In this document: positions 1 to 64,000 of the stretch, in pieces
Numbering within the stretch: position 1 is the first letter of the stretch
Layout of the letters: each line of letters starts with the position of its first letter
DNA from: Halanaeroarchaeum sulfurireducens
GTDB lineage: Archaea; Halobacteriota; Halobacteria; Halobacteriales; Halobacteriaceae
Direction: 5' to 3'
Assembly (NCBI RefSeq): GCF_001011115.1
Contig: NZ_CP008874.1
Location: 372,001-436,000, forward strand
DNA length: 64,000 nt
Notes under the pieces: generated by a model
Seen by the model: the letters and a program-made list of their open reading frames with translations, nothing else
Databases searched by the model: none
What the model was told of the DNA's origin: nothing
Made by a program: the position numbers and the translations under genes

Positions 1-1395
1 CATGCGGGCACCGGGGCGATGGATCTCGGAACAGAGCCAGTCGGTAAGTGGGGCGAACTCGCCGGCGGCGATCCGCCCGTCGAGATCGTCGATGGCGTCC
101 TCGGCGGCCGCGGACAGTTGTGCGGCGAGAACGCTCCCCAGCGAGTAGGTCGGGAAGTAGCCGAAGTTGCCGTGGCTCCAGTGGATGTCCTGGAGTGCGC
201 CGTCGCGGTCGGTCTCGGGGCGAACGCCCAGATACTCCTCCATCTTGTCGTTCCAGACCTGGGGGACCTCCGCCACGTCCAGGTCGTCCGCGACGAGGTC
301 GCGTTCGATCTCGAAGCGCAGCGCGATGTGCATGTGATAGGTGAGTTCGTCCGCCTCGACCCGGATGGTGTTGTCCGGGTCGACACGGTTCGCCGCGGCG
401 TACATCTCCCCGGGCGTGAGGCCGTCGAGACGCGGGAAGCGCTCGATCAGCGCCGGCAGGAAGTGCTTCCAGAAGGCCCGCGACCGGCCGACGTGATTCT
501 CCCAGAGCCGCGACTGGGACTCGTGGACGGTCATGTCCCGGGACTGCCCGAGCGGCGATCCGTACTCCTCGCGTGGCAGACCGAGGGTGTACGTGGCGTG
601 GCCGAACTCGTGGACGGTGCTGTACAGCGAATCGAGTGGGTCCTCGGGGGAAAAGCGGGTCGTCACCCGGGCGTCGAACTGCGTTCCCGTCGAGAAGGGG
701 TGTGTGGAGGTGTCGAGGCGGCCGTGCTCCCACTCGTAGCCCAGTGCGTCGAGGACGTCGCGTGCGAGGTCCTCCTGGGTCGCCGGATCGAACTCCCCCT
801 CGAACGGCGACGGGAGGTCGACCTCGCTCGCCCGCACGGCGTCGATGAGTGGGGGTACTTCGTCGGCGAGCCGACCGAGCACGCGCTCGGCGGTGTCGAG
901 GCCGAGGTACGGTTCGTAATCCTCGAAGAGGACCGCGTAGGGGTCCCGGTCGGGATCGATGTGATGTGCGTACTCCCGCTTGAGGTCGAGCAGTTCCTCG
1001 AGCGCGGGCGCGAAGGCGTCCCAGTCGTCCTCCTCGCGGGCGGACTCCCAGACCGGCAGGGCCTCGCTCGCGGCCTCGGAGATGCGCTCGACCAGTTCGC
1101 GGGGGACGCGCGTCTCGCGGCGGTACTCCCGACGGATCTCGCGGACGGCCCCGGCCTGCTCGGCGTCGAGGTCCGCGTCCTCGAGGTCGTCGAGCAACTC
1201 GCCCACCCGCTCGTCCGTCAGCAGGTCGTGGGAGAGCGAGGAGAGCGTCGACAGCTGTTTCGACCGGGCCGGCGTCCCGCCCTCGGGCATCATGACCTGT
1301 TGATCCCAGCGCAACAGCCCCTGGGCGTTGCCGACGTCGACGACGCGGGCGTACCGGTCGAGAAGTTCGTCGTAGGCAGATCCGTCCTCGGACAT
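1..1395 (-). CDS. M32 family metallocarboxypeptidase (C-terminus cut by window edge)
   Basis: Zinc carboxypeptidase of the M32 family (Taq/Pfu carboxypeptidase type), which removes C-terminal residues from peptides in the cytoplasm. The frame is open from an ATG at 1395 to the left edge, giving 465 residues; the family is about 500 long, so roughly 35 C-terminal residues are missing. The HEFGH zinc motif is at residues 262-266 (nt 598-612), and a DxRxTxRF-type motif (DARVTTRF) precedes it. It lies immediately downstream of the M20 peptidase on the same strand, and the pair could be a small peptide-degradation unit (inference). Family assignment is secure; substrate is unknown. Confidence 0.93.
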   Translation of the reverse strand, partial: MSEDGSAYDELLDRYARVVDVGNAQGLLRWDQQVMMPEGGTPARSKQLSTLSSLSHDLLTDERVGELLDDLEDADLDAEQAGAVREIRREYRRETRVPRELVERISEAASEALPVWESAREEDDWDAFAPALEELLDLKREYAHHIDPDRDPYAVLFEDYEPYLGLDTAERVLGRLADEVPPLIDAVRASEVDLPSPFEGEFDPATQEDLARDVLDALGYEWEHGRLDTSTHPFSTGTQFDARVTTRFSPEDPLDSLYSTVHEFGHATYTLGLPREEYGSPLGQSRDMTVHESQSRLWENHVGRSRAFWKHFLPALIERFPRLDGLTPGEMYAAANRVDPDNTIRVEADELTYHMHIALRFEIERDLVADDLDVAEVPQVWNDKMEEYLGVRPETDRDGALQDIHWSHGNFGYFPTYSLGSVLAAQLSAAAEDAIDDLDGRIAAGEFAPLTDWLCSEIHRPGARM

Positions 1396-1422
1396 GTCCC
1401 GAAACTCGGCACCCCTGCTCCA

Positions 1423-2505
1423 TCAACCCTCGCGTCCCGACCAGTTCGACGCGACCCGTTCGTAGCACCGGCGCACCCGGTCGAGCACGTCGAGTGCGAC
1501 GCTCTCGCCGGCGGTGTGGGCCTCTCCAGGTTCGGCTGCGCCGCAGACGACCGTCGTCGTCCCGGCGTCGGCCAGCCATCCGGCGTCGGTGGCGTGCGGC
1601 TTGGTGACCGGTTCGGCCACCCCGGACTGCACTGCGTCCGCGGCCTCGACCACCCGGGACGCGAAGCCCTCGTCGTCACAGCGCATGGGGGGCAGGTCCT
1701 GATCGACCCGCCACTCGACGCCCGGCACGTCCTCGGTACGTTCCAGCGACGCCCGTTCGCCGGGGACGGTTCGCTCGTCGATCGTCACCTCGCAGGCGTC
1801 GGGGATGACGTTCCAGGCCGTGCCGCCCTCGATGCCGGTCACCGCCAGACTCCCGGCCATCGTTGACCCCATGACGGTCGTCTCGGGAACGGCCAGGTCG
1901 CGGACGACGTCCACGGCGTCAGACGCCCTGTACACGGCGTTCTCGCCCTTCTCCGGCTCACTCGCGTGGGCCGACTCGCCGGTCGCCAGCAGCGTACTCC
2001 CGCGCCGCCCTTTGTGGGCGACGGCGACGTCGAGGACGCCCGGCGCCGAGTAGCCCATCGATCCCTCGCCGACGATGGCGTAGTCCGGCGCGAATCCGTC
2101 CTCGATGGCCGCGCGGGCGCCGACGCCCCCTTCCTCCTCGCCGACGAAGCTCGCGAAGACGAGTTCGCCTGCCGGATCGGCGTCGCGGAAGGCCAGCAGC
2201 ATGGCGGCGACGGACCCCTTCATGTCCGCGGTCCCGCGGCCGTAGAGCCGCCCGTCGCGTTCCTCCACGACGTACTCCTCGCCCTCGACCTGCGAGTCGG
2301 CCGGCGGGACGACGTCGTGGTGGCCGACGAGTGCGAGCGAGCGGCCGTTCCCCCGGCGTGCGATGACGTTTCCGGCGTCGTCGCGGGTGATTGCCGCGTT
2401 TGTCTCCGCTCGGAGCCACGACTCGATGGCGTCGCCGGCGGCGGTGGGATCCTCGTGGCTCTGGATCGATACGAGGCGGGTGGTGAGGTCCTCGAGTTCG
2501 GTCAT
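1423..2505 (-). CDS. M20 family metallopeptidase (ArgE/DapE/ACY1 type)
   Basis: Zinc-dependent amidohydrolase or peptidase of 360 residues. Visible motifs are the HxD metal site (GHHDVVPP), the bridging Asp in GRGTADMKGS, and the catalytic Glu pair in VGEEEGG; a dimerisation domain occupies the middle. I chose the ATG at 2505 (protein begins MTELEDL). The frame stays open 59 codons further upstream, but that stretch has poor coding character and runs through an AT-rich leader. Members cleave N-acyl amino acids, succinyl-diaminopimelate or peptides, and sequence alone does not separate these. It is transcribed towards the M32 carboxypeptidase gene with a 27-bp gap. Confidence 0.9.
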   Translation of the reverse strand: MTELEDLTTRLVSIQSHEDPTAAGDAIESWLRAETNAAITRDDAGNVIARRGNGRSLALVGHHDVVPPADSQVEGEEYVVEERDGRLYGRGTADMKGSVAAMLLAFRDADPAGELVFASFVGEEEGGVGARAAIEDGFAPDYAIVGEGSMGYSAPGVLDVAVAHKGRRGSTLLATGESAHASEPEKGENAVYRASDAVDVVRDLAVPETTVMGSTMAGSLAVTGIEGGTAWNVIPDACEVTIDERTVPGERASLERTEDVPGVEWRVDQDLPPMRCDDEGFASRVVEAADAVQSGVAEPVTKPHATDAGWLADAGTTTVVCGAAEPGEAHTAGESVALDVLDRVRRCYERVASNWSGREG

Positions 2506-2629
2506 GGATTTCGGGAGGGGCTGCCTGCCCCTAAATCCAAGGACACAGGGTGTGGTATTCGGAATCGCCCAAACATAGCTCACAGTGAAATGTATCTCTG
2601 AGAGCGTGTGGTTCCAGACCCGGAAAATA

Positions 2630-3010
2630 CTACTCCGTGGATTTCTTTTCGATCGAAATTCGGTCGTCAGTGACCCTGTCAAAAGACGTATCAGACGAGA
2701 TTATCGGATCCTGACTGGCATAGGCGATGTGGTACGCATCGAATGCAGTCAGGTCGTCGTTTTCCATGTAATCTGCTGCCTGAAAGAGAACCGACTCATC
2801 TTCAGGGACAGACGCGATTTCGAGCGCATGGCTAAGCGCTTTCATTCTATCGAACTCGAACCGATCTGAGATCATCAGTAGTTCAAGGAGCGTTGCCCGC
2901 GATGTGTAGATATTTCCTTCATGTTCTGAGGCAATTGTCGTTGCTCGGTTTTGTAGCCAATCGGTGTCTTTGACGAGCGCGATGAAAAAATCCGTGTCGG
3001 CGTAGATCAT
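2630..3010 (-). CDS. vapC: PIN-domain toxin of a VapBC pair
   Basis: Small PIN-domain protein of 126 residues, likely an Mg-dependent RNase toxin. Acidic active-site residues are visible at the N-terminus (IYADTDFFIAL), in the middle (ATLLELL) and near the C-terminus (TAFDAYHIAYA, then SSDTSFD), the usual PIN arrangement. The start codon overlaps the stop of the antitoxin gene by 4 bp (ATGA at 3007-3010), so translation is probably coupled. The local sequence is more AT-rich than the flanking core genes, which fits horizontal acquisition. Target RNA is unknown. Confidence 0.88.
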   Translation of the reverse strand: MIYADTDFFIALVKDTDWLQNRATTIASEHEGNIYTSRATLLELLMISDRFEFDRMKALSHALEIASVPEDESVLFQAADYMENDDLTAFDAYHIAYASQDPIISSDTSFDRVTDDRISIEKKSTE

Positions 3011-3270
3011 CGCTGTTCCGGCTCAGAGAGCTTCTCAATAGCATCTTTTTGCGCGCCATCACGGGCCTCTCGCTTAATCTCAGTGATGGATTTCCCATCA
3101 AAAGTGTCACCGACTGCATCGCGAAGCCCCTCAATTGGGTCCTTTTGTAGGGGGATGAGTTCAACTCGGTCTTCCAATTCCACGATGCGATATCTATTGC
3201 CGTACTTCTCTCGGATCTCGTGTGGAATGACGATCCGGCCACGATCATCGGCCTCTGCTGTTTTGCTCAT
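3007..3270 (-). CDS. vapB: AbrB/SpoVT-type antitoxin of a VapBC pair
   Basis: Swapped-hairpin (AbrB/MazE-like) DNA-binding antitoxin of 87 residues. The N-terminus has the signature ADDRGRIVIPHEIREKYG, and the charged C-terminal tail is the probable toxin-wrapping part. The ATG at 3270 is chosen because it starts directly before the AbrB fold; the frame extends 39 codons upstream but through promoter-like AT-rich sequence. It is first in a two-gene operon with vapC. A 9-bp palindrome overlaps its start codon and probable promoter, which suggests autoregulation by VapB or VapBC. Confidence 0.88.
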   Translation of the reverse strand: MSKTAEADDRGRIVIPHEIREKYGNRYRIVELEDRVELIPLQKDPIEGLRDAVGDTFDGKSITEIKREARDGAQKDAIEKLSEPEQR

Positions 3271-3300
3271 TATGTCCGTTGTTACGAGTGGGGACATAAT
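3269..3300 (-). promoter_or_regulatory. Palindromic operator and promoter of vapBC
   Basis: A perfect 9-bp inverted repeat, attatgtcc (3269-3277) and ggacataat (3292-3300), separated by 14 bp. The left arm overlaps the vapB start codon; the right arm abuts a TATA-like CTTTATTATG on the minus strand (3298-3307). This is the geometry expected of a self-repressing AbrB-type antitoxin. The palindrome is seen directly; its function is inferred. Confidence 0.6.
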
Positions 3301-3468
3301 AAAGATGTTCCCACGATGTAGATTTAATTCCCAGATTGGGTGGATGGTTTCCCCACTGGATGGAACCGGAGCAGTATCGGCCTTCAATTGACACGGGCGT
3401 TTCGAGTCTTCTGCCCTGCTCCCTCCCTATAGTGTACCCTTTTGAGCGTGCCCCTCCTATACCCGGGC

Positions 3469-5328
3469 ATGAAGATCGTTCCGGACACGAGCGTGGTCGT
3501 CGACGGCCGCGTCTCGGAGAAGGTGGCCGAGGGGGAGTACGCCGGGGCCACCATCTACCTCCCCGAGGCCGTCGTCGGCGAGATCGAGGCACAGGCCAAC
3601 CGCGGTCGCGACATCGGGTGGGACGGCATCGAGGAGCTCCAGCGCCTCGCCGAGCTCGACGACGACGGCGAGATCGAGATCGAGTACGTCGGGGGGCGGG
3701 CCACGGAGGGGGAGATCGAGCGCGCGAGCGAGGGGGCCATCGACGCAGTCATTCGCGAGGTCGCCGTCGACTACGACGCCACGTTCGTCACGAGCGACAT
3801 CGTCCAGGCGGAGGTCGGACGCGGCAAGGGGCTCACGGTCGAGTACCTCGAGCCCAAGGAACGCGAGCGGGGACGACTCGGTATCGAGAACTACTTCGAC
3901 GAGGAGACCATGTCCGTCCACCTCAAGGTGGGCGTCGTTCCGATGGCCAAGCGCGGTGCGGTCGGTGACATGTCCTATCAGCGGATCGGCGAGGACCCCC
4001 TCGACGCCGACCTCCTGAAGGAGTTCGCCTCGGAGATCATCGACGCCGGGAAGCGCGGCGACGACGCCTTCATCGAATTGCGCGAAGAGGGCATGATCAT
4101 CGCCCAGATCCGGGACATGCGCATCGCCATCGCGGAGCCCCCCTTCTCGGACGGCATCGAGATCACCGCCGTCCGGCCGATCGTCAAGACGACGATGGAG
4201 GACTACGAGCACGTCGAGGAGCTCCAGAGCAGGCTGCTCGAGCGGGACCGGGGCGTGCTCGTCGCCGGTGCGCCGGGCGCCGGGAAGTCGACGTTCGCCC
4301 AGGCCGTCGCCGAGTTTCTCGACGACGCCGGCAACGTCGTGAAGACGATGGAGAAACCGCGCGATCTCCAGGTCGGCCCGGAGATCACCCAGTACACCGA
4401 ACTCGCGGGTACCATGGAGAAGACGGCCGACTCGCTTTTGATGGTCCGGCCCGATTACACCATCTACGACGAGATCAGAAAGACCGACGACTTCGGCGTC
4501 TTCGCGGACATGCGGCTGGCCGGGGTGGGTATGGTCGGCGTCGTCCACGCGACCCGACCCATCGACGCCCTCCAGCGGCTCGTCGGCCGGGTCGAACTCG
4601 GGATGATTCCGCAGATCGTGGACACGGTCGTCTTCATCGAGGAAGGACAGATCCAGACCATCTACGACGTGGTCACCGAGGTCAAGGTCCCCCAGGGACT
4701 CATGGAGCAGGACCTCGCCCGGCCGGTCATCGTCGTCCGGGACTTCGAGACCCAGCGTCCGGCCTACGAGATATACACGTTCAACCGGCAGGTCGTCACG
4801 GTTCCCCTCGATGGGGAGGACGACTCCGAGGAGAGCGGTGTGGATCGGCTGGCGAAAAACGAGGTCGAACGCGAGATCGAGGCAGCGACCCGGGGCCCCA
4901 TCGAGGTCGATATATCGAGTCCGAATCAGGCGATCGTCTACGTGAGCGAGGACGACATCTCGCACGTCATCGGCAAGGGCGGCGGCCGCATCAGCGACAT
5001 CGAGGAGCGCCTCGGGATGTCGATCGACGTCCGCACCCTCGACGAACACCCCGATCACGGCACAGGTGGGGGGAACGGTGCCAGGCAGACCGCCGAGCCC
5101 TCACGCGAACAGGGCGAGATCGTGACGCCGGAAATCACGTCCCGACACGTCGTCATCCCGGTCGACGGGGCCCGTGCCGGCGAGACCGTCGAGGTGCAGG
5201 CGGACGGCGAGTACCTCTTTACCGCCACCGTCGGCCGGGAGGGCGACATCAAGGTCTCCCGCGGCAGCGCGATCGCGGAGGAACTCGAGCGGGCGATCGA
5301 CCGCGAGATGATGATAACGGTTAGCTGA
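3469..5328 (+). CDS. PIN domain / secretion-type ATPase / KH domain protein
   Basis: A 619-residue archaeal protein joining an N-terminal PIN nuclease domain (about 1-125, starting MKIVPDTSVVVDGR), a PilT/VirB11-like ATPase core (Walker A GAPGAGKS near residue 268) and a KH RNA-binding motif (IGKGGGRI near residue 501), followed by a basic C-terminal domain. The architecture is conserved in archaea (COG1855-like) and predicts an RNA-processing or RNA-degrading ATPase; no substrate is established. The ATG at 3469 is used rather than the upstream in-frame start at 3442 because the PIN fold begins at once. It is divergent from vapBC, with no sign of a functional link. Confidence 0.9.
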   Translation: MKIVPDTSVVVDGRVSEKVAEGEYAGATIYLPEAVVGEIEAQANRGRDIGWDGIEELQRLAELDDDGEIEIEYVGGRATEGEIERASEGAIDAVIREVAVDYDATFVTSDIVQAEVGRGKGLTVEYLEPKERERGRLGIENYFDEETMSVHLKVGVVPMAKRGAVGDMSYQRIGEDPLDADLLKEFASEIIDAGKRGDDAFIELREEGMIIAQIRDMRIAIAEPPFSDGIEITAVRPIVKTTMEDYEHVEELQSRLLERDRGVLVAGAPGAGKSTFAQAVAEFLDDAGNVVKTMEKPRDLQVGPEITQYTELAGTMEKTADSLLMVRPDYTIYDEIRKTDDFGVFADMRLAGVGMVGVVHATRPIDALQRLVGRVELGMIPQIVDTVVFIEEGQIQTIYDVVTEVKVPQGLMEQDLARPVIVVRDFETQRPAYEIYTFNRQVVTVPLDGEDDSEESGVDRLAKNEVEREIEAATRGPIEVDISSPNQAIVYVSEDDISHVIGKGGGRISDIEERLGMSIDVRTLDEHPDHGTGGGNGARQTAEPSREQGEIVTPEITSRHVVIPVDGARAGETVEVQADGEYLFTATVGREGDIKVSRGSAIAEELERAIDREMMITVS

Positions 5329-5380
5329 CGGGCAGGTGTCCTGGGTCGTGGAGACGATTCCGCGGGTCCGCATGCGGCGT

Positions 5381-5442
5381 TCACGGATCGGAAGAACGAC
5401 TCACGGATCGGAAGAACGACCGTCTCGGATCGGGAGAACGAA
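5381..5442 (+). repeat. 20-bp tandem duplication
   Basis: Two exact adjacent 20-bp copies occupy 5381-5400 and 5401-5420, followed by a degenerate third copy (5421-5442). They fill most of the gap between the PIN-ATPase and the EMC6-like gene. No role is evident; replication slippage is the simplest origin. Confidence 0.85.
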
Positions 5443-5475
5443 CGCCTTTTGCCCGCCGGTCACACACTCGTGGGT

Positions 5476-5775
5476 ATGGCTACAGAGACTGAGAGCGGGT
5501 TGACCGGCCACACCCGCAGCGTGGTGGTCACGACCATCGTGTCCCTGGGTGGGGTCGGGGCCGGTGTCGCGGCCGCCACGGTCGCCGCCGGGCCGACGGA
5601 CACCCTGGGCCTGATCGCCGTGCTCGCGGCCGCGGCCATCGAACTCGTCGTCATGCGTCTCCTCGGCGTCGATATCGGCGAGTTCGGGGCGAAAGATCAC
5701 CTCTACATCTTCTTCATGACGTTCGCCCTGTGGTTCGTGACCTGGGGCGTCCTGCTCATGAGCGGTGTCCAGTGA
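5476..5775 (+). CDS. Small EMC6-like membrane protein
   Basis: A 99-residue protein with three predicted membrane segments (about residues 16-40, 46-63 and 75-96). Length, topology and position directly before the RLI gene match the archaeal EMC6-like family, proposed relatives of the eukaryotic ER membrane complex subunit EMC6 and thus possibly involved in membrane-protein insertion. The ATG at 5476 (MATETESG) is preferred over an in-frame start 27 bp upstream. Its stop is 3 bp before the RLI start, so the two genes are almost certainly co-transcribed. Family name is from recall of the haloarchaeal arrangement; function is inferred. Confidence 0.75.
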   Translation: MATETESGLTGHTRSVVVTTIVSLGGVGAGVAAATVAAGPTDTLGLIAVLAAAAIELVVMRLLGVDIGEFGAKDHLYIFFMTFALWFVTWGVLLMSGVQ

Positions 5776-5778
5776 TCC

Positions 5779-7608
5779 ATGGCCGAGGACAGCATCGCGG
5801 TCGTCGACCTCGAACGGTGTCAACCCGACCGGTGTAGCTACGAGTGTGTCAACTTCTGTCCTCCCAACCGCACCGGCAAGGACTGCATCGTCGAGCGGGG
5901 CGAGTACTACGAGGACGAGGAACCCTACGCGGGTGAACCCGACCAGGTGCATATCTCCGAGGAGATCTGCCTGGGAGAGAAATGTGGCATCTGCGTCGTG
6001 AAATGCCCCTTCGACGCCATCGAGATTCTCAACCTTCCACAGGAACTCGAGGAGGATCCGACCCACCGCTACGGGCAGAACGCGTTCGCCCTGTACGGCC
6101 TCCCCATCCCGGAGACGGGCAAGGTCACCGGGTTTCTCGGTCCCAACGGGATCGGGAAGTCCACCGCCGTTCACGCGCTCGCCGGCGAGATGATCCCGAA
6201 CCTGGGCCGGTTCGACGAGCCGCCGGACTGGGACGCCGTCATCGACGAATACCGCGGGACCGAACTGCAAGACTACCTCGTGGGAGTCCGGGACGGCGAC
6301 ATCACGGTGGCCCAGAAGCCCCAGAACGTCGACCAAATTCCTGACCAGTTCGACGGCACCACCAGCGAACTGCTCGCGAGCACCGACGAGCGGGGGGAAC
6401 TCGACGACATCGTCTCGCGACTCGGCATCGACCCGGTCCGCGACCAGGCCATCGAGAGCCTGTCGGGCGGTGAACTCCAGCGGGTCGCACTGGCGGCCGC
6501 GCTGGCCCGTGACGCCGACTTCTACTTCCTGGACGAGGTGTCCCCCTACCTCGACATCAGCCAGCGGGTCACTGCCGCCCGCCTCATCCGCGAACTGGCC
6601 GTCGAGGAGGACCGGGCCGTGCTCGTCGTCGAACACGACCTCGCGATCCTCGACCTGCTGGCCGACTCGCTGCACATCGGGTACGGGCAGCCCTCGGTGT
6701 TCGGTGTCGTCACGCCCCCCAAGTCGGTCAGAAACGGGATCAACGAGTATCTCGAGGGGTACCTCACCACCGAGAACATGCGCATCCGCCCCGAGGCAAT
6801 CGAGTTCGAGGCGCACGCGCCCCGGCCGGTCGAGAACGCCGACGTCCTCGTGGAGTACCCGGACATGGCGAAGTCCTACGGCGACGGGGAGTTCTCGCTG
6901 TCCGTCGACGGCGGCGAGGTTCACCGCAACGAGGTACTGGGTATCGTGGGTCCGAACGGCATCGGGAAGTCCACCTTCGCGAAGCTGCTGGCGGGCCGTC
7001 TCGAACCGGACGAGGGCGACCTCGGGATGGACCTGGACATCGCGTACAAACCCCAGTACGTGGAGGCCGACGAGCGCGTTCCCGTCTCGGCGTTTCTCAG
7101 TGGGATCACCGACGAGTTCGGCACCTCCTACTGGAACACCGAGATCGCACAGCCCCTCCAGCTCGAGCGCATCATGGACCAGTTGCTCACCGAGCTCTCC
7201 GGCGGGGAGCGCCAGCGGGTCGCCATCGCCGCGACCCTCTCGCGGGACGCCGACCTCTACCTGCTCGACGAGCCCTCCGCCCACCTGGACGTCGAGCAGC
7301 GCGTGCTCGCGACCCGGGCCATCCGACGATTCGCCGAAAACCGCGAGACGACCGTGATGGTCATCGACCACGACATTTACGTCGTCGACCTGTTGGCCGA
7401 CCGGCTGATGGTCTTCGACGGTGAGCCCGCCCAGCAGGGCCACGCCAGCACGCCCCAGTCCATGCGATCGGGCATGAACGAGTTCCTCGCCAACCTGGAC
7501 GTCACCTTTCGGCGCGACGAGCGCCTCGGTCGGCCCCGCATCAACAAGCCGGGCAGTCAGCTCGATCGACAGCAAAAGCGCGACGGCGAGTACTACTATA
7601 CCGGATAA
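5779..7608 (+). CDS. ABCE1/RLI ribosome-recycling ATPase
   Basis: ABCE1 (RNase L inhibitor homologue) of 609 residues, which splits post-termination ribosomes in archaea and eukaryotes. The N-terminus carries the two 4Fe-4S clusters (Cys-rich blocks CQPDRCSYECVNFCP and CLGEKCGICVVKCP). Two ABC cassettes follow: Walker A GPNGIGKS near residues 123 and 391, and signature motifs LSGGELQR near 229 and LSGGERQR near 473. Length is full. It starts 3 bp after the EMC6-like gene, linking ribosome recycling with a putative membrane-insertion factor. Confidence 0.97.
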   Translation: MAEDSIAVVDLERCQPDRCSYECVNFCPPNRTGKDCIVERGEYYEDEEPYAGEPDQVHISEEICLGEKCGICVVKCPFDAIEILNLPQELEEDPTHRYGQNAFALYGLPIPETGKVTGFLGPNGIGKSTAVHALAGEMIPNLGRFDEPPDWDAVIDEYRGTELQDYLVGVRDGDITVAQKPQNVDQIPDQFDGTTSELLASTDERGELDDIVSRLGIDPVRDQAIESLSGGELQRVALAAALARDADFYFLDEVSPYLDISQRVTAARLIRELAVEEDRAVLVVEHDLAILDLLADSLHIGYGQPSVFGVVTPPKSVRNGINEYLEGYLTTENMRIRPEAIEFEAHAPRPVENADVLVEYPDMAKSYGDGEFSLSVDGGEVHRNEVLGIVGPNGIGKSTFAKLLAGRLEPDEGDLGMDLDIAYKPQYVEADERVPVSAFLSGITDEFGTSYWNTEIAQPLQLERIMDQLLTELSGGERQRVAIAATLSRDADLYLLDEPSAHLDVEQRVLATRAIRRFAENRETTVMVIDHDIYVVDLLADRLMVFDGEPAQQGHASTPQSMRSGMNEFLANLDVTFRRDERLGRPRINKPGSQLDRQQKRDGEYYYTG

Positions 7609-7722
7609 CCGTCGTACCGGCCCGTCCGGAACCGGGGCGAGGGATACAATCCGGGACGATTCGGGTGAATTCGCCCAAACGGGGGTCACGTTTCTTTACC
7701 CCTCGCCTCCTCATATGACACG

Positions 7723-8367
7723 ATGAAACGAATCACTCGACGTTCAGTGCTCGGCGGCGTCGCCACGGGACTCGCATCGACGGCCGGCTGCCTGGGCGTG
7801 CTGACCGGCGACGAACCACTCGAATACGAATCGGACCCGGCGACCGTCCCGTCAGCGGTTCTCGACTCGACGGGCTACGAACTGGCCAACGAGGAGGCCC
7901 CGACCGTCTCGCGGGAGTTCACCGTCGCCGGGCAGACCCGGGAGGTGAAGGTCACCAATCACGTCGTCTCTTACGAGAAGGCCGTCGATATGGGTCCGCT
8001 TGGATCGCTCCGGGCCGCCATGTTCTCCGCGTTCACCACGCCGCAGATCCAGATCGCTGGCAAAACCCTCAGTCCGATCGGCGAGATGTCGAATCGGGAC
8101 CTGTTACGGACCATCGCGTCGCGGTACGAGGGGCTCTCGGTCGGCGAAAAGGTGGGCTCGCAATCCGTCTCCACGCTGGACCAGACGGTGACCGTCGAAC
8201 GATACGAAGGGACGATTACCGTCCAGGACCAGGAGGTTCCGATCTACCTCCTGTTCTCCCGGTTCCAGCACGGCGACGACTACGTCGTCCCCGTCGGCGG
8301 CTATCCACAACAGCGCACCGCTGAGGAGTCGAACATCTACACGCTCATCGAGCGCCTCGAACACTGA
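7723..8367 (+). CDS. Tat-exported haloarchaeal lipoprotein (DUF6517-like)
   Basis: A 214-residue protein with a twin-arginine signal (RR at residues 6-7) followed by a lipobox (TAGC, lipidated Cys23), so it is exported folded and anchored to the outer face of the membrane, as most haloarchaeal lipoproteins are. The mature part is a soluble alpha/beta domain with no catalytic motif I recognise; it resembles the haloarchaeal DUF6517 family. It is monocistronic, 114 bp after the RLI gene. Function unknown. Confidence 0.85.
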   Translation: MKRITRRSVLGGVATGLASTAGCLGVLTGDEPLEYESDPATVPSAVLDSTGYELANEEAPTVSREFTVAGQTREVKVTNHVVSYEKAVDMGPLGSLRAAMFSAFTTPQIQIAGKTLSPIGEMSNRDLLRTIASRYEGLSVGEKVGSQSVSTLDQTVTVERYEGTITVQDQEVPIYLLFSRFQHGDDYVVPVGGYPQQRTAEESNIYTLIERLEH

Positions 8368-8389
8368 CGGGCACCGCCGCCCGCCAGCG

Positions 8390-8611
8390 TCACTCGCGCT
8401 GAGACGCCTTTGCCACGCCCATCGAGAAGACGAACCCGTAATAGGCGGGAATGCCAGCGGCCAACAGCAGGTAGTACGCCCACTGTGGGCCCTCGACGAG
8501 GCCGAAGATCACCGATACCAGCCCGACCCAGACGAGCGCGAACAGGAGATCGCGAGCCATACCGCTGTGATGTTCCTGAACGTGCTCGCCGAGTCGTTGA
8601 AGCAGTTTCAT
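8390..8611 (-). CDS. Small two-helix membrane protein
   Basis: A 73-residue protein with an N-terminal amphipathic stretch and two predicted transmembrane helices (about 20-38 and 45-65). No family recognised. It is last in the minus-strand series that contains the acetate symporter and Acs genes, and similar small membrane proteins accompany such clusters in other haloarchaea, so a link is possible but unproven. It is convergent with the lipoprotein gene, 22 bp away. Confidence 0.7.
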   Translation of the reverse strand: MKLLQRLGEHVQEHHSGMARDLLFALVWVGLVSVIFGLVEGPQWAYYLLLAAGIPAYYGFVFSMGVAKASQRE

Positions 8612-8707
8612 GCTGAGAGCAACACTTCCGTACGTCGTGTCATTGTCCCACTTCGAACCGATGAGGGAAAGCGATTGCGACCGGACCGAGTCTCACCGGT
8701 CGGTCTC

Positions 8708-9166
8708 TTATGCCCCGCGCTTGTCGATGACGAGCGTGGGGATGTGGGTGCCGCGGAGCGTGCGTGCGGCCACACTGCCAAGGATGGCCTTCCCGACACC
8801 GGACCGCCCGTGACTACCGATCACGATGAGGTCCATGTCGTTGTCCTCCGCGTACTTGGTGATCATCTTGTGCGGAACGCCACCGCTGTGGTGTTCCGTC
8901 ACGTCGATCCCCTTTGCTTCTGCCTTCTCTCTCACGGCTCCCGTGGCCGCTTCGGCTTCCTCGCGCAACTCGGGCATCTCATCGAATCGGCCCTGCCGGA
9001 TTCGATCGACCTGCTCGGCCCCGAGCGTGAGAGTGATCGACTGGGTGTTTGCGACGTACAGTGCGTGGATTTCGGAACCGCAGTTGTTCGCGAGGGTGAC
9101 CGCGTGGTCGATGGCCGCCTCGGCTGTTTCGCTACCGTCCGTCGGTATGAGGATGCGTTCGTACAT
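8708..9166 (-). CDS. Universal stress protein, single UspA domain
   Basis: A 152-residue UspA-family protein. It begins MYERILIPTDGS and ends with the ATP-binding signature IGSHGRSGVGKAILGSVA, so it should bind ATP. It starts 2 bp before the symporter stop codon region (symporter ends at 9169), so it is co-transcribed with the symporter. Single-domain Usps often sit beside transporters in haloarchaea and may modulate them, which is the likeliest role here (inference). Confidence 0.92.
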   Translation of the reverse strand: MYERILIPTDGSETAEAAIDHAVTLANNCGSEIHALYVANTQSITLTLGAEQVDRIRQGRFDEMPELREEAEAATGAVREKAEAKGIDVTEHHSGGVPHKMITKYAEDNDMDLIVIGSHGRSGVGKAILGSVAARTLRGTHIPTLVIDKRGA

Positions 9167-9168
9167 CG

Positions 9169-10848
9169 TTAGTCATCCGTGGATTCGGACCGCTTTTGCT
9201 CCACCATATCCTCAGCAGTCATGCCTCGTGGCATAGGCTCAGGACTGTGACATTGGCGGACCATCATCTTGGTTTCTTCGGGTGGCTCCTTCGTGACCAT
9301 CGAGACGACGATGGTGATGATGAACACGATCGGCGTGCCGATGATGGCCGAACCGATCGCCGGCATCCACGTCGCCAGCGATTCGATGCCCCAGCCGAAG
9401 ATGCCGAACGCGCCCTCGTTGAACATCGGGATCAACCAGAGGATGATCCCGGACGTCATACCGGCGAGGGCGCCCTGACGGTTCGTGTTCTCCCACCAGA
9501 GACCCAGCATGAACATGGGGAACATCACGATCGCTGCCAGAGCGAAGGCGTAGGACACCAGCGCGGCGATCGGCGCAGTCGGGTCGTACGCGGCCCACAT
9601 CGTCAGCAGCCCGACGAAGATCAGCGCCAGGCGAGCGACGATCATCTGCTCGCGCTGGGTCGCGTCCTTCTTGAGGAGGTTGGTGTAGATGTCGTGGGAG
9701 ATGGCCGAGGAGGCGGAGATGAACAGACCAGCGACGGTCGCGACCGCCGCGGCGATCCCGCCTGCGGCGACGATGCCGACGAACCACGAGGGGAGGCCGG
9801 CGAGCTGTGTCGCCAGCACGACGATCACGTCACCGGCGGCCGAGGACATCCCGGGGTCGCCGTACACGGCACCGATGTTCTTCGAGTAGAGGTCGGTGCC
9901 GAAGGCCGCGAACGCCGGCGCGCTCAGGTAGAGGACCGCGATGAAGCCAAGCCCCCAGACCGTGGACCAGCGGGCTATCCTCTCGTTCTCGACGGTGTAG
10001 AACCGAACCAGCACGTGTGGCAACCCGGCCGTCCCGAAGATCAGCGAGAAGGCCGTCGCGATCCACAGGTAATACGGCGCGTTGACGAATGGTTCGGAGA
10101 ACTCTGCTGAGAGTTCGGTGATCAGTTGCCCGTATTCGAGGTGGGGCAGGATCGTCGAGTACCCCCCCACGAAGCCGGTCACGAAGAGACCGGCGAGGAA
10201 CGCGAAGATCAGGACCCCGTACTGGAAGACCTGATTCTTGGTCGCGCCCAGCATCCCCGAGATGGTCAGGTAGACGATGGTGACGACCATGAAAACGATC
10301 ATCATCGCCTGATAGCCACTCATCCAGGTGATGCCCAGCGGCTGGGTGATGTCGCCGAAGACGTACAGACCGACCAACCCCATCCCGCGGGCCTGGCCGA
10401 TCGAGTACACGAACCCGATCAGGAACGTGGTGATTGCACCCAGGGCGCGGGCCGTATCGGAGTTGTACCGGTCGCCGACGAAGTCCGGCGCGGTGTACTT
10501 CCCGAACCGGCGCATTTGCGCCGCCAGGAAGATCAGCAGGACGAAGTAGCCGGCCGTCCAGCCGACGACGAAGGCGAGGCCGTAGATGCCCGAGAGGGCG
10601 ATCAGCGCGGCCATGCCGAGATAGGACGCGGCCGACATCCAGTTCGCCCCGATCGCGGCACCGTTTTCGATGTTCCCGATGGACCGACCGGCGACCCACA
10701 TGTCGTCCGTGTCGGCCACCGCGAAGATGTACCCGACGATGAGGAACGACGCCATCATCGCGATCACCAGGAAGGCGGGCACGACTTTGAACGAAATGTT
10801 CAGGCCCTCGGGCAGCAGCTCGGATTGCTGGAGGATTAGGCTGTACAT
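9169..10848 (-). CDS. Sodium:solute symporter, probable acetate or monocarboxylate permease
   Basis: A 559-residue SSS-family transporter with about 13 predicted transmembrane helices and the VC_2705/ActP-like features GRSIGN...GANWMSAASYLG near the N-terminus. Its start codon overlaps the stop of the upstream DUF4212 gene by one base (TGATG), the usual arrangement of the large subunit behind its small partner. Proximity to two acetyl-CoA synthetase genes points to acetate or a related short acid as substrate (inference). The C-terminal tail after the last helix is hydrophilic and about 50 residues long. Confidence 0.9.
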   Translation of the reverse strand: MYSLILQQSELLPEGLNISFKVVPAFLVIAMMASFLIVGYIFAVADTDDMWVAGRSIGNIENGAAIGANWMSAASYLGMAALIALSGIYGLAFVVGWTAGYFVLLIFLAAQMRRFGKYTAPDFVGDRYNSDTARALGAITTFLIGFVYSIGQARGMGLVGLYVFGDITQPLGITWMSGYQAMMIVFMVVTIVYLTISGMLGATKNQVFQYGVLIFAFLAGLFVTGFVGGYSTILPHLEYGQLITELSAEFSEPFVNAPYYLWIATAFSLIFGTAGLPHVLVRFYTVENERIARWSTVWGLGFIAVLYLSAPAFAAFGTDLYSKNIGAVYGDPGMSSAAGDVIVVLATQLAGLPSWFVGIVAAGGIAAAVATVAGLFISASSAISHDIYTNLLKKDATQREQMIVARLALIFVGLLTMWAAYDPTAPIAALVSYAFALAAIVMFPMFMLGLWWENTNRQGALAGMTSGIILWLIPMFNEGAFGIFGWGIESLATWMPAIGSAIIGTPIVFIITIVVSMVTKEPPEETKMMVRQCHSPEPMPRGMTAEDMVEQKRSESTDD

Positions 10849-11258
10849 CAGTGCTCACCCCCACCGGGGCCCGACGGCGGTTCGGCGGGCGTGGAGTGAT
10901 CGATGCCGTACTTCTCGTCGAGCTGGTCACGCCGTCTGGCGTACCACGCCGAGAGGCCCAATGCACCGACCACCGCACCGATCGCGATGAGGAAGTAATG
11001 CAGCGGGAAGCCCAGTATCGGCATCGGGGTCGACATCGGCCCGGGAGCGATCTTCGTTGCCGTGACCGGTCCGAAGATTACGATAGCCCAGATGATAAAT
11101 CCCGTCCAGATCAGCCGGAGATTATCCCGCATGAAGGGGGTGCCCGGGCTCAGCATATTGATCTCCGTTTCGAGGTAGTCTACGTCTTGTTCTTCTTGGG
11201 CGGTGTCGGTAGCGTGGCCACCGTCCGTCGCCGTTTCGTGCGTTGGTGAATCGTTCAT
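10848..11258 (-). CDS. DUF4212 small subunit of the sodium/substrate symporter
   Basis: A 136-residue protein with a hydrophilic N-terminus and two membrane helices (about 47-66 and 82-105), matching the DUF4212 small subunits that accompany VC_2705-type symporters. It overlaps the large subunit gene by one base, so the products are probably made together. The conserved core is the WTGFIIWAIVIFGP segment. It lies downstream of acs on the same strand. Confidence 0.88.
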   Translation of the reverse strand: MNDSPTHETATDGGHATDTAQEEQDVDYLETEINMLSPGTPFMRDNLRLIWTGFIIWAIVIFGPVTATKIAPGPMSTPMPILGFPLHYFLIAIGAVVGALGLSAWYARRRDQLDEKYGIDHSTPAEPPSGPGGGEH

Positions 11259-11386
11259 ATCCAGGTTCGTGTGCGGTTCATTGTGGGGAGGTTGTCTGTG
11301 ATCGGTCGTTCGCGATGACGCCGGAGGATTGTGTGAGCTGTGCGGTGGTCGGAGGGGGTTTACCTTCGTTCATGCTCGTCTGATCA

Positions 11387-13393
11387 CTACTCATGAACCA
11401 TCTGTCGGATATTGTCGGGAACGCTTGGATCCCTGAGTGTCCTCGTGTTCCCGAGCTGTTCGTCGTTCGATATGTCTTCGAGCAACCGACGCATGATCTT
11501 CCCCGACCGGGTCTTCGGGAGTTCGTCGACGAACCACACGTTTGCGGGTCGGGCGAACTTCCCGATTTCCTCCACGATGGACGTGACGATGCGGTCGCGG
11601 ATCTCCTGGCTGGGATCGGCACCGTCGCGGAGTGTCACGTAGATATCCGGAACGGTGCCACGCTCCTCGTCCTCGCGACCGGCGACCGCCGCCTCGGCGA
11701 CGCCGCTCACCTCGGAGACGGCGCTCTCGAGTTCCATCGTTCCCAGGCGGTGGCCCGCGACGTTCATCACGCCGTCGAGGCGCCCGACGATGCGCCAGTA
11801 GCCGTCGCGCTCGTGGACGGCGCCGTCCCCCGCCTTGTAGACCCAGTCCTTGGGGTCGTCACTCGACGTGTCCGAGAAGGCCCGCCAGTACTCGTTGATG
11901 TACCGGTCGTCGTTGCCGTACACCGTCTGGAGCATGCCGGGCCACGGCTTCGTTATGACGAGGTTGCCCGCCTGTCCGCTCGCCGGTTCGATCTCGTTGC
12001 CCTCGTCGTCGAGGATCGCCGGTTCGATCCCCGGCACGGGGTAGCCGGCGCTCCCGGGTTTCATGTCCTTCAGCGCCGGGAGGTTGGTGATGAGGTGGCC
12101 GCCAGTCTCGGTTTGCCACCACGTGTCGACGACGACGGCGTCGCCACCGCCGATGTGCTCGTAGTACCACAGCCAGGCCTCCGGCTGGATCGGTTCGCCG
12201 ACGGTGGTCAGGTGCCTGAAGTCGAAGTCGTACTGCCGGGGGATATCTTCGCCCCACTTCATGAACATCCGCACGGCGGTCGGCGACGTGTGGAAGATGT
12301 CGACGTCGTACTTCTCTGCGATCTCCCAGGTACGTCCCTTGTGTGGGAAGTCGGGGGCGCCCTCGTACATCACTGTCGTGGTCCCGAGAGACAGGGGACC
12401 GTAGACGATGTAGGAGTGGCCCGTGATCCACCCGATGTCTGCGGAACACCAGTAGGTGTCGGAGGGTTCGATGTCGAGGACGTACTTCGACGTCGCCGTG
12501 ACGTGAGCCAGGTACCCACCCGTTCGGTGCTGGGCACCCTTCGGTTGCCCCGTCGTCCCGGAGGTATACATGAGGAACAGCGTGTCCTCGGCGTCGCGGG
12601 AGACCGGATCGACCTCCGCGCCGCGTTTGTCCTCGAGCACGTCGTCGACGAGCACGTAGGGGTCGTCGCTGCCGATGGAGACGTCTTCGTGGAGATCGTC
12701 GCCACGCGTGAACAGCAGGACGGTGTCCGGTGGCGAGTCGGCGATTTCGAGTGCCTTGTCGGCCTTTTCCTTGTGGTTGAGGAACTCGCCACGGCGGTAG
12801 TAGCCGTCGATGGTGACAGCGACGTCCGAGCCGGCGTCGTCGATGCGATCCGCGAACGCCTGCGCGGAGAACCCACCGAACACTTCGGAGTGAGGCGCCC
12901 CGATGCGGGCCGCTGCGAGCATGGACACCGGCAGCGCGGGCACCATGGGCAGGTGCATCGTGACGATGTCGTCTTCCAGGACACCGACTTCCCGGAAGAC
13001 GGCCGCCATCTCGTTGACTCGACGATACAGGTCCTGGTAGGCGATACGCTCGGTTTTTCCGTGTTCTCCCTCCCAGAGGATGGCCGTCTGATCCTTTCGC
13101 TCCGGGAGGTGGCGATCGACCGCGTTGTACGATGCGTTGAGTGTCCCACCCGGGAACCACTCGAAAAACGGCGGATTGGAGTCGTCGAGGACCCTGTCCC
13201 ACCGCTCTTCCCAGTCCAGCAGCTCTGCGAACTCCTCGAAGGCGTCCGGCCACTCCTCGTCGAAACGATCGTATATCGCGGAGTCGGTGGCGTTCGCCTG
13301 CCCCACGAACTCCGTCGGGGGGCGCAAGTATTCTTGTTCTGTCAGACGGGATTCGATGGCCCCGCCCGCATCAGTACTGTCATCATCAGCCAT
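11387..13393 (-). CDS. acs: Acetate-CoA ligase (AMP-forming)
   Basis: Acetyl-CoA synthetase of 668 residues, converting acetate, ATP and CoA to acetyl-CoA and AMP. All core ANL motifs are intact: the P-loop YTSGTTGQPKG, the acetate-pocket WWQTETGG, the hinge region GRLDGVMNVAGHRLG, and the catalytic lysine PKTRSGK (K632), which is also the usual acetylation site. It is the upstream gene of the symporter pair. A TATA-like TTTAAGAGG lies about 35 bp upstream of the start. With the symporter it forms an acetate uptake and activation module. Confidence 0.96.
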   Translation of the reverse strand: MADDDSTDAGGAIESRLTEQEYLRPPTEFVGQANATDSAIYDRFDEEWPDAFEEFAELLDWEERWDRVLDDSNPPFFEWFPGGTLNASYNAVDRHLPERKDQTAILWEGEHGKTERIAYQDLYRRVNEMAAVFREVGVLEDDIVTMHLPMVPALPVSMLAAARIGAPHSEVFGGFSAQAFADRIDDAGSDVAVTIDGYYRRGEFLNHKEKADKALEIADSPPDTVLLFTRGDDLHEDVSIGSDDPYVLVDDVLEDKRGAEVDPVSRDAEDTLFLMYTSGTTGQPKGAQHRTGGYLAHVTATSKYVLDIEPSDTYWCSADIGWITGHSYIVYGPLSLGTTTVMYEGAPDFPHKGRTWEIAEKYDVDIFHTSPTAVRMFMKWGEDIPRQYDFDFRHLTTVGEPIQPEAWLWYYEHIGGGDAVVVDTWWQTETGGHLITNLPALKDMKPGSAGYPVPGIEPAILDDEGNEIEPASGQAGNLVITKPWPGMLQTVYGNDDRYINEYWRAFSDTSSDDPKDWVYKAGDGAVHERDGYWRIVGRLDGVMNVAGHRLGTMELESAVSEVSGVAEAAVAGREDEERGTVPDIYVTLRDGADPSQEIRDRIVTSIVEEIGKFARPANVWFVDELPKTRSGKIMRRLLEDISNDEQLGNTRTLRDPSVPDNIRQMVHE

Positions 13394-13514
13394 GTTGGCT
13401 ATGCAACTACGTAGGACAAAAACCTCTTAAACGTGGTCGCTAACTATCCCAAGCCGATCGGAGAGGGCCCAGGCGGGCGAAAATTCGCCCGTTGTGGCGA
13501 TCCGACGCCGACAA

Positions 13515-15239
13515 TCAGGACGATCGCTGGCCCAGCAGTTCTTCGAGAAGCTTTCGCTGGGCCTTTCGAAGGTGGTTGTGCAGCGTGGGGGACGAAATGT
13601 CTAGGGTGTCGGCCAGTTCCTCCGCCGTCGTCTCCCGGGGCCAGTCGAAATACCCCGCCTGATAGGCCGAGCGAAGCGCAGATAGCTGCTTGTCGGTGAG
13701 TTCACCCTCGACCCGATGCTGGAGCGGCTCGGCCGTACTGACGGGGTGGGCGACCTCGCGTTTGGCCACGAACTCCGTATCCGGGAACGCCGCCGTCACA
13801 CCGCGCACGACGCCCCGAACGTCGACGTCGATCGGAAATTCCGCCGTGACGGTTCCCCCACGCCCGTCGACGACGTACTCGGTCACGTGGCCCCCGAACT
13901 CGGTTAGCGAGGCCGCCATCGATCCCCCGGAGGCGACCAGCTCGACCACCGCATTCTCGCCCCCGCTGCGGATCAGCCGTGCACGCTCGATTCCCTCGGC
14001 CGCCGAGGCGCGATCGACGACGGTCTCGGGGGCCGTGCCCGTCACCCGAACGTACAGCGCCAGCGAGCGCTCGGAGATGGGTGCCTGTCCCTCGAGTGAG
14101 AACGAGCACCCACACTCTCGGGCGGTTTCGACCAGAAACGACCCCTCGTCCGTGGTCCGGAATTCGAGTTCCATCACCGTGTCGGCCCGGAGCAGTCGGC
14201 GGCGAGTGACGGCGGCGACGGCCTGCCCGATGCGTCGACCGAAGTCGGCCAGGATGGATCGCTCCCGGTCGCCGATGTCCTCGGACGAGCTCGTCGCCAC
14301 CGAGAGGGTTCCGTATGACGTATCCCCGTATCCGACCGGGACCTCGGCAACGACGTGGTGGGCGGTCAGCCCGGGGACGGTCTCGTGGTCACGGACGGAG
14401 CCGACACGCACCGCAGCGTCGTTTCCGTCGACAGCCCCGGGACCGACAACCGACAGCGAACCGGCGTCGATTTCGTCCGCGGAACGTGCGACGCCCGCGG
14501 TCGCTCTGACGGCCGATTCCTGCCCCTCGGGAGTTACTCCGAGCAACCACGCGCCGTCGTATCCGGCGTCGACCAGCGCCTCGCACGCCGCCCCCTCGAC
14601 CTCCTCTCGGGAGGTGGCCGTTTCGATCAACGAACTCGCAGACAGGATGGCGTCGAGCGCCGTCTCGAAGCGAGCCGGCGGACCGCTTCGCTCCGCCGGA
14701 TCGGAGGACGAGCCGTTCGCGAACGCCCGGACGATGTCCTCCTCGTCGGGCTGTTCCAGAGTCTCGATGACGGTATCGAGACTCGACCAGCCACCGACGG
14801 ACCGCACGACGCGTGGATCCACGCCGTCCTCGAGTTGTTGGCGGGCGAACGTGCGACGAAGCGAGCGCGAGGAAACCGACACGCCGGTCACACGGTCGCC
14901 CACCTCGGCGACGAGCATCTGGATGCGCCGGGACGATACCTCCAGAATCGGGTCGTCGACACCTCGACCGCGCTCGCGGGCGAACTTTTCGACGGCGTCC
15001 CAGACGTCCCGGGGGACGTACACGAGTCGTTCCCCGCCCGACCCATCGACGGCGAGCAGGTGGTGGACGTCACCGTCGCGCGCGTATTCGCGAGCGTCTG
15101 AGAGACGAATACTGGCCATTTCCGCCGGCCGCAGACCGACCTCCCCGGCGAGTCGGATTGCCAGCTCCTCGCGGTAGGTTCGCGTGGCCTCGCGAACCCG
15201 CCGATAGTCGCTGTCGTCCAGTGCGGATGGATCAGTCAT
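13515..15239 (-). CDS. Regulator with integrase-like, GAF, Bat and HTH_10 domains
   Basis: A 574-residue transcription regulator. Residues about 20-180 look like a tyrosine-recombinase catalytic fold (VGLRPAEMASIRLSD, then SRSLRRTFARQQLEDG and GGWSSLDTVIETLE), but the HxLR box lacks its His and no nucleophilic Tyr follows, so it is probably a dead integrase used for DNA or protein contacts. A GAF domain (about 215-365), a bacterio-opsin activator (Bat) domain (about 370-515) and an HTH_10 helix-turn-helix (about 520-570) follow. It sits between two acetyl-CoA synthetase genes and is a good candidate for their regulator (inference). Confidence 0.88.
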   Translation of the reverse strand: MTDPSALDDSDYRRVREATRTYREELAIRLAGEVGLRPAEMASIRLSDAREYARDGDVHHLLAVDGSGGERLVYVPRDVWDAVEKFARERGRGVDDPILEVSSRRIQMLVAEVGDRVTGVSVSSRSLRRTFARQQLEDGVDPRVVRSVGGWSSLDTVIETLEQPDEEDIVRAFANGSSSDPAERSGPPARFETALDAILSASSLIETATSREEVEGAACEALVDAGYDGAWLLGVTPEGQESAVRATAGVARSADEIDAGSLSVVGPGAVDGNDAAVRVGSVRDHETVPGLTAHHVVAEVPVGYGDTSYGTLSVATSSSEDIGDRERSILADFGRRIGQAVAAVTRRRLLRADTVMELEFRTTDEGSFLVETARECGCSFSLEGQAPISERSLALYVRVTGTAPETVVDRASAAEGIERARLIRSGGENAVVELVASGGSMAASLTEFGGHVTEYVVDGRGGTVTAEFPIDVDVRGVVRGVTAAFPDTEFVAKREVAHPVSTAEPLQHRVEGELTDKQLSALRSAYQAGYFDWPRETTAEELADTLDISSPTLHNHLRKAQRKLLEELLGQRSS

Positions 15240-15259
15240 TTCGTGAAATCTGGCCTGCC

Positions 15260-15353
15260 GTAATTCGTTAAACGGTTCATAGACACTTCAAACCTCCACT
15301 TCGTTCAGTCTTCGTCGCAAATAGCCGACATTATTACGTTTTATATTTCGTAA
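15260..15353 (-). promoter_or_regulatory. Promoter and palindrome upstream of the Bat-type regulator
   Basis: A TATA-like TTTAACGAATTA on the minus strand (15260-15272) is about 27 bp before the ATG at 15239, which fits a leaderless transcript. Further upstream is an inverted repeat, ttacg (15334-15338) and cgtaa (15349-15353), around an all-AT core. The AT-rich gap lies between the second acs gene and the regulator, so the palindrome could be an autoregulatory site or belong to the end of acs2. Confidence 0.4.
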
Positions 15354-15371
15354 ATCTGAATTCAACGAAAA

Positions 15372-17312
15372 TCACTCGCCGTGGAGGACCGACTTGAGTT
15401 CGCCCACGACCTCGGGGTTGCGAAGGGCGCTCGTATCGCCGAGGGCGTCCCCGTCGGTGATGTTCGAGAGCATCCGCCGCATGATCTTCCCCGACCTGGT
15501 CTTCGGCAGGTCGGTGGTGAAGACCACGGTCGCCGGAACCGGCGACGTGCCGACGGCGGCTTCGAGCGCCTGCGTGATTCGCTCCCGGAGTTCGTCGGTT
15601 TCCTGGCCGGCAGGTGTCACGAACGCGTACAGCGAGGGGCCGGCCGGCCCGTCCGCCGAGACGACCGCCGCCTCGGCGACGCCATCGACGGACATGGCCG
15701 CACTCTCGATTTCGGCCGTGCCGAGGCGGCGACCCCGAACGATGACGACGTCGTCGACGCGCCCCAATACGGTAACGTAGCCGTCCTCGTCGACGGTGGC
15801 TCGATCGCCCGTGACGTAGGCCCAGCCGTCCACGTCCACGAGGTAGGAGCTGGGATCGGGGGCCCACCCCGAGCCGTTGGCCAGAGACGTCGGCATGCCG
15901 GGCCAGGGTCGATCGACGATCAGGAATCCCCGCTCGCCAGGTTCGACGGGGTCCCCCGACCGGTCCACGACCGAGACGCTGATGCCGGGGAGGGGCGGCC
16001 CGGCGGCACCGGGTTTCATTTCGTCGACGCCGGGGAGCGTCGCCACCATCATGCCGCCCGTCTCGGTCTGCCACCACGTGTCGACGATCGGCGCGTCACC
16101 GCCGCCGAGGGTCGAGCGGTACCACTCCCATCCGCTGGGACTGATGCGCTCGCCGACGGTGCCCAAAAGACGCAACGACGAGAGGTCGAAGCGATCCGGG
16201 ACCGTCACATCTCGCTTTCGGAAGGAGCTGATCGCCGTCGGCGCCGTGTAGAAGACGTCCACCGCGTTGCGTTCGAGGAGTTCCCAGAGACGGTCGCGTT
16301 CGTTGTACTCTGGAGTGCCCTCGTACAGGAGCGTCGTCGCCCCCAGGAGGAGCGGCCCGTAGACGCCGTACGAGTGACCCGTGATCCACCCGATGTCTGC
16401 GGAACTCCAGAGCGTATCTTCGGGTTCGATGTCGAGGACGGCGTGTGTGGTCCAGGCCACGTGGGCCAGGTACCCGCCGGTCGTGTGCCGGACCTCCTTC
16501 GGGTTGCCGGTCGTCCCGGAGGTGTGAAGGACGAAGAGTTCGTCACCGGATGCGCGCGCCACCGGTTCGACGGTCTCCCCGCCGTGGTCGTCCACGAGGT
16601 CCGCGTAGTGATACTCCCCCTCGCCCAGAGAGACGTCGAACCCCATCCGATCCACGACGACGGTGTGAACGTCGTGGTCGAGAGCGAGCCTGGCGTTATC
16701 GGCCCGGTTCTTCTGGTCGACGGCCTCTCCCTGGCGCAGGTACCCGTCACAGGTGAGCAGGTACGACGATTCCGTCGACTCCATTCGCATCGCGAGCGCG
16801 TCGGGCGAAAAGCCGGCGAAGACCACGTTGTGCGGGGCACCGAGTCGGGCGGCCGCGAGCATCGCGATGGTCAGTTCCGGCACCATCGGCAGGTACAGCG
16901 TCACGACGTCGTCCTCCCCGACCCCAAGCTCCGAGAGTGCGGACGCGAGCGCGTTTACCTCGTGGTAGAGGTCCTGGTACGTGAGCGTCCGCGTCTCGCC
17001 CAGCCGACCGGCCCACTTGATGGCGACGCGATTTTTCCGACCCGATTCGACGTACCGGTCGATGGCGTTGTAGGCGGCGTTGAGTTCCCCGCCGGGGAAC
17101 CAGGTGAGCGGCGGTTCCGGATTCGAGAGGACCGCATCGTAATCGGTCGACCACGACAAGAGGTCCGCAGCCGTCGCCCACGCCTCGGCCCCCTGCTCGT
17201 CCCACGCCTCCCGAAGGCCCTCGTGGACGTTCGCCTGCTCGACGAAGGCAGCTGGCGGGCGATACGTTCCCACGTGGTCGCCCGGCGCGTCGTCTGGGTC
17301 GCCTGTTGCCAT
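15372..17312 (-). CDS. Second acetyl-CoA synthetase-like protein, divergent motifs
   Basis: An AMP-forming acyl-CoA synthetase of 646 residues, clearly an Acs paralogue: HTSGTTGNPK loop, ADIGWITGHSYG, WWQTETGG and the catalytic lysine PKTRSGK (K609) are present. Two normally invariant positions differ: the P-loop PKG is PKE, and the hinge/CoA segment reads IVRGRRLG where Acs usually has NVSGHRLG. The acetate-selecting Trp of WWQTETG is kept. It may therefore have altered kinetics or acyl preference rather than being inactive. It is transcribed towards the Bat-type regulator, 132 bp away. Confidence 0.9.
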   Translation of the reverse strand: MATGDPDDAPGDHVGTYRPPAAFVEQANVHEGLREAWDEQGAEAWATAADLLSWSTDYDAVLSNPEPPLTWFPGGELNAAYNAIDRYVESGRKNRVAIKWAGRLGETRTLTYQDLYHEVNALASALSELGVGEDDVVTLYLPMVPELTIAMLAAARLGAPHNVVFAGFSPDALAMRMESTESSYLLTCDGYLRQGEAVDQKNRADNARLALDHDVHTVVVDRMGFDVSLGEGEYHYADLVDDHGGETVEPVARASGDELFVLHTSGTTGNPKEVRHTTGGYLAHVAWTTHAVLDIEPEDTLWSSADIGWITGHSYGVYGPLLLGATTLLYEGTPEYNERDRLWELLERNAVDVFYTAPTAISSFRKRDVTVPDRFDLSSLRLLGTVGERISPSGWEWYRSTLGGGDAPIVDTWWQTETGGMMVATLPGVDEMKPGAAGPPLPGISVSVVDRSGDPVEPGERGFLIVDRPWPGMPTSLANGSGWAPDPSSYLVDVDGWAYVTGDRATVDEDGYVTVLGRVDDVVIVRGRRLGTAEIESAAMSVDGVAEAAVVSADGPAGPSLYAFVTPAGQETDELRERITQALEAAVGTSPVPATVVFTTDLPKTRSGKIMRRMLSNITDGDALGDTSALRNPEVVGELKSVLHGE

Positions 17313-17365
17313 CCGTTACCCCGTCATTGAACGTGCAGGGATTTACTTCCTCCCATGACTGCGGG

Positions 17366-17887
17366 TCAAAAGATCTTCCGTTGACAGGACCCACAGAGGT
17401 GCTGTTCTTTCCGGTCGACCTCCCGGACGGTCGGCGAGAAGTTCATCGCACACCGGTTGTTGTCGCAGTGTTCGAGGCCGAGGGTATGGCCCACCTCGTG
17501 GACGACCTCCTTGCGAACCCGATCCGCGAAGACGTCGCTCGCCGACCGGTCGGAGAACCCACCGTCAGAGGAGGTTTGCAGCCGATACGTCGAGACCACA
17601 CAGCTTCCCCCGTCGAGATAGGCGAGGCCGAAGACGTAGTTGCGGCGACGATAGTAGAGGTCCTTCGGGGTGATCGCCACGGCTGTCTCGCCCTGTCCCG
17701 CCGCCGATGCCACGTCGATGAACTCTTCTGCGAGGTACTGGTCGCGCCCGGCGTCGTAGGCCGAGTCTGGCACCGTCTGAGGATCCAGGACGGTGACCTC
17801 CCCCTCGTAGACGGAGCGAATGGCCGAGGAGGCCTCCCGCTTGACGCGAGGGGCGACGTCCCCAACGGGGACGATATCGATCCGCAT
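17366..17887 (-). CDS. amzA: Archaemetzincin zinc metalloprotease
   Basis: A 173-residue archaemetzincin. The zinc-binding HEVGHTLGLEHC motif spans residues 130-141, and the second, structural zinc site is complete (C141, C146, C165, C168), with the metzincin Met-turn (CAMNF) between them. Length is normal. These are intracellular aminopeptidase-like proteases of poorly known physiology. The gene starts 3 bp after an in-frame Met of the divergent UPF0146 gene would begin, so the two share a very short promoter region. Confidence 0.95.
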   Translation of the reverse strand: MRIDIVPVGDVAPRVKREASSAIRSVYEGEVTVLDPQTVPDSAYDAGRDQYLAEEFIDVASAAGQGETAVAITPKDLYYRRRNYVFGLAYLDGGSCVVSTYRLQTSSDGGFSDRSASDVFADRVRKEVVHEVGHTLGLEHCDNNRCAMNFSPTVREVDRKEQHLCGSCQRKIF

Positions 17888-17926
17888 GGGATGGCCTTAA
17901 TTCCCGTCGGCCATAAACATCTCGCC

Positions 17927-18319
17927 GTGGCGTCCGCCGACCCTCCCGCGATCGTCGACGTTCTCGCCGAGTACGACCGCGTGATCGAGATCGGGATCGG
18001 TTCGCGCCCAGGGGTGGCACGCGCCCTCGCCGAGCGTGGCGTCTCCGTGCGTGCGACCGACGTCGTCCACCGGGAGACCCCACCCGGCGTGGCGTTCGTC
18101 CGGGACGACGTCCGGGACCCCGATGTGGACGTCTACGAGGACTCCGAGGCGCTCTACGCGTTACGGCTACCGCCGGACCTCCAGCGACACGTCTGGCGGG
18201 TAGCGCGGAGCGTCGACGCCGATCTCCTGTTTACGACCCTGGGTGGCGATCCGGCCCTCATCCCCTGCAGACCCCGGACGGTACGGGAGGGGACGCTGTT
18301 CGTCTGGACCCACAACTGA
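17927..18319 (+). CDS. UPF0146 family protein
   Basis: A 130-residue archaeal protein with a Rossmann-like N-terminus (DRVIEIGIGSRPGVARALAERG) like a small SAM-dependent methyltransferase that has lost parts of the fold; this matches UPF0146. I chose the GTG at 17927, just before the conserved region; an in-frame ATG at 17891 would add 12 residues but lies in the region shared with the divergent archaemetzincin promoter. No function is known. A HAD-type phosphatase gene follows after 28 bp on the same strand. Confidence 0.8.
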   Translation: MASADPPAIVDVLAEYDRVIEIGIGSRPGVARALAERGVSVRATDVVHRETPPGVAFVRDDVRDPDVDVYEDSEALYALRLPPDLQRHVWRVARSVDADLLFTTLGGDPALIPCRPRTVREGTLFVWTHN

Positions 18320-18347
18320 TTAACCCCGGCTGACCGTTTTTCCGGGC

Positions 18348-19220
18348 ATGCAGGTCGATGCCGTCGTCCTCGACGTCGACGGGGTACTCGTGGACGTCGA
18401 AGATTCGTATCGTCGCACCATCGTCGAGAGCGTCGAGACCGTCTACGGCGAGACCATTCCGAAAGCCGGCGTCCAGTCGTTCAAGGACGCGGGCGGGTTC
18501 AACAACGACTGGACGCTGACCGACGCCGCCGCCCTCTACGTCCTGTCCCGGGAGCGCGGACTGGAGATGGACCTCGACGCGTTCACGGACGCCGTCCAGG
18601 CGGCTGGCGGGGGACTGACGGGAGCGAAAGCCGTCATCGAGGACGAACTCCCGGCGAAAACGGCAACAGCGGTCCTGGAGCGCTGGGATCCGGACCGACT
18701 CCGCGAGGTCTTCCAGCACCGCTACCTCGGGAGCGAGCGCTACGAGGAGATCGAGGGAGAGCCGCCGACGATGGAGACACGGGGGTACATCGACGACGAA
18801 CCCGTGCTCGTCGAACCGGAAACGATCGACCTCCTCACGGACGCCCTCCCGGTCGCCGTACTGACCGGCCGGCCGGAGGCGGAGGCCCTGCTGGCCCTCG
18901 ACCGGGTCGGCCTGGACGTTCCACCGGAACTGCGCGTTACGATGGACGACTGGGAGGCGGGCAAACCCGACCCGGGGGCGCTGATCACACTCGCCGAGCG
19001 GTGCGACGCCGATCGGGTCGCGTTCGTCGGTGACACTCTGGACGACGTCCGAACGGCGGTGAACGCCAGCGACGCCGATCCGGAGCGGACCTACTACGGC
19101 ATCGGCGTGTTGACCGGGGGGCTCACCGGCGAGGCGGGGCGACGCAAATACGAGGGCGTCGGTGCGGCGGCCGTCCTCGATTCCGTCAACGACTTGCCCG
19201 CCTTCCTCGGGCTGGCCTGA
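18348..19220 (+). CDS. HAD-superfamily phosphatase (TIGR01548-like)
   Basis: A 290-residue HAD hydrolase. Motif I is [12 protein letters not shown] near the N-terminus, motif [13 protein letters not shown], motif III Lys in [10 protein letters not shown], and motif [13 protein letters not shown], so all catalytic elements are present. A helical cap lies between motifs I and II. It resembles the haloarchaeal and plant TIGR01548 group, whose substrate is not firmly known. It follows the UPF0146 gene and precedes the F420 reductase gene, all on the plus strand. Confidence 0.85.
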
Positions 19221-19279
19221 TCACCGGCGGATTTCCACGGGTGACAACGCTTATTTCGCCGCCGGCGCAGGTACGGCGT

Positions 19280-19942
19280 ATGCGTATTTCCCTGCTCGGC
19301 GGCACCGGAGATATCGGTGAAGCACTCGCACTCAGGTGGGCCTACGACACGCACCACGAGGTCGTCATCGGCTCCCGGGATCCCGAGCGCGCCCGGACCA
19401 AGGCCGAGGAGTACGAGACCGAACTCCGCAGTCGCGACGTCGACCGGAAGGTGACGGGCTTCGCGAACGGGATGGCCGCCGACCGGGGCGACGTCGTCGT
19501 TCTGGCGGTGCCGCCGTATCAGGTGGCCGAGCTGGTCGAGTCGGTGGCCGAGAAACTCTCGGACACCGTCCTCGTCTCGCCGGCTGTTGGCATGTCCCGT
19601 GACGAGGAGGGGCTGCACTACAACCCCCCGGACGTGGGCAGCGTCACCCAGCTCGTCGACGCGGTGGCCCCGGAGGGGGTCCCGGTCGTCGGGGCCTTCC
19701 ACGCCCTCTCGGCCGACCGGCTGGCGAACCTCGATCTGGCGGTCGACATCGATACCGTCCTCGTTGGCGACGACCCGGACGCCAAAGACCAGGTCGCACG
19801 ATTGACGACGGACATCGAGGGAGTGCGCCCGCTCGACGGGGGCGGACTGGCGAACGCCCCGGAGGTCGAAGCGATGACGCCGCTGCTCGTCAACCTCGGG
19901 ACGTACAACGACGGACTGCACGACGCGGGCGTGAAATTTCAG
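19280..19942 (+). CDS. npdG: NADPH-dependent F420 reductase
   Basis: F420:NADP oxidoreductase of about 220 residues, exchanging hydride between NADPH and the deazaflavin coenzyme F420. The N-terminus has the dinucleotide motif LLGGTGDIGEALALRWA followed by the NADP-phosphate-binding GSRDPERAR. The ATG at 19280 is chosen because the Rossmann strand starts there; an in-frame start 39 bp earlier gives an unlikely leader. The stop codon itself lies within a duplicated 26-bp segment (19938-19989). With cofE and mer further on, it documents F420 metabolism in this organism. Confidence 0.92.
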
Positions 19943-19989
19943 TAACGCGCGACACCGCCAGAATTCAGTAACGCGCGACACCGCCAGAA
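19938..19989 (+). repeat. 26-bp tandem duplication at the end of the F420 reductase gene
   Basis: Two identical 26-bp copies at 19938-19963 and 19964-19989. The first contains the last codons and the TAA stop of the reductase gene, the second is noncoding. Further degenerate pieces (gcgcgacga, gcgcggcac, gcgcggaac) continue to about 20038, so the intergenic gap seems built from repeated slippage. Confidence 0.85.
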
Positions 19990-20044
19990 GCGCGCGACGA
20001 TTCAGCAATCCGCGCGGCACTAGCAATCTGCGCGGAACTCCCCC

Positions 20045-20314
20045 TCAGTTACCGGCCTGGGACAGTGCGTCTTCGATGGTGTCCCGCTGTGTAACGCCGA
20101 CGAAACGTTCGACGACCCCCTCCTCGTTTTTTACGATGATCGTCGGAATCGAGCGGACCTGGTACTCGTTCGCGATGTCGGGCTCTTCGTCGACATCGAC
20201 GTATTCGAAGGTCACCTCGTCGTAGTCCTCCTCTATCTCCTCGATGATTGGGTCCTGGGTCTTGCACGGGCCGCACCAGTCGGCGTGAAAGTCCATGAGC
20301 GTAACGTCCGTCAT
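20045..20314 (-). CDS. Thioredoxin
   Basis: An 89-residue thioredoxin with the redox motif WCGPC at residues 13-17 and the cis-proline SIPT near residue 58. The ATG at 20314 gives the normal fold start (MTDVTLMDFHADWCGPC); the upstream open frame is not coding-like. It is shorter than typical (about 105), lacking the first beta strand and helix, which is common among small archaeal thioredoxins. It is convergent with the F420 reductase gene. Confidence 0.93.
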   Translation of the reverse strand: MTDVTLMDFHADWCGPCKTQDPIIEEIEEDYDEVTFEYVDVDEEPDIANEYQVRSIPTIIVKNEEGVVERFVGVTQRDTIEDALSQAGN

Positions 20315-20454
20315 TTGTCTACCGAGCGTAGTTTCGGGCCGCGCATAAGAGTTTCCTCCCGTATCGGCACACGCCGCCGACACCGCCCCGGGGCGACGCG
20401 TTGCGGCCGGCCTGCGTCGAAAGGTTTAGGCGCGAGCGGTGACGACGTAACTCC

Positions 20455-20616
20455 ATGAGCTCCGGCCAGAACTCCGGCGGGCTAATGTCGAGTGCGGGGC
20501 TGGTCCGCTATTTCGACGCCGAAAACCAGAACACCATCCAGATCGATCCGAAGACGGTGATGGGCTTCGGCCTCTTTTTCGGCATCCTCATCCAGCTGTT
20601 CACGATCATCCTGTAA
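20455..20616 (+). CDS. Preprotein translocase subunit Sec61-beta
   Basis: A 53-residue protein with a Gly/Ser-rich cytosolic N-terminus ([20 protein letters not shown]), the conserved [13 protein letters not shown] segment, and a single C-terminal membrane helix (about 34-53). This is the archaeal Sec61-beta (SecG-equivalent) subunit of the SecYE translocon. Length and motif match the family. It begins about 140 bp from the divergent thioredoxin start and is followed after 52 bp by the bifunctional nuclease gene. Confidence 0.95.
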
Positions 20617-20668
20617 TCCGGCGGTCGAACGAGGCAGCCTTTTGAGCGGTCGGCTCGATCCATTGGGT

Positions 20669-21115
20669 ATGAACGCGACCATCGAAGCCGTCCGCGTGGC
20701 CGGTACGCCGGAGGGGCCGATGCCGGTCGTTTTGCTGGACGTCGGCGACCCCGAGGACGTTCTCCCCATTTTCATCGGATTCGACGAGGCCATGAGCATC
20801 GCCCGGGGCGTCGACGCGACGACCATCGGCCGGCCGCTGACCCACGATCTGACCCTCGATATCGTCGAGGAGCTTGGCGGGCGGGTCGACCGTGTGGTCG
20901 TGAGCGACGTCCGCGACGGAACCTACATCGCCGACCTCCACCTCAACACCCCCCGCGAGGACGTCGTCATCGACGCGCGCCCGAGCGATTCGATCGCGCT
21001 GGCCGCGCGAACCGGGGCCTCGATCGAGGTCTCGGAGGCCGTCTTCGACGACGGGCGCAGAGCCCTCGAGGACTTCGCTGATCTCGAAGACGTCCGGGAG
21101 GTCGTCGCCCAATGA
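20669..21115 (+). CDS. Bifunctional nuclease family protein (DUF151)
   Basis: A 148-residue DUF151 protein (MNATIEAVRVAG ... LPIFIGFDEAMSIARG ... TYIADLHL ... IDARPSDSIALAART). The family includes proteins described as bifunctional DNase/RNase and, in plants, wound-response nucleases; the biochemical role in archaea is unproven. The ATG at 20669 starts the conserved domain; an upstream in-frame start 27 bp earlier is less likely. Its stop overlaps the hisE start (ATGA), so the two are translationally coupled. Confidence 0.9.
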   Translation: MNATIEAVRVAGTPEGPMPVVLLDVGDPEDVLPIFIGFDEAMSIARGVDATTIGRPLTHDLTLDIVEELGGRVDRVVVSDVRDGTYIADLHLNTPREDVVIDARPSDSIALAARTGASIEVSEAVFDDGRRALEDFADLEDVREVVAQ

Positions 21116-21399
21116 GCGACACGGTGCTCGAGGAGCTGTTCGCGGTCATCGAGGAGCGCAAGCGGACCACGCCGGAGGACTCCTACACTGCCTCACTGTT
21201 CACCCACGAGAAGGGGCAGAACGCCGTCCTGGAGAAACTCGGCGAGGAGACGACGGAGGTCGTCCTGGCCGCGAAAGACGACGACGCTGCGGAACTCGCC
21301 CACGAGTCGGCGGACCTGGTCTATCACCTGCTCGTCCTCCTCTCGATGCACGACATGTCCCTCGAGGACTTGCTCGCGGAACTCGAAGAGCGGCGGTGA
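21112..21399 (+). CDS. hisE: Phosphoribosyl-ATP diphosphatase
   Basis: HisE of 95 residues, second enzyme of histidine synthesis, hydrolysing phosphoribosyl-ATP to phosphoribosyl-AMP and pyrophosphate. The all-alpha NTP-pyrophosphohydrolase fold is recognisable, with the metal-binding EKLGEETTEV and ESADLVYHLLVLL motifs. Length is normal. The ATGA overlap with the DUF151 gene is conserved in style, though the functional link is unclear. No other his gene is in the window. Confidence 0.95.
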   Translation: MSDTVLEELFAVIEERKRTTPEDSYTASLFTHEKGQNAVLEKLGEETTEVVLAAKDDDAAELAHESADLVYHLLVLLSMHDMSLEDLLAELEERR

Positions 21400-21460
21400 C
21401 GCCGGGCGGCAGTCCCCCGAGATACGTGCGCTTTTCCGTCCTGGCCCCCTATGGCTGTCC

Positions 21461-22441
21461 ATGATATTCGAAGGCCTCCCGACGACACCGACGTCGGAGG
21501 AACTTCTCGACAAGGCCTTCTCGCGGGCAGCCCGCGCCGGTCGTGCCAAACACGGCGTCGAGGCCCAGGAGTCGATGCTCCAGACCGCCTCGAACATCCT
21601 CTCGGACAATCTGGAGAACGTCGTGACCGCCTGGCCCGACTTCGAGACCGTTGATCCGTTTTATTACGAGATCGCCGACGCCATCGTCGACGTCGACGAG
21701 TTGCGCCAGCACCTCTCCCAGGTGAGCTGGGCGAGCCGGAAGACCCACGACCTCGGGCGGGAGTACATGGGGAAGTTGCCCCACGGTGACACCGACCACG
21801 CGATCGCGATTCGAAAGCAGGGATTCGCGCGGATGGGCTCGGTGCTAGACCAGGTCGAAGACGACCTCGCTGCCATCTCCGAGGCTCGGGACGCGCTGAA
21901 GACCCTTCCCGACATCCGGCCCGATCATCCGACCGTCGTCGTGGCGGGCTACCCGAACGTGGGGAAGACGGCGTTCGTCAACGAGGTCACGAACGCGCGC
22001 AACGAGACCGCGGCCTACCCCTTCACCACGAAGGGGGTCCACATCGGCCACGTCGAGCGCGATCACATCAGGTACCAGCTCGTCGATACGCCGGGACTGC
22101 TCGACCGGCCCGCGGCGGAGCGCAACGACATCGAATCACAGGCCGTGAGCGCGTTGACCCACGTCGGTGACGTGGTGCTGTACGTCTACGACGCGAGTGA
22201 GAGCTGTGGGTACGAGCTGTCCGACCAACGGGCGCTCCACGCGGAAATCGAATCGCGATTCGACGTCCCCGTTCTGACGGTCTGCAACAAGGCCGATCGA
22301 TCGATGGCGATCGACGCCGACCTGTTCATGGCCATCCCCACGCACGCCGACGACGAGGACGTCGGCGACGGCGTCGACGCAGTCCTCGACGCGGTCGTGG
22401 AGGCCATTGGGCACGAACCGGAAATCCCCTTCGACGGCTGA
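21461..22441 (+). CDS. NOG1-type GTPase
   Basis: A 326-residue GTP-binding protein of the NOG1 (Obg-HflX) group. An N-terminal helical domain (about 1-155) precedes the G domain: G1 GYPNVGKT (about 162-169), G2/G3 YPFTTKGV and DTPGLLD, G4 NKAD. Eukaryotic NOG1 acts in 60S biogenesis, so a large-subunit assembly role is expected. The C-terminal tail of the eukaryotic protein is absent, as usual in archaea. It is preceded by hisE and is convergent with the DUF389 gene 6 bp downstream. Confidence 0.93.
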   Translation: MIFEGLPTTPTSEELLDKAFSRAARAGRAKHGVEAQESMLQTASNILSDNLENVVTAWPDFETVDPFYYEIADAIVDVDELRQHLSQVSWASRKTHDLGREYMGKLPHGDTDHAIAIRKQGFARMGSVLDQVEDDLAAISEARDALKTLPDIRPDHPTVVVAGYPNVGKTAFVNEVTNARNETAAYPFTTKGVHIGHVERDHIRYQLVDTPGLLDRPAAERNDIESQAVSALTHVGDVVLYVYDASESCGYELSDQRALHAEIESRFDVPVLTVCNKADRSMAIDADLFMAIPTHADDEDVGDGVDAVLDAVVEAIGHEPEIPFDG

Positions 22442-22447
22442 TCGGGA

Positions 22448-23740
22448 TCACCCCGAGACGATGGTCCTGACGATCCGTACCTCGACGGTCACGTCATTCT
22501 GTACCGACCGTTCGAAGCGGTCGTCGAGACGGGCGGCAAAGTTCGGCGGTTCCATACCGGGCGGGACGCCGACCGTCACGACCACGCGCTCCGGTTCACT
22601 GAAGATGACGCGGTCGGTCTCTCGAACGGTGAGGTCGAGCAACGCGACGTCCTCGTAGGCAGGTTCCTGCAGCAACGCGTCGACATCGGCGCGGATCTGG
22701 CGCTCGGCGTCGGCACTGCCGATCGAATCGATCGTCACCGCCCCGAGGAATAGCGAGAGGATCGCGATGGCGACGAGGAGGACGCCCACCCGCTTGGCCG
22801 TCCGGGTGTAGGCCCCCTCATGTCGCAGGAAGTTCTGCGGGCGATAGCCGGCGAACCAGAAGACGACCAGCGCGGCGAGGTTGATCGAGAGCACGTTGAC
22901 GAGCGTGAGCACGCCCGAGGAGAGCGCGACGACCGGGAGTCCGTAGGCGATACCGATCCCCATCGTGGCCGCGGGCGGGATCAACGCGACGGCGATCATG
23001 ACGCCGACGAGCGCCGAGGAGACACCGGCTGTCAGGCTCATGGCCCCGGCGATCCCGGCCCCGAGTGCGACCACCAGCGAGAGGAAGTCGGGAGAGAGCC
23101 GTGCTTGTACCTGGCCGATCGTCGTCGGATCGAGACCCGGCGGGACCAGCGATGTGACCTGAACGAACAGGGCGAAGAGGGCCGCCGAGGCCACGGCCAG
23201 GACGATTCCCAACAACTGGAGTTTGATGCCGCGGTTGACCAGCCCCGCGTCGTCCATGACCGTCCCGACGCTGGCGGACATCGCCGGTCCGATGAGCGGC
23301 GCGATGACCATCGAGCCGACGACCACGGCCGGCGAGTCGAGCAGGAGGCCCACGGTCGCGATGACCGCGCTGACGATGGTGAGGACGACGTACGTGGGCA
23401 ACGACCGGACCTGGCTCTCGGCGGTCGTCTGGAGCTCCGCTCGAGCGACCTGCTCGGCGTTCACATCGGACTCGTACTGCTTGCGCAGCTTGTCGAACTT
23501 TCTGGAGACGACCGTCTCGGCGCCCATGACAACGGTGTAGGCGTCCTCGGTCAGCCCCGCCTCCTGCAGGTCGTCCAGCACGTCCTGGACGGCCTCCGCG
23601 GGCAACGGGAAGTGGACGATGGCGGTGTACCCACGATGGCCGGTCTCGTCGGTGACGACGTAATCGATCCCGTACTCCTCTAGGACCCCGAGTACCCTCT
23701 CCCGCTTGCCGGTCGGAATCGTGACTTGGAGGAGTCGCAC
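22448..23740 (-). CDS. TIGR00341 / DUF389 family membrane protein
   Basis: A protein of about 430 residues with an N-terminal soluble ACT-like part (VRLLQVTIPTGKRERVLGVLEEYGIDYVV ...) and a six- to eight-helix DUF389 membrane domain, then a soluble C-terminal domain. I chose the GTG at 23740, which begins the conserved segment; an in-frame ATG at 23767 would add nine residues. The family is widespread and of unknown function; transport is guessed. It is divergent from engB with about 200 bp between them. Confidence 0.85.
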   Translation of the reverse strand: MRLLQVTIPTGKRERVLGVLEEYGIDYVVTDETGHRGYTAIVHFPLPAEAVQDVLDDLQEAGLTEDAYTVVMGAETVVSRKFDKLRKQYESDVNAEQVARAELQTTAESQVRSLPTYVVLTIVSAVIATVGLLLDSPAVVVGSMVIAPLIGPAMSASVGTVMDDAGLVNRGIKLQLLGIVLAVASAALFALFVQVTSLVPPGLDPTTIGQVQARLSPDFLSLVVALGAGIAGAMSLTAGVSSALVGVMIAVALIPPAATMGIGIAYGLPVVALSSGVLTLVNVLSINLAALVVFWFAGYRPQNFLRHEGAYTRTAKRVGVLLVAIAILSLFLGAVTIDSIGSADAERQIRADVDALLQEPAYEDVALLDLTVRETDRVIFSEPERVVVTVGVPPGMEPPNFAARLDDRFERSVQNDVTVEVRIVRTIVSG

Positions 23741-23948
23741 TACTGACCCTTCGACGTATGACCCCAAAAGCGTTCAGGGAGAACTGGCGAACAGGCGACA
23801 CACCTCCGGGACGGGCCGCCGTGTCGCCGGTTTCGCTCGAGCGACCCGCCGTGACGGTCACAGCACGAGCCCCGTTGGCCCGGTCATCGCCCATAAAGTC
23901 TCGTCCGGGGCACGAAACCCGTAAAGTCGGTGGGCGGATAGGACCGGT

Positions 23949-24572
23949 ATGTTCGAGACGCGTCCCGACCGCGCCGACGAGGTGGTGCTCGTGGGCCGGT
24001 CGAACGTGGGGAAGTCGACGCTCATGCGGGAGTTGACGGGCCACTCCTTCGACGCCGGTCGCAAACCCGGCGTCACCCGCGAGCCCAACCACTACGACTG
24101 GGCGAGCGAGGACTTCGTCATCTCCGACCTGCCGGGTTTCGGGTTCATGTCCGGCGTCTCCGAGGAGCACCGCGAGCAGATCAAAACGGACGTGGTGCAG
24201 TACCTGGAGCGATACGCCGAGAACATTCTCGCCGGGGTCATCGTCCTCGACGGCAAGAGCGCAGTCGACATCATCGACCGGCACTCCGGCGAGGACGAGA
24301 TTCCACACGACGTGGAGTTCTACTACCTCCTCTCCGATCTCGGTATCCCGCCGATCATCGCCGTCAACAAGATGGACAAAGTCGACGACCGGGACGAGCG
24401 CCTCAACGAGATCGCGGACCGATTCGGTCTGGTCCCGCCCTGGACCCAGTGGCGGGACACAATCGCCCCGATGACCGCCAAGCGGGGACAGATCAGTGCG
24501 CTCAACGACGCCGTCAACATGCACCTCGAGGACGCGAAGCGCGACGATCTCAAGAAGTTCTTCACCGACTGA
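23949..24572 (+). CDS. engB: EngB-type GTP-binding protein
   Basis: A 207-residue GTPase of the EngB/YihA group. G1 is GRSNVGKS (16-23), G2/G3 [11 protein letters not shown] and DLPGFGF, G4 NKMDK. Bacterial EngB acts in 50S subunit assembly; the archaeal protein is presumed similar. A TATA-like element is not obvious in the GC-rich upstream gap. It is the second putative ribosome-assembly GTPase within 2.5 kb, after the NOG1 homologue. Confidence 0.93.
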
Positions 24573-24635
24573 TCTGCCAGTCGTCGCCCCTCGTGGGCAG
24601 CGTTATAGTGTTGGGCATTCAATATGAACGCGACT

Positions 24636-24848
24636 ATGTCCCAGTCCACGCCGACGTACGAGGCCCACCTCGACACCGCAGACATGCCCCTGGATCTCAC
24701 ATCGCCCGTCCGACCGGTCGACGTCCTGTTTTACGACTCAGGGATCTGGCTGGTCCGCGAGCAGGATCGGGTCTTCGTCCCGTATCGGCACGTCAACGTC
24801 GTCCGCGAGGTGGACGAATCGCCGGAGGATGACACGACCGAGCCCTAG
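24636..24848 (+). CDS. Small haloarchaeal hypothetical protein
   Basis: A 70-residue acidic protein (MSQSTPTYEAHLDTADMP...) with a short beta-rich core (VDVLFYDSGIWLVREQDRVFVPYRHVNVV). No family recognised. A second in-frame ATG lies at 24624. An AT-rich TATA-like tract (cgttatagtg, 24601-24610) is about 25-30 bp upstream of either, supporting expression. Codon use is like that of the neighbours. It probably has a structural or regulatory role that cannot be read from sequence. Confidence 0.65.
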   Translation: MSQSTPTYEAHLDTADMPLDLTSPVRPVDVLFYDSGIWLVREQDRVFVPYRHVNVVREVDESPEDDTTEP

Positions 24849-24995
24849 CGGAGCCCGTGTCGGAACCGCCGACCGATCCCGTCGAGTGAGCCGGGAACCA
24901 CCCCGTTACGCGGTCGACCGGCACTCCGTTTCACACGTCCCCCGATTCCAGCACGCGAACGAAACTATGTTGTCGGTTCGGGGCCTGGTACATCC

Positions 24996-25190
24996 ATGTC
25001 CGTACTTCGGGACTACCTCGGGATATCGCGGCAAACGATGTGGTTCGGACTCGGCATCTTTCACGCGATATTGGGAACTCGCATGCTCGTGGCCGATCTC
25101 GGCTCGTCCTCGGTCGCCATGGCCATCGTTCTGTTCGCCGTCGCCGGTGGCATGCTGGGATGGGGCCTGCACCACTCCCGTTCGGAGTGA
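24996..25190 (+). CDS. Small membrane protein, two helices
   Basis: A 64-residue protein starting MSVLRDYLGISRQTMWFGLG, with two predicted transmembrane helices (about 16-33 and 38-57). Not assigned to a family. It stands alone between a small hypothetical gene and the convergent Nudix-eIF2B gene. Codon use and length resemble other haloarchaeal small membrane proteins, but nothing in the context suggests a role. Confidence 0.6.
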   Translation: MSVLRDYLGISRQTMWFGLGIFHAILGTRMLVADLGSSSVAMAIVLFAVAGGMLGWGLHHSRSE

Positions 25191-25352
25191 TACAGCCTGA
25201 CGACCCGAACCTGTCGCTCCCCGTTCGAAATCACCAGATCCAGGATTCCAAAGGGGCGACTCGGGGAATATCCCTCGTCACACGGGGCTCGGTGGGGGTA
25301 ACTTTTCGTCACCGTCGCCCGGTGAACCCTACCCGCCCAGCGGTCAAATGGG

Positions 25353-26621
25353 TTACTCCTCCGGGTGGGCGGTCCGCGACCAGTTGGCCCGTGCGGCGTG
25401 AACGGCCGATAGTGATTCGATCTGCTCGTCGTCGAGTACGTCCGCCTCGGTGATGACGCCGTTCAGCAGGCTGGCCGGCACCCGTTCGAAGGTCGGATTG
25501 TCGACGGTGAGGTCGGCGTCGCCCCGATACAGTGTCTCGGGGTCACCGTCATCGACGTGGATCGTACTGTCCGGGGCGATCTTGTCGCTCGCGCAGACGG
25601 CATAACAGGGGATCCCGGTGTCCCTGGAGGCGAGGGCCATCGCCCGACTCCCGACCTTGTTCACGACCGAGCCGTCGGGGAGGACGGTGTCGGCGCCGAA
25701 CAGACAGACGGTCGCGTCCGCGACGGCCGCCGGAACGTTTGCGTCGGTCGTGAGCGTGACGTCGAGTCCCTCGTCGGCGAGGTCCTCGGCGACTCCGACG
25801 CCTTCCCCGCCGGGACGCGATTCGGCGACGACGACCGACGCGGGAGCGCCGGACGAGAGAGCAGCGAACACGGTTCCCGACCGGGAAAGGGTGACGACCC
25901 GCTCACCGTCCACGTGTTTGCGGGCCGTCTCGGCCGCCGACCAGTCAGCGGCCAACGCCGCCCCGATGGCGTCGGTGGCGGCGCGTTCGACGGCGGCGGA
26001 CGTTCGATCCGAACTGGCGACCGACAGCACGCGGTTGACGCGATTTCGCACCGCGGCCATCGATGGCCTGGCGTCCAGAAGCCCCTGTGCCGTCTTCGCG
26101 AGGTGGTCCCAGTTCCCCTTCCCCCGCTCCACGGCCAGAGCGGCCGCGTCTCGGAGCACCTCGAGCGCGCGCAGCGACACGTACGCGGAGCCATGGTCCT
26201 CGTCCGCCCGGACGGTCTCGACTGTCGGCGCGACCCGCCAATAGGACTTCCAGAGATCGGGCACCGTCTCTCGGCGGAGGATGGCCGTCGGGGGCGCCCA
26301 CTCGACGGCGGTCGTCTCCTCGTTCGGTTCGACCTCGCGATGGGACACGTCGAAGAGGTAGGGCGTGACGAGCCACCGGGTGTCGAGGTCGGCGTCCTCG
26401 ACGGCGAAGCGCTCGCCGCGTCGCACGAAGGCGACGTCCGCCGGATCGATGCTCGTCTCCTCGCGGATCTCATCGAGCGCTTGCGAATCCGGGGCACCCT
26501 CAGCGTGCCCGGCGACCGTCCCCCAGCGGCCCGTGTACGAGCCGACGGCGTCGCTGCGTCGGAGGAACAGGACGTCGGCGTCGTTGCGCAGGAAGACCGT
26601 GACTACCCTCGTCTCGTCCAT
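25353..26621 (-). CDS. Nudix domain fused to an eIF2B-alpha-like domain
   Basis: A 422-residue two-domain protein. Residues about 1-130 form a Nudix hydrolase domain with a degenerate box (GHAEGAPDSQALDEIREETSI: the usual RE is DE, and the Gly near the end is Ser, while the metal-binding EE pair is kept). Residues about 150-410 resemble the eIF2B-alpha/ribose-1,5-bisphosphate isomerase fold (VCLFGADTVLPDGSVVNKVGS, ACASDK-like motif YAVCASDKIAPDS). This predicts a nucleotide- or sugar-phosphate-processing enzyme rather than a translation factor. It is divergent from cofE. Confidence 0.85.
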   Translation of the reverse strand: MDETRVVTVFLRNDADVLFLRRSDAVGSYTGRWGTVAGHAEGAPDSQALDEIREETSIDPADVAFVRRGERFAVEDADLDTRWLVTPYLFDVSHREVEPNEETTAVEWAPPTAILRRETVPDLWKSYWRVAPTVETVRADEDHGSAYVSLRALEVLRDAAALAVERGKGNWDHLAKTAQGLLDARPSMAAVRNRVNRVLSVASSDRTSAAVERAATDAIGAALAADWSAAETARKHVDGERVVTLSRSGTVFAALSSGAPASVVVAESRPGGEGVGVAEDLADEGLDVTLTTDANVPAAVADATVCLFGADTVLPDGSVVNKVGSRAMALASRDTGIPCYAVCASDKIAPDSTIHVDDGDPETLYRGDADLTVDNPTFERVPASLLNGVITEADVLDDEQIESLSAVHAARANWSRTAHPEE

Positions 26622-26717
26622 GCGCTATGCCACTCGGGCCGGGGGCTTTGCTCTTTCCCGGGAGCGTCGGTTTCGGTATCGGTCGACCTTTTATGCCGGT
26701 ACCGCCAACGAATGGAC

Positions 26718-27479
26718 ATGCAGGCCTTCGCAATCCCCGACCTCCCCGAGATCGGGCCGGGCGACGACCTGGCCGCGATGGTCTCCGAGCGGGCCGACCT
26801 GATCGACGGCGACGTGGTACTCGTCGCCAGCACCGTCGTCTCGAAGGCGGAGGGGCGGGCGGCCCACCTCGCCGACTACGAACCCGGGAGCCGGGCCGTC
26901 GAGGTCGCCGATCGCCTCGAAACCGCCACCGAGGAATCGGTGGATCCACGCTTCGTCCAGGCCGTCCTCGAGGAGGCGCGGGCGCTCGTCATGACCGAGC
27001 CGTTCATCCTCGCGGTGACGGATGGCGGCCACGTCGGCGTCAACGCGGGCATCGATCGGTCGAATACCGGCGGCGCCGACCTCCTGTTGTTACCCGAGGA
27101 TCCCCACGCGAGCGCCGATCGTATCCGCGAGACGTTGGACCCGGACGTCGCGGTGATCGTGACGGACACGTCGGGACGACCGTTCCGCATCGGCCAGCGC
27201 GGGGTCGCCATCGGCTGGTCTGGGATGCCCGCGACCCGGGACTGGCGCGGTGAAACCGACCGCGACGGTCGGGAACTCGAGGCCACTGTCGAAGCCGTCG
27301 TGGACGAACTCGCGGCAACCGCCAACCTCCTCACGGGCGAGGCCGACGGCGGAACGCCGGTCGCGGTCGTGCGGGGTTTCGACGGCGGGTCGATCGACGG
27401 GTCGGACACGCTCTTTCGCGACCCGGAGACGGATTTCGTCCGCCAGGCGCTCCAGGGGTGGTCGTATGCGGGGCATTGA
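26718..27479 (+). CDS. cofE: Coenzyme F420-0:L-glutamate ligase
   Basis: CofE of 253 residues, adding gamma-linked glutamates to F420-0 with GTP. Conserved segments are visible: VVLVASTVVSKAEGR near the N-terminus, DGGHVGVNAGIDRSN, DTSGRPFRIGQRGVAIG and the C-terminal RGF. I used the ATG at 26718 (MQAFAIPDLPEI), which fits the family start; an ATG two codons earlier (26712) is equally in frame. A TATA-like ttttatg lies at 26689-26695. The last 14 bp overlap the mer gene, so the two are probably one operon. Confidence 0.93.
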   Translation: MQAFAIPDLPEIGPGDDLAAMVSERADLIDGDVVLVASTVVSKAEGRAAHLADYEPGSRAVEVADRLETATEESVDPRFVQAVLEEARALVMTEPFILAVTDGGHVGVNAGIDRSNTGGADLLLLPEDPHASADRIRETLDPDVAVIVTDTSGRPFRIGQRGVAIGWSGMPATRDWRGETDRDGRELEATVEAVVDELAATANLLTGEADGGTPVAVVRGFDGGSIDGSDTLFRDPETDFVRQALQGWSYAGH

Positions 27480-28449
27480 GCTGACCCCCGAGATCCCGGT
27501 CCAGCGGGTCGTCGACCTGGGGTCTCTGGCCGAGGAAGCCGGCTTCGACACCGTGTTCGTCTCCTCGCACTACAACAACCGCGACCCGTTCCAGGCCCTG
27601 GCCAGGCTCGCCGCCGAGACCGAGACGGTCCGGCTCGGCCCGGGCGTGGCGAACCCCTACGAGACACACCCCGTCACGCTGACCTCGCAGGTCGCGACCC
27701 TCGCGGAGTCGAGTGACGACCGGGCCGTCTTCGGCGTGGGCGCCGGCGACCGCTCCACCTTGCGGAATCTCGGCATCGACCGGGAGCGCCCGCTTCGCAG
27801 GGTCCTGGAGACGATGCGGGTCGCCCGCAGGCTCTTCGCGGGCGAACGGGTCACCCACGACGGGACGTTCACCGTTCGGGACGCGGGGTTGAACTACGAC
27901 GTCGGCGACGTCCCGGTCTACGTCGGCGCACAGGGCCCCCACATGCTCCGGATGGCCGGCAAGTACGCCGATGGCGTCCTCGTGAACGCCTCCCATCCCG
28001 CTGACGTGTCGTGGTCGCGCGATCGAATCGAGGAGGGAATCGAGGAGCGCGAGGGGTCGCTGGGCGCACCGGATATCGCCGTCTACGCGAGCGTCAGCGT
28101 CGCGGCGGAGGAGTCCGCGGCCAGGGCGGCGGCGCGACCCCCGGTGGCATTCATCGCTGGCGGCGCCGACGAACACGTTCTCGACCGCCACGGTGTCGAC
28201 GCCGAGACGGCGGCACGGATCGGTGACCACGTCGAGGCGGGTCGGTTCGAGGACGCCTTCGACGCGGTCACCGGCCGGATGCTGGACGCGTTCAGTGTGG
28301 CCGGGACTGTCGAGACGGTGGCCGCCCGTTTCGAGTCGCTGCTGGCCCACGCGGACAGCGTCGTCGTGGGCGCGCCGCTCGGCCCGGACCGCTCTCGGGC
28401 CGTCGAACTGGCCGCCGAGGCCATCGACCAGGTGGACGAGAACCGTTAA
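27466..28449 (+). CDS. mer: F420-dependent methylene-tetrahydromethanopterin reductase-like protein
   Basis: A 327-residue luciferase-fold TIM-barrel oxidoreductase of the Mer group. It has the bacterial-luciferase-like order EAGFDTVFVSSHYNNRDPF, GVANPYETHP, FGVGAGDR and GAQGPHMLRMAGKYADGVLVN. In methanogens Mer reduces methylene-H4MPT with F420H2; haloarchaea have no methanogenesis, and here it most likely supplies methyl-folate as a replacement for MTHFR (inference). It overlaps cofE by 14 bp, tying coenzyme synthesis to its use. Length is normal (about 320-330). Confidence 0.9.
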   Translation: MRGIELTPEIPVQRVVDLGSLAEEAGFDTVFVSSHYNNRDPFQALARLAAETETVRLGPGVANPYETHPVTLTSQVATLAESSDDRAVFGVGAGDRSTLRNLGIDRERPLRRVLETMRVARRLFAGERVTHDGTFTVRDAGLNYDVGDVPVYVGAQGPHMLRMAGKYADGVLVNASHPADVSWSRDRIEEGIEEREGSLGAPDIAVYASVSVAAEESAARAAARPPVAFIAGGADEHVLDRHGVDAETAARIGDHVEAGRFEDAFDAVTGRMLDAFSVAGTVETVAARFESLLAHADSVVVGAPLGPDRSRAVELAAEAIDQVDENR

Positions 28450-28622
28450 CTGCCGGCGAGCGCGGAGAGGACGCCGCCGATGGCGAGCACGCCGAACGTT
28501 CCCAGCGCGAACACGAGTATGCCGGCGGCGGAGAGCAACAGGAGCGGCGAAGCGGGGTCGTTTGTCGCGACCTGTGCGAAGAGGGCGATCACCTCGATCA
28601 AGTTGTCGATGATCCAGACCAT
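28446..28622 (-). CDS. Small two-helix membrane protein
   Basis: A 58-residue protein (MVWIIDNLIEVIALFAQ...) with one N-terminal amphipathic or membrane segment and a clear C-terminal membrane helix (about 27-55). The ATG at 28622 begins the hydrophobic region; the frame is open far upstream but only as the mirror of the gene for translation factor aIF1. It is convergent with mer (4-bp overlap of the stops) and divergent from the zinc-ribbon gene. No family recognised. Confidence 0.6.
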   Translation of the reverse strand: MVWIIDNLIEVIALFAQVATNDPASPLLLLSAAGILVFALGTFGVLAIGGVLSALAGS

Positions 28623-28667
28623 GTCTGACAGTGTACCGCGAGATACCTTAGAACCTCCGGGACGATT

Positions 28668-28892
28668 ATGCCGCTCGCCGTCCAACCCGGGATCGTGACC
28701 CGAAACGCGAGCCTGGACGCCTTCCAATCGGCTGACGGAGCGGCCTCGGCGTCGACGCAGGCCATCATTCCGACGAGCGCCTGGACGCCCGAGGGTGCCC
28801 AGTGTGCGTCCTGTGGTGCGGTCGTCGAGCGTCGCTGGCGACAGGACGACACGCTCGTCTGTCCGGACTGCAAGGACTGGACCCACAGGTAG
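28668..28892 (+). CDS. Small zinc-ribbon protein
   Basis: A 74-residue protein with a low-complexity N-terminus and a C-terminal zinc ribbon: CASC...CPDC, spaced by about 18 residues with the basic sequence VERRWRQDDTLV between. It resembles a haloarchaeal conserved family (DUF7573-like, from recall). Such ribbons commonly bind nucleic acid or a protein partner. It precedes the aIF1 gene by 97 bp on the same strand. Confidence 0.7.
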   Translation: MPLAVQPGIVTRNASLDAFQSADGAASASTQAIIPTSAWTPEGAQCASCGAVVERRWRQDDTLVCPDCKDWTHR

Positions 28893-28988
28893 CGTCGCCG
28901 GACGGGGAGGCGATCCCGGGGGCGTCGGCGCCTGTCGACTCGGGGTTGCGACAGTGTTTAATAGGTTGCTTTCGTAGCACTCGGCGTA

Positions 28989-29282
28989 ATGTCGGAAGTC
29001 TGCTCGACGTGCGGATTGCCCGAGGAACTCTGCGTCTGTGAGGACGTCGCCAAAGAGTCCCAGGAAATCAATATCCGCATCGACGAGCGCCGCTACGGAA
29101 AGGAGGTCACCGTCATCGAAGGGTTCGATCCCGAGGACGTCGATTTGGATTCGCTGTCCTCGGATCTCAAGTCCAAACTCGCCTGCGGGGGCACGGTCGA
29201 CGACGGCGAGATCGAACTCCAGGGCAACCATCGCGGACGCGTGGAGGACTTCCTCCGCGACCGTGGTTTCAACGTGGTCTGA
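28989..29282 (+). CDS. Translation initiation factor aIF1 (SUI1 family)
   Basis: A 97-residue eIF1/SUI1 protein, which sits near the ribosomal P site and monitors start-codon selection. A Cys-rich N-terminal extension ([14 protein letters not shown]) precedes the fold; conserved segments are [35 protein letters not shown] and the C-terminal FLRDRGFNV. Length is normal for archaea. A TATA-like tttaataggttgctttcg lies at 28958-28975, about 25 bp before the ATG. Very secure. Confidence 0.96.
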
Positions 29283-29427
29283 CCGTTCTCACGACGCGTG
29301 TTCGTGTGTCGCACGATAGATCAGCAGGGCGCCGTCAGCACCGGGACTGACGGCGGGTTCCCCCTCTCTCTCGCACCCTCGTCCTCTCCCTCGCCCTCTC
29401 GGCTTCTCCTTCGAAACCGATGTCCGC

Positions 29428-29961
29428 TCACAGGTAGCCATCGCTCGCCGCGAGCAAGACCCCTTCCAGCGTGGCGTCGTTCGCGGGGTCGGCCCGGGCG
29501 ACGTCGAGGGCGTCGGCCCGCGGGACGCGGGTGACCGAGAGGAACTCGTTTTCGTCCAGATCGGGCTCGCCGGGTGTCAGATCCTCGGCGACCACGTGGC
29601 CGCGTTCGTGTCGCAACACGCCCGTCGCGACGTCGACCGTCTGGAGGTGGGTGACCGTGCCCGCCTCGTATCCGGTTTCCTCCTGGAGTTCGCGTGCGCC
29701 GGCGATTTCGTAATCCTCGCCGTCCTCGACGATGCCCGCCGGGAGTTCGGGACACGTCTCCCGGACCGTCGGGCGGAACTGCTCGACGAACACCACGTCG
29801 TCGCCGTCGAGAGCCACGATCACGACCGCCGGCGGGAGATCCGCCCAGTAGTAGCGTTTGGTCGAGCCGTCGGGCTGTTCGATCAGGTCGTATCCGCCGT
29901 CGTACCAGCCGGTTTCGTACTCGGTCACCGATTCGCGTACCGACCACGTGTCCTCGGTCAT
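29428..29961 (-). CDS. Nudix hydrolase, ADP-ribose pyrophosphatase type
   Basis: A 177-residue Nudix protein of the ADP-ribose diphosphatase group. The box is complete and upstream features fit: EQFRPTVRETCPELPAGIVEDGED, then GARELQEETGYEAG with the RE..EE..G core. The ATG at 29961 (MTEDTWSV) begins the fold; an upstream in-frame start is not supported. Expected to hydrolyse ADP-ribose or a related sugar nucleotide. Monocistronic, divergent from nothing obvious and convergent with the aIF1 gene. Confidence 0.88.
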   Translation of the reverse strand: MTEDTWSVRESVTEYETGWYDGGYDLIEQPDGSTKRYYWADLPPAVVIVALDGDDVVFVEQFRPTVRETCPELPAGIVEDGEDYEIAGARELQEETGYEAGTVTHLQTVDVATGVLRHERGHVVAEDLTPGEPDLDENEFLSVTRVPRADALDVARADPANDATLEGVLLAASDGYL

Positions 29962-30013
29962 ACCCGTACCGAGAGATGCGACCACCAAGGCATTGTCCGT
30001 CCGACGCCGCCCC

Positions 30014-30430
30014 TCAGAAAAGCGGGCGGTAATGGCGACCGAAGGCCTGCCGTTGCAGGGTCGCGACGGCCGCGTCTGGTTCGTTCTGGAACGTCACCGC
30101 GGCGACGCGGTCCTCGAAGGGGACGGGGTGCCATGCGACCCTGTCGACGTGCTCGCTCCCTTCCACGTGGGCGTCGACGTCGGGGTGGTCGTCGAGCCAC
30201 GACTCGTACTCCTCGCGCGTGCCCACGCGGACCCGAAGCAAGGAGGCGAACAGCGCCTCGCGGGCGGTCCCCACCACCTCGCCGGTGACCCGTTCGCGAT
30301 ACTCCTCCCGGTCGAACGACATCGCCTTCGTCACTTCTCTGGTGACCGTCTGGGCGGCGGGCCCCAGCGTTTCGTAGTGCGTTCGCGCCGCCGCGGCGGT
30401 CTCCGGTGCCAGCAGTCCCCGCGTTTCCAT
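30014..30430 (-). CDS. DUF5809-like haloarchaeal protein
   Basis: A 138-residue helical protein beginning METRGLLAPETAAAARTHYETLGPAAQ, matching the haloarchaeal DUF5809 family. Conserved parts are EVTKAMSFDREEYRERV and WHPVPFEDRVAAVTFQNEPDAAVATL. I use the ATG at 30430 rather than 30457, which would overlap the upstream gene and add nine residues. It lies downstream of the DUF5810 gene, and the two families occur as neighbours in other haloarchaea, so they probably work together. Function unknown. Confidence 0.82.
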   Translation of the reverse strand: METRGLLAPETAAAARTHYETLGPAAQTVTREVTKAMSFDREEYRERVTGEVVGTAREALFASLLRVRVGTREEYESWLDDHPDVDAHVEGSEHVDRVAWHPVPFEDRVAAVTFQNEPDAAVATLQRQAFGRHYRPLF

Positions 30431-30453
30431 GGTTGTGTTTGAGATGTGTCGGC

Positions 30454-30804
30454 TCACTCGCTTTCGGAGTCCTCGAGCATCTGGCGGGTCATCTCGCGTG
30501 CCTCCTCGAGGATGGCGCGATCGCTGGCGTCCATCGCCTCGAGGTCCGTGCGTTCCTCGAACGTTGGCTGGCTACCGCGCCTGGCGTCGCGATCCGGCTC
30601 GGGAACGTCGAGTTCGACTGACTCGGCGTGCTCGGCGACGAGCGGTCCCAGCGTCTCCGGATCCATCTGGTCCCAGTCCTCGACGTGTTCGTCGAGCCAC
30701 GTTTCGTGGCTCTCGCCGTGAATGATGGCCGTGAACGCGACGTGGTTCGCCAGGTCCTCGGCGTCGACCCGTGGCTCCTCACAGACCGGACAGACGTATC
30801 CCAT
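30454..30804 (-). CDS. DUF5810-like zinc-finger protein
   Basis: A 116-residue protein with an N-terminal Cys-rich finger (MGYVCPVCEEPRVDAEDLANHVAFTA), a zinc-binding CPVC plus a His in ANH, and an acidic C-terminal half. It matches the haloarchaeal DUF5810 family. The ATG at 30804 is directly before the CPVC; the open frame upstream has poor coding character. It sits between rimI and the DUF5809 gene, all on the minus strand, suggesting an operon. Confidence 0.85.
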   Translation of the reverse strand: MGYVCPVCEEPRVDAEDLANHVAFTAIIHGESHETWLDEHVEDWDQMDPETLGPLVAEHAESVELDVPEPDRDARRGSQPTFEERTDLEAMDASDRAILEEAREMTRQMLEDSESE

Positions 30805-30836
30805 ATCCCTGCCAACGCGGCCCGGGCTAAAACGAC

Positions 30837-31328
30837 TCACGATTGCAGCGGGGCGTGAAGGATCAACGCGTCCTCGCCGTCGGGGTAGTAGCTCGCATAG
30901 GTCCCCACTCGGGAGAATCCCCGCCGTTCGTAGAGGCCGATGGCCCGCTCGTTGGTCTCCCGGACCTCGAGTCGAACCTGGGAAAATCCCCGCCGTGAGA
31001 GGACCGTCATCGCCCGGTCGAGCAGCGTCGATCCGATGCCCTCGCCCTGTCGCTCGGGGTTCACCGCCAGGTCCTTCACGTGACCCATCGGTTGGCCGTT
31101 AACCCGGACGCCGGTCGCGACGACGTGGCCGACGATGGTCGCTTCGAGCGGCCCCTCCTCCGTGGGGGATTCCGCGACAAGAAACCCCGGCTCACCGAGA
31201 AACTGCTCGAGGGCATCCATCGACCACGGGTGCGTGAACGCCCGCCGCTCGACCTGGTGCACCTCGAGGAGGTCCGCTCGAACCGCCTGCCGGATCGTGG
31301 TCGCGTCTGCGGGCGGGGCGGTCGTCAC
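30837..31328 (-). CDS. rimI: N-acetyltransferase, RimI type
   Basis: A 163-residue GNAT acetyltransferase of the RimI/Naa10 kind. The acetyl-CoA binding signature is VNPERQGEGIGSTLLDRAM, and the C-terminal LYERRGFSRVGTYASYY motif is typical of ribosomal-protein S18 and archaeal N-terminal acetyltransferases. In archaea such proteins acetylate many protein N-termini. It is the first gene of the unit that continues with DUF5810 and DUF5809. The start is not far from an IS605-type end. Confidence 0.9.
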   Translation of the reverse strand: MTTAPPADATTIRQAVRADLLEVHQVERRAFTHPWSMDALEQFLGEPGFLVAESPTEEGPLEATIVGHVVATGVRVNGQPMGHVKDLAVNPERQGEGIGSTLLDRAMTVLSRRGFSQVRLEVRETNERAIGLYERRGFSRVGTYASYYPDGEDALILHAPLQS

Positions 31329-31411
31329 GGTTCCACCGTATGGTGGGGTCGAACAAGAGGCTCACGGACGGCAAAGTCGCGATACAATTGTTATAAAGAG
31401 CAAGGAGAATA

Positions 31412-31431
31412 CCCGCGCCTTTAGGCGCGGG
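31412..31431 (+). other. Left-end hairpin of the TnpB element
   Basis: A perfect 8-bp stem (31412-31419 with 31424-31431) and a TTTA loop. It is the subterminal hairpin that an IS605-type single-strand transposase would recognise. Confidence 0.75.
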
Positions 31432-31521
31432 ATGAATCCGACAACCCACTCTACATCCCACCGTCGATAGCACCAATGGATATTCCACCGCAACCAAACA
31501 CCAATATTTACAAGAGACGCG

Positions 31522-31529
31522 AATATAAG
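31522..31529 (+). promoter_or_regulatory. TATA box of tnpB
   Basis: aatataag about 24 bp before the ATG at 31550, the spacing expected of a leaderless archaeal mRNA. Confidence 0.5.
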
Positions 31530-31549
31530 CGGTTATACGGACGTTCAGA

Positions 31550-32863
31550 ATGCTGGAAGTCCACCGAACCCACCGAGCGAAAATCCGCAACCACCCACGG
31601 GTCGCGGAGTCGCTTGACCGACACGGGTGGAGTGCCAGCAAACTCTGGAACGTCGCCAACTACCACTCCCGGCAAGTCTGGGAAGAAACGGGCGAGATCC
31701 CCGATCACAAGGAGTTGAAAAATGAGTTGAAGACTCATCCAAAGTACAAGGGGCTGCACAGTCAGTCCAGTCAGCGTGTTCTTGAGGAACTCGCTGAAGC
31801 CTTCAACTCGTGGTACTCTTCGGACGACGATCGGGACAACCCCCCCGGCTACCGCAAGAAAAACTACTACGATCAACAAGGTCGCCGTGTCCACGAAGAA
31901 CACCCCCGGTCAACGGTGACGTGGAAGCAGAACGGTATCAAGCACGACACCAAGAACAACCGCGTTAGACTTTCAAAAGGGGCGAACCACAAGGAACATC
32001 CGAAGGCGTGGGAATACATCCTCGTCGAGTACAAGACTCGCCCTGGTGTCACTGTCGAGAACCTGCAACAGGTTCGCGCTGTTTACGACCAGCAGAAGGA
32101 GCGATGGGAGCTGCACCTCGTCTGCAAAGACGAAATCGAGACACCTACCGCACCCGGCAACGGGACAGCGGGTATCGACCTCGGCATCAGCAACTTCGTC
32201 GCCGTCGCCTACAGCACCGAGGACGCCGACCTCTACCCCGGTAACCGTCTGAAACAGGACGGCTACTATTTTCCGAAAGAGATTGCCAAGTGCAACGACT
32301 CCGGTGGCGATAGGGCCACTCGTCTCCACCACAAGTGGGCGGAGCGCCGCACACATTTCTTCCATGCCTTAGCGAAACACATCGTCAAACGGTGTGTCGA
32401 AAAGGGTGTTGGGCGCATCAACGTCGGGGATTTGGAAGGCGTGCGCGAGGACGAAAATGACGAGTCGAAAAACTGGGGGAAGCATGGGAATCTCGACCTG
32501 CACGGGTGGGCGTTCAACCGCTTCACTAACATACTCGACTACAAAGCAAAGGTCGAGGGAATCGAAGTCGTGGAAGTGAACGAGAGCGACACAAGCAGGA
32601 CGTGTTCAGAGTGTGGTCGGAAAGAGGACAGTCAGCGTGTCGAACGCGGGTTGTACGTTTGCGAAGAGTGTGACGCAGCGTTCAACGCCGACGTGAACGG
32701 GGCGGAGAACATCCGTCTCAATATCAACGAAAGTAACTCCGAGTCTGCGTCCAGTTTGGACGAGGATAGGAGTACCGGCTGGTTGGCACAGCCTGGAGTC
32801 TACCTTCATGACCTCTCCCGGGGATTCCAACCTCGGGCAGAGGTGGTAGATTGCAAACCGTAA
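31550..32863 (+). CDS. tnpB: RNA-guided endonuclease TnpB family protein
   Basis: A full-length 437-residue TnpB. The RuvC-like catalytic residues are intact: Asp in GIDLGIS (about residue 210), Glu in VGDLEG (about 296) and Asp in NADVNGAENI (about 381). A four-Cys zinc ribbon (CSECG...CEEC) sits between the last two, and an N-terminal helix-turn-helix is present. TnpB proteins are RNA-guided nucleases using an RNA from the element's right end and help to keep the element at its site. The gene appears intact and could be active. Confidence 0.93.
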   Translation: MLEVHRTHRAKIRNHPRVAESLDRHGWSASKLWNVANYHSRQVWEETGEIPDHKELKNELKTHPKYKGLHSQSSQRVLEELAEAFNSWYSSDDDRDNPPGYRKKNYYDQQGRRVHEEHPRSTVTWKQNGIKHDTKNNRVRLSKGANHKEHPKAWEYILVEYKTRPGVTVENLQQVRAVYDQQKERWELHLVCKDEIETPTAPGNGTAGIDLGISNFVAVAYSTEDADLYPGNRLKQDGYYFPKEIAKCNDSGGDRATRLHHKWAERRTHFFHALAKHIVKRCVEKGVGRINVGDLEGVREDENDESKNWGKHGNLDLHGWAFNRFTNILDYKAKVEGIEVVEVNESDTSRTCSECGRKEDSQRVERGLYVCEECDAAFNADVNGAENIRLNINESNSESASSLDEDRSTGWLAQPGVYLHDLSRGFQPRAEVVDCKP

Positions 32864-32912
32864 TATCCCAACCTCGGGATTCCTCCGTCTTCAGGCGGAG
32901 GAGGATGTCAAG
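32750..32912 (+). ncRNA. Putative TnpB guide RNA (omega RNA)
   Basis: In characterised TnpB systems, a guide RNA overlaps the 3' end of tnpB and the right end, with the guide taken from the flanking DNA. Here that would cover the tnpB 3' end and the right-end hairpin (32881-32902); the guide would begin near 32913 (gacgggaacacatacc). This placement is by family analogy; no transcript is seen. Confidence 0.35.
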
Positions 32913-32935
32913 GACGGGAACACATACCGGGACAC

Positions 32936-33070
32936 CCGATGAACGAATACCCGATGAACGAACACCCGGACAACGAACACGGCGTGAACGAGCACCCGAT
33001 GAACGAACACCCGGACAACGAACACGGCGTGAACGAGCACCCGATGAACGAACACCCGAACAACGAACAG
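32936..33070 (+). repeat. 45-bp tandem repeat (Asn-Glu-His coding)
   Basis: Copies at 32936-32980 (diverged), 32981-33025 and 33026-33070 (the last two nearly identical), followed by decaying NEH-type units to about 33105. The unit is itself three 15-bp subunits. It begins about 25 bp beyond the TnpB right end and ends at the MaoC start. Confidence 0.85.
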
Positions 33071-33127
33071 GACAGGAACGAACACGGGAAGAACGAACAC
33101 GCGATCCACCACGGGGACGATGACTGA
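32939..33127 (+). CDS. Possible repeat peptide (NEH-rich), uncertain
   Basis: An open frame of 62 codons (MNEYPMNEHPDNEHGVNEHP...), made of Asn-Glu-His repeats and ending 8 bp inside the MaoC gene. The composition (His- and acid-rich) could bind metal, but the frame may be a by-product of the 45-bp DNA repeat: other frames are also open through it, including on the opposite strand. No family is known. I regard it as a possible but unproven gene. Confidence 0.2.
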   Translation: MNEYPMNEHPDNEHGVNEHPMNEHPDNEHGVNEHPMNEHPNNEQDRNEHGKNEHAIHHGDDD

Positions 33128-33698
33128 CGGCCCGTCCACCGGTGAGGACGGCTCGGGCGATAGACGACTCGTGAGCGGGTGGAACGGTCGGTTCTACGAG
33201 GATTTCTCGGTCGGCGACATCTACAAGCACCCCTACGGCCGGACGGTCACGGAGACGGACAACGTCTGGTTTACGAACCTCACGATGAACCTCAACCCGA
33301 TGCACTTCAACGAGGCCTACGCCGCCGAGACGGAGTTCGGCGAACGACTCGTCGACGGGACGTTTGTCATCGCGCTCGCGGTCGGGATGAGCGTCATCGA
33401 TGTCTCCGCGAACGCGACGGCCAACCTGGGGTACGACGACGTTCGTCACCACGCCCCCGTCTTTCACGGCGACACCCTGTTCGCCGAGTCGGAGGTCGTA
33501 GAGAAACGACCGTCCGAGTCGCGCGAGCACGTGGGAATGGTCACCACCGAGTTGCGCACGTACAACCAGAACGACGACCTGGTCCTCTCCCTGGAGCGGA
33601 CGCCGATGGTATTGAAACGCTCGCACGCGGACCCCTCCCCGGCCCAGCCGACCGGCTGGCCCGAGGACGTGGGAACCCAGCCCGAGGACCTGGGGTAA
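33120..33698 (+). CDS. MaoC-like hotdog dehydratase
   Basis: A 192-residue single-domain MaoC protein (hydratase 2 group) expected to act on a CoA thioester such as an enoyl- or mesaconyl-type substrate. Its family segments are visible: FYEDFSVGDIYKHPYGRTVTETDN and the active-site block TNLTMNLNPMHFNEAYA. The usual catalytic Asp of the GDxNPxH motif is Asn (MNLNPMH), a variation that seems common in this subgroup. An acidic N-terminal tail of about 20 residues precedes the fold. It is followed by the dUTPase gene. Confidence 0.88.
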   Translation: MTDGPSTGEDGSGDRRLVSGWNGRFYEDFSVGDIYKHPYGRTVTETDNVWFTNLTMNLNPMHFNEAYAAETEFGERLVDGTFVIALAVGMSVIDVSANATANLGYDDVRHHAPVFHGDTLFAESEVVEKRPSESREHVGMVTTELRTYNQNDDLVLSLERTPMVLKRSHADPSPAQPTGWPEDVGTQPEDLG

Positions 33699-33757
33699 CG
33701 GGCCCCGGTCGGGGTGAATGAAAACGCATAGGACCGTGGGCCCCCGCCCATCAATCG

Positions 33758-34237
33758 ATGTTCAGAAGCGGCGGGTTCGTCGCCGAGCACCTCGAGGACG
33801 TCGACGAGGAACAGATACAGCCGAACGGCGTGGACCTCAGGCTCGACTGGGTCCTCGAACAGCGCGAACCGGGCTACATCTCACGGGAGGGGACGGCCAT
33901 CGGGGAGCGCCAGACGATCCACCCCGAGCAGCGCGACGACGATCGTGAGTCCTACTATCTCACTCCCGGCGGGTACATCCTCCAGTACGCGGAGACGGTG
34001 GCCATCCCGGAGGAACACGTCGGGTTCGTTCTCCCACGCTCCTCGTTGATGCGCAACTCGGCGATGCTCAACACTGCCGTCTGGGACGCCGGCTACCGGG
34101 GCCGAGGCGAGGGGCTCCTGCAGGTCCATCACGACATCGAACTCGAGCGCGGTGCCCGCGTCGCCCAGCTGGTCCTCGCGGCCGCCGACCACGAGGACGT
34201 CTACGACGGCTCCTATCAGGGCGAACGGGTAGACTGA
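33758..34237 (+). CDS. dut: dUTP diphosphatase / dCTP deaminase superfamily protein
   Basis: A 159-residue trimeric-type dUTPase fold. Motifs: LPRSSLMRNSAM (motif 2), AVWDAGYRGRGEGLLQVHH (motif 3), and a Gly-rich C-terminal YDGSYQGERV. The active-site Glu of dCTP deaminases (LE after the DAGY motif) is replaced by LQ, so dUTP hydrolysis is more likely than deamination. It keeps uracil out of DNA. It is 59 bp behind the MaoC gene; no functional tie is evident. Confidence 0.85.
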   Translation: MFRSGGFVAEHLEDVDEEQIQPNGVDLRLDWVLEQREPGYISREGTAIGERQTIHPEQRDDDRESYYLTPGGYILQYAETVAIPEEHVGFVLPRSSLMRNSAMLNTAVWDAGYRGRGEGLLQVHHDIELERGARVAQLVLAAADHEDVYDGSYQGERVD

Positions 34238-34302
34238 GATACTGTCCCGGTCGTGACGGAACGACCGGCCGATTGATAACGCCCGCGGCGATAGTTTCTC
34301 CA

Positions 34303-34428
34303 ATGTCCGACGAGGCCGAGGACGACGACGCGTCGCTCAGGGAACGAGCGAACGAACTGGCGGAGGAGATGGCATCGAACCTCGAGGGGCCGGCCGAGCG
34401 GGAACCAGTGTCGGACGACGAGGAGTGA
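34303..34428 (+). CDS. Small acidic protein, 41 residues
   Basis: A short open frame (MSDEAEDDDASLRERANELA...), strongly acidic and helical, typical of haloarchaeal microproteins. The ATG has an AT-rich TATA-like tract (gattgataac, 34271-34280) about 25 bp upstream, supporting expression. No family recognised. Codon bias (GC-rich third positions) agrees with coding. It directly follows dut and precedes a long stretch without genes. Confidence 0.5.
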   Translation: MSDEAEDDDASLRERANELAEEMASNLEGPAEREPVSDDEE

Positions 34429-34480
34429 GCTGCCGGGACGTTTTCTCGCCGACGGTAACCACGAGTGGCATCTGAGAAAG

Positions 34481-34604
34481 GACCGGAGTTGTCCGGTCTG
34501 CACGAGGTGACTACGGGCCGGGAGAGACCGGCTCGTGGTACTGGCCGCACTCGGGTGCGGCGTGGCGCTACATCGGTACGATCGTGGCGCCGCGACGGTC
34601 GCGG
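34481..34604. other. Hairpin array, possible structured RNA
   Basis: Successive stem-loops: 34481-34486 with 34493-34498; 34501-34506 with 34532-34537 enclosing 34517-34521 with 34528-34532; 34544-34550 with 34555-34561 (7 bp, loop tcgg); 34590-34594 with 34600-34604. All are perfect. The AT-rich patch at 34625-34720 could supply a promoter on the minus strand. Neither a tRNA, SRP RNA nor RNase P RNA signature was recognised. Confidence 0.4.
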
Positions 34605-34884
34605 TGCACGACATGGGTCTCTCAGAGGGCCTATTACAAAGAGCTTTCCATATAACCAAACATTCCATGACAACGTATGTCCTATTATATATGCGAATTA
34701 CCTTGTATGGTATCAGAATGGCGCCCCTGACACGATCGGCAGTCGGGCTCGAACCGCCTCGGACGGCGTTTCCAGACGCCATGGGCGTGGGCTTCGCCTC
34801 ATGAAGGAATTCGCGAAACGCTTCGACCGTCCGCTCGATCGCTCCCACGGACAGCTATCGAGTCCAGAGAGAGTGCGAGTGAAT

Positions 34885-35080
34885 GTGAGAGGGTGAGGGA
34901 GAGGTGAGGGTGAAAGTGAGAGGGTGAGGGAGAGGTGAGGGTGAAAGTGAGAGGGTGAGGGTGAGTTGAGGGTGAAAGTGAGAGGGTGAGGGTGAGTGTG
35001 AAAGTGAAAGTGAGAGGGTGAGGATGAGTTGAGAGAGAAAGAGTGAAAGTGAGAGGGTGAGGGTGAGTGTGAAAGTGAGC
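34885..35080 (+). repeat. 31-bp purine-rich minisatellite
   Basis: Six copies beginning with gtgagaggg at 34885, 34916, 34947, 34978, 35010 and 35049; spacing is 31, 31, 31, 32 and 39 bp. The plus strand is almost free of C. It is an imperfect tandem array directly upstream of the surface-protein gene. Strand asymmetry of this kind allows unusual DNA structure. Confidence 0.9.
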
Positions 35081-35169
35081 GGCACGGACTGGACCAGCGT
35101 TTGGCTTCGCGGTCTCCTCTGTCTCCTCGGTACCGTTGCCCGCTACTTTTTTCATGGCCGGGAACGCTG

Positions 35170-35179
35170 TTTACATATT
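35170..35179 (+). promoter_or_regulatory. TATA box of the surface protein
   Basis: tttacatatt, about 25 bp before the ATG at 35201, consistent with a leaderless mRNA. Confidence 0.5.
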
Positions 35180-35200
35180 CACTGCAAGGTAGTCCCTCAT

Positions 35201-38200
35201 ATGCAACCTCTCACGCGCCGGCTTCTCACTCTCGTTCTTCTCATCGGGCTCGTTACGGCGGGTGTGGCGGCAGTTGCTCCTGCAGTCAGCGGGGAGACCC
35301 CCGACGTGACCTTCGTGGAAGAAGACGTGGCCGAAGACACCACCTGGACCGCTGAAGACGGTCCGTATCGCGTGATTCGGGACGTCGAGGTCGCAGCCGG
35401 ATCGACTCTCGTGATCGAACCGGGCACCGAGGTCCAGTTCGCCGAGGGGACGACGCTCTCGGTCGCCGGATCGCTGTATGCGAACGGCACTGACACCGCA
35501 GGGGTCACGTTCGCGACGACCCCTGGCGCGTCGGCGGACTCGCGGTGGACGACCCTGCGCTACGAGGGGAACCGGAGTTCGACGCTCTCCGTCGCCAACA
35601 CGACGATTCGTGACGCCCGGGACGGCATCACGGTCGCCAGCGACGCTGGCCAGATCGTCGTTCGCGACTCGACGGTCCGCGATATCTCGCGCCACGGGAT
35701 CGCCGTGACCGACGTCGCGACGACGCCAGCGATCGACGTGCGGGGATCGTCGTTCGCGGCCATCGGCGGACACGGCGTCGCGGCCACACCGTCCACCGGA
35801 GCGCTGGAGGCCATCTCGCTCCGCCCGAGTACGAGTGAGCGGGACGAAACCGCCAGCCACGTGTTGACCCTGGAACCGGGCGTCGAAACGACTGGCGACG
35901 AGGTGGTCCTCGCCTACGGCCGACACGGCGACGTCTCCGGGATCGGGGCATCGGACGTCGGGCGGTTCGGCATCGACGTCGATGACGACGGGGACCTCGA
36001 ACAGGGCCTGTCCTCACGGATCACGGACCTGACGGTCGACGATGGCACCGTGAGGATTTCGCTGTCCGAGTCCGTCACGATCCCCGGAGACGGTCGTCTC
36101 GTCCTCGAACTATCGGGGGTCCGGAACCCGGCCACGCGCGGAATCTACCGGGTCGACGTCGGCATCGACGCGGACGGGGTCCCACAGCTCTCAAACGGCG
36201 TGCACGCGCCGCTCGCCATCGGCGCCATCACGACGGAGTACGCGGAGACGACCGTCGTGGAGCCGACGACCGTCCGCTCGCTCTCGGTGCAAAAGACGTC
36301 GTTCGATGACGTCGGCGGCGACGGCGTCCGTCTCGATGCGGACTCGATCAGCCGGCTTCGTCTCGGCGGGAACACACTCGAGGCGGTCGACGGCGCGGGG
36401 ATCGGACTGCGGGGTCGAACGATCGACGGATCCCTTCGATCGAATCGGATTCGCGCCGGAGCGGCCGGCATCCATATCGCGGTGCGCGATGGGGTCGGTC
36501 TCCTTACGATTGCGAACAACGAGGTTCGCGAGAGCGCAACGGGCCTCAGTGTGCGCCAATCGGGCTCCCGCGTTCGCGCGAACCTCGATATGGCGATCGA
36601 CCACAACGTGTTCGCCGACAACGCGGGTCACGGGATCCGCGTGAACGCTGCACGCGGTCGATTGACTGGCGGGTCGATTTCGAATAACACCCTCAGAGAT
36701 AACAAACGGGACGGAGCGTCGCTGGTCGTGGATGGTATCGACGGCGTTCGCATCGCCGACAATCTCATCCACGACAATGGCGATGACGGAGTGTCCCTTC
36801 GGACGCGGGGGGTCGCGTCGACGGCGCTGACCGAAAACGAGTTCGCGCGGAATCAGGGCGATGGGCTGGCGATCGACGCGCGCGGGTCGATTCGGGAACT
36901 ATCGGTGCGAAACGTGACGGCTTCGGACAACGGCGGCCACGGACTGGCGATACATACCGACATCGTCGCCCACGACGTGACGATCGCCAATGACCGGATC
37001 ACGAACAACGGCGGCGCGGGCGTCCTCGTGACGAGCCCGCTGACCCATGGCGGCCGTGTGGCGATCACCGACTCCCTGGTGGCCGCGAACGCGTACGGGA
37101 TCCACATCGGCGGCGCGCTCCGGGCGAACGTGTCGAAGAACGCCGTCGTCTTCAATACCAACGAACACGTCGAGCCGGTCCCCATCGAGGGTGTCCAGCC
37201 GGGAACGGGTATCAGCGTCACAGAGGGAGCGGCCGGCGTGGTGTTCGACCGGGGCGATGCGGCCGTCCGGCTGTCGGAACTCGTCGCCAATCAGCGCGTG
37301 GACGTTCAACTCGAAACCGTCGGACCGAACGTCGAGACGGCGGTCGTCCTCCGTACAGACGGGGACGGTCACACTCGCCTGCGGGAGGAGGCGGCCCTCC
37401 CGGTGGCGACGCTGCTCCGCGATCTACCGACCGGCGTCGCGCTCTCGACCGCCGATGACGCAGGCGTATCGGTGGCCGGGAACGACGTGTACGGGCATGA
37501 ACGGGGGATGACGGTGGACGTCGACCCGCTGATCGACGCCAATACGACAGGGCGATTGCTCGTCGAGGACCTGCGAACGGTCGCCGCCGAGAACACCTAC
37601 TGGGGGGTGGGAACCGGCCCCTTCCACGACTCGATCCTGCCGTCGGGCGATGGCGATGCCGTCCTCACCCATGCGGGTTGGGTGGACTTCGTCCCGTACG
37701 CGACGGCCCCACACCGAGAGCGCCACGAGCGACCCGTGGCGGCACTCTCCGCGCCCGATACCGCAGTTCCGAACGAGACCGTGATCATCGACGGGGGCGA
37801 CTCGACCGCTTCGACCGGGACGGTTGCCCGGTATCACTTCGTCGTCGATGGTGCCGACCGCAGCGCGGGGACCGGGTCCACGTACGCCTTCGAGATGCCG
37901 TCCGATCCCGTGACGGCCCGGCTCGTGGTAGAAGACGAGCTGGGCGTGGACGGCGCAAATTCCGCCACCGTGACGATCCAACCGGCACCGCCCGAAACTA
38001 CCACGGAGACGACTGGCGCTCCGACGGAGACGACGACCGGGGCGCCGACGACCGAGCCGGGAGCCGATGGATCCGGACTGGCCGGAACGGTGGTAACCGT
38101 CCTCGGTGGTCTCTCGTACCTGATCGCGGTGGTGCTTGGCGGCTACGGCATGGTGATGACGCTCCGCCAGCGTGATCCGCCCTACGACGGGCTGACGGTC

Positions 38201-38341
38201 CACATCTTCGCCGTCGCCGCGGTGGTCGTCTGGGGCGTCGGCGGACTGCTCTTTGGCGGTGCCGGAATCCGGCTGGCCGCTCTCGGCGGCCTGCTCTGGG
38301 CCGTCCTGACCGGTATCGCATACGTCCTCGCGACCCGGTAA
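35201..38341 (+). CDS. Large beta-helix cell-surface protein with C-terminal membrane anchor
   Basis: A 1046-residue protein. A Sec signal peptide (about 1-30, MQPLTRRLLTLVLLIGLVTAG) leads to a long right-handed beta-helix region (about 60-830) with repeated Asn-rich turns (PbH1-type, e.g. NNTLRDNKRDG, DNLIHDNGDDGVS), like NosD or pectate-lyase-like proteins. A PKD-like domain (about 846-925) and a Thr-rich linker with TTTETTGAPTETT follow, then three membrane helices (about 965-1046). It is probably displayed on the cell surface, binding or cleaving polysaccharide; catalytic residues are not identifiable. No homologous neighbour helps. Confidence 0.85.
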   Translation: MQPLTRRLLTLVLLIGLVTAGVAAVAPAVSGETPDVTFVEEDVAEDTTWTAEDGPYRVIRDVEVAAGSTLVIEPGTEVQFAEGTTLSVAGSLYANGTDTAGVTFATTPGASADSRWTTLRYEGNRSSTLSVANTTIRDARDGITVASDAGQIVVRDSTVRDISRHGIAVTDVATTPAIDVRGSSFAAIGGHGVAATPSTGALEAISLRPSTSERDETASHVLTLEPGVETTGDEVVLAYGRHGDVSGIGASDVGRFGIDVDDDGDLEQGLSSRITDLTVDDGTVRISLSESVTIPGDGRLVLELSGVRNPATRGIYRVDVGIDADGVPQLSNGVHAPLAIGAITTEYAETTVVEPTTVRSLSVQKTSFDDVGGDGVRLDADSISRLRLGGNTLEAVDGAGIGLRGRTIDGSLRSNRIRAGAAGIHIAVRDGVGLLTIANNEVRESATGLSVRQSGSRVRANLDMAIDHNVFADNAGHGIRVNAARGRLTGGSISNNTLRDNKRDGASLVVDGIDGVRIADNLIHDNGDDGVSLRTRGVASTALTENEFARNQGDGLAIDARGSIRELSVRNVTASDNGGHGLAIHTDIVAHDVTIANDRITNNGGAGVLVTSPLTHGGRVAITDSLVAANAYGIHIGGALRANVSKNAVVFNTNEHVEPVPIEGVQPGTGISVTEGAAGVVFDRGDAAVRLSELVANQRVDVQLETVGPNVETAVVLRTDGDGHTRLREEAALPVATLLRDLPTGVALSTADDAGVSVAGNDVYGHERGMTVDVDPLIDANTTGRLLVEDLRTVAAENTYWGVGTGPFHDSILPSGDGDAVLTHAGWVDFVPYATAPHRERHERPVAALSAPDTAVPNETVIIDGGDSTASTGTVARYHFVVDGADRSAGTGSTYAFEMPSDPVTARLVVEDELGVDGANSATVTIQPAPPETTTETTGAPTETTTGAPTTEPGADGSGLAGTVVTVLGGLSYLIAVVLGGYGMVMTLRQRDPPYDGLTVHIFAVAAVVVWGVGGLLFGGAGIRLAALGGLLWAVLTGIAYVLATR

Positions 38342-38384
38342 TCCCTCGATATGGGGGACGTCTTACCGTCCGGAATATGCAAAA

Positions 38385-38544
38385 GTCCACATCCTGGGGG
38401 AGGAGAAAGTGGATGTGGACCTTGGCTCCTTGCGGAGCCACCTAAATGTTTAGGGTGCAGGAAGGTATGCCTTCTGGTGGCGGGCCGACGGCACTTCCTC
38501 CTGTACCACCAAACGGGGAAATGTGGGGGGAGCCGCTACCCCCC
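38385..38544 (+). other. Hairpin-rich leader upstream of the MFS gene
   Basis: A series of perfect stem-loops: gtccacatcc/ggatgtggac (38385-38394 and 38411-38420, 10 bp), tggctcc/ggagcca (38423-38429 and 38434-38440), cctaa/ttagg (38441-38445 and 38450-38454), gaagg/ccttc (38461-38465 and 38470-38474), gggggg/cccccc (38525-38530 and 38539-38544). It fills the gap between the surface-protein stop and the transporter start and could be an RNA element or the remains of a small mobile repeat. Confidence 0.45.
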
Positions 38545-38603
38545 TTCGCTCGACCGGCGATGGCCCCGTTACTACTTTGTGCTGGCGAGAAAAGGTGGTG
38601 CCG

Positions 38604-39794
38604 ATGACGAGACTGTACGGGGAGCGCCGACTGCAGGTCATTTTCGGCGTCACTCTGATGGGCGTGATGGGCGTCAGTCTTATCTCGCCCGTCTTCCCCG
38701 CGATGGTCGACCACTTCGGGATCACCGACAGTCAGGTCGGGCTCGTGGTGTTGGCGTACACCCTGCCTGGGATCGTCGTGGCGCTCTTCATCGGGGTACT
38801 GGCCGATCGATACGGACGCAAACGCGTACTGTTACCCCTTCTGATTCTGTTCGGGGTGGCTGGCGGGGGTGGCGCGCTCGCTCCCGACTTCCGAACCCTT
38901 CTCGTTCTCCGTGCTTTCCAGGGTGTCGGCGGCGCTGGCCTCGTGACCCTCTCCACGACGCTCATTGGGGACTACTACGACGGCCCGGAGCGGGGAGCGG
39001 CGATGGGACTCAACGCGAGCATTTTGAGCATCGCGACGGCGACCTACCCCTTCGTGGGGGGACTCCTGGGCACTATCGGCTGGTACGCCCCCTTCGTCCT
39101 CTTCGTGCTGGCCGTCCCGATGGCCGTCTGGGCGCTCGTCGAACTCGTCGAACCCACGTCGGCGGAATCTGTGGATTTCTACACCTACGCCCGGCGGATC
39201 GGCCACATCGCGGCGTCCGCGGACACGCTCGTGGGGGCTTTCGCCGCGTTCCTGGCGTTCGTGGTGCTCTACGGCGGCATCATCACGTACTTCCCGTTAC
39301 TCGTCGAGCAACGCTTTGGGTCGTCGTCTGTAATCATCGGCGGGTTACAGTCCTCGATGTCCGTCGTCGTGGCCATCGTCAGCAGCCAGACCGGTACGCT
39401 CGTCGAGCGGTTCTCCGAGCGATCGCTGTTCACCGTCGGGTTCGTCGGCTACGGCGTGGGCCTCCTCGGACTCCCGCTCGCACCGACGGCCGCGTGGCTG
39501 CTCGCTCCGCTCGCTGTGTTCGGTCTGGGGCACGGTCTGGTCGTACCGAGCGTCCAGACCTTCATGACGAAGCTGGCGCCGAGTCAGTTCCGGGCGGCCA
39601 CGATGAGCCTCTACAACATCGCGTTGCGACTTGGTCAGACGCTCGGTCCAGTGGTGTTTGGAGCCCTCTACGTGTTCGGCTTCGACCGCCTCTTCTTCGC
39701 GGGTGGCGCCGTCGCCATCGCGGGGTTCGTTGTGCTCGCCGCGAGTCGACGATTCCTGGCGCCACAGTCACGTCGTTCCGGTAGCGCCGGGTGA
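38604..39794 (+). CDS. MFS family transporter
   Basis: A 396-residue major facilitator with 12 predicted helices. The loop 2-3 signature is GVLADRYGRKRVLLPLLI, and a TM5-type motif (GLGHGLVVPSVQT in the second half) fits the drug-proton antiporter type. The ATG at 38604 (MTRLYGERRLQ) begins the first helix region; an upstream in-frame start at 38523 lies in the hairpin leader and is not preferred. Substrate is unknown; multidrug export is the usual guess. Confidence 0.9.
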   Translation: MTRLYGERRLQVIFGVTLMGVMGVSLISPVFPAMVDHFGITDSQVGLVVLAYTLPGIVVALFIGVLADRYGRKRVLLPLLILFGVAGGGGALAPDFRTLLVLRAFQGVGGAGLVTLSTTLIGDYYDGPERGAAMGLNASILSIATATYPFVGGLLGTIGWYAPFVLFVLAVPMAVWALVELVEPTSAESVDFYTYARRIGHIAASADTLVGAFAAFLAFVVLYGGIITYFPLLVEQRFGSSSVIIGGLQSSMSVVVAIVSSQTGTLVERFSERSLFTVGFVGYGVGLLGLPLAPTAAWLLAPLAVFGLGHGLVVPSVQTFMTKLAPSQFRAATMSLYNIALRLGQTLGPVVFGALYVFGFDRLFFAGGAVAIAGFVVLAASRRFLAPQSRRSGSAG

Positions 39795-39826
39795 CAGCGA
39801 ACGCGACGCCGCGATGACCAGGCTCG

Positions 39827-40825
39827 TCAGTCCCCGGCGGCGTGCGGTTTCGGCTTCGAGCGCAGGGCCCGGACTCCGGAGTAGAGTACCGTCGCGGCGA
39901 CGGCAGCCGCGGACCCAACGATCAATACGACGCCGAGGACACGTAGCTCGGGGACTCCCAGGCGAATGCCGACCTGTCGAACCGAGACGGCGACTGCTCC
40001 GAGGAGCAACATGACGCCGAAGTACAGCCGTCCCGTCTCCGCCTCGACGAGACCCGTGATCGCGGAGCCCAGGCGAGCGCCGAACGCGCTGCCGAGCAGG
40101 AGGGGCGCGACGACCCCCAGTTCGACGCCGCCGGCCTGTGCCCACGAGAGGCTCCCGATGCCGCCGGAGACGGCGATGGCGAAGACGCTGGTACCCACCG
40201 CGATGGGCATGGTGACACCGACGAGGTAGGTCAGCGCCGGTACCCGGATGAAGCCACCGCCGATGCCGAGCAGCCCCGCCGGGAGCCCCGTGAGAAACGT
40301 GATCGGAACGAGCGTCCACGCTGAAATCCGGCCGCCGTCGCGGAGTGACACACACGGGCGAACCCCGAGCCTGGGGACCCACGACGGACGGCCGCTGGTT
40401 TCGCCGTCGTCATCGGACGACCCATCGCCGAGGGCCTCGCGGACGACCATCGCGCCGACGCCGCCGAGCAGCAGGACGTAGGCCCCACCGACCACGCCGT
40501 CGGCCAGCCCTATCGAGCGAAGGGCCAGGAGACCGCGTTTCCCGACCTCGATGCCGACGGTCGTCCCGACGATGGTGACCAGTCCGAGGGCGTAGTCGAC
40601 CTGTCCCATCTCGCGGTGTTTCAGGGTCGCGATGACGGCGGTGCCGAAGACGAACGCGAGACCCGACCCGACGGCGACCGTTGGGTCGTAGCCGAGCACG
40701 AGCAGCGTTGGCGTCACCATGAACGACCCCATGCCGAAGTAGCCGAAGACGACGCCGACGAGCAGGCCGAACAGGCCGAATCCGAGGAGCGTCGTCATCG
40801 AGAGGCCGCCCGGGACCATCGTCAC
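39827..40825 (-). CDS. TauE/SafE family permease
   Basis: A 332-residue TauE/SafE (sulfite or organosulfonate exporter-like) transporter with about eight predicted helices. The two repeated halves each start with the family's Gly-rich motif (GVVFGYFGMGSFMVTPTLL and GLPAGLLGIGGGFIRVPALT). I list the GTG at 40825, overlapping the upstream stop in a GTGA arrangement; ATGs at 40819 and 40798 are alternatives. A short hydrophilic loop separates the halves. It forms a unit with the tiny gene at 40822-40971. Substrate unknown. Confidence 0.88.
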   Translation of the reverse strand: MTMVPGGLSMTTLLGFGLFGLLVGVVFGYFGMGSFMVTPTLLVLGYDPTVAVGSGLAFVFGTAVIATLKHREMGQVDYALGLVTIVGTTVGIEVGKRGLLALRSIGLADGVVGGAYVLLLGGVGAMVVREALGDGSSDDDGETSGRPSWVPRLGVRPCVSLRDGGRISAWTLVPITFLTGLPAGLLGIGGGFIRVPALTYLVGVTMPIAVGTSVFAIAVSGGIGSLSWAQAGGVELGVVAPLLLGSAFGARLGSAITGLVEAETGRLYFGVMLLLGAVAVSVRQVGIRLGVPELRVLGVVLIVGSAAAVAATVLYSGVRALRSKPKPHAAGD

Positions 40826-40971
40826 TCGTCCGCGATGGTCGCTTTGAGGTCGTCCCCGGCGAGCGCGAACAGGACGCCCGACCCCGCATACAGGAAGAGC
40901 GCTTCGACGAGTACGATGCCGACGACGGACACGGATCGGCCGAATTCGAGGAGGGACGCCGGATCGATCAT
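40822..40971 (-). CDS. Tiny membrane protein paired with TauE/SafE permease
   Basis: A 49-residue protein (MIDPASLLEFGRSVSVVGIVLVEALFLYAG...) with one membrane helix (about 13-40) and an acidic tail. It overlaps the start of the TauE/SafE gene by 4 bp. Small membrane genes at this position occur beside TauE/SafE genes in other haloarchaea (DUF7512-like, from recall), so it may be an accessory subunit. Too short for routine gene finders. Confidence 0.65.
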   Translation of the reverse strand: MIDPASLLEFGRSVSVVGIVLVEALFLYAGSGVLFALAGDDLKATIADE

Positions 40972-41445
40972 TGCCTGAGGCCCCCCTCAGAGCGGAAAAT
41001 CTGGATCATCGGAGTATGGTAGTGGGGTATCTGCCGGTGGCTGATAACGCTTTTGGGCTCATCGCACAATACCATATCGCCTGCACATAACGATAACCTA
41101 TCGATAAGGAGAGGAGAGGTCCCGGGCATCGATACGCCGTCTGGGTCGACTCGACGAGACCCGCGAGAAACCGTGCGCGCGGTCTTTCATGGCATTCCGT
41201 ATCATCACGCATGGTACGAGTTCACTGGTGTCGATCGAAATATCTCCCGCATATGTGATATATCGAAACTGTTTGCAGCGCCAAGAGCGGGCGAGAGAAA
41301 CTCGCATACCACGAACTCTCGATTTCGATGGCCCTGGACGTGGCGAACATTCGGCATCGAGACCGCCACGCACCCACTGACCGGGGAGAGGGGTGATGGA
41401 CTCCGCACGTGAGAACTAAATAGGCCGACCGTCGATTCACCGTCA
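40972..41445. other. Intergenic stretch of 474 bp
   Basis: No gene seen. It contains AT-rich sequence and weak open frames with poor codon bias. A TATA-like actaaatagg (41415-41424) about 25 bp upstream of the histidine kinase start is the only clear signal. Confidence 0.6.
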
Positions 41446-42876
41446 ATGGCGGAGGACCGATCGCTGCACCCATCGACATCGGGGTTCGACAGCGAAAAGC
41501 TGCAGGTCATGGTCGACCAGGTGTGGGACCCGATCGTGGCGATCGACCGGAACGGCAGGATTCAATTTTTCAACGCCGCCGCGGAGGATCTGTTCGGCTA
41601 TTCCGCCGAAGAGGTCCTCGGCGAGTCGGCTCACGAACTGCTCGCACCCGACGAATACGCGGACGATATCGAGCGAGGCATGCAGACCTTCCGCGAAACC
41701 GGTGAGGGCCACATCCTGGGCGGGACGCGCGAACTCGAGGCACTCACCCGCGAGGGGAAGCGCGAGCCGGTCGAAATCACCGTGAATCCCTATCGGGCGA
41801 ACGGCGAGTTGTACGCAGTGGCGGTGATCCGGGACATTTCGGAGCGAAAGGACCTCGAGGAGGAACTCGCACAGCGCCGCGACTGGGCCGAGCAGTACTT
41901 CGAACTGGCCGGGACCATCATGGTCGAACTGGACACCGACGGGACGATCAATCGAATCAACGACCGCGGGCGGCGCCTCCTCGGTTACGACCGGGCGGAG
42001 CTGGTCGGCGAGGACTGGTTCGCGGTCGCCACACCGCCCGATTCGGACGTAACGGTGGAGATTTTCGAACAGCTGCGCGATTGTGAGGAGAGCGTCGAGG
42101 TCCACGAAAACGAGATCGTGACGAAGACGGGCGAACGACGCACGATAAAGTGGCACAACACGCTGTTACGCGATCGAACGGGGGCGGTCGCCGCGATACT
42201 GAGTTCCGGCACGGACATCACGGCGCGCCGCCGCCAGGAGGAGGAGCTGCGACTGCAGAACGAGCGCCTCGACGAATTCGCGAGCGTCGTCTCCCACGAC
42301 CTCCGAAATCCCCTCAGCGTGGCCCGGGGCCGGGCGGAACTTCTGGCGGAGGACGTCGATAGTCCGCACCTGCCTCCGCTGCTGTCGTCGCTGGAGCGGA
42401 TGGAGAATATCGTCGAGGACACGCTACAGATGTCACGCGACGGGAAGACGGTCGGCGAAACCGAACCGATCGAGCTTTCGGATCTCGTCCGTCAGTCCTG
42501 GGAGATGGTGGCGACCGCCGACGCCTCGCTCTCGGTGGAAGATCAGGTCACGATCGACGGGGACGACGACCGTCTCCGACGCCTCTTCGAGAACCTTTTC
42601 CGCAATGGGGTGGAGCATGGCGGCGATTCGGTCACGGTCCGGGTCGGTGTGAGCGGCGAGGACATCCTCTACGTGGAGGACGACGGACCGGGCATCCCCG
42701 AGGAGGCTCGTGAGGACGTCTTCGAACCGGGACACACCTCGCGGAGAGACGGGACCGGGTTCGGGCTGGCGATCGTGCGCCGGATCGCGGCGGCCCACGG
42801 CTGGAACATTCGAGTGACAGAGGGGACCGAGGGCGGGGCCCGATTCGAGATGTCCGGAGTACGGGTTTTGGAGTAA
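41446..42876 (+). CDS. PAS-domain sensor histidine kinase
   Basis: A 476-residue soluble histidine kinase. Two PAS domains (about 20-135 and 150-265) precede a HisKA dimerisation domain with the phospho-acceptor His in FASVVSHDLRNPL and a HATPase domain (N box NLFRNGVEHG, G1 VEDDGPGIP, G2 GTGFGLAIVRRIAAAHGW). No membrane helix is visible, so it senses an internal signal, perhaps redox or light. No response regulator gene is adjacent, as is common in haloarchaea. It is preceded by a clear TATA box. Confidence 0.92.
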   Translation: MAEDRSLHPSTSGFDSEKLQVMVDQVWDPIVAIDRNGRIQFFNAAAEDLFGYSAEEVLGESAHELLAPDEYADDIERGMQTFRETGEGHILGGTRELEALTREGKREPVEITVNPYRANGELYAVAVIRDISERKDLEEELAQRRDWAEQYFELAGTIMVELDTDGTINRINDRGRRLLGYDRAELVGEDWFAVATPPDSDVTVEIFEQLRDCEESVEVHENEIVTKTGERRTIKWHNTLLRDRTGAVAAILSSGTDITARRRQEEELRLQNERLDEFASVVSHDLRNPLSVARGRAELLAEDVDSPHLPPLLSSLERMENIVEDTLQMSRDGKTVGETEPIELSDLVRQSWEMVATADASLSVEDQVTIDGDDDRLRRLFENLFRNGVEHGGDSVTVRVGVSGEDILYVEDDGPGIPEEAREDVFEPGHTSRRDGTGFGLAIVRRIAAAHGWNIRVTEGTEGGARFEMSGVRVLE

Positions 42877-42917
42877 GCGAGAAGGCGGGTGTTCATTTTC
42901 GATCCGGACCGTCCCCC

Positions 42918-43559
42918 TCACGCGGATGTGAGGTGCTCGACGAACCACTCCGCCGCGTATTCGGCGACGGCCTCGAGTTCACCTTCGCCCTCGAAGAGGT
43001 GGCCGGCCCCCTCGACGACCGTCACCTCGGTCTCACACGCCAGGTCCTGGGCCGCGTCCCTGTTCCACGTCAGGACCTGGGTGTCCGCGCCACCGACCAC
43101 CAGTCGGGTCGGCGCGGCCACCGCGTCGAAGGCGTCCGCGGCCATGTCGACCCGCCCGCCGCGGGAGACGACCGCCCCGATCCGCTCCGGTCGGCGGCCG
43201 GCGGCTCGCAGTGCCGCCGCCGCGCCCGTGCTCGAACCGAAGTAGCCGACCGGCAAGTCACCCACGTCGTCGCGGCCCTCGACGTGCTCCGTGGCAGCGA
43301 GCAGGCGGTCGGTCAACAGGTCGATGTCGAAGCGATTGTCCCGGTCCCGATCCTCGGCTTCGGTCAGCAGGTCGAACAGCAGCGTCGCGAGCCCCCTGTC
43401 GACGAGCTGTTCGGCGACGAACTGGTTGCGGGGGCTCTTTCGGCTGCTCCCGCTGCCGTGGGCGAAAACGACGAGGCCCCTCGGATCGTCCGGCACCGTC
43501 AGGTCGCCTGGGAGCGTCACGTCGTCGACCGGAATCGTGATCTGTGTCGTCGGTGCCAT
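42918..43559 (-). CDS. Alpha/beta hydrolase, dienelactone-hydrolase-like
   Basis: A 213-residue alpha/beta hydrolase. It has the oxyanion loop VVFAHGSGSSRKSPRN, the nucleophile elbow GYFGSSTGAAAA, the acid in VVGGADTQVL and the catalytic His in VEGAGHLFEG. The size and the SSTG elbow fit the dienelactone hydrolase or phosphoribosyltransferase-linked hydrolase groups. Substrate is unknown. It is divergent from the CMD-like gene and convergent with the histidine kinase gene. Confidence 0.85.
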   Translation of the reverse strand: MAPTTQITIPVDDVTLPGDLTVPDDPRGLVVFAHGSGSSRKSPRNQFVAEQLVDRGLATLLFDLLTEAEDRDRDNRFDIDLLTDRLLAATEHVEGRDDVGDLPVGYFGSSTGAAAALRAAGRRPERIGAVVSRGGRVDMAADAFDAVAAPTRLVVGGADTQVLTWNRDAAQDLACETEVTVVEGAGHLFEGEGELEAVAEYAAEWFVEHLTSA

Positions 43560-43665
43560 GTCGTGTCACCTTTATCATGCTTCGGGACGAGGGGCCATGA
43601 AACCCCGTGCGGCCCCGAATTGCCGGACCCATACTGTCAAGACCGTGGGGGCAGAGCGCATCCGT

Positions 43666-44241
43666 ATGGCCCGTATCACGCTCGCGGACCCCGAGGACCT
43701 TCCCCTGGAGAAACGCCCGTTGCTCGATTCGCTGTCGGACGCCGACGACCCATCGGTGGAGCACTCCCTCGAGGGCGGGACGCTCAACGTGTATCGTGCG
43801 CTGGGCCGGAACCTCTCCATTCTCGAGGGGTTTCGCGAGTACGGTTCCACCGTCTGGCATGGGACCGATCTCGCGCCGGTCGAGCGGGAACTCGCCATTC
43901 TCGCGACCTCCTATCACACGGGGATGGCCTACGAGTGGCACCAGCACGTCCGCGTCGCACTCGACGAGGGCATTCCGCCGGAACCGATCCTGGCCGTGTC
44001 GATGGACCGTCTCGACGAACTCGAACCCGAGCAGGCCAGGCTGGTCGAGTACGTCGAACGGTACGTCGCGGACGAGGTCGACGACGAGACCCACGAGCGA
44101 CTCGCCGATCACTACGCCGAATCGACGATCGTCGGTATCGGGATGCTCGTGAGTCTCTACGCCGGTCTCGCGCATTTCCTCGACGCCCTCGACGTCGAAC
44201 TCGAGGACACGTTCGTGGGCTGGCAACTCGAGAACCTCTGA
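43666..44241 (+). CDS. Carboxymuconolactone decarboxylase-like (AhpD fold) protein
   Basis: A 191-residue all-alpha protein of the CMD/AhpD superfamily (VERELAILATSYHTGMAYEWHQHVRVALDEGI ... ). The paired Cys of AhpD is absent, so a peroxidase-partner role is unlikely; a lyase or decarboxylase role is possible but not proven. The ATG at 43666 starts the family; longer frames upstream mirror the opposite gene. A tandem UspA gene follows after 123 bp. Confidence 0.82.
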   Translation: MARITLADPEDLPLEKRPLLDSLSDADDPSVEHSLEGGTLNVYRALGRNLSILEGFREYGSTVWHGTDLAPVERELAILATSYHTGMAYEWHQHVRVALDEGIPPEPILAVSMDRLDELEPEQARLVEYVERYVADEVDDETHERLADHYAESTIVGIGMLVSLYAGLAHFLDALDVELEDTFVGWQLENL

Positions 44242-44364
44242 GGTGGCGATGACGGCGATTTCGCGGATCGCCGTCGGTCCCCATGCCGGGTCTCCGTCGT
44301 CCGTCGCCGCTGCGTATCGGGGCAAACACCTATTGGATTGTTCGTCGTAGCGGTTCGGACGGGC

Positions 44365-45231
44365 ATGTATCAGGACATCTTACTTCCCGTCGACGGGAGC
44401 GAGGGGGCGATGGCGATCGTTCACCACGCTGCGGACGTCGCGGCGAGGACTGACGCGACCATACGCGTGCTGTTCGTCGCCGATACGAGCCGCGATAGCG
44501 TCACGACCATCGGGTCGAACGTGGTCGACGCACTCGTTCGGAAGGGCGAAACCGTCGTCGAGGAGGTGGGCGAGGTGCTGGCGGACCGCAACGCCTCCTT
44601 CGGGACTGACGTCGTCCAGGGCGATCCCGCTCCGACGATCGCGGACTACGCCGACCGGTACGGCTTCGATTTGATCGTGTTGCCGACCCAGGGCCGGACG
44701 GACCTGTCGCGACGCCTCCTCGGCAGTACCACCGAGAAGGTCGTCCGTCTTGCCTCGGTCCCGGTCCTCACCGCCCGAATGCGCGCAGACGACACGCTGA
44801 CCTTTCCCTACGAGAACGTCCTCGTCCCCACTGACGGGAGTCCCGAGGCAACCGCCGCGGCCCGGCACGGTCTCGAACTCGCGGCGTGGCTCGACGCGAC
44901 CGTCCACGTTCTCTCCGTGATCGACGACACGTGGCTCGGTCCAGACGTCGATCCGGTGTCGGCGGCGGAACTCGACCGCAGTGCGAACGAGGTCGTCGAG
45001 GGCGTGGCGGCGGACGCCGAAGCACACGGCGTCACGAACGTCGAGACGCACGTCGAACACGGTGCGCCCGCCGACCAGATCTTGGAGGCCGTCGAAACCG
45101 ACGATGTGCACGCGATCGTCATGGGGACGACGGGTCGCCGTGGAATCGAGCGGATCCTCCTCGGCAGTGTCGCGGAGAAAACCGTTCGGTCCGCGCCGGT
45201 GCCCGTGATCACGGTCGGCCATCGGGCCTGA
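44365..45231 (+). CDS. Tandem UspA-domain protein
   Basis: A 288-residue universal stress protein with two Usp domains (about 1-142 and 149-288). Each ends in a G-2x-G-9x-G(S/T) ATP motif: PTQGRTDLSRRLLGSTTEK and GTTGRRGIERILLGSVAEK. The ATG at 44365 (MYQDILLPVDGS) is the fold start. It lies beside the cation:proton antiporter gene in convergent orientation. A role in stress tolerance or transporter regulation is inferred. Confidence 0.92.
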   Translation: MYQDILLPVDGSEGAMAIVHHAADVAARTDATIRVLFVADTSRDSVTTIGSNVVDALVRKGETVVEEVGEVLADRNASFGTDVVQGDPAPTIADYADRYGFDLIVLPTQGRTDLSRRLLGSTTEKVVRLASVPVLTARMRADDTLTFPYENVLVPTDGSPEATAAARHGLELAAWLDATVHVLSVIDDTWLGPDVDPVSAAELDRSANEVVEGVAADAEAHGVTNVETHVEHGAPADQILEAVETDDVHAIVMGTTGRRGIERILLGSVAEKTVRSAPVPVITVGHRA

Positions 45232-45259
45232 GCCCGTCGGTCTACGAGTCGGTAGTAAC

Positions 45260-46483
45260 TCACCCGTCGGCCGTCGAGGGACCGTACCGATCGACGAACG
45301 TCTCGAACGGTGCCGAATACTGCATGAGGCTCGTGCCGAGGATGGCCATCACGAGTACGTAACCGACGGCGAAGGCGTTGATCGCGGTGGCCAGCCCGGT
45401 CGAGAGGGTCCCGGCATCGGCCCCGGAGATGGCGAGTGCGGCGATGATGAGCGAGAACTCCCCGCGGGTCGTCATGCCGAGAGCGACCCGCGTGGACCGC
45501 CGGCCATCGAGACCGAACACCCGGCCCCCCAGGTAGCCGCTTGCGAGCTTCGTCGGCGTCGTGATGATCACGGCAACGACGATCATCCCCGCGACGGCGG
45601 CGAACAGCCGTGGATCGGTCACGAGTCCGATCCAAAAGAAAAAGACCGCGGCGAAAACGTCCCGTACCGGCTCCAGTAACCCCTCGATGCGTTTTACGTG
45701 TCCCGTCTCGGCGAAGGCCATTCCAATGAAGAAGGCTGCGACGGCCTCGCTTACCCCCACCGAGAGTGCCGCACCGGCGACCAGCACGACGATGCCGACC
45801 GCGCGCAACACCACGAACTCGTGGGATGCGGTGGCGATAACTCGTTCGAACGCCGCCGTTCCGAAGTAGACTGCCAGCAACAACAGGAGGATAAATCCCA
45901 GGCCGATCCCGATCGAGGCGGCCGCCTCGCTTACGGACCCGCCCCCCAGCACGATCGCGGATGCCACGGCGAGGTACACCGCGATGACCAGATCCTCGAA
46001 GACGAGCGTGCCGAGGAGTGGGTCGGCCTCGTCGTTGGCGATCCACCCCAGGTCGATCAACGATTTCGTGATGATCGCCGACGAGGAGATGTAGACGATC
46101 CCGGCGACGAGAAATGCCGGCAGGACTGCCCCGAAGAAAACCCACCCCACGAGGAGTCCCACGCCGAAATTGACGACGAAGTCGATCGCCCCCGCGGTTC
46201 CGATCTTCCGCCACCGCTCGATCAGTCGGCTGAGGTTGAACTCCAGGCCGAGGAAAAAGAGGAGCAGGACGATCCCCAGTTCCGCGCCAAGCGTGACGAA
46301 CTCCGACTCACCGATGTAGACGGTCCCGATCCCGGGGAAGGCGATTCGGCCGAGGACAAACTCGTTCAGTGCCATGCCAACGACGATGTAAAACGGGATG
46401 ACCGATTGCCCGGCCCTATCGCCGACCCACCCGGCTGCGGCGATGGCCGCGAACATCACACCCACTTCGAGAAGATCGGCCAT
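45260..46483 (-). CDS. Cation:proton antiporter (CPA2 family)
   Basis: A 407-residue CPA2 antiporter with about 12-13 helices and no C-terminal RCK domain of its own. Typical motifs are FFLGLEFNLSRL, the ion-binding stretch GTLVFEDLVIAVYL and MTTRGEFSLIIA. Its regulatory subunit is encoded just upstream on the same strand, as in the bacterial KhtTU K+/H+ antiporter, so a potassium- or sodium-proton exchange role is likely (inference). The 87-bp gap between them contains no gene. Confidence 0.92.
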   Translation of the reverse strand: MADLLEVGVMFAAIAAAGWVGDRAGQSVIPFYIVVGMALNEFVLGRIAFPGIGTVYIGESEFVTLGAELGIVLLLFFLGLEFNLSRLIERWRKIGTAGAIDFVVNFGVGLLVGWVFFGAVLPAFLVAGIVYISSSAIITKSLIDLGWIANDEADPLLGTLVFEDLVIAVYLAVASAIVLGGGSVSEAAASIGIGLGFILLLLLAVYFGTAAFERVIATASHEFVVLRAVGIVVLVAGAALSVGVSEAVAAFFIGMAFAETGHVKRIEGLLEPVRDVFAAVFFFWIGLVTDPRLFAAVAGMIVVAVIITTPTKLASGYLGGRVFGLDGRRSTRVALGMTTRGEFSLIIAALAISGADAGTLSTGLATAINAFAVGYVLVMAILGTSLMQYSAPFETFVDRYGPSTADG

Positions 46484-46570
46484 GGGCTAGCCCCACCCTC
46501 GCTCGGGGGACCCGTGGAACGCCACAACACCGCTGGCATCGCGGACGGTCGTTCGAAACGGATCCATTGC

Positions 46571-47059
46571 TCAGTCCGCACCCGTCAGAAGCCGTTCGAA
46601 GGCATCACACTGATCTTCGGTACCGACGACGATGACGGTGTCCTCCCCGCGAAATTCGACGGCCGGATCGGGGCTGGCAATGGTCTGCGTTTCCCGCTGG
46701 ATCGCCACGATCTTCGCGCCGGTTCGGCGCCCGATGTCAGCGCCTTCGATCGTCTCGCCGATCAGTGGCGAGTCGCTTTCGACCTCGTACCACTCCAGTA
46801 CGATCCCGCCAGGGAGCGTCGTCTTTTGTTTTTCCGACTCCACCGGCTGGAAGTATGCCCCCTCGAGGATGGTGCCGACGGTTCGGGCCTGTTCGTCCCG
46901 GAGTTCGAACAGTTTCTCGGAGTCCGCCGTGGGATCGGACCGCCGGAAGACCTCACGCTTGCCCGTATTGTGGGTCACGATGATGAGTTCGGTGCCGTCG
47001 CTCAGGTCGATCACGTACTTTTCGCCGACGCCGGGGAGGTCACTCCTCTCGATAGTCAC
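46571..47059 (-). CDS. Antiporter regulatory subunit with TrkA-C domain (KhtT-like)
   Basis: A protein of 162 residues: an N-terminal beta-rich part (VTIERSDLPGVGEKYVIDLSDG) and a C-terminal RCK_C/TrkA-C domain (about 80-162) that binds a small ligand. I chose the GTG at 47059, which starts the family's conserved segment; an in-frame ATG at 47089 would add 10 residues. It is upstream of the CPA2 antiporter gene in one operon, paralleling KhtT-KhtU. Confidence 0.86.
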   Translation of the reverse strand: MTIERSDLPGVGEKYVIDLSDGTELIIVTHNTGKREVFRRSDPTADSEKLFELRDEQARTVGTILEGAYFQPVESEKQKTTLPGGIVLEWYEVESDSPLIGETIEGADIGRRTGAKIVAIQRETQTIASPDPAVEFRGEDTVIVVGTEDQCDAFERLLTGAD

Positions 47060-47162
47060 GGTCGTTCGATATGCGGGCAGGCGGCTCAAATAACCTGTCC
47101 TTCCTCGCAGTCCGCCGGTCCACGGGGAAACCGTGATGGGTCAGACGATCCATGCGATCCGC

Positions 47163-47948
47163 ATGGAGACAGTCACCGTCGGTGACGTTGACGTCCCCAC
47201 GCTCGGGTTGGGAACGTACACACTGCGGGGCGAGGAGTGCGAGCGCGTCGTCGGCGAGGCACTCTCGCTCGGGTACCGCCACATCGACACGGCGGAGTTC
47301 TACGACAACCAGGCCAGCATCGGGGCCGCGATCGAGGCCGCCGACGTCCCGCGTGAGGAGCTGTTCGTCACGACGAAGATCTGGCAGACCAATCTCGAGC
47401 GCGAGGACGCCCGTCGGTCCGCCCTCGAGAGCCTCGACGAACTCGGGATAAACTACGTGGATCTGCTCTTGATCCACTGGCCGGACGAATCGGTGCCGCT
47501 CGCGGAGACGATCGGGGCAATGAATCGCCTCCAGAGCGAGGGGCGGGTCAGACACATCGGTGTGAGCAACTTCTCGATCTCCCAGCTCCGGACGGCGATG
47601 TCGGTCTCGGAGACGCCGATTCTCACGAACCAGGTCGAGTACCATCCCCACCGGGACCGAACGGATCTCCGCGAGGTCTGCGTGGACAACGACGTCGTGC
47701 TCACCGCCTACAGCCCGCTCGCGAAGGGCCGCGTCGCGACCGACGAGACGCTGGCCGCCATCGGGCGGACGTACGACCGGTCGGCCGCGCAGGTCGCCCT
47801 CCGCTGGCTCGTCCAGCAGGAGAACGTGGTCGCGATTCCCAAAGCGTCACGTCACGAGCACCTCGTGGCGAACCGGGCAATCTTCGACTTCGAACTGACC
47901 GACGAGGAAATGGAGCGGATCGCCGACCTCGGAACGGGTGTGGACTAG
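47163..47948 (+). CDS. Aldo/keto reductase
   Basis: An NAD(P)H-dependent aldo/keto reductase of 261 residues in the TIM-barrel fold. Catalytic tetrad residues are in HIDTAEFYDNQ (Asp, Tyr), VTTKIW (Lys) and LLIHWPD (His). The coenzyme motif AIPKASRHEHLVANRAIF is near the C-terminus. The ATG at 47163 is preferred over 47133. It is convergent with the cupin gene, sharing 4 bp at the stops. Confidence 0.92.
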   Translation: METVTVGDVDVPTLGLGTYTLRGEECERVVGEALSLGYRHIDTAEFYDNQASIGAAIEAADVPREELFVTTKIWQTNLEREDARRSALESLDELGINYVDLLLIHWPDESVPLAETIGAMNRLQSEGRVRHIGVSNFSISQLRTAMSVSETPILTNQVEYHPHRDRTDLREVCVDNDVVLTAYSPLAKGRVATDETLAAIGRTYDRSAAQVALRWLVQQENVVAIPKASRHEHLVANRAIFDFELTDEEMERIADLGTGVD

Positions 47949-48349
47949 AGCGGCGGGAACTCGTCCTGGTAGCCCGTCCCGTCGGTGCGGTCCTCCCTGA
48001 GTGGCCAGAACGCGACGAGTTTCGCCGTCTCCCCCTCCACCGTCCGCGAGGTGTGCGGGATCTCCGGCGGAATCGCCAGGGTGTCGTATGGCTCGAGTTC
48101 GACACGCTCCCCATCGACGAGGAAGTCGAGTCGGCCCTCGACGAGCATGTTCATCTGCTCGTAGGGGTGGGTGTGGGGCTCGGCGTCCTCCTTTTCGGGA
48201 CCGACCTGAGAGAACCCGACGAGCTGGTCGATGCCGCGGAAGACCACCTGCTGGAAGCCCGGCTCGTCGCGGTACGGCTCGACCTCCGCCAGATTGTACA
48301 CCGAGGGGATGGCCGAACTGTCGTAATCGCGTGGCATTTTCACGATCAT
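47945..48349 (-). CDS. Cupin-domain protein
   Basis: A 134-residue single-domain cupin. Metal ligands are visible in EPHTHPYEQMNMLVEG (two His and a Glu) and in PPEIPHTSRT (His), so it binds a metal. Small stand-alone cupins include isomerases, dioxygenases and sensors; the present one cannot be assigned. A long N-terminal extension of about 30 residues (MIVKMPRDYDSSAIPSVYN) is present. Convergent with the aldo/keto reductase gene. Confidence 0.87.
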   Translation of the reverse strand: MIVKMPRDYDSSAIPSVYNLAEVEPYRDEPGFQQVVFRGIDQLVGFSQVGPEKEDAEPHTHPYEQMNMLVEGRLDFLVDGERVELEPYDTLAIPPEIPHTSRTVEGETAKLVAFWPLREDRTDGTGYQDEFPPL

Positions 48350-48450
48350 TCATGACCGAGTAAATAAAGGTGTCGAGTGCCGTTCGACCGTGGGAGAGAA
48401 GACAGTCCGTGTCTTCGATCACAATCCACCGACGCCGGAGATCGTTGGAA

Positions 48451-49554
48451 TCAGAAATCGGTCAGGGAGGTCGCCGTCCCTCCCGCGTTTTCGACCCCCG
48501 AATCGAAACCGTCACCCTCGACAGGGGCATGTGTGGCTCGATAGCCAGTGTCGGTCGCCTTTACCCCGTCGACTGCGTAGAATTGGAGCGACCGCTCCTG
48601 TCGTGTCGTGACGGGGAAATCGTAGTTCTCGGCTTCGTATTTGAAATCATCGCCGGCGTCCAGTTTGTCCGCGACAAACGCTCGATGATCAGCCAGTCGC
48701 CGTTCGATGACGGCCCGGGAGATGGTTCGAGCGTCGGCCACGCGGTCACGGAACTCCTGGACGAATTCCTCTTCGAGTTCGTACCCGACCGAATTCCGTC
48801 CGGCAGCCATCGCGGCGAGACTGGTCGTTCCCGTCCCCCAGAACGGGTCGAGCACGGTGTCGCCATAGATGCTGTACATGTTGATGAGCCTGTAGGGGAT
48901 TTCGAAGGGATACGCCCCCGAGCGGTCCCGCAATTCGTCGTTTTCCAGGAGCTGGTGTTCCCCGCGGACGTCCGTCCAGACGTCGGAGAACCACCGATTG
49001 CGTTCTTCCCAGAAGTACGCCGAATCGTATCGCCGGTCGGACCCCGGTTCGAACCGACGCCGTGTCCGCCCGTTGCGGAAGACGAGTATGTATTCGTGCT
49101 CGAGGGTGACGTACGCGTTCGGCGGAAGCATCCCCGACCCCATGAACTTCGCAGCTGAATTGACCGGTTTCCGCCAGAGGACTTCGGGGAGCGGTTCGAA
49201 ACCCATTCGTTCGAACGAGTCGATGATGCGGGAGTGATTTTGGTAGACGCGGAAACTGCCATCGACCGTGCGTGTCGCGTCACCCACGTTGACACACGCG
49301 ATCCCTCCATCGACGAGGACCCGCTTCACTTCGTTCCAGACCTCGTCCAACACATCGTGCATCGATTCGAACGCGGCCCGCCCGTTTCCGGCCGCGAGTT
49401 CGTCGTCAACCCCCTCATCCATGGTGGCGAAGAGGTCGTCCCACATCTCTATCATCGGGTACGGCGGCGACGTAACGACGAGTTCGATAGAGTCGTCATC
49501 AACCTGCTCCAGCGTTCGGGAGTCGCCGACGATAACGCGATGCCGTGTTTCCAT
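48451..49554 (-). CDS. Orphan DNA methyltransferase, probable CTAG N4-cytosine type (Zim-like)
   Basis: A 367-residue DNA methyltransferase. The catalytic motif TSPPYPM is near the N-terminus (about 29-35), and the AdoMet motif DPFWGTGTTSLAA is in the second half (about 238-250), an order seen in N4-cytosine and beta-class enzymes. TSPPY favours N4-cytosine. No restriction gene is adjacent. Haloarchaea almost universally carry such an orphan methyltransferase, Zim, modifying CTAG, and length and context fit; the identity is an inference. CTAG is conspicuously rare in this window. Confidence 0.8.
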   Translation of the reverse strand: METRHRVIVGDSRTLEQVDDDSIELVVTSPPYPMIEMWDDLFATMDEGVDDELAAGNGRAAFESMHDVLDEVWNEVKRVLVDGGIACVNVGDATRTVDGSFRVYQNHSRIIDSFERMGFEPLPEVLWRKPVNSAAKFMGSGMLPPNAYVTLEHEYILVFRNGRTRRRFEPGSDRRYDSAYFWEERNRWFSDVWTDVRGEHQLLENDELRDRSGAYPFEIPYRLINMYSIYGDTVLDPFWGTGTTSLAAMAAGRNSVGYELEEEFVQEFRDRVADARTISRAVIERRLADHRAFVADKLDAGDDFKYEAENYDFPVTTRQERSLQFYAVDGVKATDTGYRATHAPVEGDGFDSGVENAGGTATSLTDF

Positions 49555-49629
49555 AGTACTCCTCGTTCCGGTGTAACGACCTCAGACTCAAAGACCTACG
49601 TTCTTTTCCCGCCGATCGGGCGACAGTCC

Positions 49630-49824
49630 TCAGAGATCCGGCCCGATCCGTTTGACACGACCTTGCGCGCCGGATTTCACTTTCACGAGAATCCCCTCGG
49701 GATGGGTTCGCTCGTCAGTGAGAATGACGCCGACCTCACCACGGATGCGATCGCCGTTCTCCTGTTCGATTTCCACGGTCATTCCCTGGACGAGTTCGTC
49801 CCGGTTCGGTAAGTCGGCGGCCAT
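49630..49824 (-). CDS. YwbE-like (DUF2196) protein
   Basis: A 64-residue protein, MAADLPNRDELVQGMTVEIEQENG, then the conserved GEVGVILTDERTHPEGILVKVKSGAQGRVKRI, matching the YwbE family (DUF2196). The fold is a small beta-barrel of unknown function. The ATG at 49824 is chosen; an in-frame start at 49845 is possible. It is 75 bp upstream of the methyltransferase start on the same strand. Confidence 0.8.
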   Translation of the reverse strand: MAADLPNRDELVQGMTVEIEQENGDRIRGEVGVILTDERTHPEGILVKVKSGAQGRVKRIGPDL

Positions 49825-49921
49825 AGGTGACGTTTGGACGCCCATCCTTATAGATGTTTGATAGTATTGGGGCAGTCGGTGCCCGGATATCCGGGCCCGT
49901 TTTCCGCTGCCAGTTGCCCGG

Positions 49922-50800
49922 TCATCCGACGGTCAGCACCGGCATCGTCGCTCGCCGGAGGATCCGTCCGGTACTACTCCCGAGTACCTGCTTTGGCGCC
50001 GATTCTCGTCCGCGAGAGCCCATCGCGATCAGATCGGCGTCGACGCCCCTGGCAAACTCCAGGATTTCGTCCGCTGGAACGCCGCGCAGGACGTCACTCG
50101 TCACCGGGAGGTTGCGGTCCAGTGCCATGGATTCGACGGCCCCGATGGCGTTCTGCCCGCCCTCCTTGAGCAGGCCGACGATGCTCCGTGGCGCATCCTC
50201 CAACCCGTACGAGGTGGCGTCGACGACGTATACGACGTGAACGTCTGCTCCGTACTGTTCGGCGAAGGCGATTCCCTCCTCGGCCGCTCGCTGGGCGGGA
50301 TCGCTGCCGTCAGTCGGAATGACCAGGTGGTCGATCATGCCGTACCGGGGTTCAGGAACCGACGCGTCGGTGTCGAGGGGGACCGAGAGAACGGGCGTCT
50401 CGGAGTGGACGGCGACGCGTTCGGTCGTACTCCCCAGTGGCCGTTCCCCATCGCCGGTCCGCCCCCGGGTCCCCATTACGATAAGGTCGACGTCCGCCGC
50501 CCGGCTGTATTCGAGGATCGTTCGGTACGGAACCCCTTCTCGGACTTCCCTACGGCTCTCTACTCCGTGGTCGCTGGCGAACGCCGCCATCTCACGCGTT
50601 GCGTCGGTCCCGTGTTCTTCGAGAGTCTGGCGAACGACGGAGTGCTGGTCGGACTCGGCGAGAATCCACTCGGAACTCGTATCGACAACGTACAACGAGT
50701 GGATCGTCGCGTCTCCGAGGCGGGCGATGTCCACGGCCCGAGCTTGAGGACCCAGTATTCCGGGGCTGCCATCGGTCGGAACGAGGATGTCGTCGTACAT
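49922..50800 (-). CDS. Tandem UspA-domain protein
   Basis: A 292-residue protein with two Usp domains (about 1-143 and 150-292), each with the ATP-type motif (GTRGRTGDGERPLGSTTER and GSRGRESAPKQVLGSSTGR). The ATG at 50800 (MYDDILVPTDGS) is the fold start; the frame is open 41 codons upstream without coding character. It is upstream of the YwbE gene on the same strand, 97 bp away. It is the third Usp-family gene in the window. Confidence 0.92.
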   Translation of the reverse strand: MYDDILVPTDGSPGILGPQARAVDIARLGDATIHSLYVVDTSSEWILAESDQHSVVRQTLEEHGTDATREMAAFASDHGVESRREVREGVPYRTILEYSRAADVDLIVMGTRGRTGDGERPLGSTTERVAVHSETPVLSVPLDTDASVPEPRYGMIDHLVIPTDGSDPAQRAAEEGIAFAEQYGADVHVVYVVDATSYGLEDAPRSIVGLLKEGGQNAIGAVESMALDRNLPVTSDVLRGVPADEILEFARGVDADLIAMGSRGRESAPKQVLGSSTGRILRRATMPVLTVG

Positions 50801-50948
50801 GGTGGCTGATCGTTTGTGCTCCAACAACGTATAATCTCCCCAACACGACTTTGACAATCTCACGCACGGTCGGTCCGTTGTGATCCGGGAGAACGGAGAA
50901 CCGGCTCGTGTGTCGGCACCCATCCGTGTCCCACCACCGCCACAGAAT

Positions 50949-51638
50949 TCATAAAAGGCGGGCGACGTGATCTGTCAAACGATCGGGGAGCCGATTTTGG
51001 AGGGTCGATTCGTCAGTTTCTCCGCCGGCGTTGACCACATAGACGCGGCCCGGGACGTCTCCGTAGACGCCCTGGAAGTCGTAAACGAATCCATATATTG
51101 CGACCGTGTCCGGGACGTCGTTGCTCGCCAGTAGGAAATCGACTTGTCTGTCGACGTTGTACTCCACGAGTTGGTCGACCAGGTCTGTTTCCCGGTCGGG
51201 ATCGATTCGATCGTCTGATAAACCTGCTTCGATCACCGGTTTCAGCGTTCCGAGCCACTTGGAGATCCCCGGCGGAAATTCTTCAGCTTCTCCTTTCACC
51301 ATTTCGAGTGCTGCAGTGATGGCTCCACACCCCGTATGTCCGACGACGGCGCCGATCTCAGTGCCGGTTTTCACGAGCGGGTACAGCACACTCCCGTCGA
51401 CGACCTGCTCGCCGTCGTGGTAGTCCCAGACCTGATTGCCGATCGTACTCGGAGTAAACAGCCAGCCTGGTTCCCTGACGGCAAACATCCCCTCTTGAGA
51501 AATGCGAGCGTCCGAACAGCTCATCGAGACCGCAGCGGCCTCTTGCCCGTCCTGCAGGTCGGCGAACGGACTTGCTCCCATATCATCAGTGTGGGACCGG
51601 TTCCGTTCGAGCAGCTCGACGAGGGTCGTTTCTGGCAT
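50949..51638 (-). CDS. Beta-class carbonic anhydrase
   Basis: A 229-residue beta-carbonic anhydrase that interconverts CO2 and bicarbonate. The zinc ligands are Cys41 (CSDAR), His101 and Cys104 (HTGCG), and the catalytic Asp43/Arg45 dyad is intact. The C-terminus has the expected VDFLLASNDVPDTVAIYGFVYDFQGVYG. The ATG at 51638 is preferred to one 15 bp upstream. It is the last gene before the accessory region and is transcribed away from it. Confidence 0.95.
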   Translation of the reverse strand: MPETTLVELLERNRSHTDDMGASPFADLQDGQEAAAVSMSCSDARISQEGMFAVREPGWLFTPSTIGNQVWDYHDGEQVVDGSVLYPLVKTGTEIGAVVGHTGCGAITAALEMVKGEAEEFPPGISKWLGTLKPVIEAGLSDDRIDPDRETDLVDQLVEYNVDRQVDFLLASNDVPDTVAIYGFVYDFQGVYGDVPGRVYVVNAGGETDESTLQNRLPDRLTDHVARLL

Positions 51639-51703
51639 ACTACCCCTTCTCATCCCAGTGCCTTGAAGCTCTGTTGCGACCGCGTTTGGAAACTATCACG
51701 ACG

Positions 51704-52033
51704 AGTGCAACGAGTCGCGGTTTCGCCGGACGAACGAAGTGAGAGTCCGGCCTTATCCCCAATGTTTTGCGAGCCGCGAGGGACCGGAGATCCCTCGGCT
51801 CGAGCGAACGGCGGAGCCGTGAGCAGAGAGTGGTTCCTGCGGTCGCCATTACGGAATATCAAGGAGAAAGCCTCGCGCTTCAGCGCGGGGAGGAAGTCAA
51901 GCTGTTCGGGGGAACGGGGATAGCTCGATCTCCAGCACAATTTAGCATACCGCGATGAGCGGAGCGAATCGCGGTTTCACCGGACTCGAACGTACTGAGA
52001 GTCCGGAACGTTTTGCCCCACGTTTTTGCGAGG
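51704..52033 (+). repeat. Degenerate direct repeat pair
   Basis: Copies at about 51704-51780 and 51952-52033 share segments such as tcgcggtttc, tgagagtccgg and ttttgcgag at equivalent offsets. Identity is estimated by eye at about three quarters. They flank the solitary IS605-type end. Confidence 0.6.
51861..51898 (+). mobile_element. Solitary IS605-type end
   Basis: aaggagaa followed by a hairpin (8-bp stem, 51871-51878 with 51883-51890, one G-U pair) and aggaagtcaa. It resembles both ends of the TnpB element at 31.4-32.9 kb, but no tnpB accompanies it. It is a remnant or a small nonautonomous copy. Confidence 0.6.
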
Positions 52034-52076
52034 AGTGGTGCGCGAAGCGCACCCGACGAAGTAAAAAGTGGAAGTG

Positions 52077-52098
52077 TGCCGCCTCCCGGTAGCTGAAC
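52077..52098 (+). other. Left attachment-site copy of the tRNA-Phe 3' end
   Basis: tgccgcctcccgg (52077-52089) is identical to the 3' end of tRNA-Phe at 55765-55777, and tgaac follows after a 1-bp offset in both. The same orientation makes it a direct repeat. It marks the far border of an element integrated at the tRNA gene. Confidence 0.75.
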
Positions 52099-52206
52099 AG
52101 CCTACCATCAGTTCTGGCGCGCGCTCAACGACCTCGAGGATCGATACAATGCCTGATGCCAGACGACAGCACACCGCTGTTGAGCACACGTGGGGGCACT
52201 TCGTTG

Positions 52207-53607
52207 TCACCCATCGATACCGCCCTGTACAATGTCGCTGGGTGTGAACAGTGACACGTCGTCACGTTCCGCAGCCACCTGTTGCAGGCCATCGGAAAAC
52301 CCGGAGCGACAGAAACAACAGTAATGCTCCGTCCGGTCGCTTTCATTGGACGGCGTCCACTGGACCTCGGATGCTGTCCGTTCGAGGTCGGCCAGATCGC
52401 CTTCGGTCATCTCTCGGCTGGTGTACTTGCACTCCCCTGCGACGAGTGTCCCGTCGCTCGCGAGCCCCACGACATCGAGTTCGTGCTGCTTGTGCCACCA
52501 GTAGCCGATGCCATGGTACGTCTTTGGAATCAGCGATGGGAGCACATTCTGACAGACGCGCTCGAACATCGTCCCCATGTAGTCGGTGAAGGTCGGTTCG
52601 ACCATTTGCTCGTAGGCGTCGTCGCCGAGCTGGACGAGTTCTCCCTGCTGGCCGTAGACGTACCGGAACCAGAACCGGAACAGCGGTTCCTTCAGCCGGT
52701 AGCGACTCTTCCGCGTCGAGTTGGGATTGGCGGTCACGGGTATGTCCCGTTCGACGAGCCCGAGACGCCGGAGCTTCGAGAGGTACGAACCCAGCGCGTT
52801 GGAGTCGACACCAGCGAACCCGGCGATCTCGTTTGCCGCGCGTTTCCCGGTCGCGATTGCCCGGAGAATCGTGTAGTACGTCTGTGGCTCGCGGATACCG
52901 AACTCGGTCCGTAAGAGGAACTCCGGTTCGTTGTGGAGGACGCCGTGCTCCGAGAGTACCTGCGACTGGATGTTCTCGGCCAGCGAGCGGGACGGGTCGA
53001 GTGCCTGGAGATAGTACGGCGTCCCGCCGAAGACACTCCAGGCTTGGATGACCCCGTCCGGGTCATCACCGGGATAGAACTGCTGTGCATCCGTGAGATC
53101 GAGTGGTGGCAGGTCGATGGTCGCCGTCCGGCGGCCGTACAGCGGACTGCCACCGCTGAGGACCTTGTCTTCCATGATGCTGATCGACGAGCCGACGAGC
53201 ACGAGTGTCGTGTCCGTCTCTTCGAGACGCGTGTCCCAGACGCGCTGTATCTTCGACGGGAGCGCATCGTCCGATTCGACGAGATAGGGGAACTCGTCCA
53301 GGACGACGATTGCGTCTTCGCGACCGAGTGCCCGGAGCAGGGCTTCCCAGTCGCGCTGGATATCCTCCAGTAGTGGGAATGTCTCGCTGGCCGTGTCGAC
53401 GAAGTTAGCGAGTTGTGCGGACGCGGTCTCTTCGGTTGCCTGCCAGTATATCGCATTCTCCCGGTCTCGAACTGCTTCACGCACGAGAGCACTCTTGCCG
53501 AGTCGTCGTCGTCCGTAGATAACGAGCAGTTCGGCACTGTCGTTCTCGAACCGCGAATTTAGCAATTCGAGTTCGGCATCGCGGTCGACGAAATGCTGGT
53601 TGGTCAT
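52207..53607 (-). CDS. Archaeal AAA ATPase with DUF234-like C-terminal domain
   Basis: A 466-residue protein: an N-terminal STAND/AAA-type ATPase (Walker A YGRRRLGKSALV near residue 31, Walker B IVVLDEFPYL near 98, sensor VGSSISIMED), a winged helix (about 245-300, ...NEIAGFAGVDSNALGSYLSKLRRLGLVER), and a C-terminal DUF234 nuclease-like domain (ELDVVGLASDGTLVAGECKYTSREM with the E-x-K motif). Such ATPases are common in archaeal mobile DNA, and the C-terminus could be a nuclease. The best guess is a defence- or element-linked protein. Confidence 0.88.
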   Translation of the reverse strand: MTNQHFVDRDAELELLNSRFENDSAELLVIYGRRRLGKSALVREAVRDRENAIYWQATEETASAQLANFVDTASETFPLLEDIQRDWEALLRALGREDAIVVLDEFPYLVESDDALPSKIQRVWDTRLEETDTTLVLVGSSISIMEDKVLSGGSPLYGRRTATIDLPPLDLTDAQQFYPGDDPDGVIQAWSVFGGTPYYLQALDPSRSLAENIQSQVLSEHGVLHNEPEFLLRTEFGIREPQTYYTILRAIATGKRAANEIAGFAGVDSNALGSYLSKLRRLGLVERDIPVTANPNSTRKSRYRLKEPLFRFWFRYVYGQQGELVQLGDDAYEQMVEPTFTDYMGTMFERVCQNVLPSLIPKTYHGIGYWWHKQHELDVVGLASDGTLVAGECKYTSREMTEGDLADLERTASEVQWTPSNESDRTEHYCCFCRSGFSDGLQQVAAERDDVSLFTPSDIVQGGIDG

Positions 53608-53784
53608 ACTCTCTGTTCCACCCCAACGAATATTATACTTCCGATTATCTAAATCCTGATTTTACTAATCATGATTTTATAACTCGGGTCGAACAGTACT
53701 GGATCTCGTGGTCGAGAGAACAGTCATGGTATCGACGGCGATCCCACTTCTTACGCGACGCAACCGAGGGAGCGACGCGACCTA

Positions 53785-53955
53785 GTGGTGGGTGCCTTGA
53801 AAGTGGCGCCTCGTCACGAGCGAAGCGAAGTGACGGCGGTTCAATTCGACAAGAGAATCCTGGATGGCGAAACGCACCCGCAACTCACAGGCATGGGAAC
53901 TGTGAGTCTAAAGGAGAGACAGCGCGAGTTCCCCGCCCCACCGTGGGCGGGGGTG
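53785..53955 (+). pseudogene. Probable transposase (TnpB-like) C-terminal fragment
   Basis: An open frame, ...AVQFDKRILDGETHPQLTGMG..., with haloarchaeal codon bias, running into a hairpin (53931-53938 with 53945-53952) like the right end of IS605-type elements. It has no start or catalytic motifs, so it is read as the tail of a decayed TnpB-type gene. The assignment is based on layout and vague resemblance, not on a recognised motif. Confidence 0.3.
53931..53952 (+). other. Hairpin, 8-bp stem
   Basis: ccccgccc (53931-53938) and gggcgggg (53945-53952) with a 6-nt loop, followed by gtgaag. It looks like an IS605-type right-end hairpin. Confidence 0.6.
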
Positions 53956-54179
53956 AAGCGCGTGCGCTCGGCCGCGCCCCGTTTTTAAGTATCGGGACGC
54001 CGTACATCGGATTGGAACCCACGTTATCGGCCTCGCAAAACCCGCGCACCCACTTCGGGGTAAGACGCGGTGCGCCGGGCCTGTGTCGCGCCCCCGTGAA
54101 GGGGCGGACGCCCACGGACACACCCGCCACGGCAGCAACAGACGACCTCTGTTGCGGTGGCACTCTCGGTGTGTTCGGG

Positions 54180-54330
54180 TGTTACTGGTTCCACGCGAGT
54201 CCCTGCCGGGGACGAGCGCGGGCGGAATTAAATTCGCCACCGGTCGTTCCGCTGGCCTCGTGCCAGAGACCACGGCGAAGCCACGGGCCACCGCGCCCGT
54301 GGTACTTCACTGCCGCCTTCATGCATTTGA
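54180..54330 (-). pseudogene. Coding-like fragment of a mobile element
   Basis: On the minus strand a frame reads YFKCMKAAVKYHGRGGPW... to a stop near 54180. It has no recognised domain and no clear start, and it includes a perfect 8-bp hairpin (54281-54302). I interpret it as decayed mobile DNA; the protein is not identified. Confidence 0.25.
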
Positions 54331-54533
54331 AGTATTTTATTACTATTAAGCATCAAGCGGTGAGACGATTCAGTTCTGCAACTGTGATTCGGTACGTGAT
54401 CTTGTGAGGTCATCGACACGGTCTTCGAGTTCGCCTCGCAGATCTTCGATCTCTCCGTCTTCACTTGCAGCCACCCGTACGCAATAATTTGCGGAGGAAT
54501 AGAACTATTACGTTCGAGGGAGTACTATCGCGT

Positions 54534-55079
54534 ATGTCACCCGAAGGGGCGTCCAACGACGAACCCGAGTGGGTAGGGGCGTGGAAGAAGCACGCGTCGG
54601 CGTTCGATCGGGTGAAGTCAGTCACGATGACGCTCTCGGAGCCACAGCCCGCCCCGTGGATCGCCGAGGAGGCTGCTGTCTCCCCGAATACGGCGCGGGA
54701 TCACCTCCACCGACTCATCGATCTCGGCGTCGTAACGGTGACCGAGAACGACGGGACCCGTCGCTACTATCCGGACCCACTGTACACCCGGCTTCGGGAT
54801 GTTCGAGAGTTACTCCGAGGGACGACAAAGCAGGAACTCTCAGAACAGGCCGCTGATTTGAAAAACGACATCGCCGCCTGGGAGACGGAGTACGATGTCT
54901 ACTCGCCTGACGTGTTACGCGAGCGGGCGACTACTGACGACGTTTCCGCCGAGCAAGCGTACGAGTTCGTACGGATTGCGAGCGACTGGGAACTCGCCCG
55001 ATATCGGCTCTCACTCGTGCAGGACGCCATCGAGAACTACGACACTTGGACGTCGGATCCGTCGTCGATCACGGTATGA
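54534..55079 (+). CDS. Winged-helix transcription regulator (DUF7342-like)
   Basis: A 181-residue protein with a winged helix (about 30-90; WIAEEAAVSPNTARDHLHRLIDLGVVTVTEN, then a wing DGTRRYYPDP) and a long helical C-terminal half. It resembles the haloarchaeal DUF7342 family (from recall). The ATG at 54534 is used; the longer frame lacks coding character. Its stop overlaps the partner gene start (ATGA at 55076-55079), so they are translated together. In the tRNA-Phe element. Confidence 0.85.
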   Translation: MSPEGASNDEPEWVGAWKKHASAFDRVKSVTMTLSEPQPAPWIAEEAAVSPNTARDHLHRLIDLGVVTVTENDGTRRYYPDPLYTRLRDVRELLRGTTKQELSEQAADLKNDIAAWETEYDVYSPDVLRERATTDDVSAEQAYEFVRIASDWELARYRLSLVQDAIENYDTWTSDPSSITV

Positions 55080-55654
55080 CGGGCGAACGGGACACGCCAG
55101 AGAATTCACCCGACACCGGCGATCACCGAACCAGCCACTCTTGTTCTGGTTCCCGTGGGGAACGTGTTCGCTCCGATGGCGGTGCGAATTCGGGGCGGGA
55201 TCGTCACCGCATCTTACGCGAGTTACGCGGTGAGTTGGTGCGACATCCCGCTGTTCGATCCGTCGAAGGGGAACCGCCGGACGGGTACCGGGAACTACGA
55301 GCCGCCCTCAACCCGTCGTGGTTCGGTCGCGGTACAGAGACGGCGTCGCTCCGGGTAACGTGGATCCCGGATCCGACACCCGGCCCCGAAGCATCCGACC
55401 GCGCGAATGACACTTGGATGCGAACCCCGATTCGTGCGTACTACATCCTCCATTACAGCGAACCGGACGGGCTCGACTGCGGGTTCCACTGTGAACCGAA
55501 TCCGCACGTGGATGGGTTGCTCCACTACCAGAAACGGGAGGACGCGAACGACGCGTACACGTACAAACTAGTCTCGTTCGGCGCACGCTCAGTCACCGGA
55601 CTTCTGTGGGAGATGATGGACGCGCTCGGCGATCGGCTGGACGACATCGATTGA
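55076..55654 (+). CDS. Hypothetical partner of the winged-helix regulator
   Basis: A 192-residue soluble protein, with a disordered, charged N-terminus (about 1-45) and a mixed alpha/beta domain (about 46-192) containing IRAYYILHYSEPDGLDCGFHCEPNPHVDGLLHYQKR. No known family or catalytic motif. It is coupled to the regulator gene by a 4-bp overlap, a layout typical of toxin-antitoxin or regulator-effector pairs, which is only a hint. It ends 111 bp before tRNA-Phe. Confidence 0.75.
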   Translation: MTGERDTPENSPDTGDHRTSHSCSGSRGERVRSDGGANSGRDRHRILRELRGELVRHPAVRSVEGEPPDGYRELRAALNPSWFGRGTETASLRVTWIPDPTPGPEASDRANDTWMRTPIRAYYILHYSEPDGLDCGFHCEPNPHVDGLLHYQKREDANDAYTYKLVSFGARSVTGLLWEMMDALGDRLDDID

Positions 55655-55764
55655 GAGACAAAGAGATTCGTTCACCAGAACACCGTGATTCGAGAGGGTG
55701 GAGTAACCGGTTAGCATTTACTGCGCGTACGCTACGCTCGCCGGCATTTGAACTGTGAGTATAA

Positions 55765-55838
55765 TGCCGCCTCCCGGATTTGAACCGGGGACAGCTCGAT
55801 CTTCAGTCGAGTGCTCTCCCAGTCTGAGCTAAGGCGGC
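55765..55838 (-). tRNA. tRNA-Phe (anticodon GAA)
   Basis: A complete tRNA on the minus strand. The acceptor stem is GCCGCCT/AGGCGGC, the anticodon arm CTCGA-CTGAAGA-TCGAG gives the anticodon GAA, and the T arm contains GGTTCAAATCC. The discriminator is A; no CCA is encoded. Its 3' end is the attachment site of the element to its left. Confidence 0.97.
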
Positions 55839-55978
55839 GCATCCCGACGGACGCCCAGGACGGTCAAAAGGATTTCGAATCACTGGACGGCCACGTCCCT
55901 GGGCGATTTTGTGCGAACCGCCACATTCAGAAAATTCGCCGTCCGCGGTCGTCGGACCGCCGAGAATCGAACCCGCCG

Positions 55979-57343
55979 CTACAGCGACGCCAGATACTCG
56001 GCGAACGGTCCCTGGAGGAACTCGATGTACCCGGTGATCCCCAGGTACAGCGAGATCAGCAACACCACGACGACGGGGATCCTGACCATCCAGATCCAGA
56101 GGGTGCCCAGGGCGCCAAGGTCGCCGATACCCTTCTGGAGTTCCTCGACCGCCTGGTCGGCGTTGACCCATGTGATCGAGATCATGAGCAAGACTCCACC
56201 GAGGACCAGGAGGATCTGGGCGGCGAAGATGTCGTAGAGGTCCACGAATACCAGGTCGGTGGTCACCGGGGCGCCGAGCAGGAAGATCGCGATTCCGGCA
56301 ACGCTGGTCGCCTTTATCCGGTCGATCTGGAACTCGTCGATAGCGTAGGAGACGACGACCTCGATCAGGCTGATCGCCGAGGAGAGGGCCGCGATGAACA
56401 CGGTCAGGAAGAACAGGAAGCCGACCCCGCGGCCGAATGGTAGGTCCCCGAGAGCACTCGCGATGCTGACGAAGAGTGCGCCCGGGCCCGAGGTCGCCGG
56501 ATCGATTCCGGCCGTGAACAGGATCGGAAAGACGATCAACCCGGTGATTATCGAGATGCCGGTGTTGAGAGCAACGATGCTCACCCCGTCAAGGGCAAGG
56601 TTCTCGTCCGAGTCGAGATACGAAGCGTAGGTGATCATCACGCCCATCCCGAGCGAGAGGGTGAAAAAGCCTTGGCCGGCTGCGGCCGGGACGAGGCTCT
56701 TCCAGTTCGCGAGAATGTACCCGAGATCCGGTGAGAGGTAGTACGCGTAGGCCTGACCCGCGCCGCCCAGCGTGAAGGCGTACACGGCCAGAATACCGAA
56801 AATGAGGAAGATAGCTGGGACCATTACCTTGACCGCCAACTCGATCCCCTGCTTGACGCCCACGGCGACGACGCCAATGACGATTGCCATGAAGATGGCG
56901 TGGAAGAGCAGCGTGTCCATCCCGGTCGAGATTTGGCCGAAGTACTGCTGGGCCACAGGGGCGCCCTCGGCGGTCGTTCCGACGTACCCGCCGGTGAAGC
57001 TCCCGACGACGTATCTGAGGACCCACCCGCCGATCACGCTGTAGTACGACAGGATGACGAACCCGATGAAGACGAACAGCCCACCGAGATACGACCACAT
57101 CCCACCGGCGAACTCGCGGATGCCGCCGACGGCGTTCAGTTCCGTTTTCCGTCCGACAACGAACTCTGCGAGCATCGCCGGGAAGCCGATCAACAGGACG
57201 AACGCCAGGTACATTACCATGAAGGCTGCACCGCCTTCCTGGCTTACCTGAAATGGGAATCGCCAGATGTTGCCCAGTCCGATTGCACTTCCGACTGCCG
57301 CGAGGATGAACCCAATCCGGGTCCCCCAGGTTTCACGTGCCAT
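55979..57343 (-). CDS. Sodium-dependent transporter (NSS/SNF family)
   Basis: A 454-residue NSS transporter with about 11-12 helices. The N-terminal signature WGTRIGFILAAVGSAIGLGNIWRFPF marks the LeuT fold's sodium and substrate site. It carries amino acids or related compounds with sodium; substrate cannot be read. A TATA-like element (57368-57379, minus strand) about 30 bp upstream of the ATG supports a leaderless transcript. Divergent from the PurM-like gene. Confidence 0.94.
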   Translation of the reverse strand: MARETWGTRIGFILAAVGSAIGLGNIWRFPFQVSQEGGAAFMVMYLAFVLLIGFPAMLAEFVVGRKTELNAVGGIREFAGGMWSYLGGLFVFIGFVILSYYSVIGGWVLRYVVGSFTGGYVGTTAEGAPVAQQYFGQISTGMDTLLFHAIFMAIVIGVVAVGVKQGIELAVKVMVPAIFLIFGILAVYAFTLGGAGQAYAYYLSPDLGYILANWKSLVPAAAGQGFFTLSLGMGVMITYASYLDSDENLALDGVSIVALNTGISIITGLIVFPILFTAGIDPATSGPGALFVSIASALGDLPFGRGVGFLFFLTVFIAALSSAISLIEVVVSYAIDEFQIDRIKATSVAGIAIFLLGAPVTTDLVFVDLYDIFAAQILLVLGGVLLMISITWVNADQAVEELQKGIGDLGALGTLWIWMVRIPVVVVLLISLYLGITGYIEFLQGPFAEYLASL

Positions 57344-57510
57344 GTTCGTATGTGTTCGCAGGCAACACCCTATTAAATGTTACCTTCGAGCAAGAATTCT
57401 CGGTCCTGACGGGATCGATTGGGGATTGCGTGGGTGGGATTTTCATTGGTTCCGGTGCGACTTCGCCAGTAAATCGCCCAACTCAAGGGGGTACGCCGTC
57501 AGGGCACCGT

Positions 57511-58527
57511 ATGGATCCCGGGAAAGTGGACCGAGCGTTCTTCGAGGAATTTATCGGGCCGCGTCTCGGGGCGGACCGGGCGGACGTCCGTCTCGGACCG
57601 ACCCATGGCGCGGACTTCGGCGTTATCGACGTCGGCGAGCGGTGCGTCGCCCTCGCGACCGATCCCCTGTTCGTCCTCCGCGATCTGGGCCTCGAACGGG
57701 CCGCCTGGTTTGCCTTTCATATCGTCGTGAGCGACGTGGCGCTGTCCGGCATCCCCCCGACCCACCTCAGCGTGGATTTCAATCTCCCACCCGATACCGA
57801 CGAAGAGACGTTCGGGGAGATCTGGTCGGTCTTCGACCGTGAGGCTCGAATCCTCGGAATCGACATCGTCACCGGGCACACGGGCGCGTACGCGGGTACA
57901 GCGTTCCCGACCGTCGGCGGCGCCACGGCGATTGCGGTCGGCGACCCAGCGGATCTCGTGGTTCCGACCGGTGCGTCTCCGGGCGACCGGCTCGTCGTCA
58001 CGAAGGGGCCGGCCATCGAAACCACCGGCGTGCTCGCGACGGTCTTCGGTGACGCCATCGACCTCCCGGACGGTGTCGTGGCCGCCGCCCGCGAACGATT
58101 CGATGAGACCTCACCGGTCAGGGACGCGCTTACGGCCGCCGCGGCCGGCCCGGTCACCGCCATGCACGACGCGACCGAGGGCGGCGTCGAGAACGCCCTC
58201 GTGGAACTGGCCAGCGCGAGCGGCGTCGGACTGCGGGTCGAGCGCGAACGCATCCCCGTTGGCCCCGGCGTCGCGGCCCTCTGTGAGTACTTCGACGTCG
58301 ATCCCTGGATCGCGAGCAGCGAGGGGACCGTCCTGCTGACCGTCGAACCGGACGGCGTCGAGGACGTGCTCGGCGCCCTCGACAGGGAAGGAATCCGGGC
58401 CGAGGAGGTCGGCGAGGTAACCGAAGGAGCGGACGTCATCGTCGATGGAGACCGCGTCGACGCTCCCGAACAGGACCCGTTCTGGCCGGCCTACGAGCGC
58501 GCTCGCGAGCGGGTGGGCGTCCAGTAG
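57511..58527 (+). CDS. AIR synthase (PurM/HypE-like) family protein
   Basis: A 338-residue PurM-superfamily protein (HypE, ThiL, SelD relatives): an N-terminal ATP-binding half (DFGVIDVGERCVALATDPL, HIVVSDVALSGIPPTHLSVDFNLP) and a C-terminal half with AMHDATEGGVENALVELA. Such enzymes phosphorylate or dehydrate substrates with ATP. It lacks the HypE C-terminal Cys. The ATG at 57511 gives a normal start. Substrate unknown. It precedes mutS by 42 bp. Confidence 0.87.
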   Translation: MDPGKVDRAFFEEFIGPRLGADRADVRLGPTHGADFGVIDVGERCVALATDPLFVLRDLGLERAAWFAFHIVVSDVALSGIPPTHLSVDFNLPPDTDEETFGEIWSVFDREARILGIDIVTGHTGAYAGTAFPTVGGATAIAVGDPADLVVPTGASPGDRLVVTKGPAIETTGVLATVFGDAIDLPDGVVAAARERFDETSPVRDALTAAAAGPVTAMHDATEGGVENALVELASASGVGLRVERERIPVGPGVAALCEYFDVDPWIASSEGTVLLTVEPDGVEDVLGALDREGIRAEEVGEVTEGADVIVDGDRVDAPEQDPFWPAYERARERVGVQ

Positions 58528-58542
58528 CGCGCAGAACACAGG

Positions 58543-58552
58543 GATTTTATCC
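58543..58552 (+). promoter_or_regulatory. TATA box supporting a GTG start for mutS
   Basis: gattttatcc at about 22-27 bp before the GTG at 58570. A leaderless transcript would start at that codon. Confidence 0.5.
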
Positions 58553-58569
58553 GCTGGTGGCCTGCACGC

Positions 58570-61302
58570 GTGTATGTCACGATCGACGGGCCGGCGAACC
58601 GGGGGGTGGGCGCCGTGACCGGCATCGTCGACGAATTCCTCTCGTTGAAAGCCGATACGGAGGCCGACCTCCTCGCGATGCAGGTCGGCGACTTCTACGA
58701 GTTCTTCGACGAGGACGCCGAGACCGTCGCCGACGAACTCGACCTCCAGGTCTCGACGAAGTCGAGTCACGGCTCCTCGTATCCGATGGCGGGCGTCCCG
58801 GTCTCGGAACTCACCCCGTACCTCAAGGCGCTCGTCGAGCGGGGGTACCGCGTCGCCGTCGCCGACCAACACGAGACCGACGATGGACACGAACGCGAGG
58901 TCACCCGTGTCGTCACCCCGGGGACACTCCTCGAGACGACGGACGCGAGCGCCCAGTACCTCGCGGCGGTCGTCCGTGACGACGAGTCCGCGTGGGGACT
59001 GGCCTTCGTCGACGTGACGACGGGCCGATTCCACGTCACGCAGGTCGCCGCCAGCGCTGACGCGTACACGGAACTCTATCGCTTCGACCCGGTCGAGGTG
59101 CTTCCCGGGCCGTCGGTTCGCGACGAGGACGAGGCCGTCGCGACGCTCCGCTCGCGAACCGACGCGACCGTAACTCCCCACGAGGCGAACGCCTTCGCCC
59201 CGGGGGCCGCGACGCACCGGCTGAAAGAACAGTTTGGCGAGGAGGCCCTCCACAGTCTCGGGATCGAACCGGGCAGCCCCGCCGTGCGCGCCGCGGGCGC
59301 GGCCCTCGATTACGTCGCCGAGACCGGGCTCGGCGTCGCGCGGTCCGTCACCCGTCTGCAGCCCTATCGAGCCGACGACCACGTCGAACTCGACGCGACG
59401 ACACAGCGCAACCTCGAACTCACGGAGACGATGCAGGGTGACCGCTCAGGGTCGCTCTTTGCCACCCTCGATCACACGGTCACCAGCGCCGGCGGCCGCC
59501 TCCTCCGGGAGTGGCTCCAGCGACCGCGGCGATCCGTCGAGGAGATCGAGTCCCGACAGGAGGCCGTCGCGGCGTTCACGCAGGCGGCCCTGGCCCGCGA
59601 CGCCATCAGCGATACCCTCTCGAACACGTACGACCTCGAACGACTCGCCAGCAAGATCGCCCACGGGAGCGCCGACGCCCACGACCTGTTGGCCGTGCGG
59701 GACACCCTCGAGGCGATCCCGACGCTGGCCGATGCCGTCGAATCCACACCCGGCCTCGCCGACTCCCCGGTCGCGGACATCGTGAACCGGGCCGACCGCG
59801 AGACGCTGGGCGAGGTTCGCGAGGAACTGGCCGACGCGATCGTCGCGGATCCGCCGAAGACCCTCACACAGGGCGGTCTCTTCCAGCGTGGCTACGACGA
59901 CGACCTCGACGACCTCATCGCGGGATACGAGGAGGCCATGGAGTGGATCGAGGCTCTCGAACCAGGGGAAAAGTCCCGTCTCGGCGTCACTCACCTCCAG
60001 GTCGATCGCAACAAGACCGATGGCTATTACATCCAGATCGGCAAATCCGAGGCCGAGAAGGCGCCCGAGGAGTATCGCGAGATCAAGACGCTGAAGAACT
60101 CCAAACGGTTCACGACCGACGAACTCGACGAGCGCGAGCGGCGCATCCTCCGCATCGAAGACGAGCGGGCCGACCTCGAGTACGACCTCTTCGAGGAATT
60201 CCGGGACCGGCTGGCCGACGTCGCCGACGTCCTCCAGGCGGCGGGGCGAACCCTCGCCGAACTCGACGCGCTCGCCAGCCTCGGACTGCACGCCGTCGAA
60301 AACGACTGGACGCGCCCCACCGTCACCGGGGGCGACGGACTCGACGTGGAGGCCGGTCGGCACCCGGTCGTCGAACAGACCACCGAGTTCGTCCCGAACG
60401 ACGCGCGCTTCGAGTCGGGCCGGCGGTTTCTCATCGTCACCGGGCCCAACATGTCCGGAAAATCGACGTTCCTCCGCCAGACGGCGCTGATAGTGCTCCT
60501 GGCGCAGATCGGCAGCTACGTTCCGGCCCGCTCCGCGCGGATCGGGACCGTCGACGGCATCTTCACCCGCGTGGGCGCCCTCGACGAACTCGCACAGGGG
60601 CGTTCGACGTTCATGGTCGAGATGCAGGAACTCTCGAACATCCTCCACTCGGCGAGCGAGGACTCCCTGGTCATCCTCGACGAAGTCGGCCGTGGCACCG
60701 CCACGTACGACGGGATCTCCATCGCCTGGGCCGCGACCGAGTATCTCCACAACGAGGTGCGCGCGAAGACGCTGTTCGCGACTCATTATCACGAACTCAC
60801 GCGACTCGCAGACCACCTCGACGACGTCGCCAACGTCCACATCGCGGCGGACGAACGCGACGGGGACGTCACCTTCCTCCGGACCGTCCGCGAGGGGCCG
60901 ACCGACCGGAGCTACGGCATCCACGTCGCCGACCTCGCGGGCGTCCCCGATCCCGTCGTCGATCGGGCGTCGAACGTCCTCGATACCCTCCGGGCGGACA
61001 ACGCCATCGAGGCGAAAGGCAGCGGACGGACCGAACCGGTGCAGGCGGTCTTCGACCTCGGCTCGGGTGAGTTCACGGCGAACGGGGCGGGCGACGACCG
61101 TGGGGCCGATTCCGACCGCGACCCGGACCGCGAGGCCGATTCCGACCGCGACCCGGACCGTGGGGCCGATTCCGACCGCGAGGCCAACCCCGACCCGGAC
61201 CGCGAGGCCATCGTCGAGGACCTGGCCGATCTCCCGCTCAATGAACTCACGCCAATCGAGGTCCTCTCGCGGGTTCAGGACATGCAAGAGCGACTCCAAT
61301 GA
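58570..61302 (+). CDS. mutS: DNA mismatch repair protein MutS
   Basis: A 910-residue MutS1. The mismatch-binding N-domain has the FYEFF motif (QVGDFYEFFDEDAETV); the ATPase has Walker A TGPNMSGKST, Walker B VILDEVGRG and a C-terminal HTH. The start at GTG 58570 is favoured by the TATA box; GTG at 58615 would remove 15 residues that are not conserved. Between the ATPase and the C-terminal helix is an acidic insertion (about residues 843-880) from three 30-bp repeats. It is translationally coupled to mutL. Confidence 0.96.
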   Translation: MYVTIDGPANRGVGAVTGIVDEFLSLKADTEADLLAMQVGDFYEFFDEDAETVADELDLQVSTKSSHGSSYPMAGVPVSELTPYLKALVERGYRVAVADQHETDDGHEREVTRVVTPGTLLETTDASAQYLAAVVRDDESAWGLAFVDVTTGRFHVTQVAASADAYTELYRFDPVEVLPGPSVRDEDEAVATLRSRTDATVTPHEANAFAPGAATHRLKEQFGEEALHSLGIEPGSPAVRAAGAALDYVAETGLGVARSVTRLQPYRADDHVELDATTQRNLELTETMQGDRSGSLFATLDHTVTSAGGRLLREWLQRPRRSVEEIESRQEAVAAFTQAALARDAISDTLSNTYDLERLASKIAHGSADAHDLLAVRDTLEAIPTLADAVESTPGLADSPVADIVNRADRETLGEVREELADAIVADPPKTLTQGGLFQRGYDDDLDDLIAGYEEAMEWIEALEPGEKSRLGVTHLQVDRNKTDGYYIQIGKSEAEKAPEEYREIKTLKNSKRFTTDELDERERRILRIEDERADLEYDLFEEFRDRLADVADVLQAAGRTLAELDALASLGLHAVENDWTRPTVTGGDGLDVEAGRHPVVEQTTEFVPNDARFESGRRFLIVTGPNMSGKSTFLRQTALIVLLAQIGSYVPARSARIGTVDGIFTRVGALDELAQGRSTFMVEMQELSNILHSASEDSLVILDEVGRGTATYDGISIAWAATEYLHNEVRAKTLFATHYHELTRLADHLDDVANVHIAADERDGDVTFLRTVREGPTDRSYGIHVADLAGVPDPVVDRASNVLDTLRADNAIEAKGSGRTEPVQAVFDLGSGEFTANGAGDDRGADSDRDPDREADSDRDPDRGADSDREANPDPDREAIVEDLADLPLNELTPIEVLSRVQDMQERLQ
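61096..61185 (+). repeat. 30-bp tandem repeat inside mutS
   Basis: Three near-identical copies at 61096-61125, 61126-61155 and 61156-61185, encoding an Asp/Arg-rich linker. The unit is in frame, so copy number can change without disrupting mutS. Confidence 0.85.
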
Positions 61303-63566
61303 GCGAATACATCACCAGACTCGACGAACGGACGGTCGAACGCATCGCCGCCGGCGAGGTCGTCGAGCGGCCCGCCTCCGTCGTCAAGGAACTCGTCGAG
61401 AACAGCCTCGACGCCGACGCGTCCCGGATCGACGTCGCGGTCACCGGCAACGGGACCGATCACATCGAGGTCGCTGACGACGGGCGGGGCATGTCCGCGG
61501 CCGACGTCCGTGCCGCCGTCCAGCAGCACACCACGAGCAAGATCGGCGACATCGATGACCTGACCGATGGCGTGGGGACCCTCGGCTTTCGCGGCGAGGC
61601 CCTCTACACCATCGGCGCCGTCGCCCGCATGACGGTCGCGAGTCGGCCCCGATCCGGAGACGGCGCCGGAACCGAACTGCGCATGGTCGGCGGCGAGATC
61701 GAATCGGTCGAACCGACCGGTCGGCCCCCCGGGACGACGGTCACCGTCGAGGACCTCTTTTTCAATACGCCCGCCCGCCGAAAGTATCTCAAGACCGACG
61801 CCACCGAGTTCGGCCACGTCAACCGCGTCGTCACGCGATACGCGCTGGCAAACCCGTCCGTCGCCGTTTCGCTCTCCCACGACGGGAACCGGGTCTTCGC
61901 CACGACCGGGCAGGGTGACCTCCGAGAGGCGATGCTCGCGGTCTACGGTCGCGACGTCGCCGAATCGATGATTTCCGTCGAGTACGAGGGCGCGGCGGCC
62001 GCGGTCGAGGGATACGTGAGCGATCCCGAGACCACGCGGAGCGCGCGAGAATACGTCTCCACCTACGTCAACGACCGGTACGTCCGCGACGGGGACCTGC
62101 GTGGTGCGATCGTCTCGGCGTACGGCACGCAGCTCGCCGCCGACCGCTACCCCTTTGCCGCCCTCTTCGTCGAGGTGCCGCCCGAGCGCGTGGACGTGAA
62201 CGTCCACCCCCGCAAGATGGAGGTACGCTTCGACGAGGAAGACGCCGTCTACGACGCGGTCGAATCCGCCGTCGAGGACGCCCTCCTCGACCACGGCCTC
62301 GTCCGAACCCGGGCGCCACGCGGTCGCTCCGCCCCCGAGGAGACGCCGGTCGAACCGGCGACCGAGGACGCTCACCCCTCCGACCCCGCGGAATCCGGGA
62401 CCGAGGGCGACGGCTCGACGACCGCGACCGGCCCGTCCGAGTCGGATCGGCAATCGGCTGGCGGTGCGGACGCCGATGAGCAGGAGCCGACCCCGGACGC
62501 CAGCGACGATACTTCCGACTCGGTTCAGGAAGCCTCCGATTCGGCTCAGGAAGCCCCCGACTCGGTTCAAGACTCCTCCGCAGCCGGGATCGCAGCCGAG
62601 TCGTCCCGGAACTCGACCGCCGACGAGCCGTCCCATGCTTCGACCGCCGACGAGCCGTCCCATGCTTCGACCGCCGACGAGCCGTCCCATGCTTCGACCG
62701 CCGACGAGCCGTCCCATGCTTCGACCGCCGACGAGCCGTCCCATGCTTCGACCGCCGACGAGCCGTCCCATGCTTCGACCGCCGACGAGTCGCATCGGGA
62801 ATCCACCGCCGTGGATCCCGATCGCAAGTTCGACGGGGCGCTCGACCAGCCATCCCTCACCGACGTCGAGGCGACCACGGGGACCGACGCCGGGACATCT
62901 CCGGAGACCGATGTCGGCCCAGCGACGGACACCGACGTCGAGGCAACCACGGACTTCGAGACGCTCCCGCCGCTTCGCGTCCTCGGGCAGCTTCAGGATA
63001 CCTACGTCGTCGCGGAATCGCCGGCGGGCCTGGTACTCGTCGACCAGCACGCCGCCGACGAGCGCATCAATTACGAGCGCCTCGCGAGTCGGTTGGCGAC
63101 CCGTCGCGACTCGCAGACGCTGGTCTCGCCGGTCGAAATCGAACTCACCGCCCACGAGGCGAGCGTCTTCGAGGCGGCACTCGACGAGGTGCGCGACCTC
63201 GGCTTCGAGGCGCGCCTGGACGGTCGCACCGCTCTCGTCGAGGCGGTTCCGGCGGTCCTGTCGGACGAACTGGACCCATCGCTCTTGCGGGACGTCCTGG
63301 CCGGCTTCCTCGAGCAGGACGGCCAGGACGTCGTGGATTCGGCCGCAGACGCCATCATCTCCGATCTGGCGTGCTATCCGTCGATCACGGGCAACACGTC
63401 GCTCTCAGACGGTGACGTCGTGTCGTTGCTCCAGCGCCTGGACGCCTGTGAGAATCCCTTCGCCTGTCCCCACGGACGCCCCACGCTCATCGAGTTCTCG
63501 GAAGAAGAACTCGAGGATCGATTTGAGCGCGACTACCCGGGCCATCAGGTGCGACGGCCTGAGTAG
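61299..63566 (+). CDS. mutL: DNA mismatch repair protein MutL with endonuclease motif
   Basis: A 755-residue MutL. The GHKL ATPase N-domain has EIVENSLDA-type (ELVENSLDADA), DDGRGMS and GFRGEAL motifs; the C-domain has the endonuclease motif DQHAADERINYE (about 581-592) and CPHGRP, so it nicks DNA itself, as expected in an organism without MutH. The linker (about 350-560) is long and contains six perfect 27-bp repeats. The start overlaps the mutS stop (ATGA). Confidence 0.96.
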   Translation: MSEYITRLDERTVERIAAGEVVERPASVVKELVENSLDADASRIDVAVTGNGTDHIEVADDGRGMSAADVRAAVQQHTTSKIGDIDDLTDGVGTLGFRGEALYTIGAVARMTVASRPRSGDGAGTELRMVGGEIESVEPTGRPPGTTVTVEDLFFNTPARRKYLKTDATEFGHVNRVVTRYALANPSVAVSLSHDGNRVFATTGQGDLREAMLAVYGRDVAESMISVEYEGAAAAVEGYVSDPETTRSAREYVSTYVNDRYVRDGDLRGAIVSAYGTQLAADRYPFAALFVEVPPERVDVNVHPRKMEVRFDEEDAVYDAVESAVEDALLDHGLVRTRAPRGRSAPEETPVEPATEDAHPSDPAESGTEGDGSTTATGPSESDRQSAGGADADEQEPTPDASDDTSDSVQEASDSAQEAPDSVQDSSAAGIAAESSRNSTADEPSHASTADEPSHASTADEPSHASTADEPSHASTADEPSHASTADEPSHASTADESHRESTAVDPDRKFDGALDQPSLTDVEATTGTDAGTSPETDVGPATDTDVEATTDFETLPPLRVLGQLQDTYVVAESPAGLVLVDQHAADERINYERLASRLATRRDSQTLVSPVEIELTAHEASVFEAALDEVRDLGFEARLDGRTALVEAVPAVLSDELDPSLLRDVLAGFLEQDGQDVVDSAADAIISDLACYPSITGNTSLSDGDVVSLLQRLDACENPFACPHGRPTLIEFSEEELEDRFERDYPGHQVRRPE
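62613..62798 (+). repeat. 27-bp perfect tandem repeat inside mutL
   Basis: Six identical copies starting at 62613, 62640, 62667, 62694, 62721 and 62748, then a partial copy at 62775. Each codes for nine residues (TADEPSHAS register) of the disordered linker. Complete identity suggests recent expansion. A less regular 24-bp repeat precedes it (about 62517-62580). Confidence 0.93.
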
Positions 63567-63635
63567 TTGCCGACGGCTGTGTAGCGGTCGGGGGAGGGGG
63601 TGGGGAGTGGGTTCGGTTGGAGAAACGACGTCTGG

Positions 63636-64000
63636 TCAGTCGATGGCGAACCCGTCGGCGTAGTCGATGTCCGCGAGGGAGTCGATCTCGGAATCCACAC
63701 CGCACACCGGGCAGTCGGGATTCTTGCGTATCTCGACCTCCTCGACGTCCATCCGCTCGGCATCGTAAAAGAGGAGCCGGCCGTCGAGGGAAGTTCCCGC
63801 ACCGACGATCCCCTTGATCGTCTCGGTGGCCTGGATGGTTCCGATAGTCCCGGGGACCGCGCTCATGATGCCCACGATGTCCTCCTCCGACTCCGGGTCC
63901 TCGGGCGGGGCCTCCGGGTAGAGACACCGGTAACAGGGCGAGTCCGCCGTGCCTTCGAACGTCGTGACCTGCCCCTCGAACTCGAAGACGGCCCCGTGGG
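63636..64000 (-). CDS. ubaA: UbaA/MoeB/ThiF-type E1-like enzyme, C-terminal part only
   Basis: The C-terminal 121 residues of an E1-like adenylyltransferase; the N-terminal half, with the ATP-binding site, lies beyond the right edge. The structural zinc site is visible: CYRCLYP and, later, CPVCG. Between them is the GIMSAVPGTIGTIQATETIKGIVGAG segment conserved in MoeB and ThiF. In haloarchaea UbaA adenylates SAMP ubiquitin-like modifiers and sulfur carriers. The stop is at 63636-63638. Confidence 0.93.
   Translation of the reverse strand, partial: HGAVFEFEGQVTTFEGTADSPCYRCLYPEAPPEDPESEEDIVGIMSAVPGTIGTIQATETIKGIVGAGTSLDGRLLFYDAERMDVEEVEIRKNPDCPVCGVDSEIDSLADIDYADGFAID

What the first reader, a model, noticed from the sequence alone, without database searches (positions are those of the whole stretch)
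13515..15239. Integrase-like domain fused to GAF, Bat and HTH_10 domains
The N-terminus resembles the catalytic fold of a tyrosine recombinase, but the HxLR box lacks its His and the nucleophilic Tyr is missing. It is joined to a sensor (GAF) and to the Bat/HTH_10 region. A dead recombinase reused as a regulator is unusual, and its place between two acs genes suggests acetate control.
Basis: partly seen in the sequence, partly recalled or inferred. Interest (0 to 1): 0.65.

Follow-up and report, generated by a model that had tools for sequence, protein, structure and literature searches.

The report
Dead plasmid recombinase inside acetate regulator
In salt-loving archaea, the DNA-cutting domain of a small plasmid recombinase seems to have lost its scissors and become the front end of a protein that probably switches acetate-eating genes on and controls its own gene through two evenly spaced DNA sites; none of this regulation has been tested experimentally.

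Summary
The 574-aa protein (13515-15239, minus strand) has a tyrosine-recombinase catalytic fold at its N-terminus (AlphaFold pLDDT 91; XerA, Cre and XerH are the best structural hits), then GAF, BAT and HTH_10. HxLR is RxLR, the catalytic Lys is absent and the Tyr position is Thr. About half of the relatives still carry a Tyr there, but family-wide loss of Lys and His makes recombination very unlikely.

The closest relatives of the domain are intact ~200-aa 'mini' recombinases on haloarchaeal plasmids, not XerC/D. The regulator sits in a cassette conserved across haloarchaea: acs2 > regulator > acs1 > DUF4212 > Na+/acetate-type symporter > usp. The Haloferax volcanii counterpart of acs1-usp is a published acetate-induced operon; I found no named regulator.

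New here: an acs1 upstream element at fixed distance from the TATA box, and two TTTCG-N15/16-CGAAA dyads before the regulator gene in 40 of 46 divergent loci (neighbouring genes: none), with helically phased spacing (period 10.8 bp; 107 bp here). I propose an acetate-operon activator that represses itself by bridging two operators, the dead recombinase domain being the binding or bridging module. Which domain binds which site is inferred. The domain combination is already listed (fam30-04), without function.

The parts
13515..15239 (-). Regulator gene, 574 aa: dead tyrosine-recombinase domain + GAF + BAT + HTH_10
14712..15215 (-). Tyrosine-recombinase-like catalytic-fold domain (residues 9-176), no core-binding domain; R37, R128, W151 kept; Lys, His, Tyr lost
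14187..14675 (-). GAF-fold domain (residues 189-351), ligand unknown
   Evidence: weak; GAF structure 3ci6 hit
13722..14186 (-). BAT domain (residues 352-506)
   Evidence: E 2e-40
13545..13703 (-). HTH_10 DNA-binding domain (residues 513-565)
15239..15263 (-). Dyad D1, TTACG-N15-CGAAA, overlapping the regulator start codon (9/10 match to TTTCG..CGAAA)
   Evidence: conserved family-wide
15346..15370 (-). Dyad D2, perfect TTTCG-N15-CGAAA just past the acs2 stop codon; centre 107 bp from D1
13427..13452 (-). acs1 upstream element plus TATA-like box, TTGGGATAGTTAGC..GTTTAA; only match of this pattern in the whole genome
15372..17312 (-). acs2, acetate--CoA ligase (acs8-type), upstream neighbour
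11387..13393 (-). acs1, acetate--CoA ligase (acs7-type), downstream neighbour with its own promoter element
10848..11258 (-). DUF4212 symporter small subunit
   Evidence: TIGR03647
9169..10848 (-). VC_2705-family Na+/solute (acetate-type, ActP) symporter
   Evidence: TIGR03648
8708..9166 (-). Universal stress protein, last gene of the cassette
   Evidence: synteny with Haloferax usp; no NCBIfam hit

Best explanation
It is the local transcription regulator of the haloarchaeal acetate uptake/activation cassette. Its N-terminal domain descends from, or shares an ancestor with, a plasmid-borne 'mini' tyrosine recombinase; it has lost the catalytic residues but kept the fold and DNA-contact-type arginines. 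Proposed working: (1) a signal of acetate or acetyl-CoA status is sensed by GAF (inferred; ligand unknown); (2) the protein activates acs1-DUF4212-symporter-usp through an upstream element at a fixed distance from the TATA box, most likely via HTH_10 as in Bat (element shown, binding inferred); (3) it represses its own gene by binding two TTTCG-N15/16-CGAAA dyads, one over the start site and one about 96-107 bp upstream on the same helix face, bridging them into a loop; the recombinase-like domain, whose relatives pair two sites as a tetramer, is the best candidate for binding and/or bridging (dyads and phasing shown; binder and loop inferred).
For: Synteny in 60 and 80 loci across many genera; acetate-induced orthologous operon in H. 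volcanii (PMC7746861). Of 130 distinct sequences, R128, R104 and R105 are invariant (130/130), while His is kept in 4 and a hairpin-region Lys in 3; mini-recombinases and Xer controls keep Lys and His in 32/32. R105 and M108 are fixed in regulators but absent from the minis, i.e. gained. HMM similarity: plasmid minis 1e-47..1e-62, other minis 1e-20..1e-34, haloarchaeal Xer 1e-7..1e-15; regulators + minis form one clade against Xer, 100/99. acs1 element: 66/83 non-redundant promoters at about -57; in 292 genomes at most one per genome, 41 of 48 directly downstream of the regulator. Dyads: 45/46 thinned loci have >=1, 40/46 >=2, against 1.6% and 0.1% in shuffles and 0-1 of ~40 at neighbouring genes; spacing period 10.8 bp, R 0.60, 0 of 5000 null draws as phased.
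Against: No binding, expression or looping data were found for this protein or its orthologues. Nothing assigns the dyads to the recombinase-like domain rather than to HTH_10. The inverted repeats next to plasmid mini-recombinase genes (ACGACTT..AAGTCGT) do not resemble the dyads, so retained DNA specificity is not shown. The acs1 promoter lacks the dyad, so two different sites must be explained. In H. volcanii acs8 (HVO_A0158, by its number the acs2 counterpart) was judged not needed for acetate growth. Some loci differ downstream.
Confidence: 0.6

Rival explanations
1. HTH_10 binds both the dyads and the acs1 element; the recombinase-like domain is only a dimerisation or signalling scaffold that does not touch DNA.
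For: HTH_10 is the known DNA-binding end of Bat-type regulators (PMC1447603); dyad symmetry alone needs only a dimer. The arms of the dyads differ from the inverted repeats beside mini-recombinase genes.
Against: Invariant R104, R105 and R128 in the recombinase fold; R-II and the region of R104/R105 lie at the DNA-facing side in recombinases (established knowledge), which argues for DNA contact. The other HTH_10 gene loci of this genome have no near-perfect TTTCG..CGAAA pair in front of the gene.
Confidence: 0.3
2. The domain still recombines or nicks DNA, and the two dyads are recombination sites whose inversion or excision switches the regulator.
For: Four members keep R-H-R-W-Y; half keep Tyr; paired sites flank a promoter.
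Against: Hairpin-region Lys in 3/130, His in 4/130, R-I replaced in 22/130; this protein lacks Lys, His and Tyr. Promoter layout is the same in the loci examined; inverted copies were not specifically searched for.
Confidence: 0.03
3. Another regulator, encoded elsewhere, binds the dyads and/or the acs1 element; the fused protein answers a different signal.
For: No binder has been identified; 13 HTH_10 matches exist in this genome.
Against: The dyad pair tracks this gene in 40 of 46 divergent loci including the long PAS-containing form and is absent from neighbouring genes; 41 of 48 acs1-element matches lie next to it.
Confidence: 0.15
4. The recombinase-like domain is a non-functional relic that is being lost.
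For: Catalytic residues are lost and variable.
Against: The domain stays in frame and complete in well over 100 distinct sequences, with invariant residues absent from the minis.
Confidence: 0.02

Closest known systems
Tyrosine-recombinase family fam30-04 (Badel et al. 2021, PMC8371274)
   Same: Phage_integrase + BAT + HTH_10, sometimes GAF_2: the same architecture, already listed as one of 17 archaeal families
   Different: The passages found count it among recombinases and give no function; loss of catalysis, plasmid-mini affinity, acetate synteny and operators were not found there
Bat / HTH_10 family regulators of haloarchaea (Bat, DmsR)
   Same: GAF, BAT and C-terminal HTH_10; activators acting on an upstream element by the TATA box
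   Different: Bat has PAS and no recombinase domain; the acs1 element is not shown to be the bop UAS
Plasmid-borne mini tyrosine recombinases (e.g. pNRC100 VNG_RS12805, pNG200 RR_RS00200)
   Same: Nearest sequence relatives of the N-terminal domain; catalytic domain only, no core-binding domain
   Different: They keep Arg-Lys-His-Arg-Trp-Tyr and stand alone; inverted repeats near them differ from the dyads
Archaeal XerA (4a8e, 5hxy) / XerC/D
   Same: Catalytic-domain fold
   Different: Active, with core-binding domain; much more distant in sequence
Crypton-derived DUF3504 proteins of animals (PMC3212892)
   Same: Independent precedent: recombinase domain without catalytic residues in transcription regulators
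   Different: Eukaryotic, separate origin; second Arg lost there, invariant here; no dyads described in what was read

Membership tests
Active tyrosine recombinase (Xer/integrase) | Catalytic-domain fold | tested here: met
   AlphaFold + Foldseek; HMM to 4a8e E 3e-18
Active tyrosine recombinase (Xer/integrase) | Arg-Lys-His-Arg-His/Trp pentad and Tyr nucleophile | tested here: not met
   Lys, His and Tyr missing in this protein; Lys in 3 and His in 4 of 130 relatives
Active tyrosine recombinase (Xer/integrase) | N-terminal core-binding (SAM-like) domain | tested here: not met
   Protein starts at the catalytic domain; one search shows no Phage_int_SAM; also missing in mini-recombinases
Active tyrosine recombinase (Xer/integrase) | Strand exchange on a specific site | not testable with these tools
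   needs biochemistry
Bat/HTH_10 transcription regulators | BAT domain followed by HTH_10 | tested here: met
   Pfam PF15915 and PF04967
Bat/HTH_10 transcription regulators | Sensor domain (GAF/PAS) before BAT | tested here: met
   GAF fold in model and Foldseek; sequence hit weak; PAS added in long members
Bat/HTH_10 transcription regulators | Activates target genes via an upstream element | tested here: inconclusive
   Conserved acs1 element at fixed TATA distance; no binding or expression data
fam30-04 (Badel et al. 2021) | Phage_integrase + BAT + HTH_10 in one protein | tested here: met
fam30-04 (Badel et al. 2021) | 30% identity over 60% length SiLiX cluster | not tested
   the paper's member list was not available
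Plasmid mini tyrosine recombinases | About 200 aa, stand-alone, intact catalytic set | tested here: not met
   fused and catalytically degraded; shares ancestry only

The most novel reading that the evidence does not exclude
A prokaryotic transcription factor in which a domesticated, dead plasmid recombinase binds two phased operators and pairs them through the recombinase's old synaptic (tetramer) interface, so that a site-pairing machine has become a ligand-controlled DNA-looping switch for acetate metabolism.
Probability: 0.35. Interest if true: 0.85.

Novelty: new variant of a known kind. Interest (0 to 1): 0.72.

Why it matters
It names a candidate regulator, with binding sites, for the acetate-induced operon of haloarchaea, whose regulator I could not find in the papers read, and it can be tested in Haloferax volcanii. 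It is also a clear archaeal case of a mobile-element recombinase turned into a transcription regulator, with the active form still present on plasmids as comparison, and possibly of synapsis reused for promoter looping.

Tried and rejected
Exact dyads near mini-recombinase genes: none in 14 loci; their own inverted repeats differ. Dyads at acs1, acs2, DUF4212, symporter and usp genes: 0-1 of ~40 each. pHV4 (NC_013966) is not in the collections, so HVO_A0157 is inferred from locus numbers and from Haloferax lucentense. The acs2 promoter motif GCGAACGTTTATTC is probably only BRE+TATA and has no good match in this window, so it was not used. Bacterial promoter/terminator scan: nothing, as expected for an archaeon. 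Literature for HVO_A0157: no hit. Idea that Tyr loss defines the family: rejected.

Full report
What is there. The ORF 13515-15239(-) encodes 574 aa. Pfam finds Phage_integrase at residues 12-156, a weak GAF at 228-341, BAT at 352-506 and HTH_10 at 513-565. The first 190 residues, modelled from 63 family sequences, give pLDDT 91.2 and pTM 0.83; Foldseek returns XerA, Cre and XerH, and a profile of the family finds Pyrococcus XerA (4a8e, E 3e-18). The full-length model (pLDDT 83.6) also matches a GAF structure. The domain is the catalytic domain alone, without the N-terminal core-binding domain.

Is it dead? In this protein the residues are R37 (kept), no Lys in the beta hairpin, R125 in place of the HxLR His, R128 (kept), W151 (kept) and T160 at the Tyr position. 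Over 130 distinct sequences R-I is Arg in 108, His is kept in 4, R-II is Arg in 130, Trp in 119, and the Tyr position is Tyr in 68, Leu 22, Phe 18, His 7, Thr only here; a Lys in the hairpin region occurs in 3. R104 and R105 are invariant. In the thinned comparison, hairpin Lys and the His are present in 32/32 mini-recombinase and Xer sequences but in 3/67 and 4/67 regulators; R105 (67/67) and M108 (66/67) are fixed in the regulators and absent from the minis. So catalysis was lost while DNA-contact-type arginines stayed and new invariant residues appeared.

Where it came from. Besides the fused proteins, haloarchaea encode stand-alone ~200-aa recombinases that also lack the core-binding domain. 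The nearest set lies largely on plasmids, among them pNRC100 and Haloarcula pNG200, annotated 'site-specific integrase', and keeps the whole catalytic set. Their similarity to the regulator domain (E 1e-47 to 1e-62) far exceeds that of a second mini group (1e-20 to 1e-34) and of haloarchaeal Xer-like proteins (1e-7 to 1e-15). In a maximum-likelihood tree, regulators plus minis form one clade against Xer (100/99) and the minis form a clade (100/99); the order at the base is unresolved, so direction of descent (mini to regulator) is inferred from the intact catalytic residues, and a single fusion is compatible with the tree but not shown. Members that keep His lie in that basal part; this window's protein lies in a derived 46-row clade (97/96) on a long branch.

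Neighbourhood. In the 60 loci taken from whole genomes, an acs2 homologue precedes the regulator in 59, an acs homologue follows in 56, and DUF4212 plus symporter follow in about 50, several of the rest being contig ends. The same order holds in nearly all of 80 named loci from Haloferax, Haloarcula, Halorubrum, Natrinema, Halobacterium and others, and in an annotated Haloferax lucentense plasmid, where the gene is called only 'bacterio-opsin activator domain-containing protein'. In this window the neighbours are two acetate--CoA ligases, the TIGR03647 small subunit and a TIGR03648 symporter. In H. volcanii, acs7 (HVO_A0156), HVO_A0155, ssf (acetate transporter ActP) and uspA28 form a 4.6-kb transcript seen only on acetate, and acs8 is HVO_A0158 (PMC7746861). 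HVO_A0157, between them, is therefore by inference this regulator; no paper in the library names it. The genome here has a second contig of 124,256 bases (2,209,738 minus 2,085,482), the plasmid size reported for Halanaeroarchaeum sulfurireducens, an acetate-oxidising sulfur reducer (PMC4866403); the identification is my inference.

cis elements. The acs1 promoters share TTnnnATARTTAG at about -57, followed at fixed distance by a TATA-like box: 66 of 83 non-redundant promoters. The composite pattern occurs in 48 of 292 genomes, never more than once, and by my reading of the coordinates 41 of the 48 lie directly downstream of the regulator gene; about eight control matches arise from the reversed pattern. 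In this genome the only match of the closely related pattern is at 13427-13452. The regulator promoters carry TTTCG-N16-CGAAA abutting the start codon: the core spacing of 16 in 70 and 15 in 10 of 101 non-redundant promoters, against about 0.1 per spacing in shuffles. A second copy lies upstream. Thinned to <60% domain identity, 45 of 46 loci have at least one and 40 at least two dyads; shuffled sequence gives 1.6% and 0.1%; five neighbouring gene types give 0-1 of ~40 with one and none with two. Centre distances cluster at 96 and 107 bp and, over the range 60-190, follow a 10.8-bp period (R 0.60; none of 5000 draws from a smooth distribution as phased). Long family members with an extra PAS domain mostly have the pair too. 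In this window: D2 TTTCGTTGAATTCAGATTTACGAAA at 15346-15370 and D1 TTACGGCAGGCCAGATTTCACGAAA at 15239-15263, 107 bp apart. The perfect N15 form occurs at three places in this genome, two elsewhere; I did not study those.

Mechanism. Shown by sequence: dead recombinase domain, acetate synteny, acs1 element, paired phased dyads. From literature: acetate induction of the orthologous operon; Bat-type HTH_10 proteins as activators with upstream elements (PMC1447603, PMC3184054). Inferred: the fused protein is the activator of acs1-usp and a repressor of itself; D1 would cover the region between TATA and start, typical of archaeal repression (general knowledge); phased spacing suggests bridging of the two dyads; recombinases pair two dyad sites as tetramers, so the domain is the natural candidate. 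The geometry (two 5-bp arms, 25-26 bp in all) is close in size to dif-type sites, but arm sequence differs from repeats next to mini-recombinase genes, so specificity conservation is not claimed. GAF ligand unknown.

Limits. Loci are related by descent, so counts are not independent even after thinning; motif matrices were found on the same sequences that were counted, although the dyad was then checked against shuffles and other genes, and the genome-wide scan is largely independent. Start codons were assigned by rule. No wet evidence was found.

Known versus new. The domain combination was listed in 2021 as recombinase family fam30-04 (PMC8371274). Animal DUF3504 proteins are an independent eukaryotic precedent (PMC3212892). 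I found no description of the loss of catalysis, the plasmid-mini affinity, the acetate cassette link or the operators in the library searched; subscription papers were not searched.

Noticed in passing
L253, L254, L264, L269, L240 upstream of the mini-recombinase gene: Conserved inverted repeat ACGACTTG..CAAGTCGTAACAG close upstream of plasmid mini-recombinase genes, perhaps their own recombination (dif-like) site.
   Followed up: partly
G000:C1:548475-548499 and 563475-563499 (loci L275, L276): Two further perfect TTTCG-N15-CGAAA dyads in the window's genome; could be chance or other targets.
   Followed up: no
L155, L162, L166, L172 (Natronomonas, Halosimplex, Natrinema, Natrialba): Longer family members (about 740-840 aa) with PAS domain(s) inserted between the recombinase-like and GAF domains; same synteny.
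   Followed up: partly
L123 and L124 (Haladaptatus pallidirubidus): Two apparently identical copies of the whole acetate cassette in one chromosome.
   Followed up: no
G189:C15:49477-51188: The recombinase-like domain and the GAF-BAT-HTH part appear in two separate frames: frameshift or natural split.
   Followed up: no
acs2 promoters of relatives: Strong motif GCGAACGTTTATTC at about -41 in 57 of 93, probably BRE plus TATA box; no good match before acs2 in this window.
   Followed up: partly
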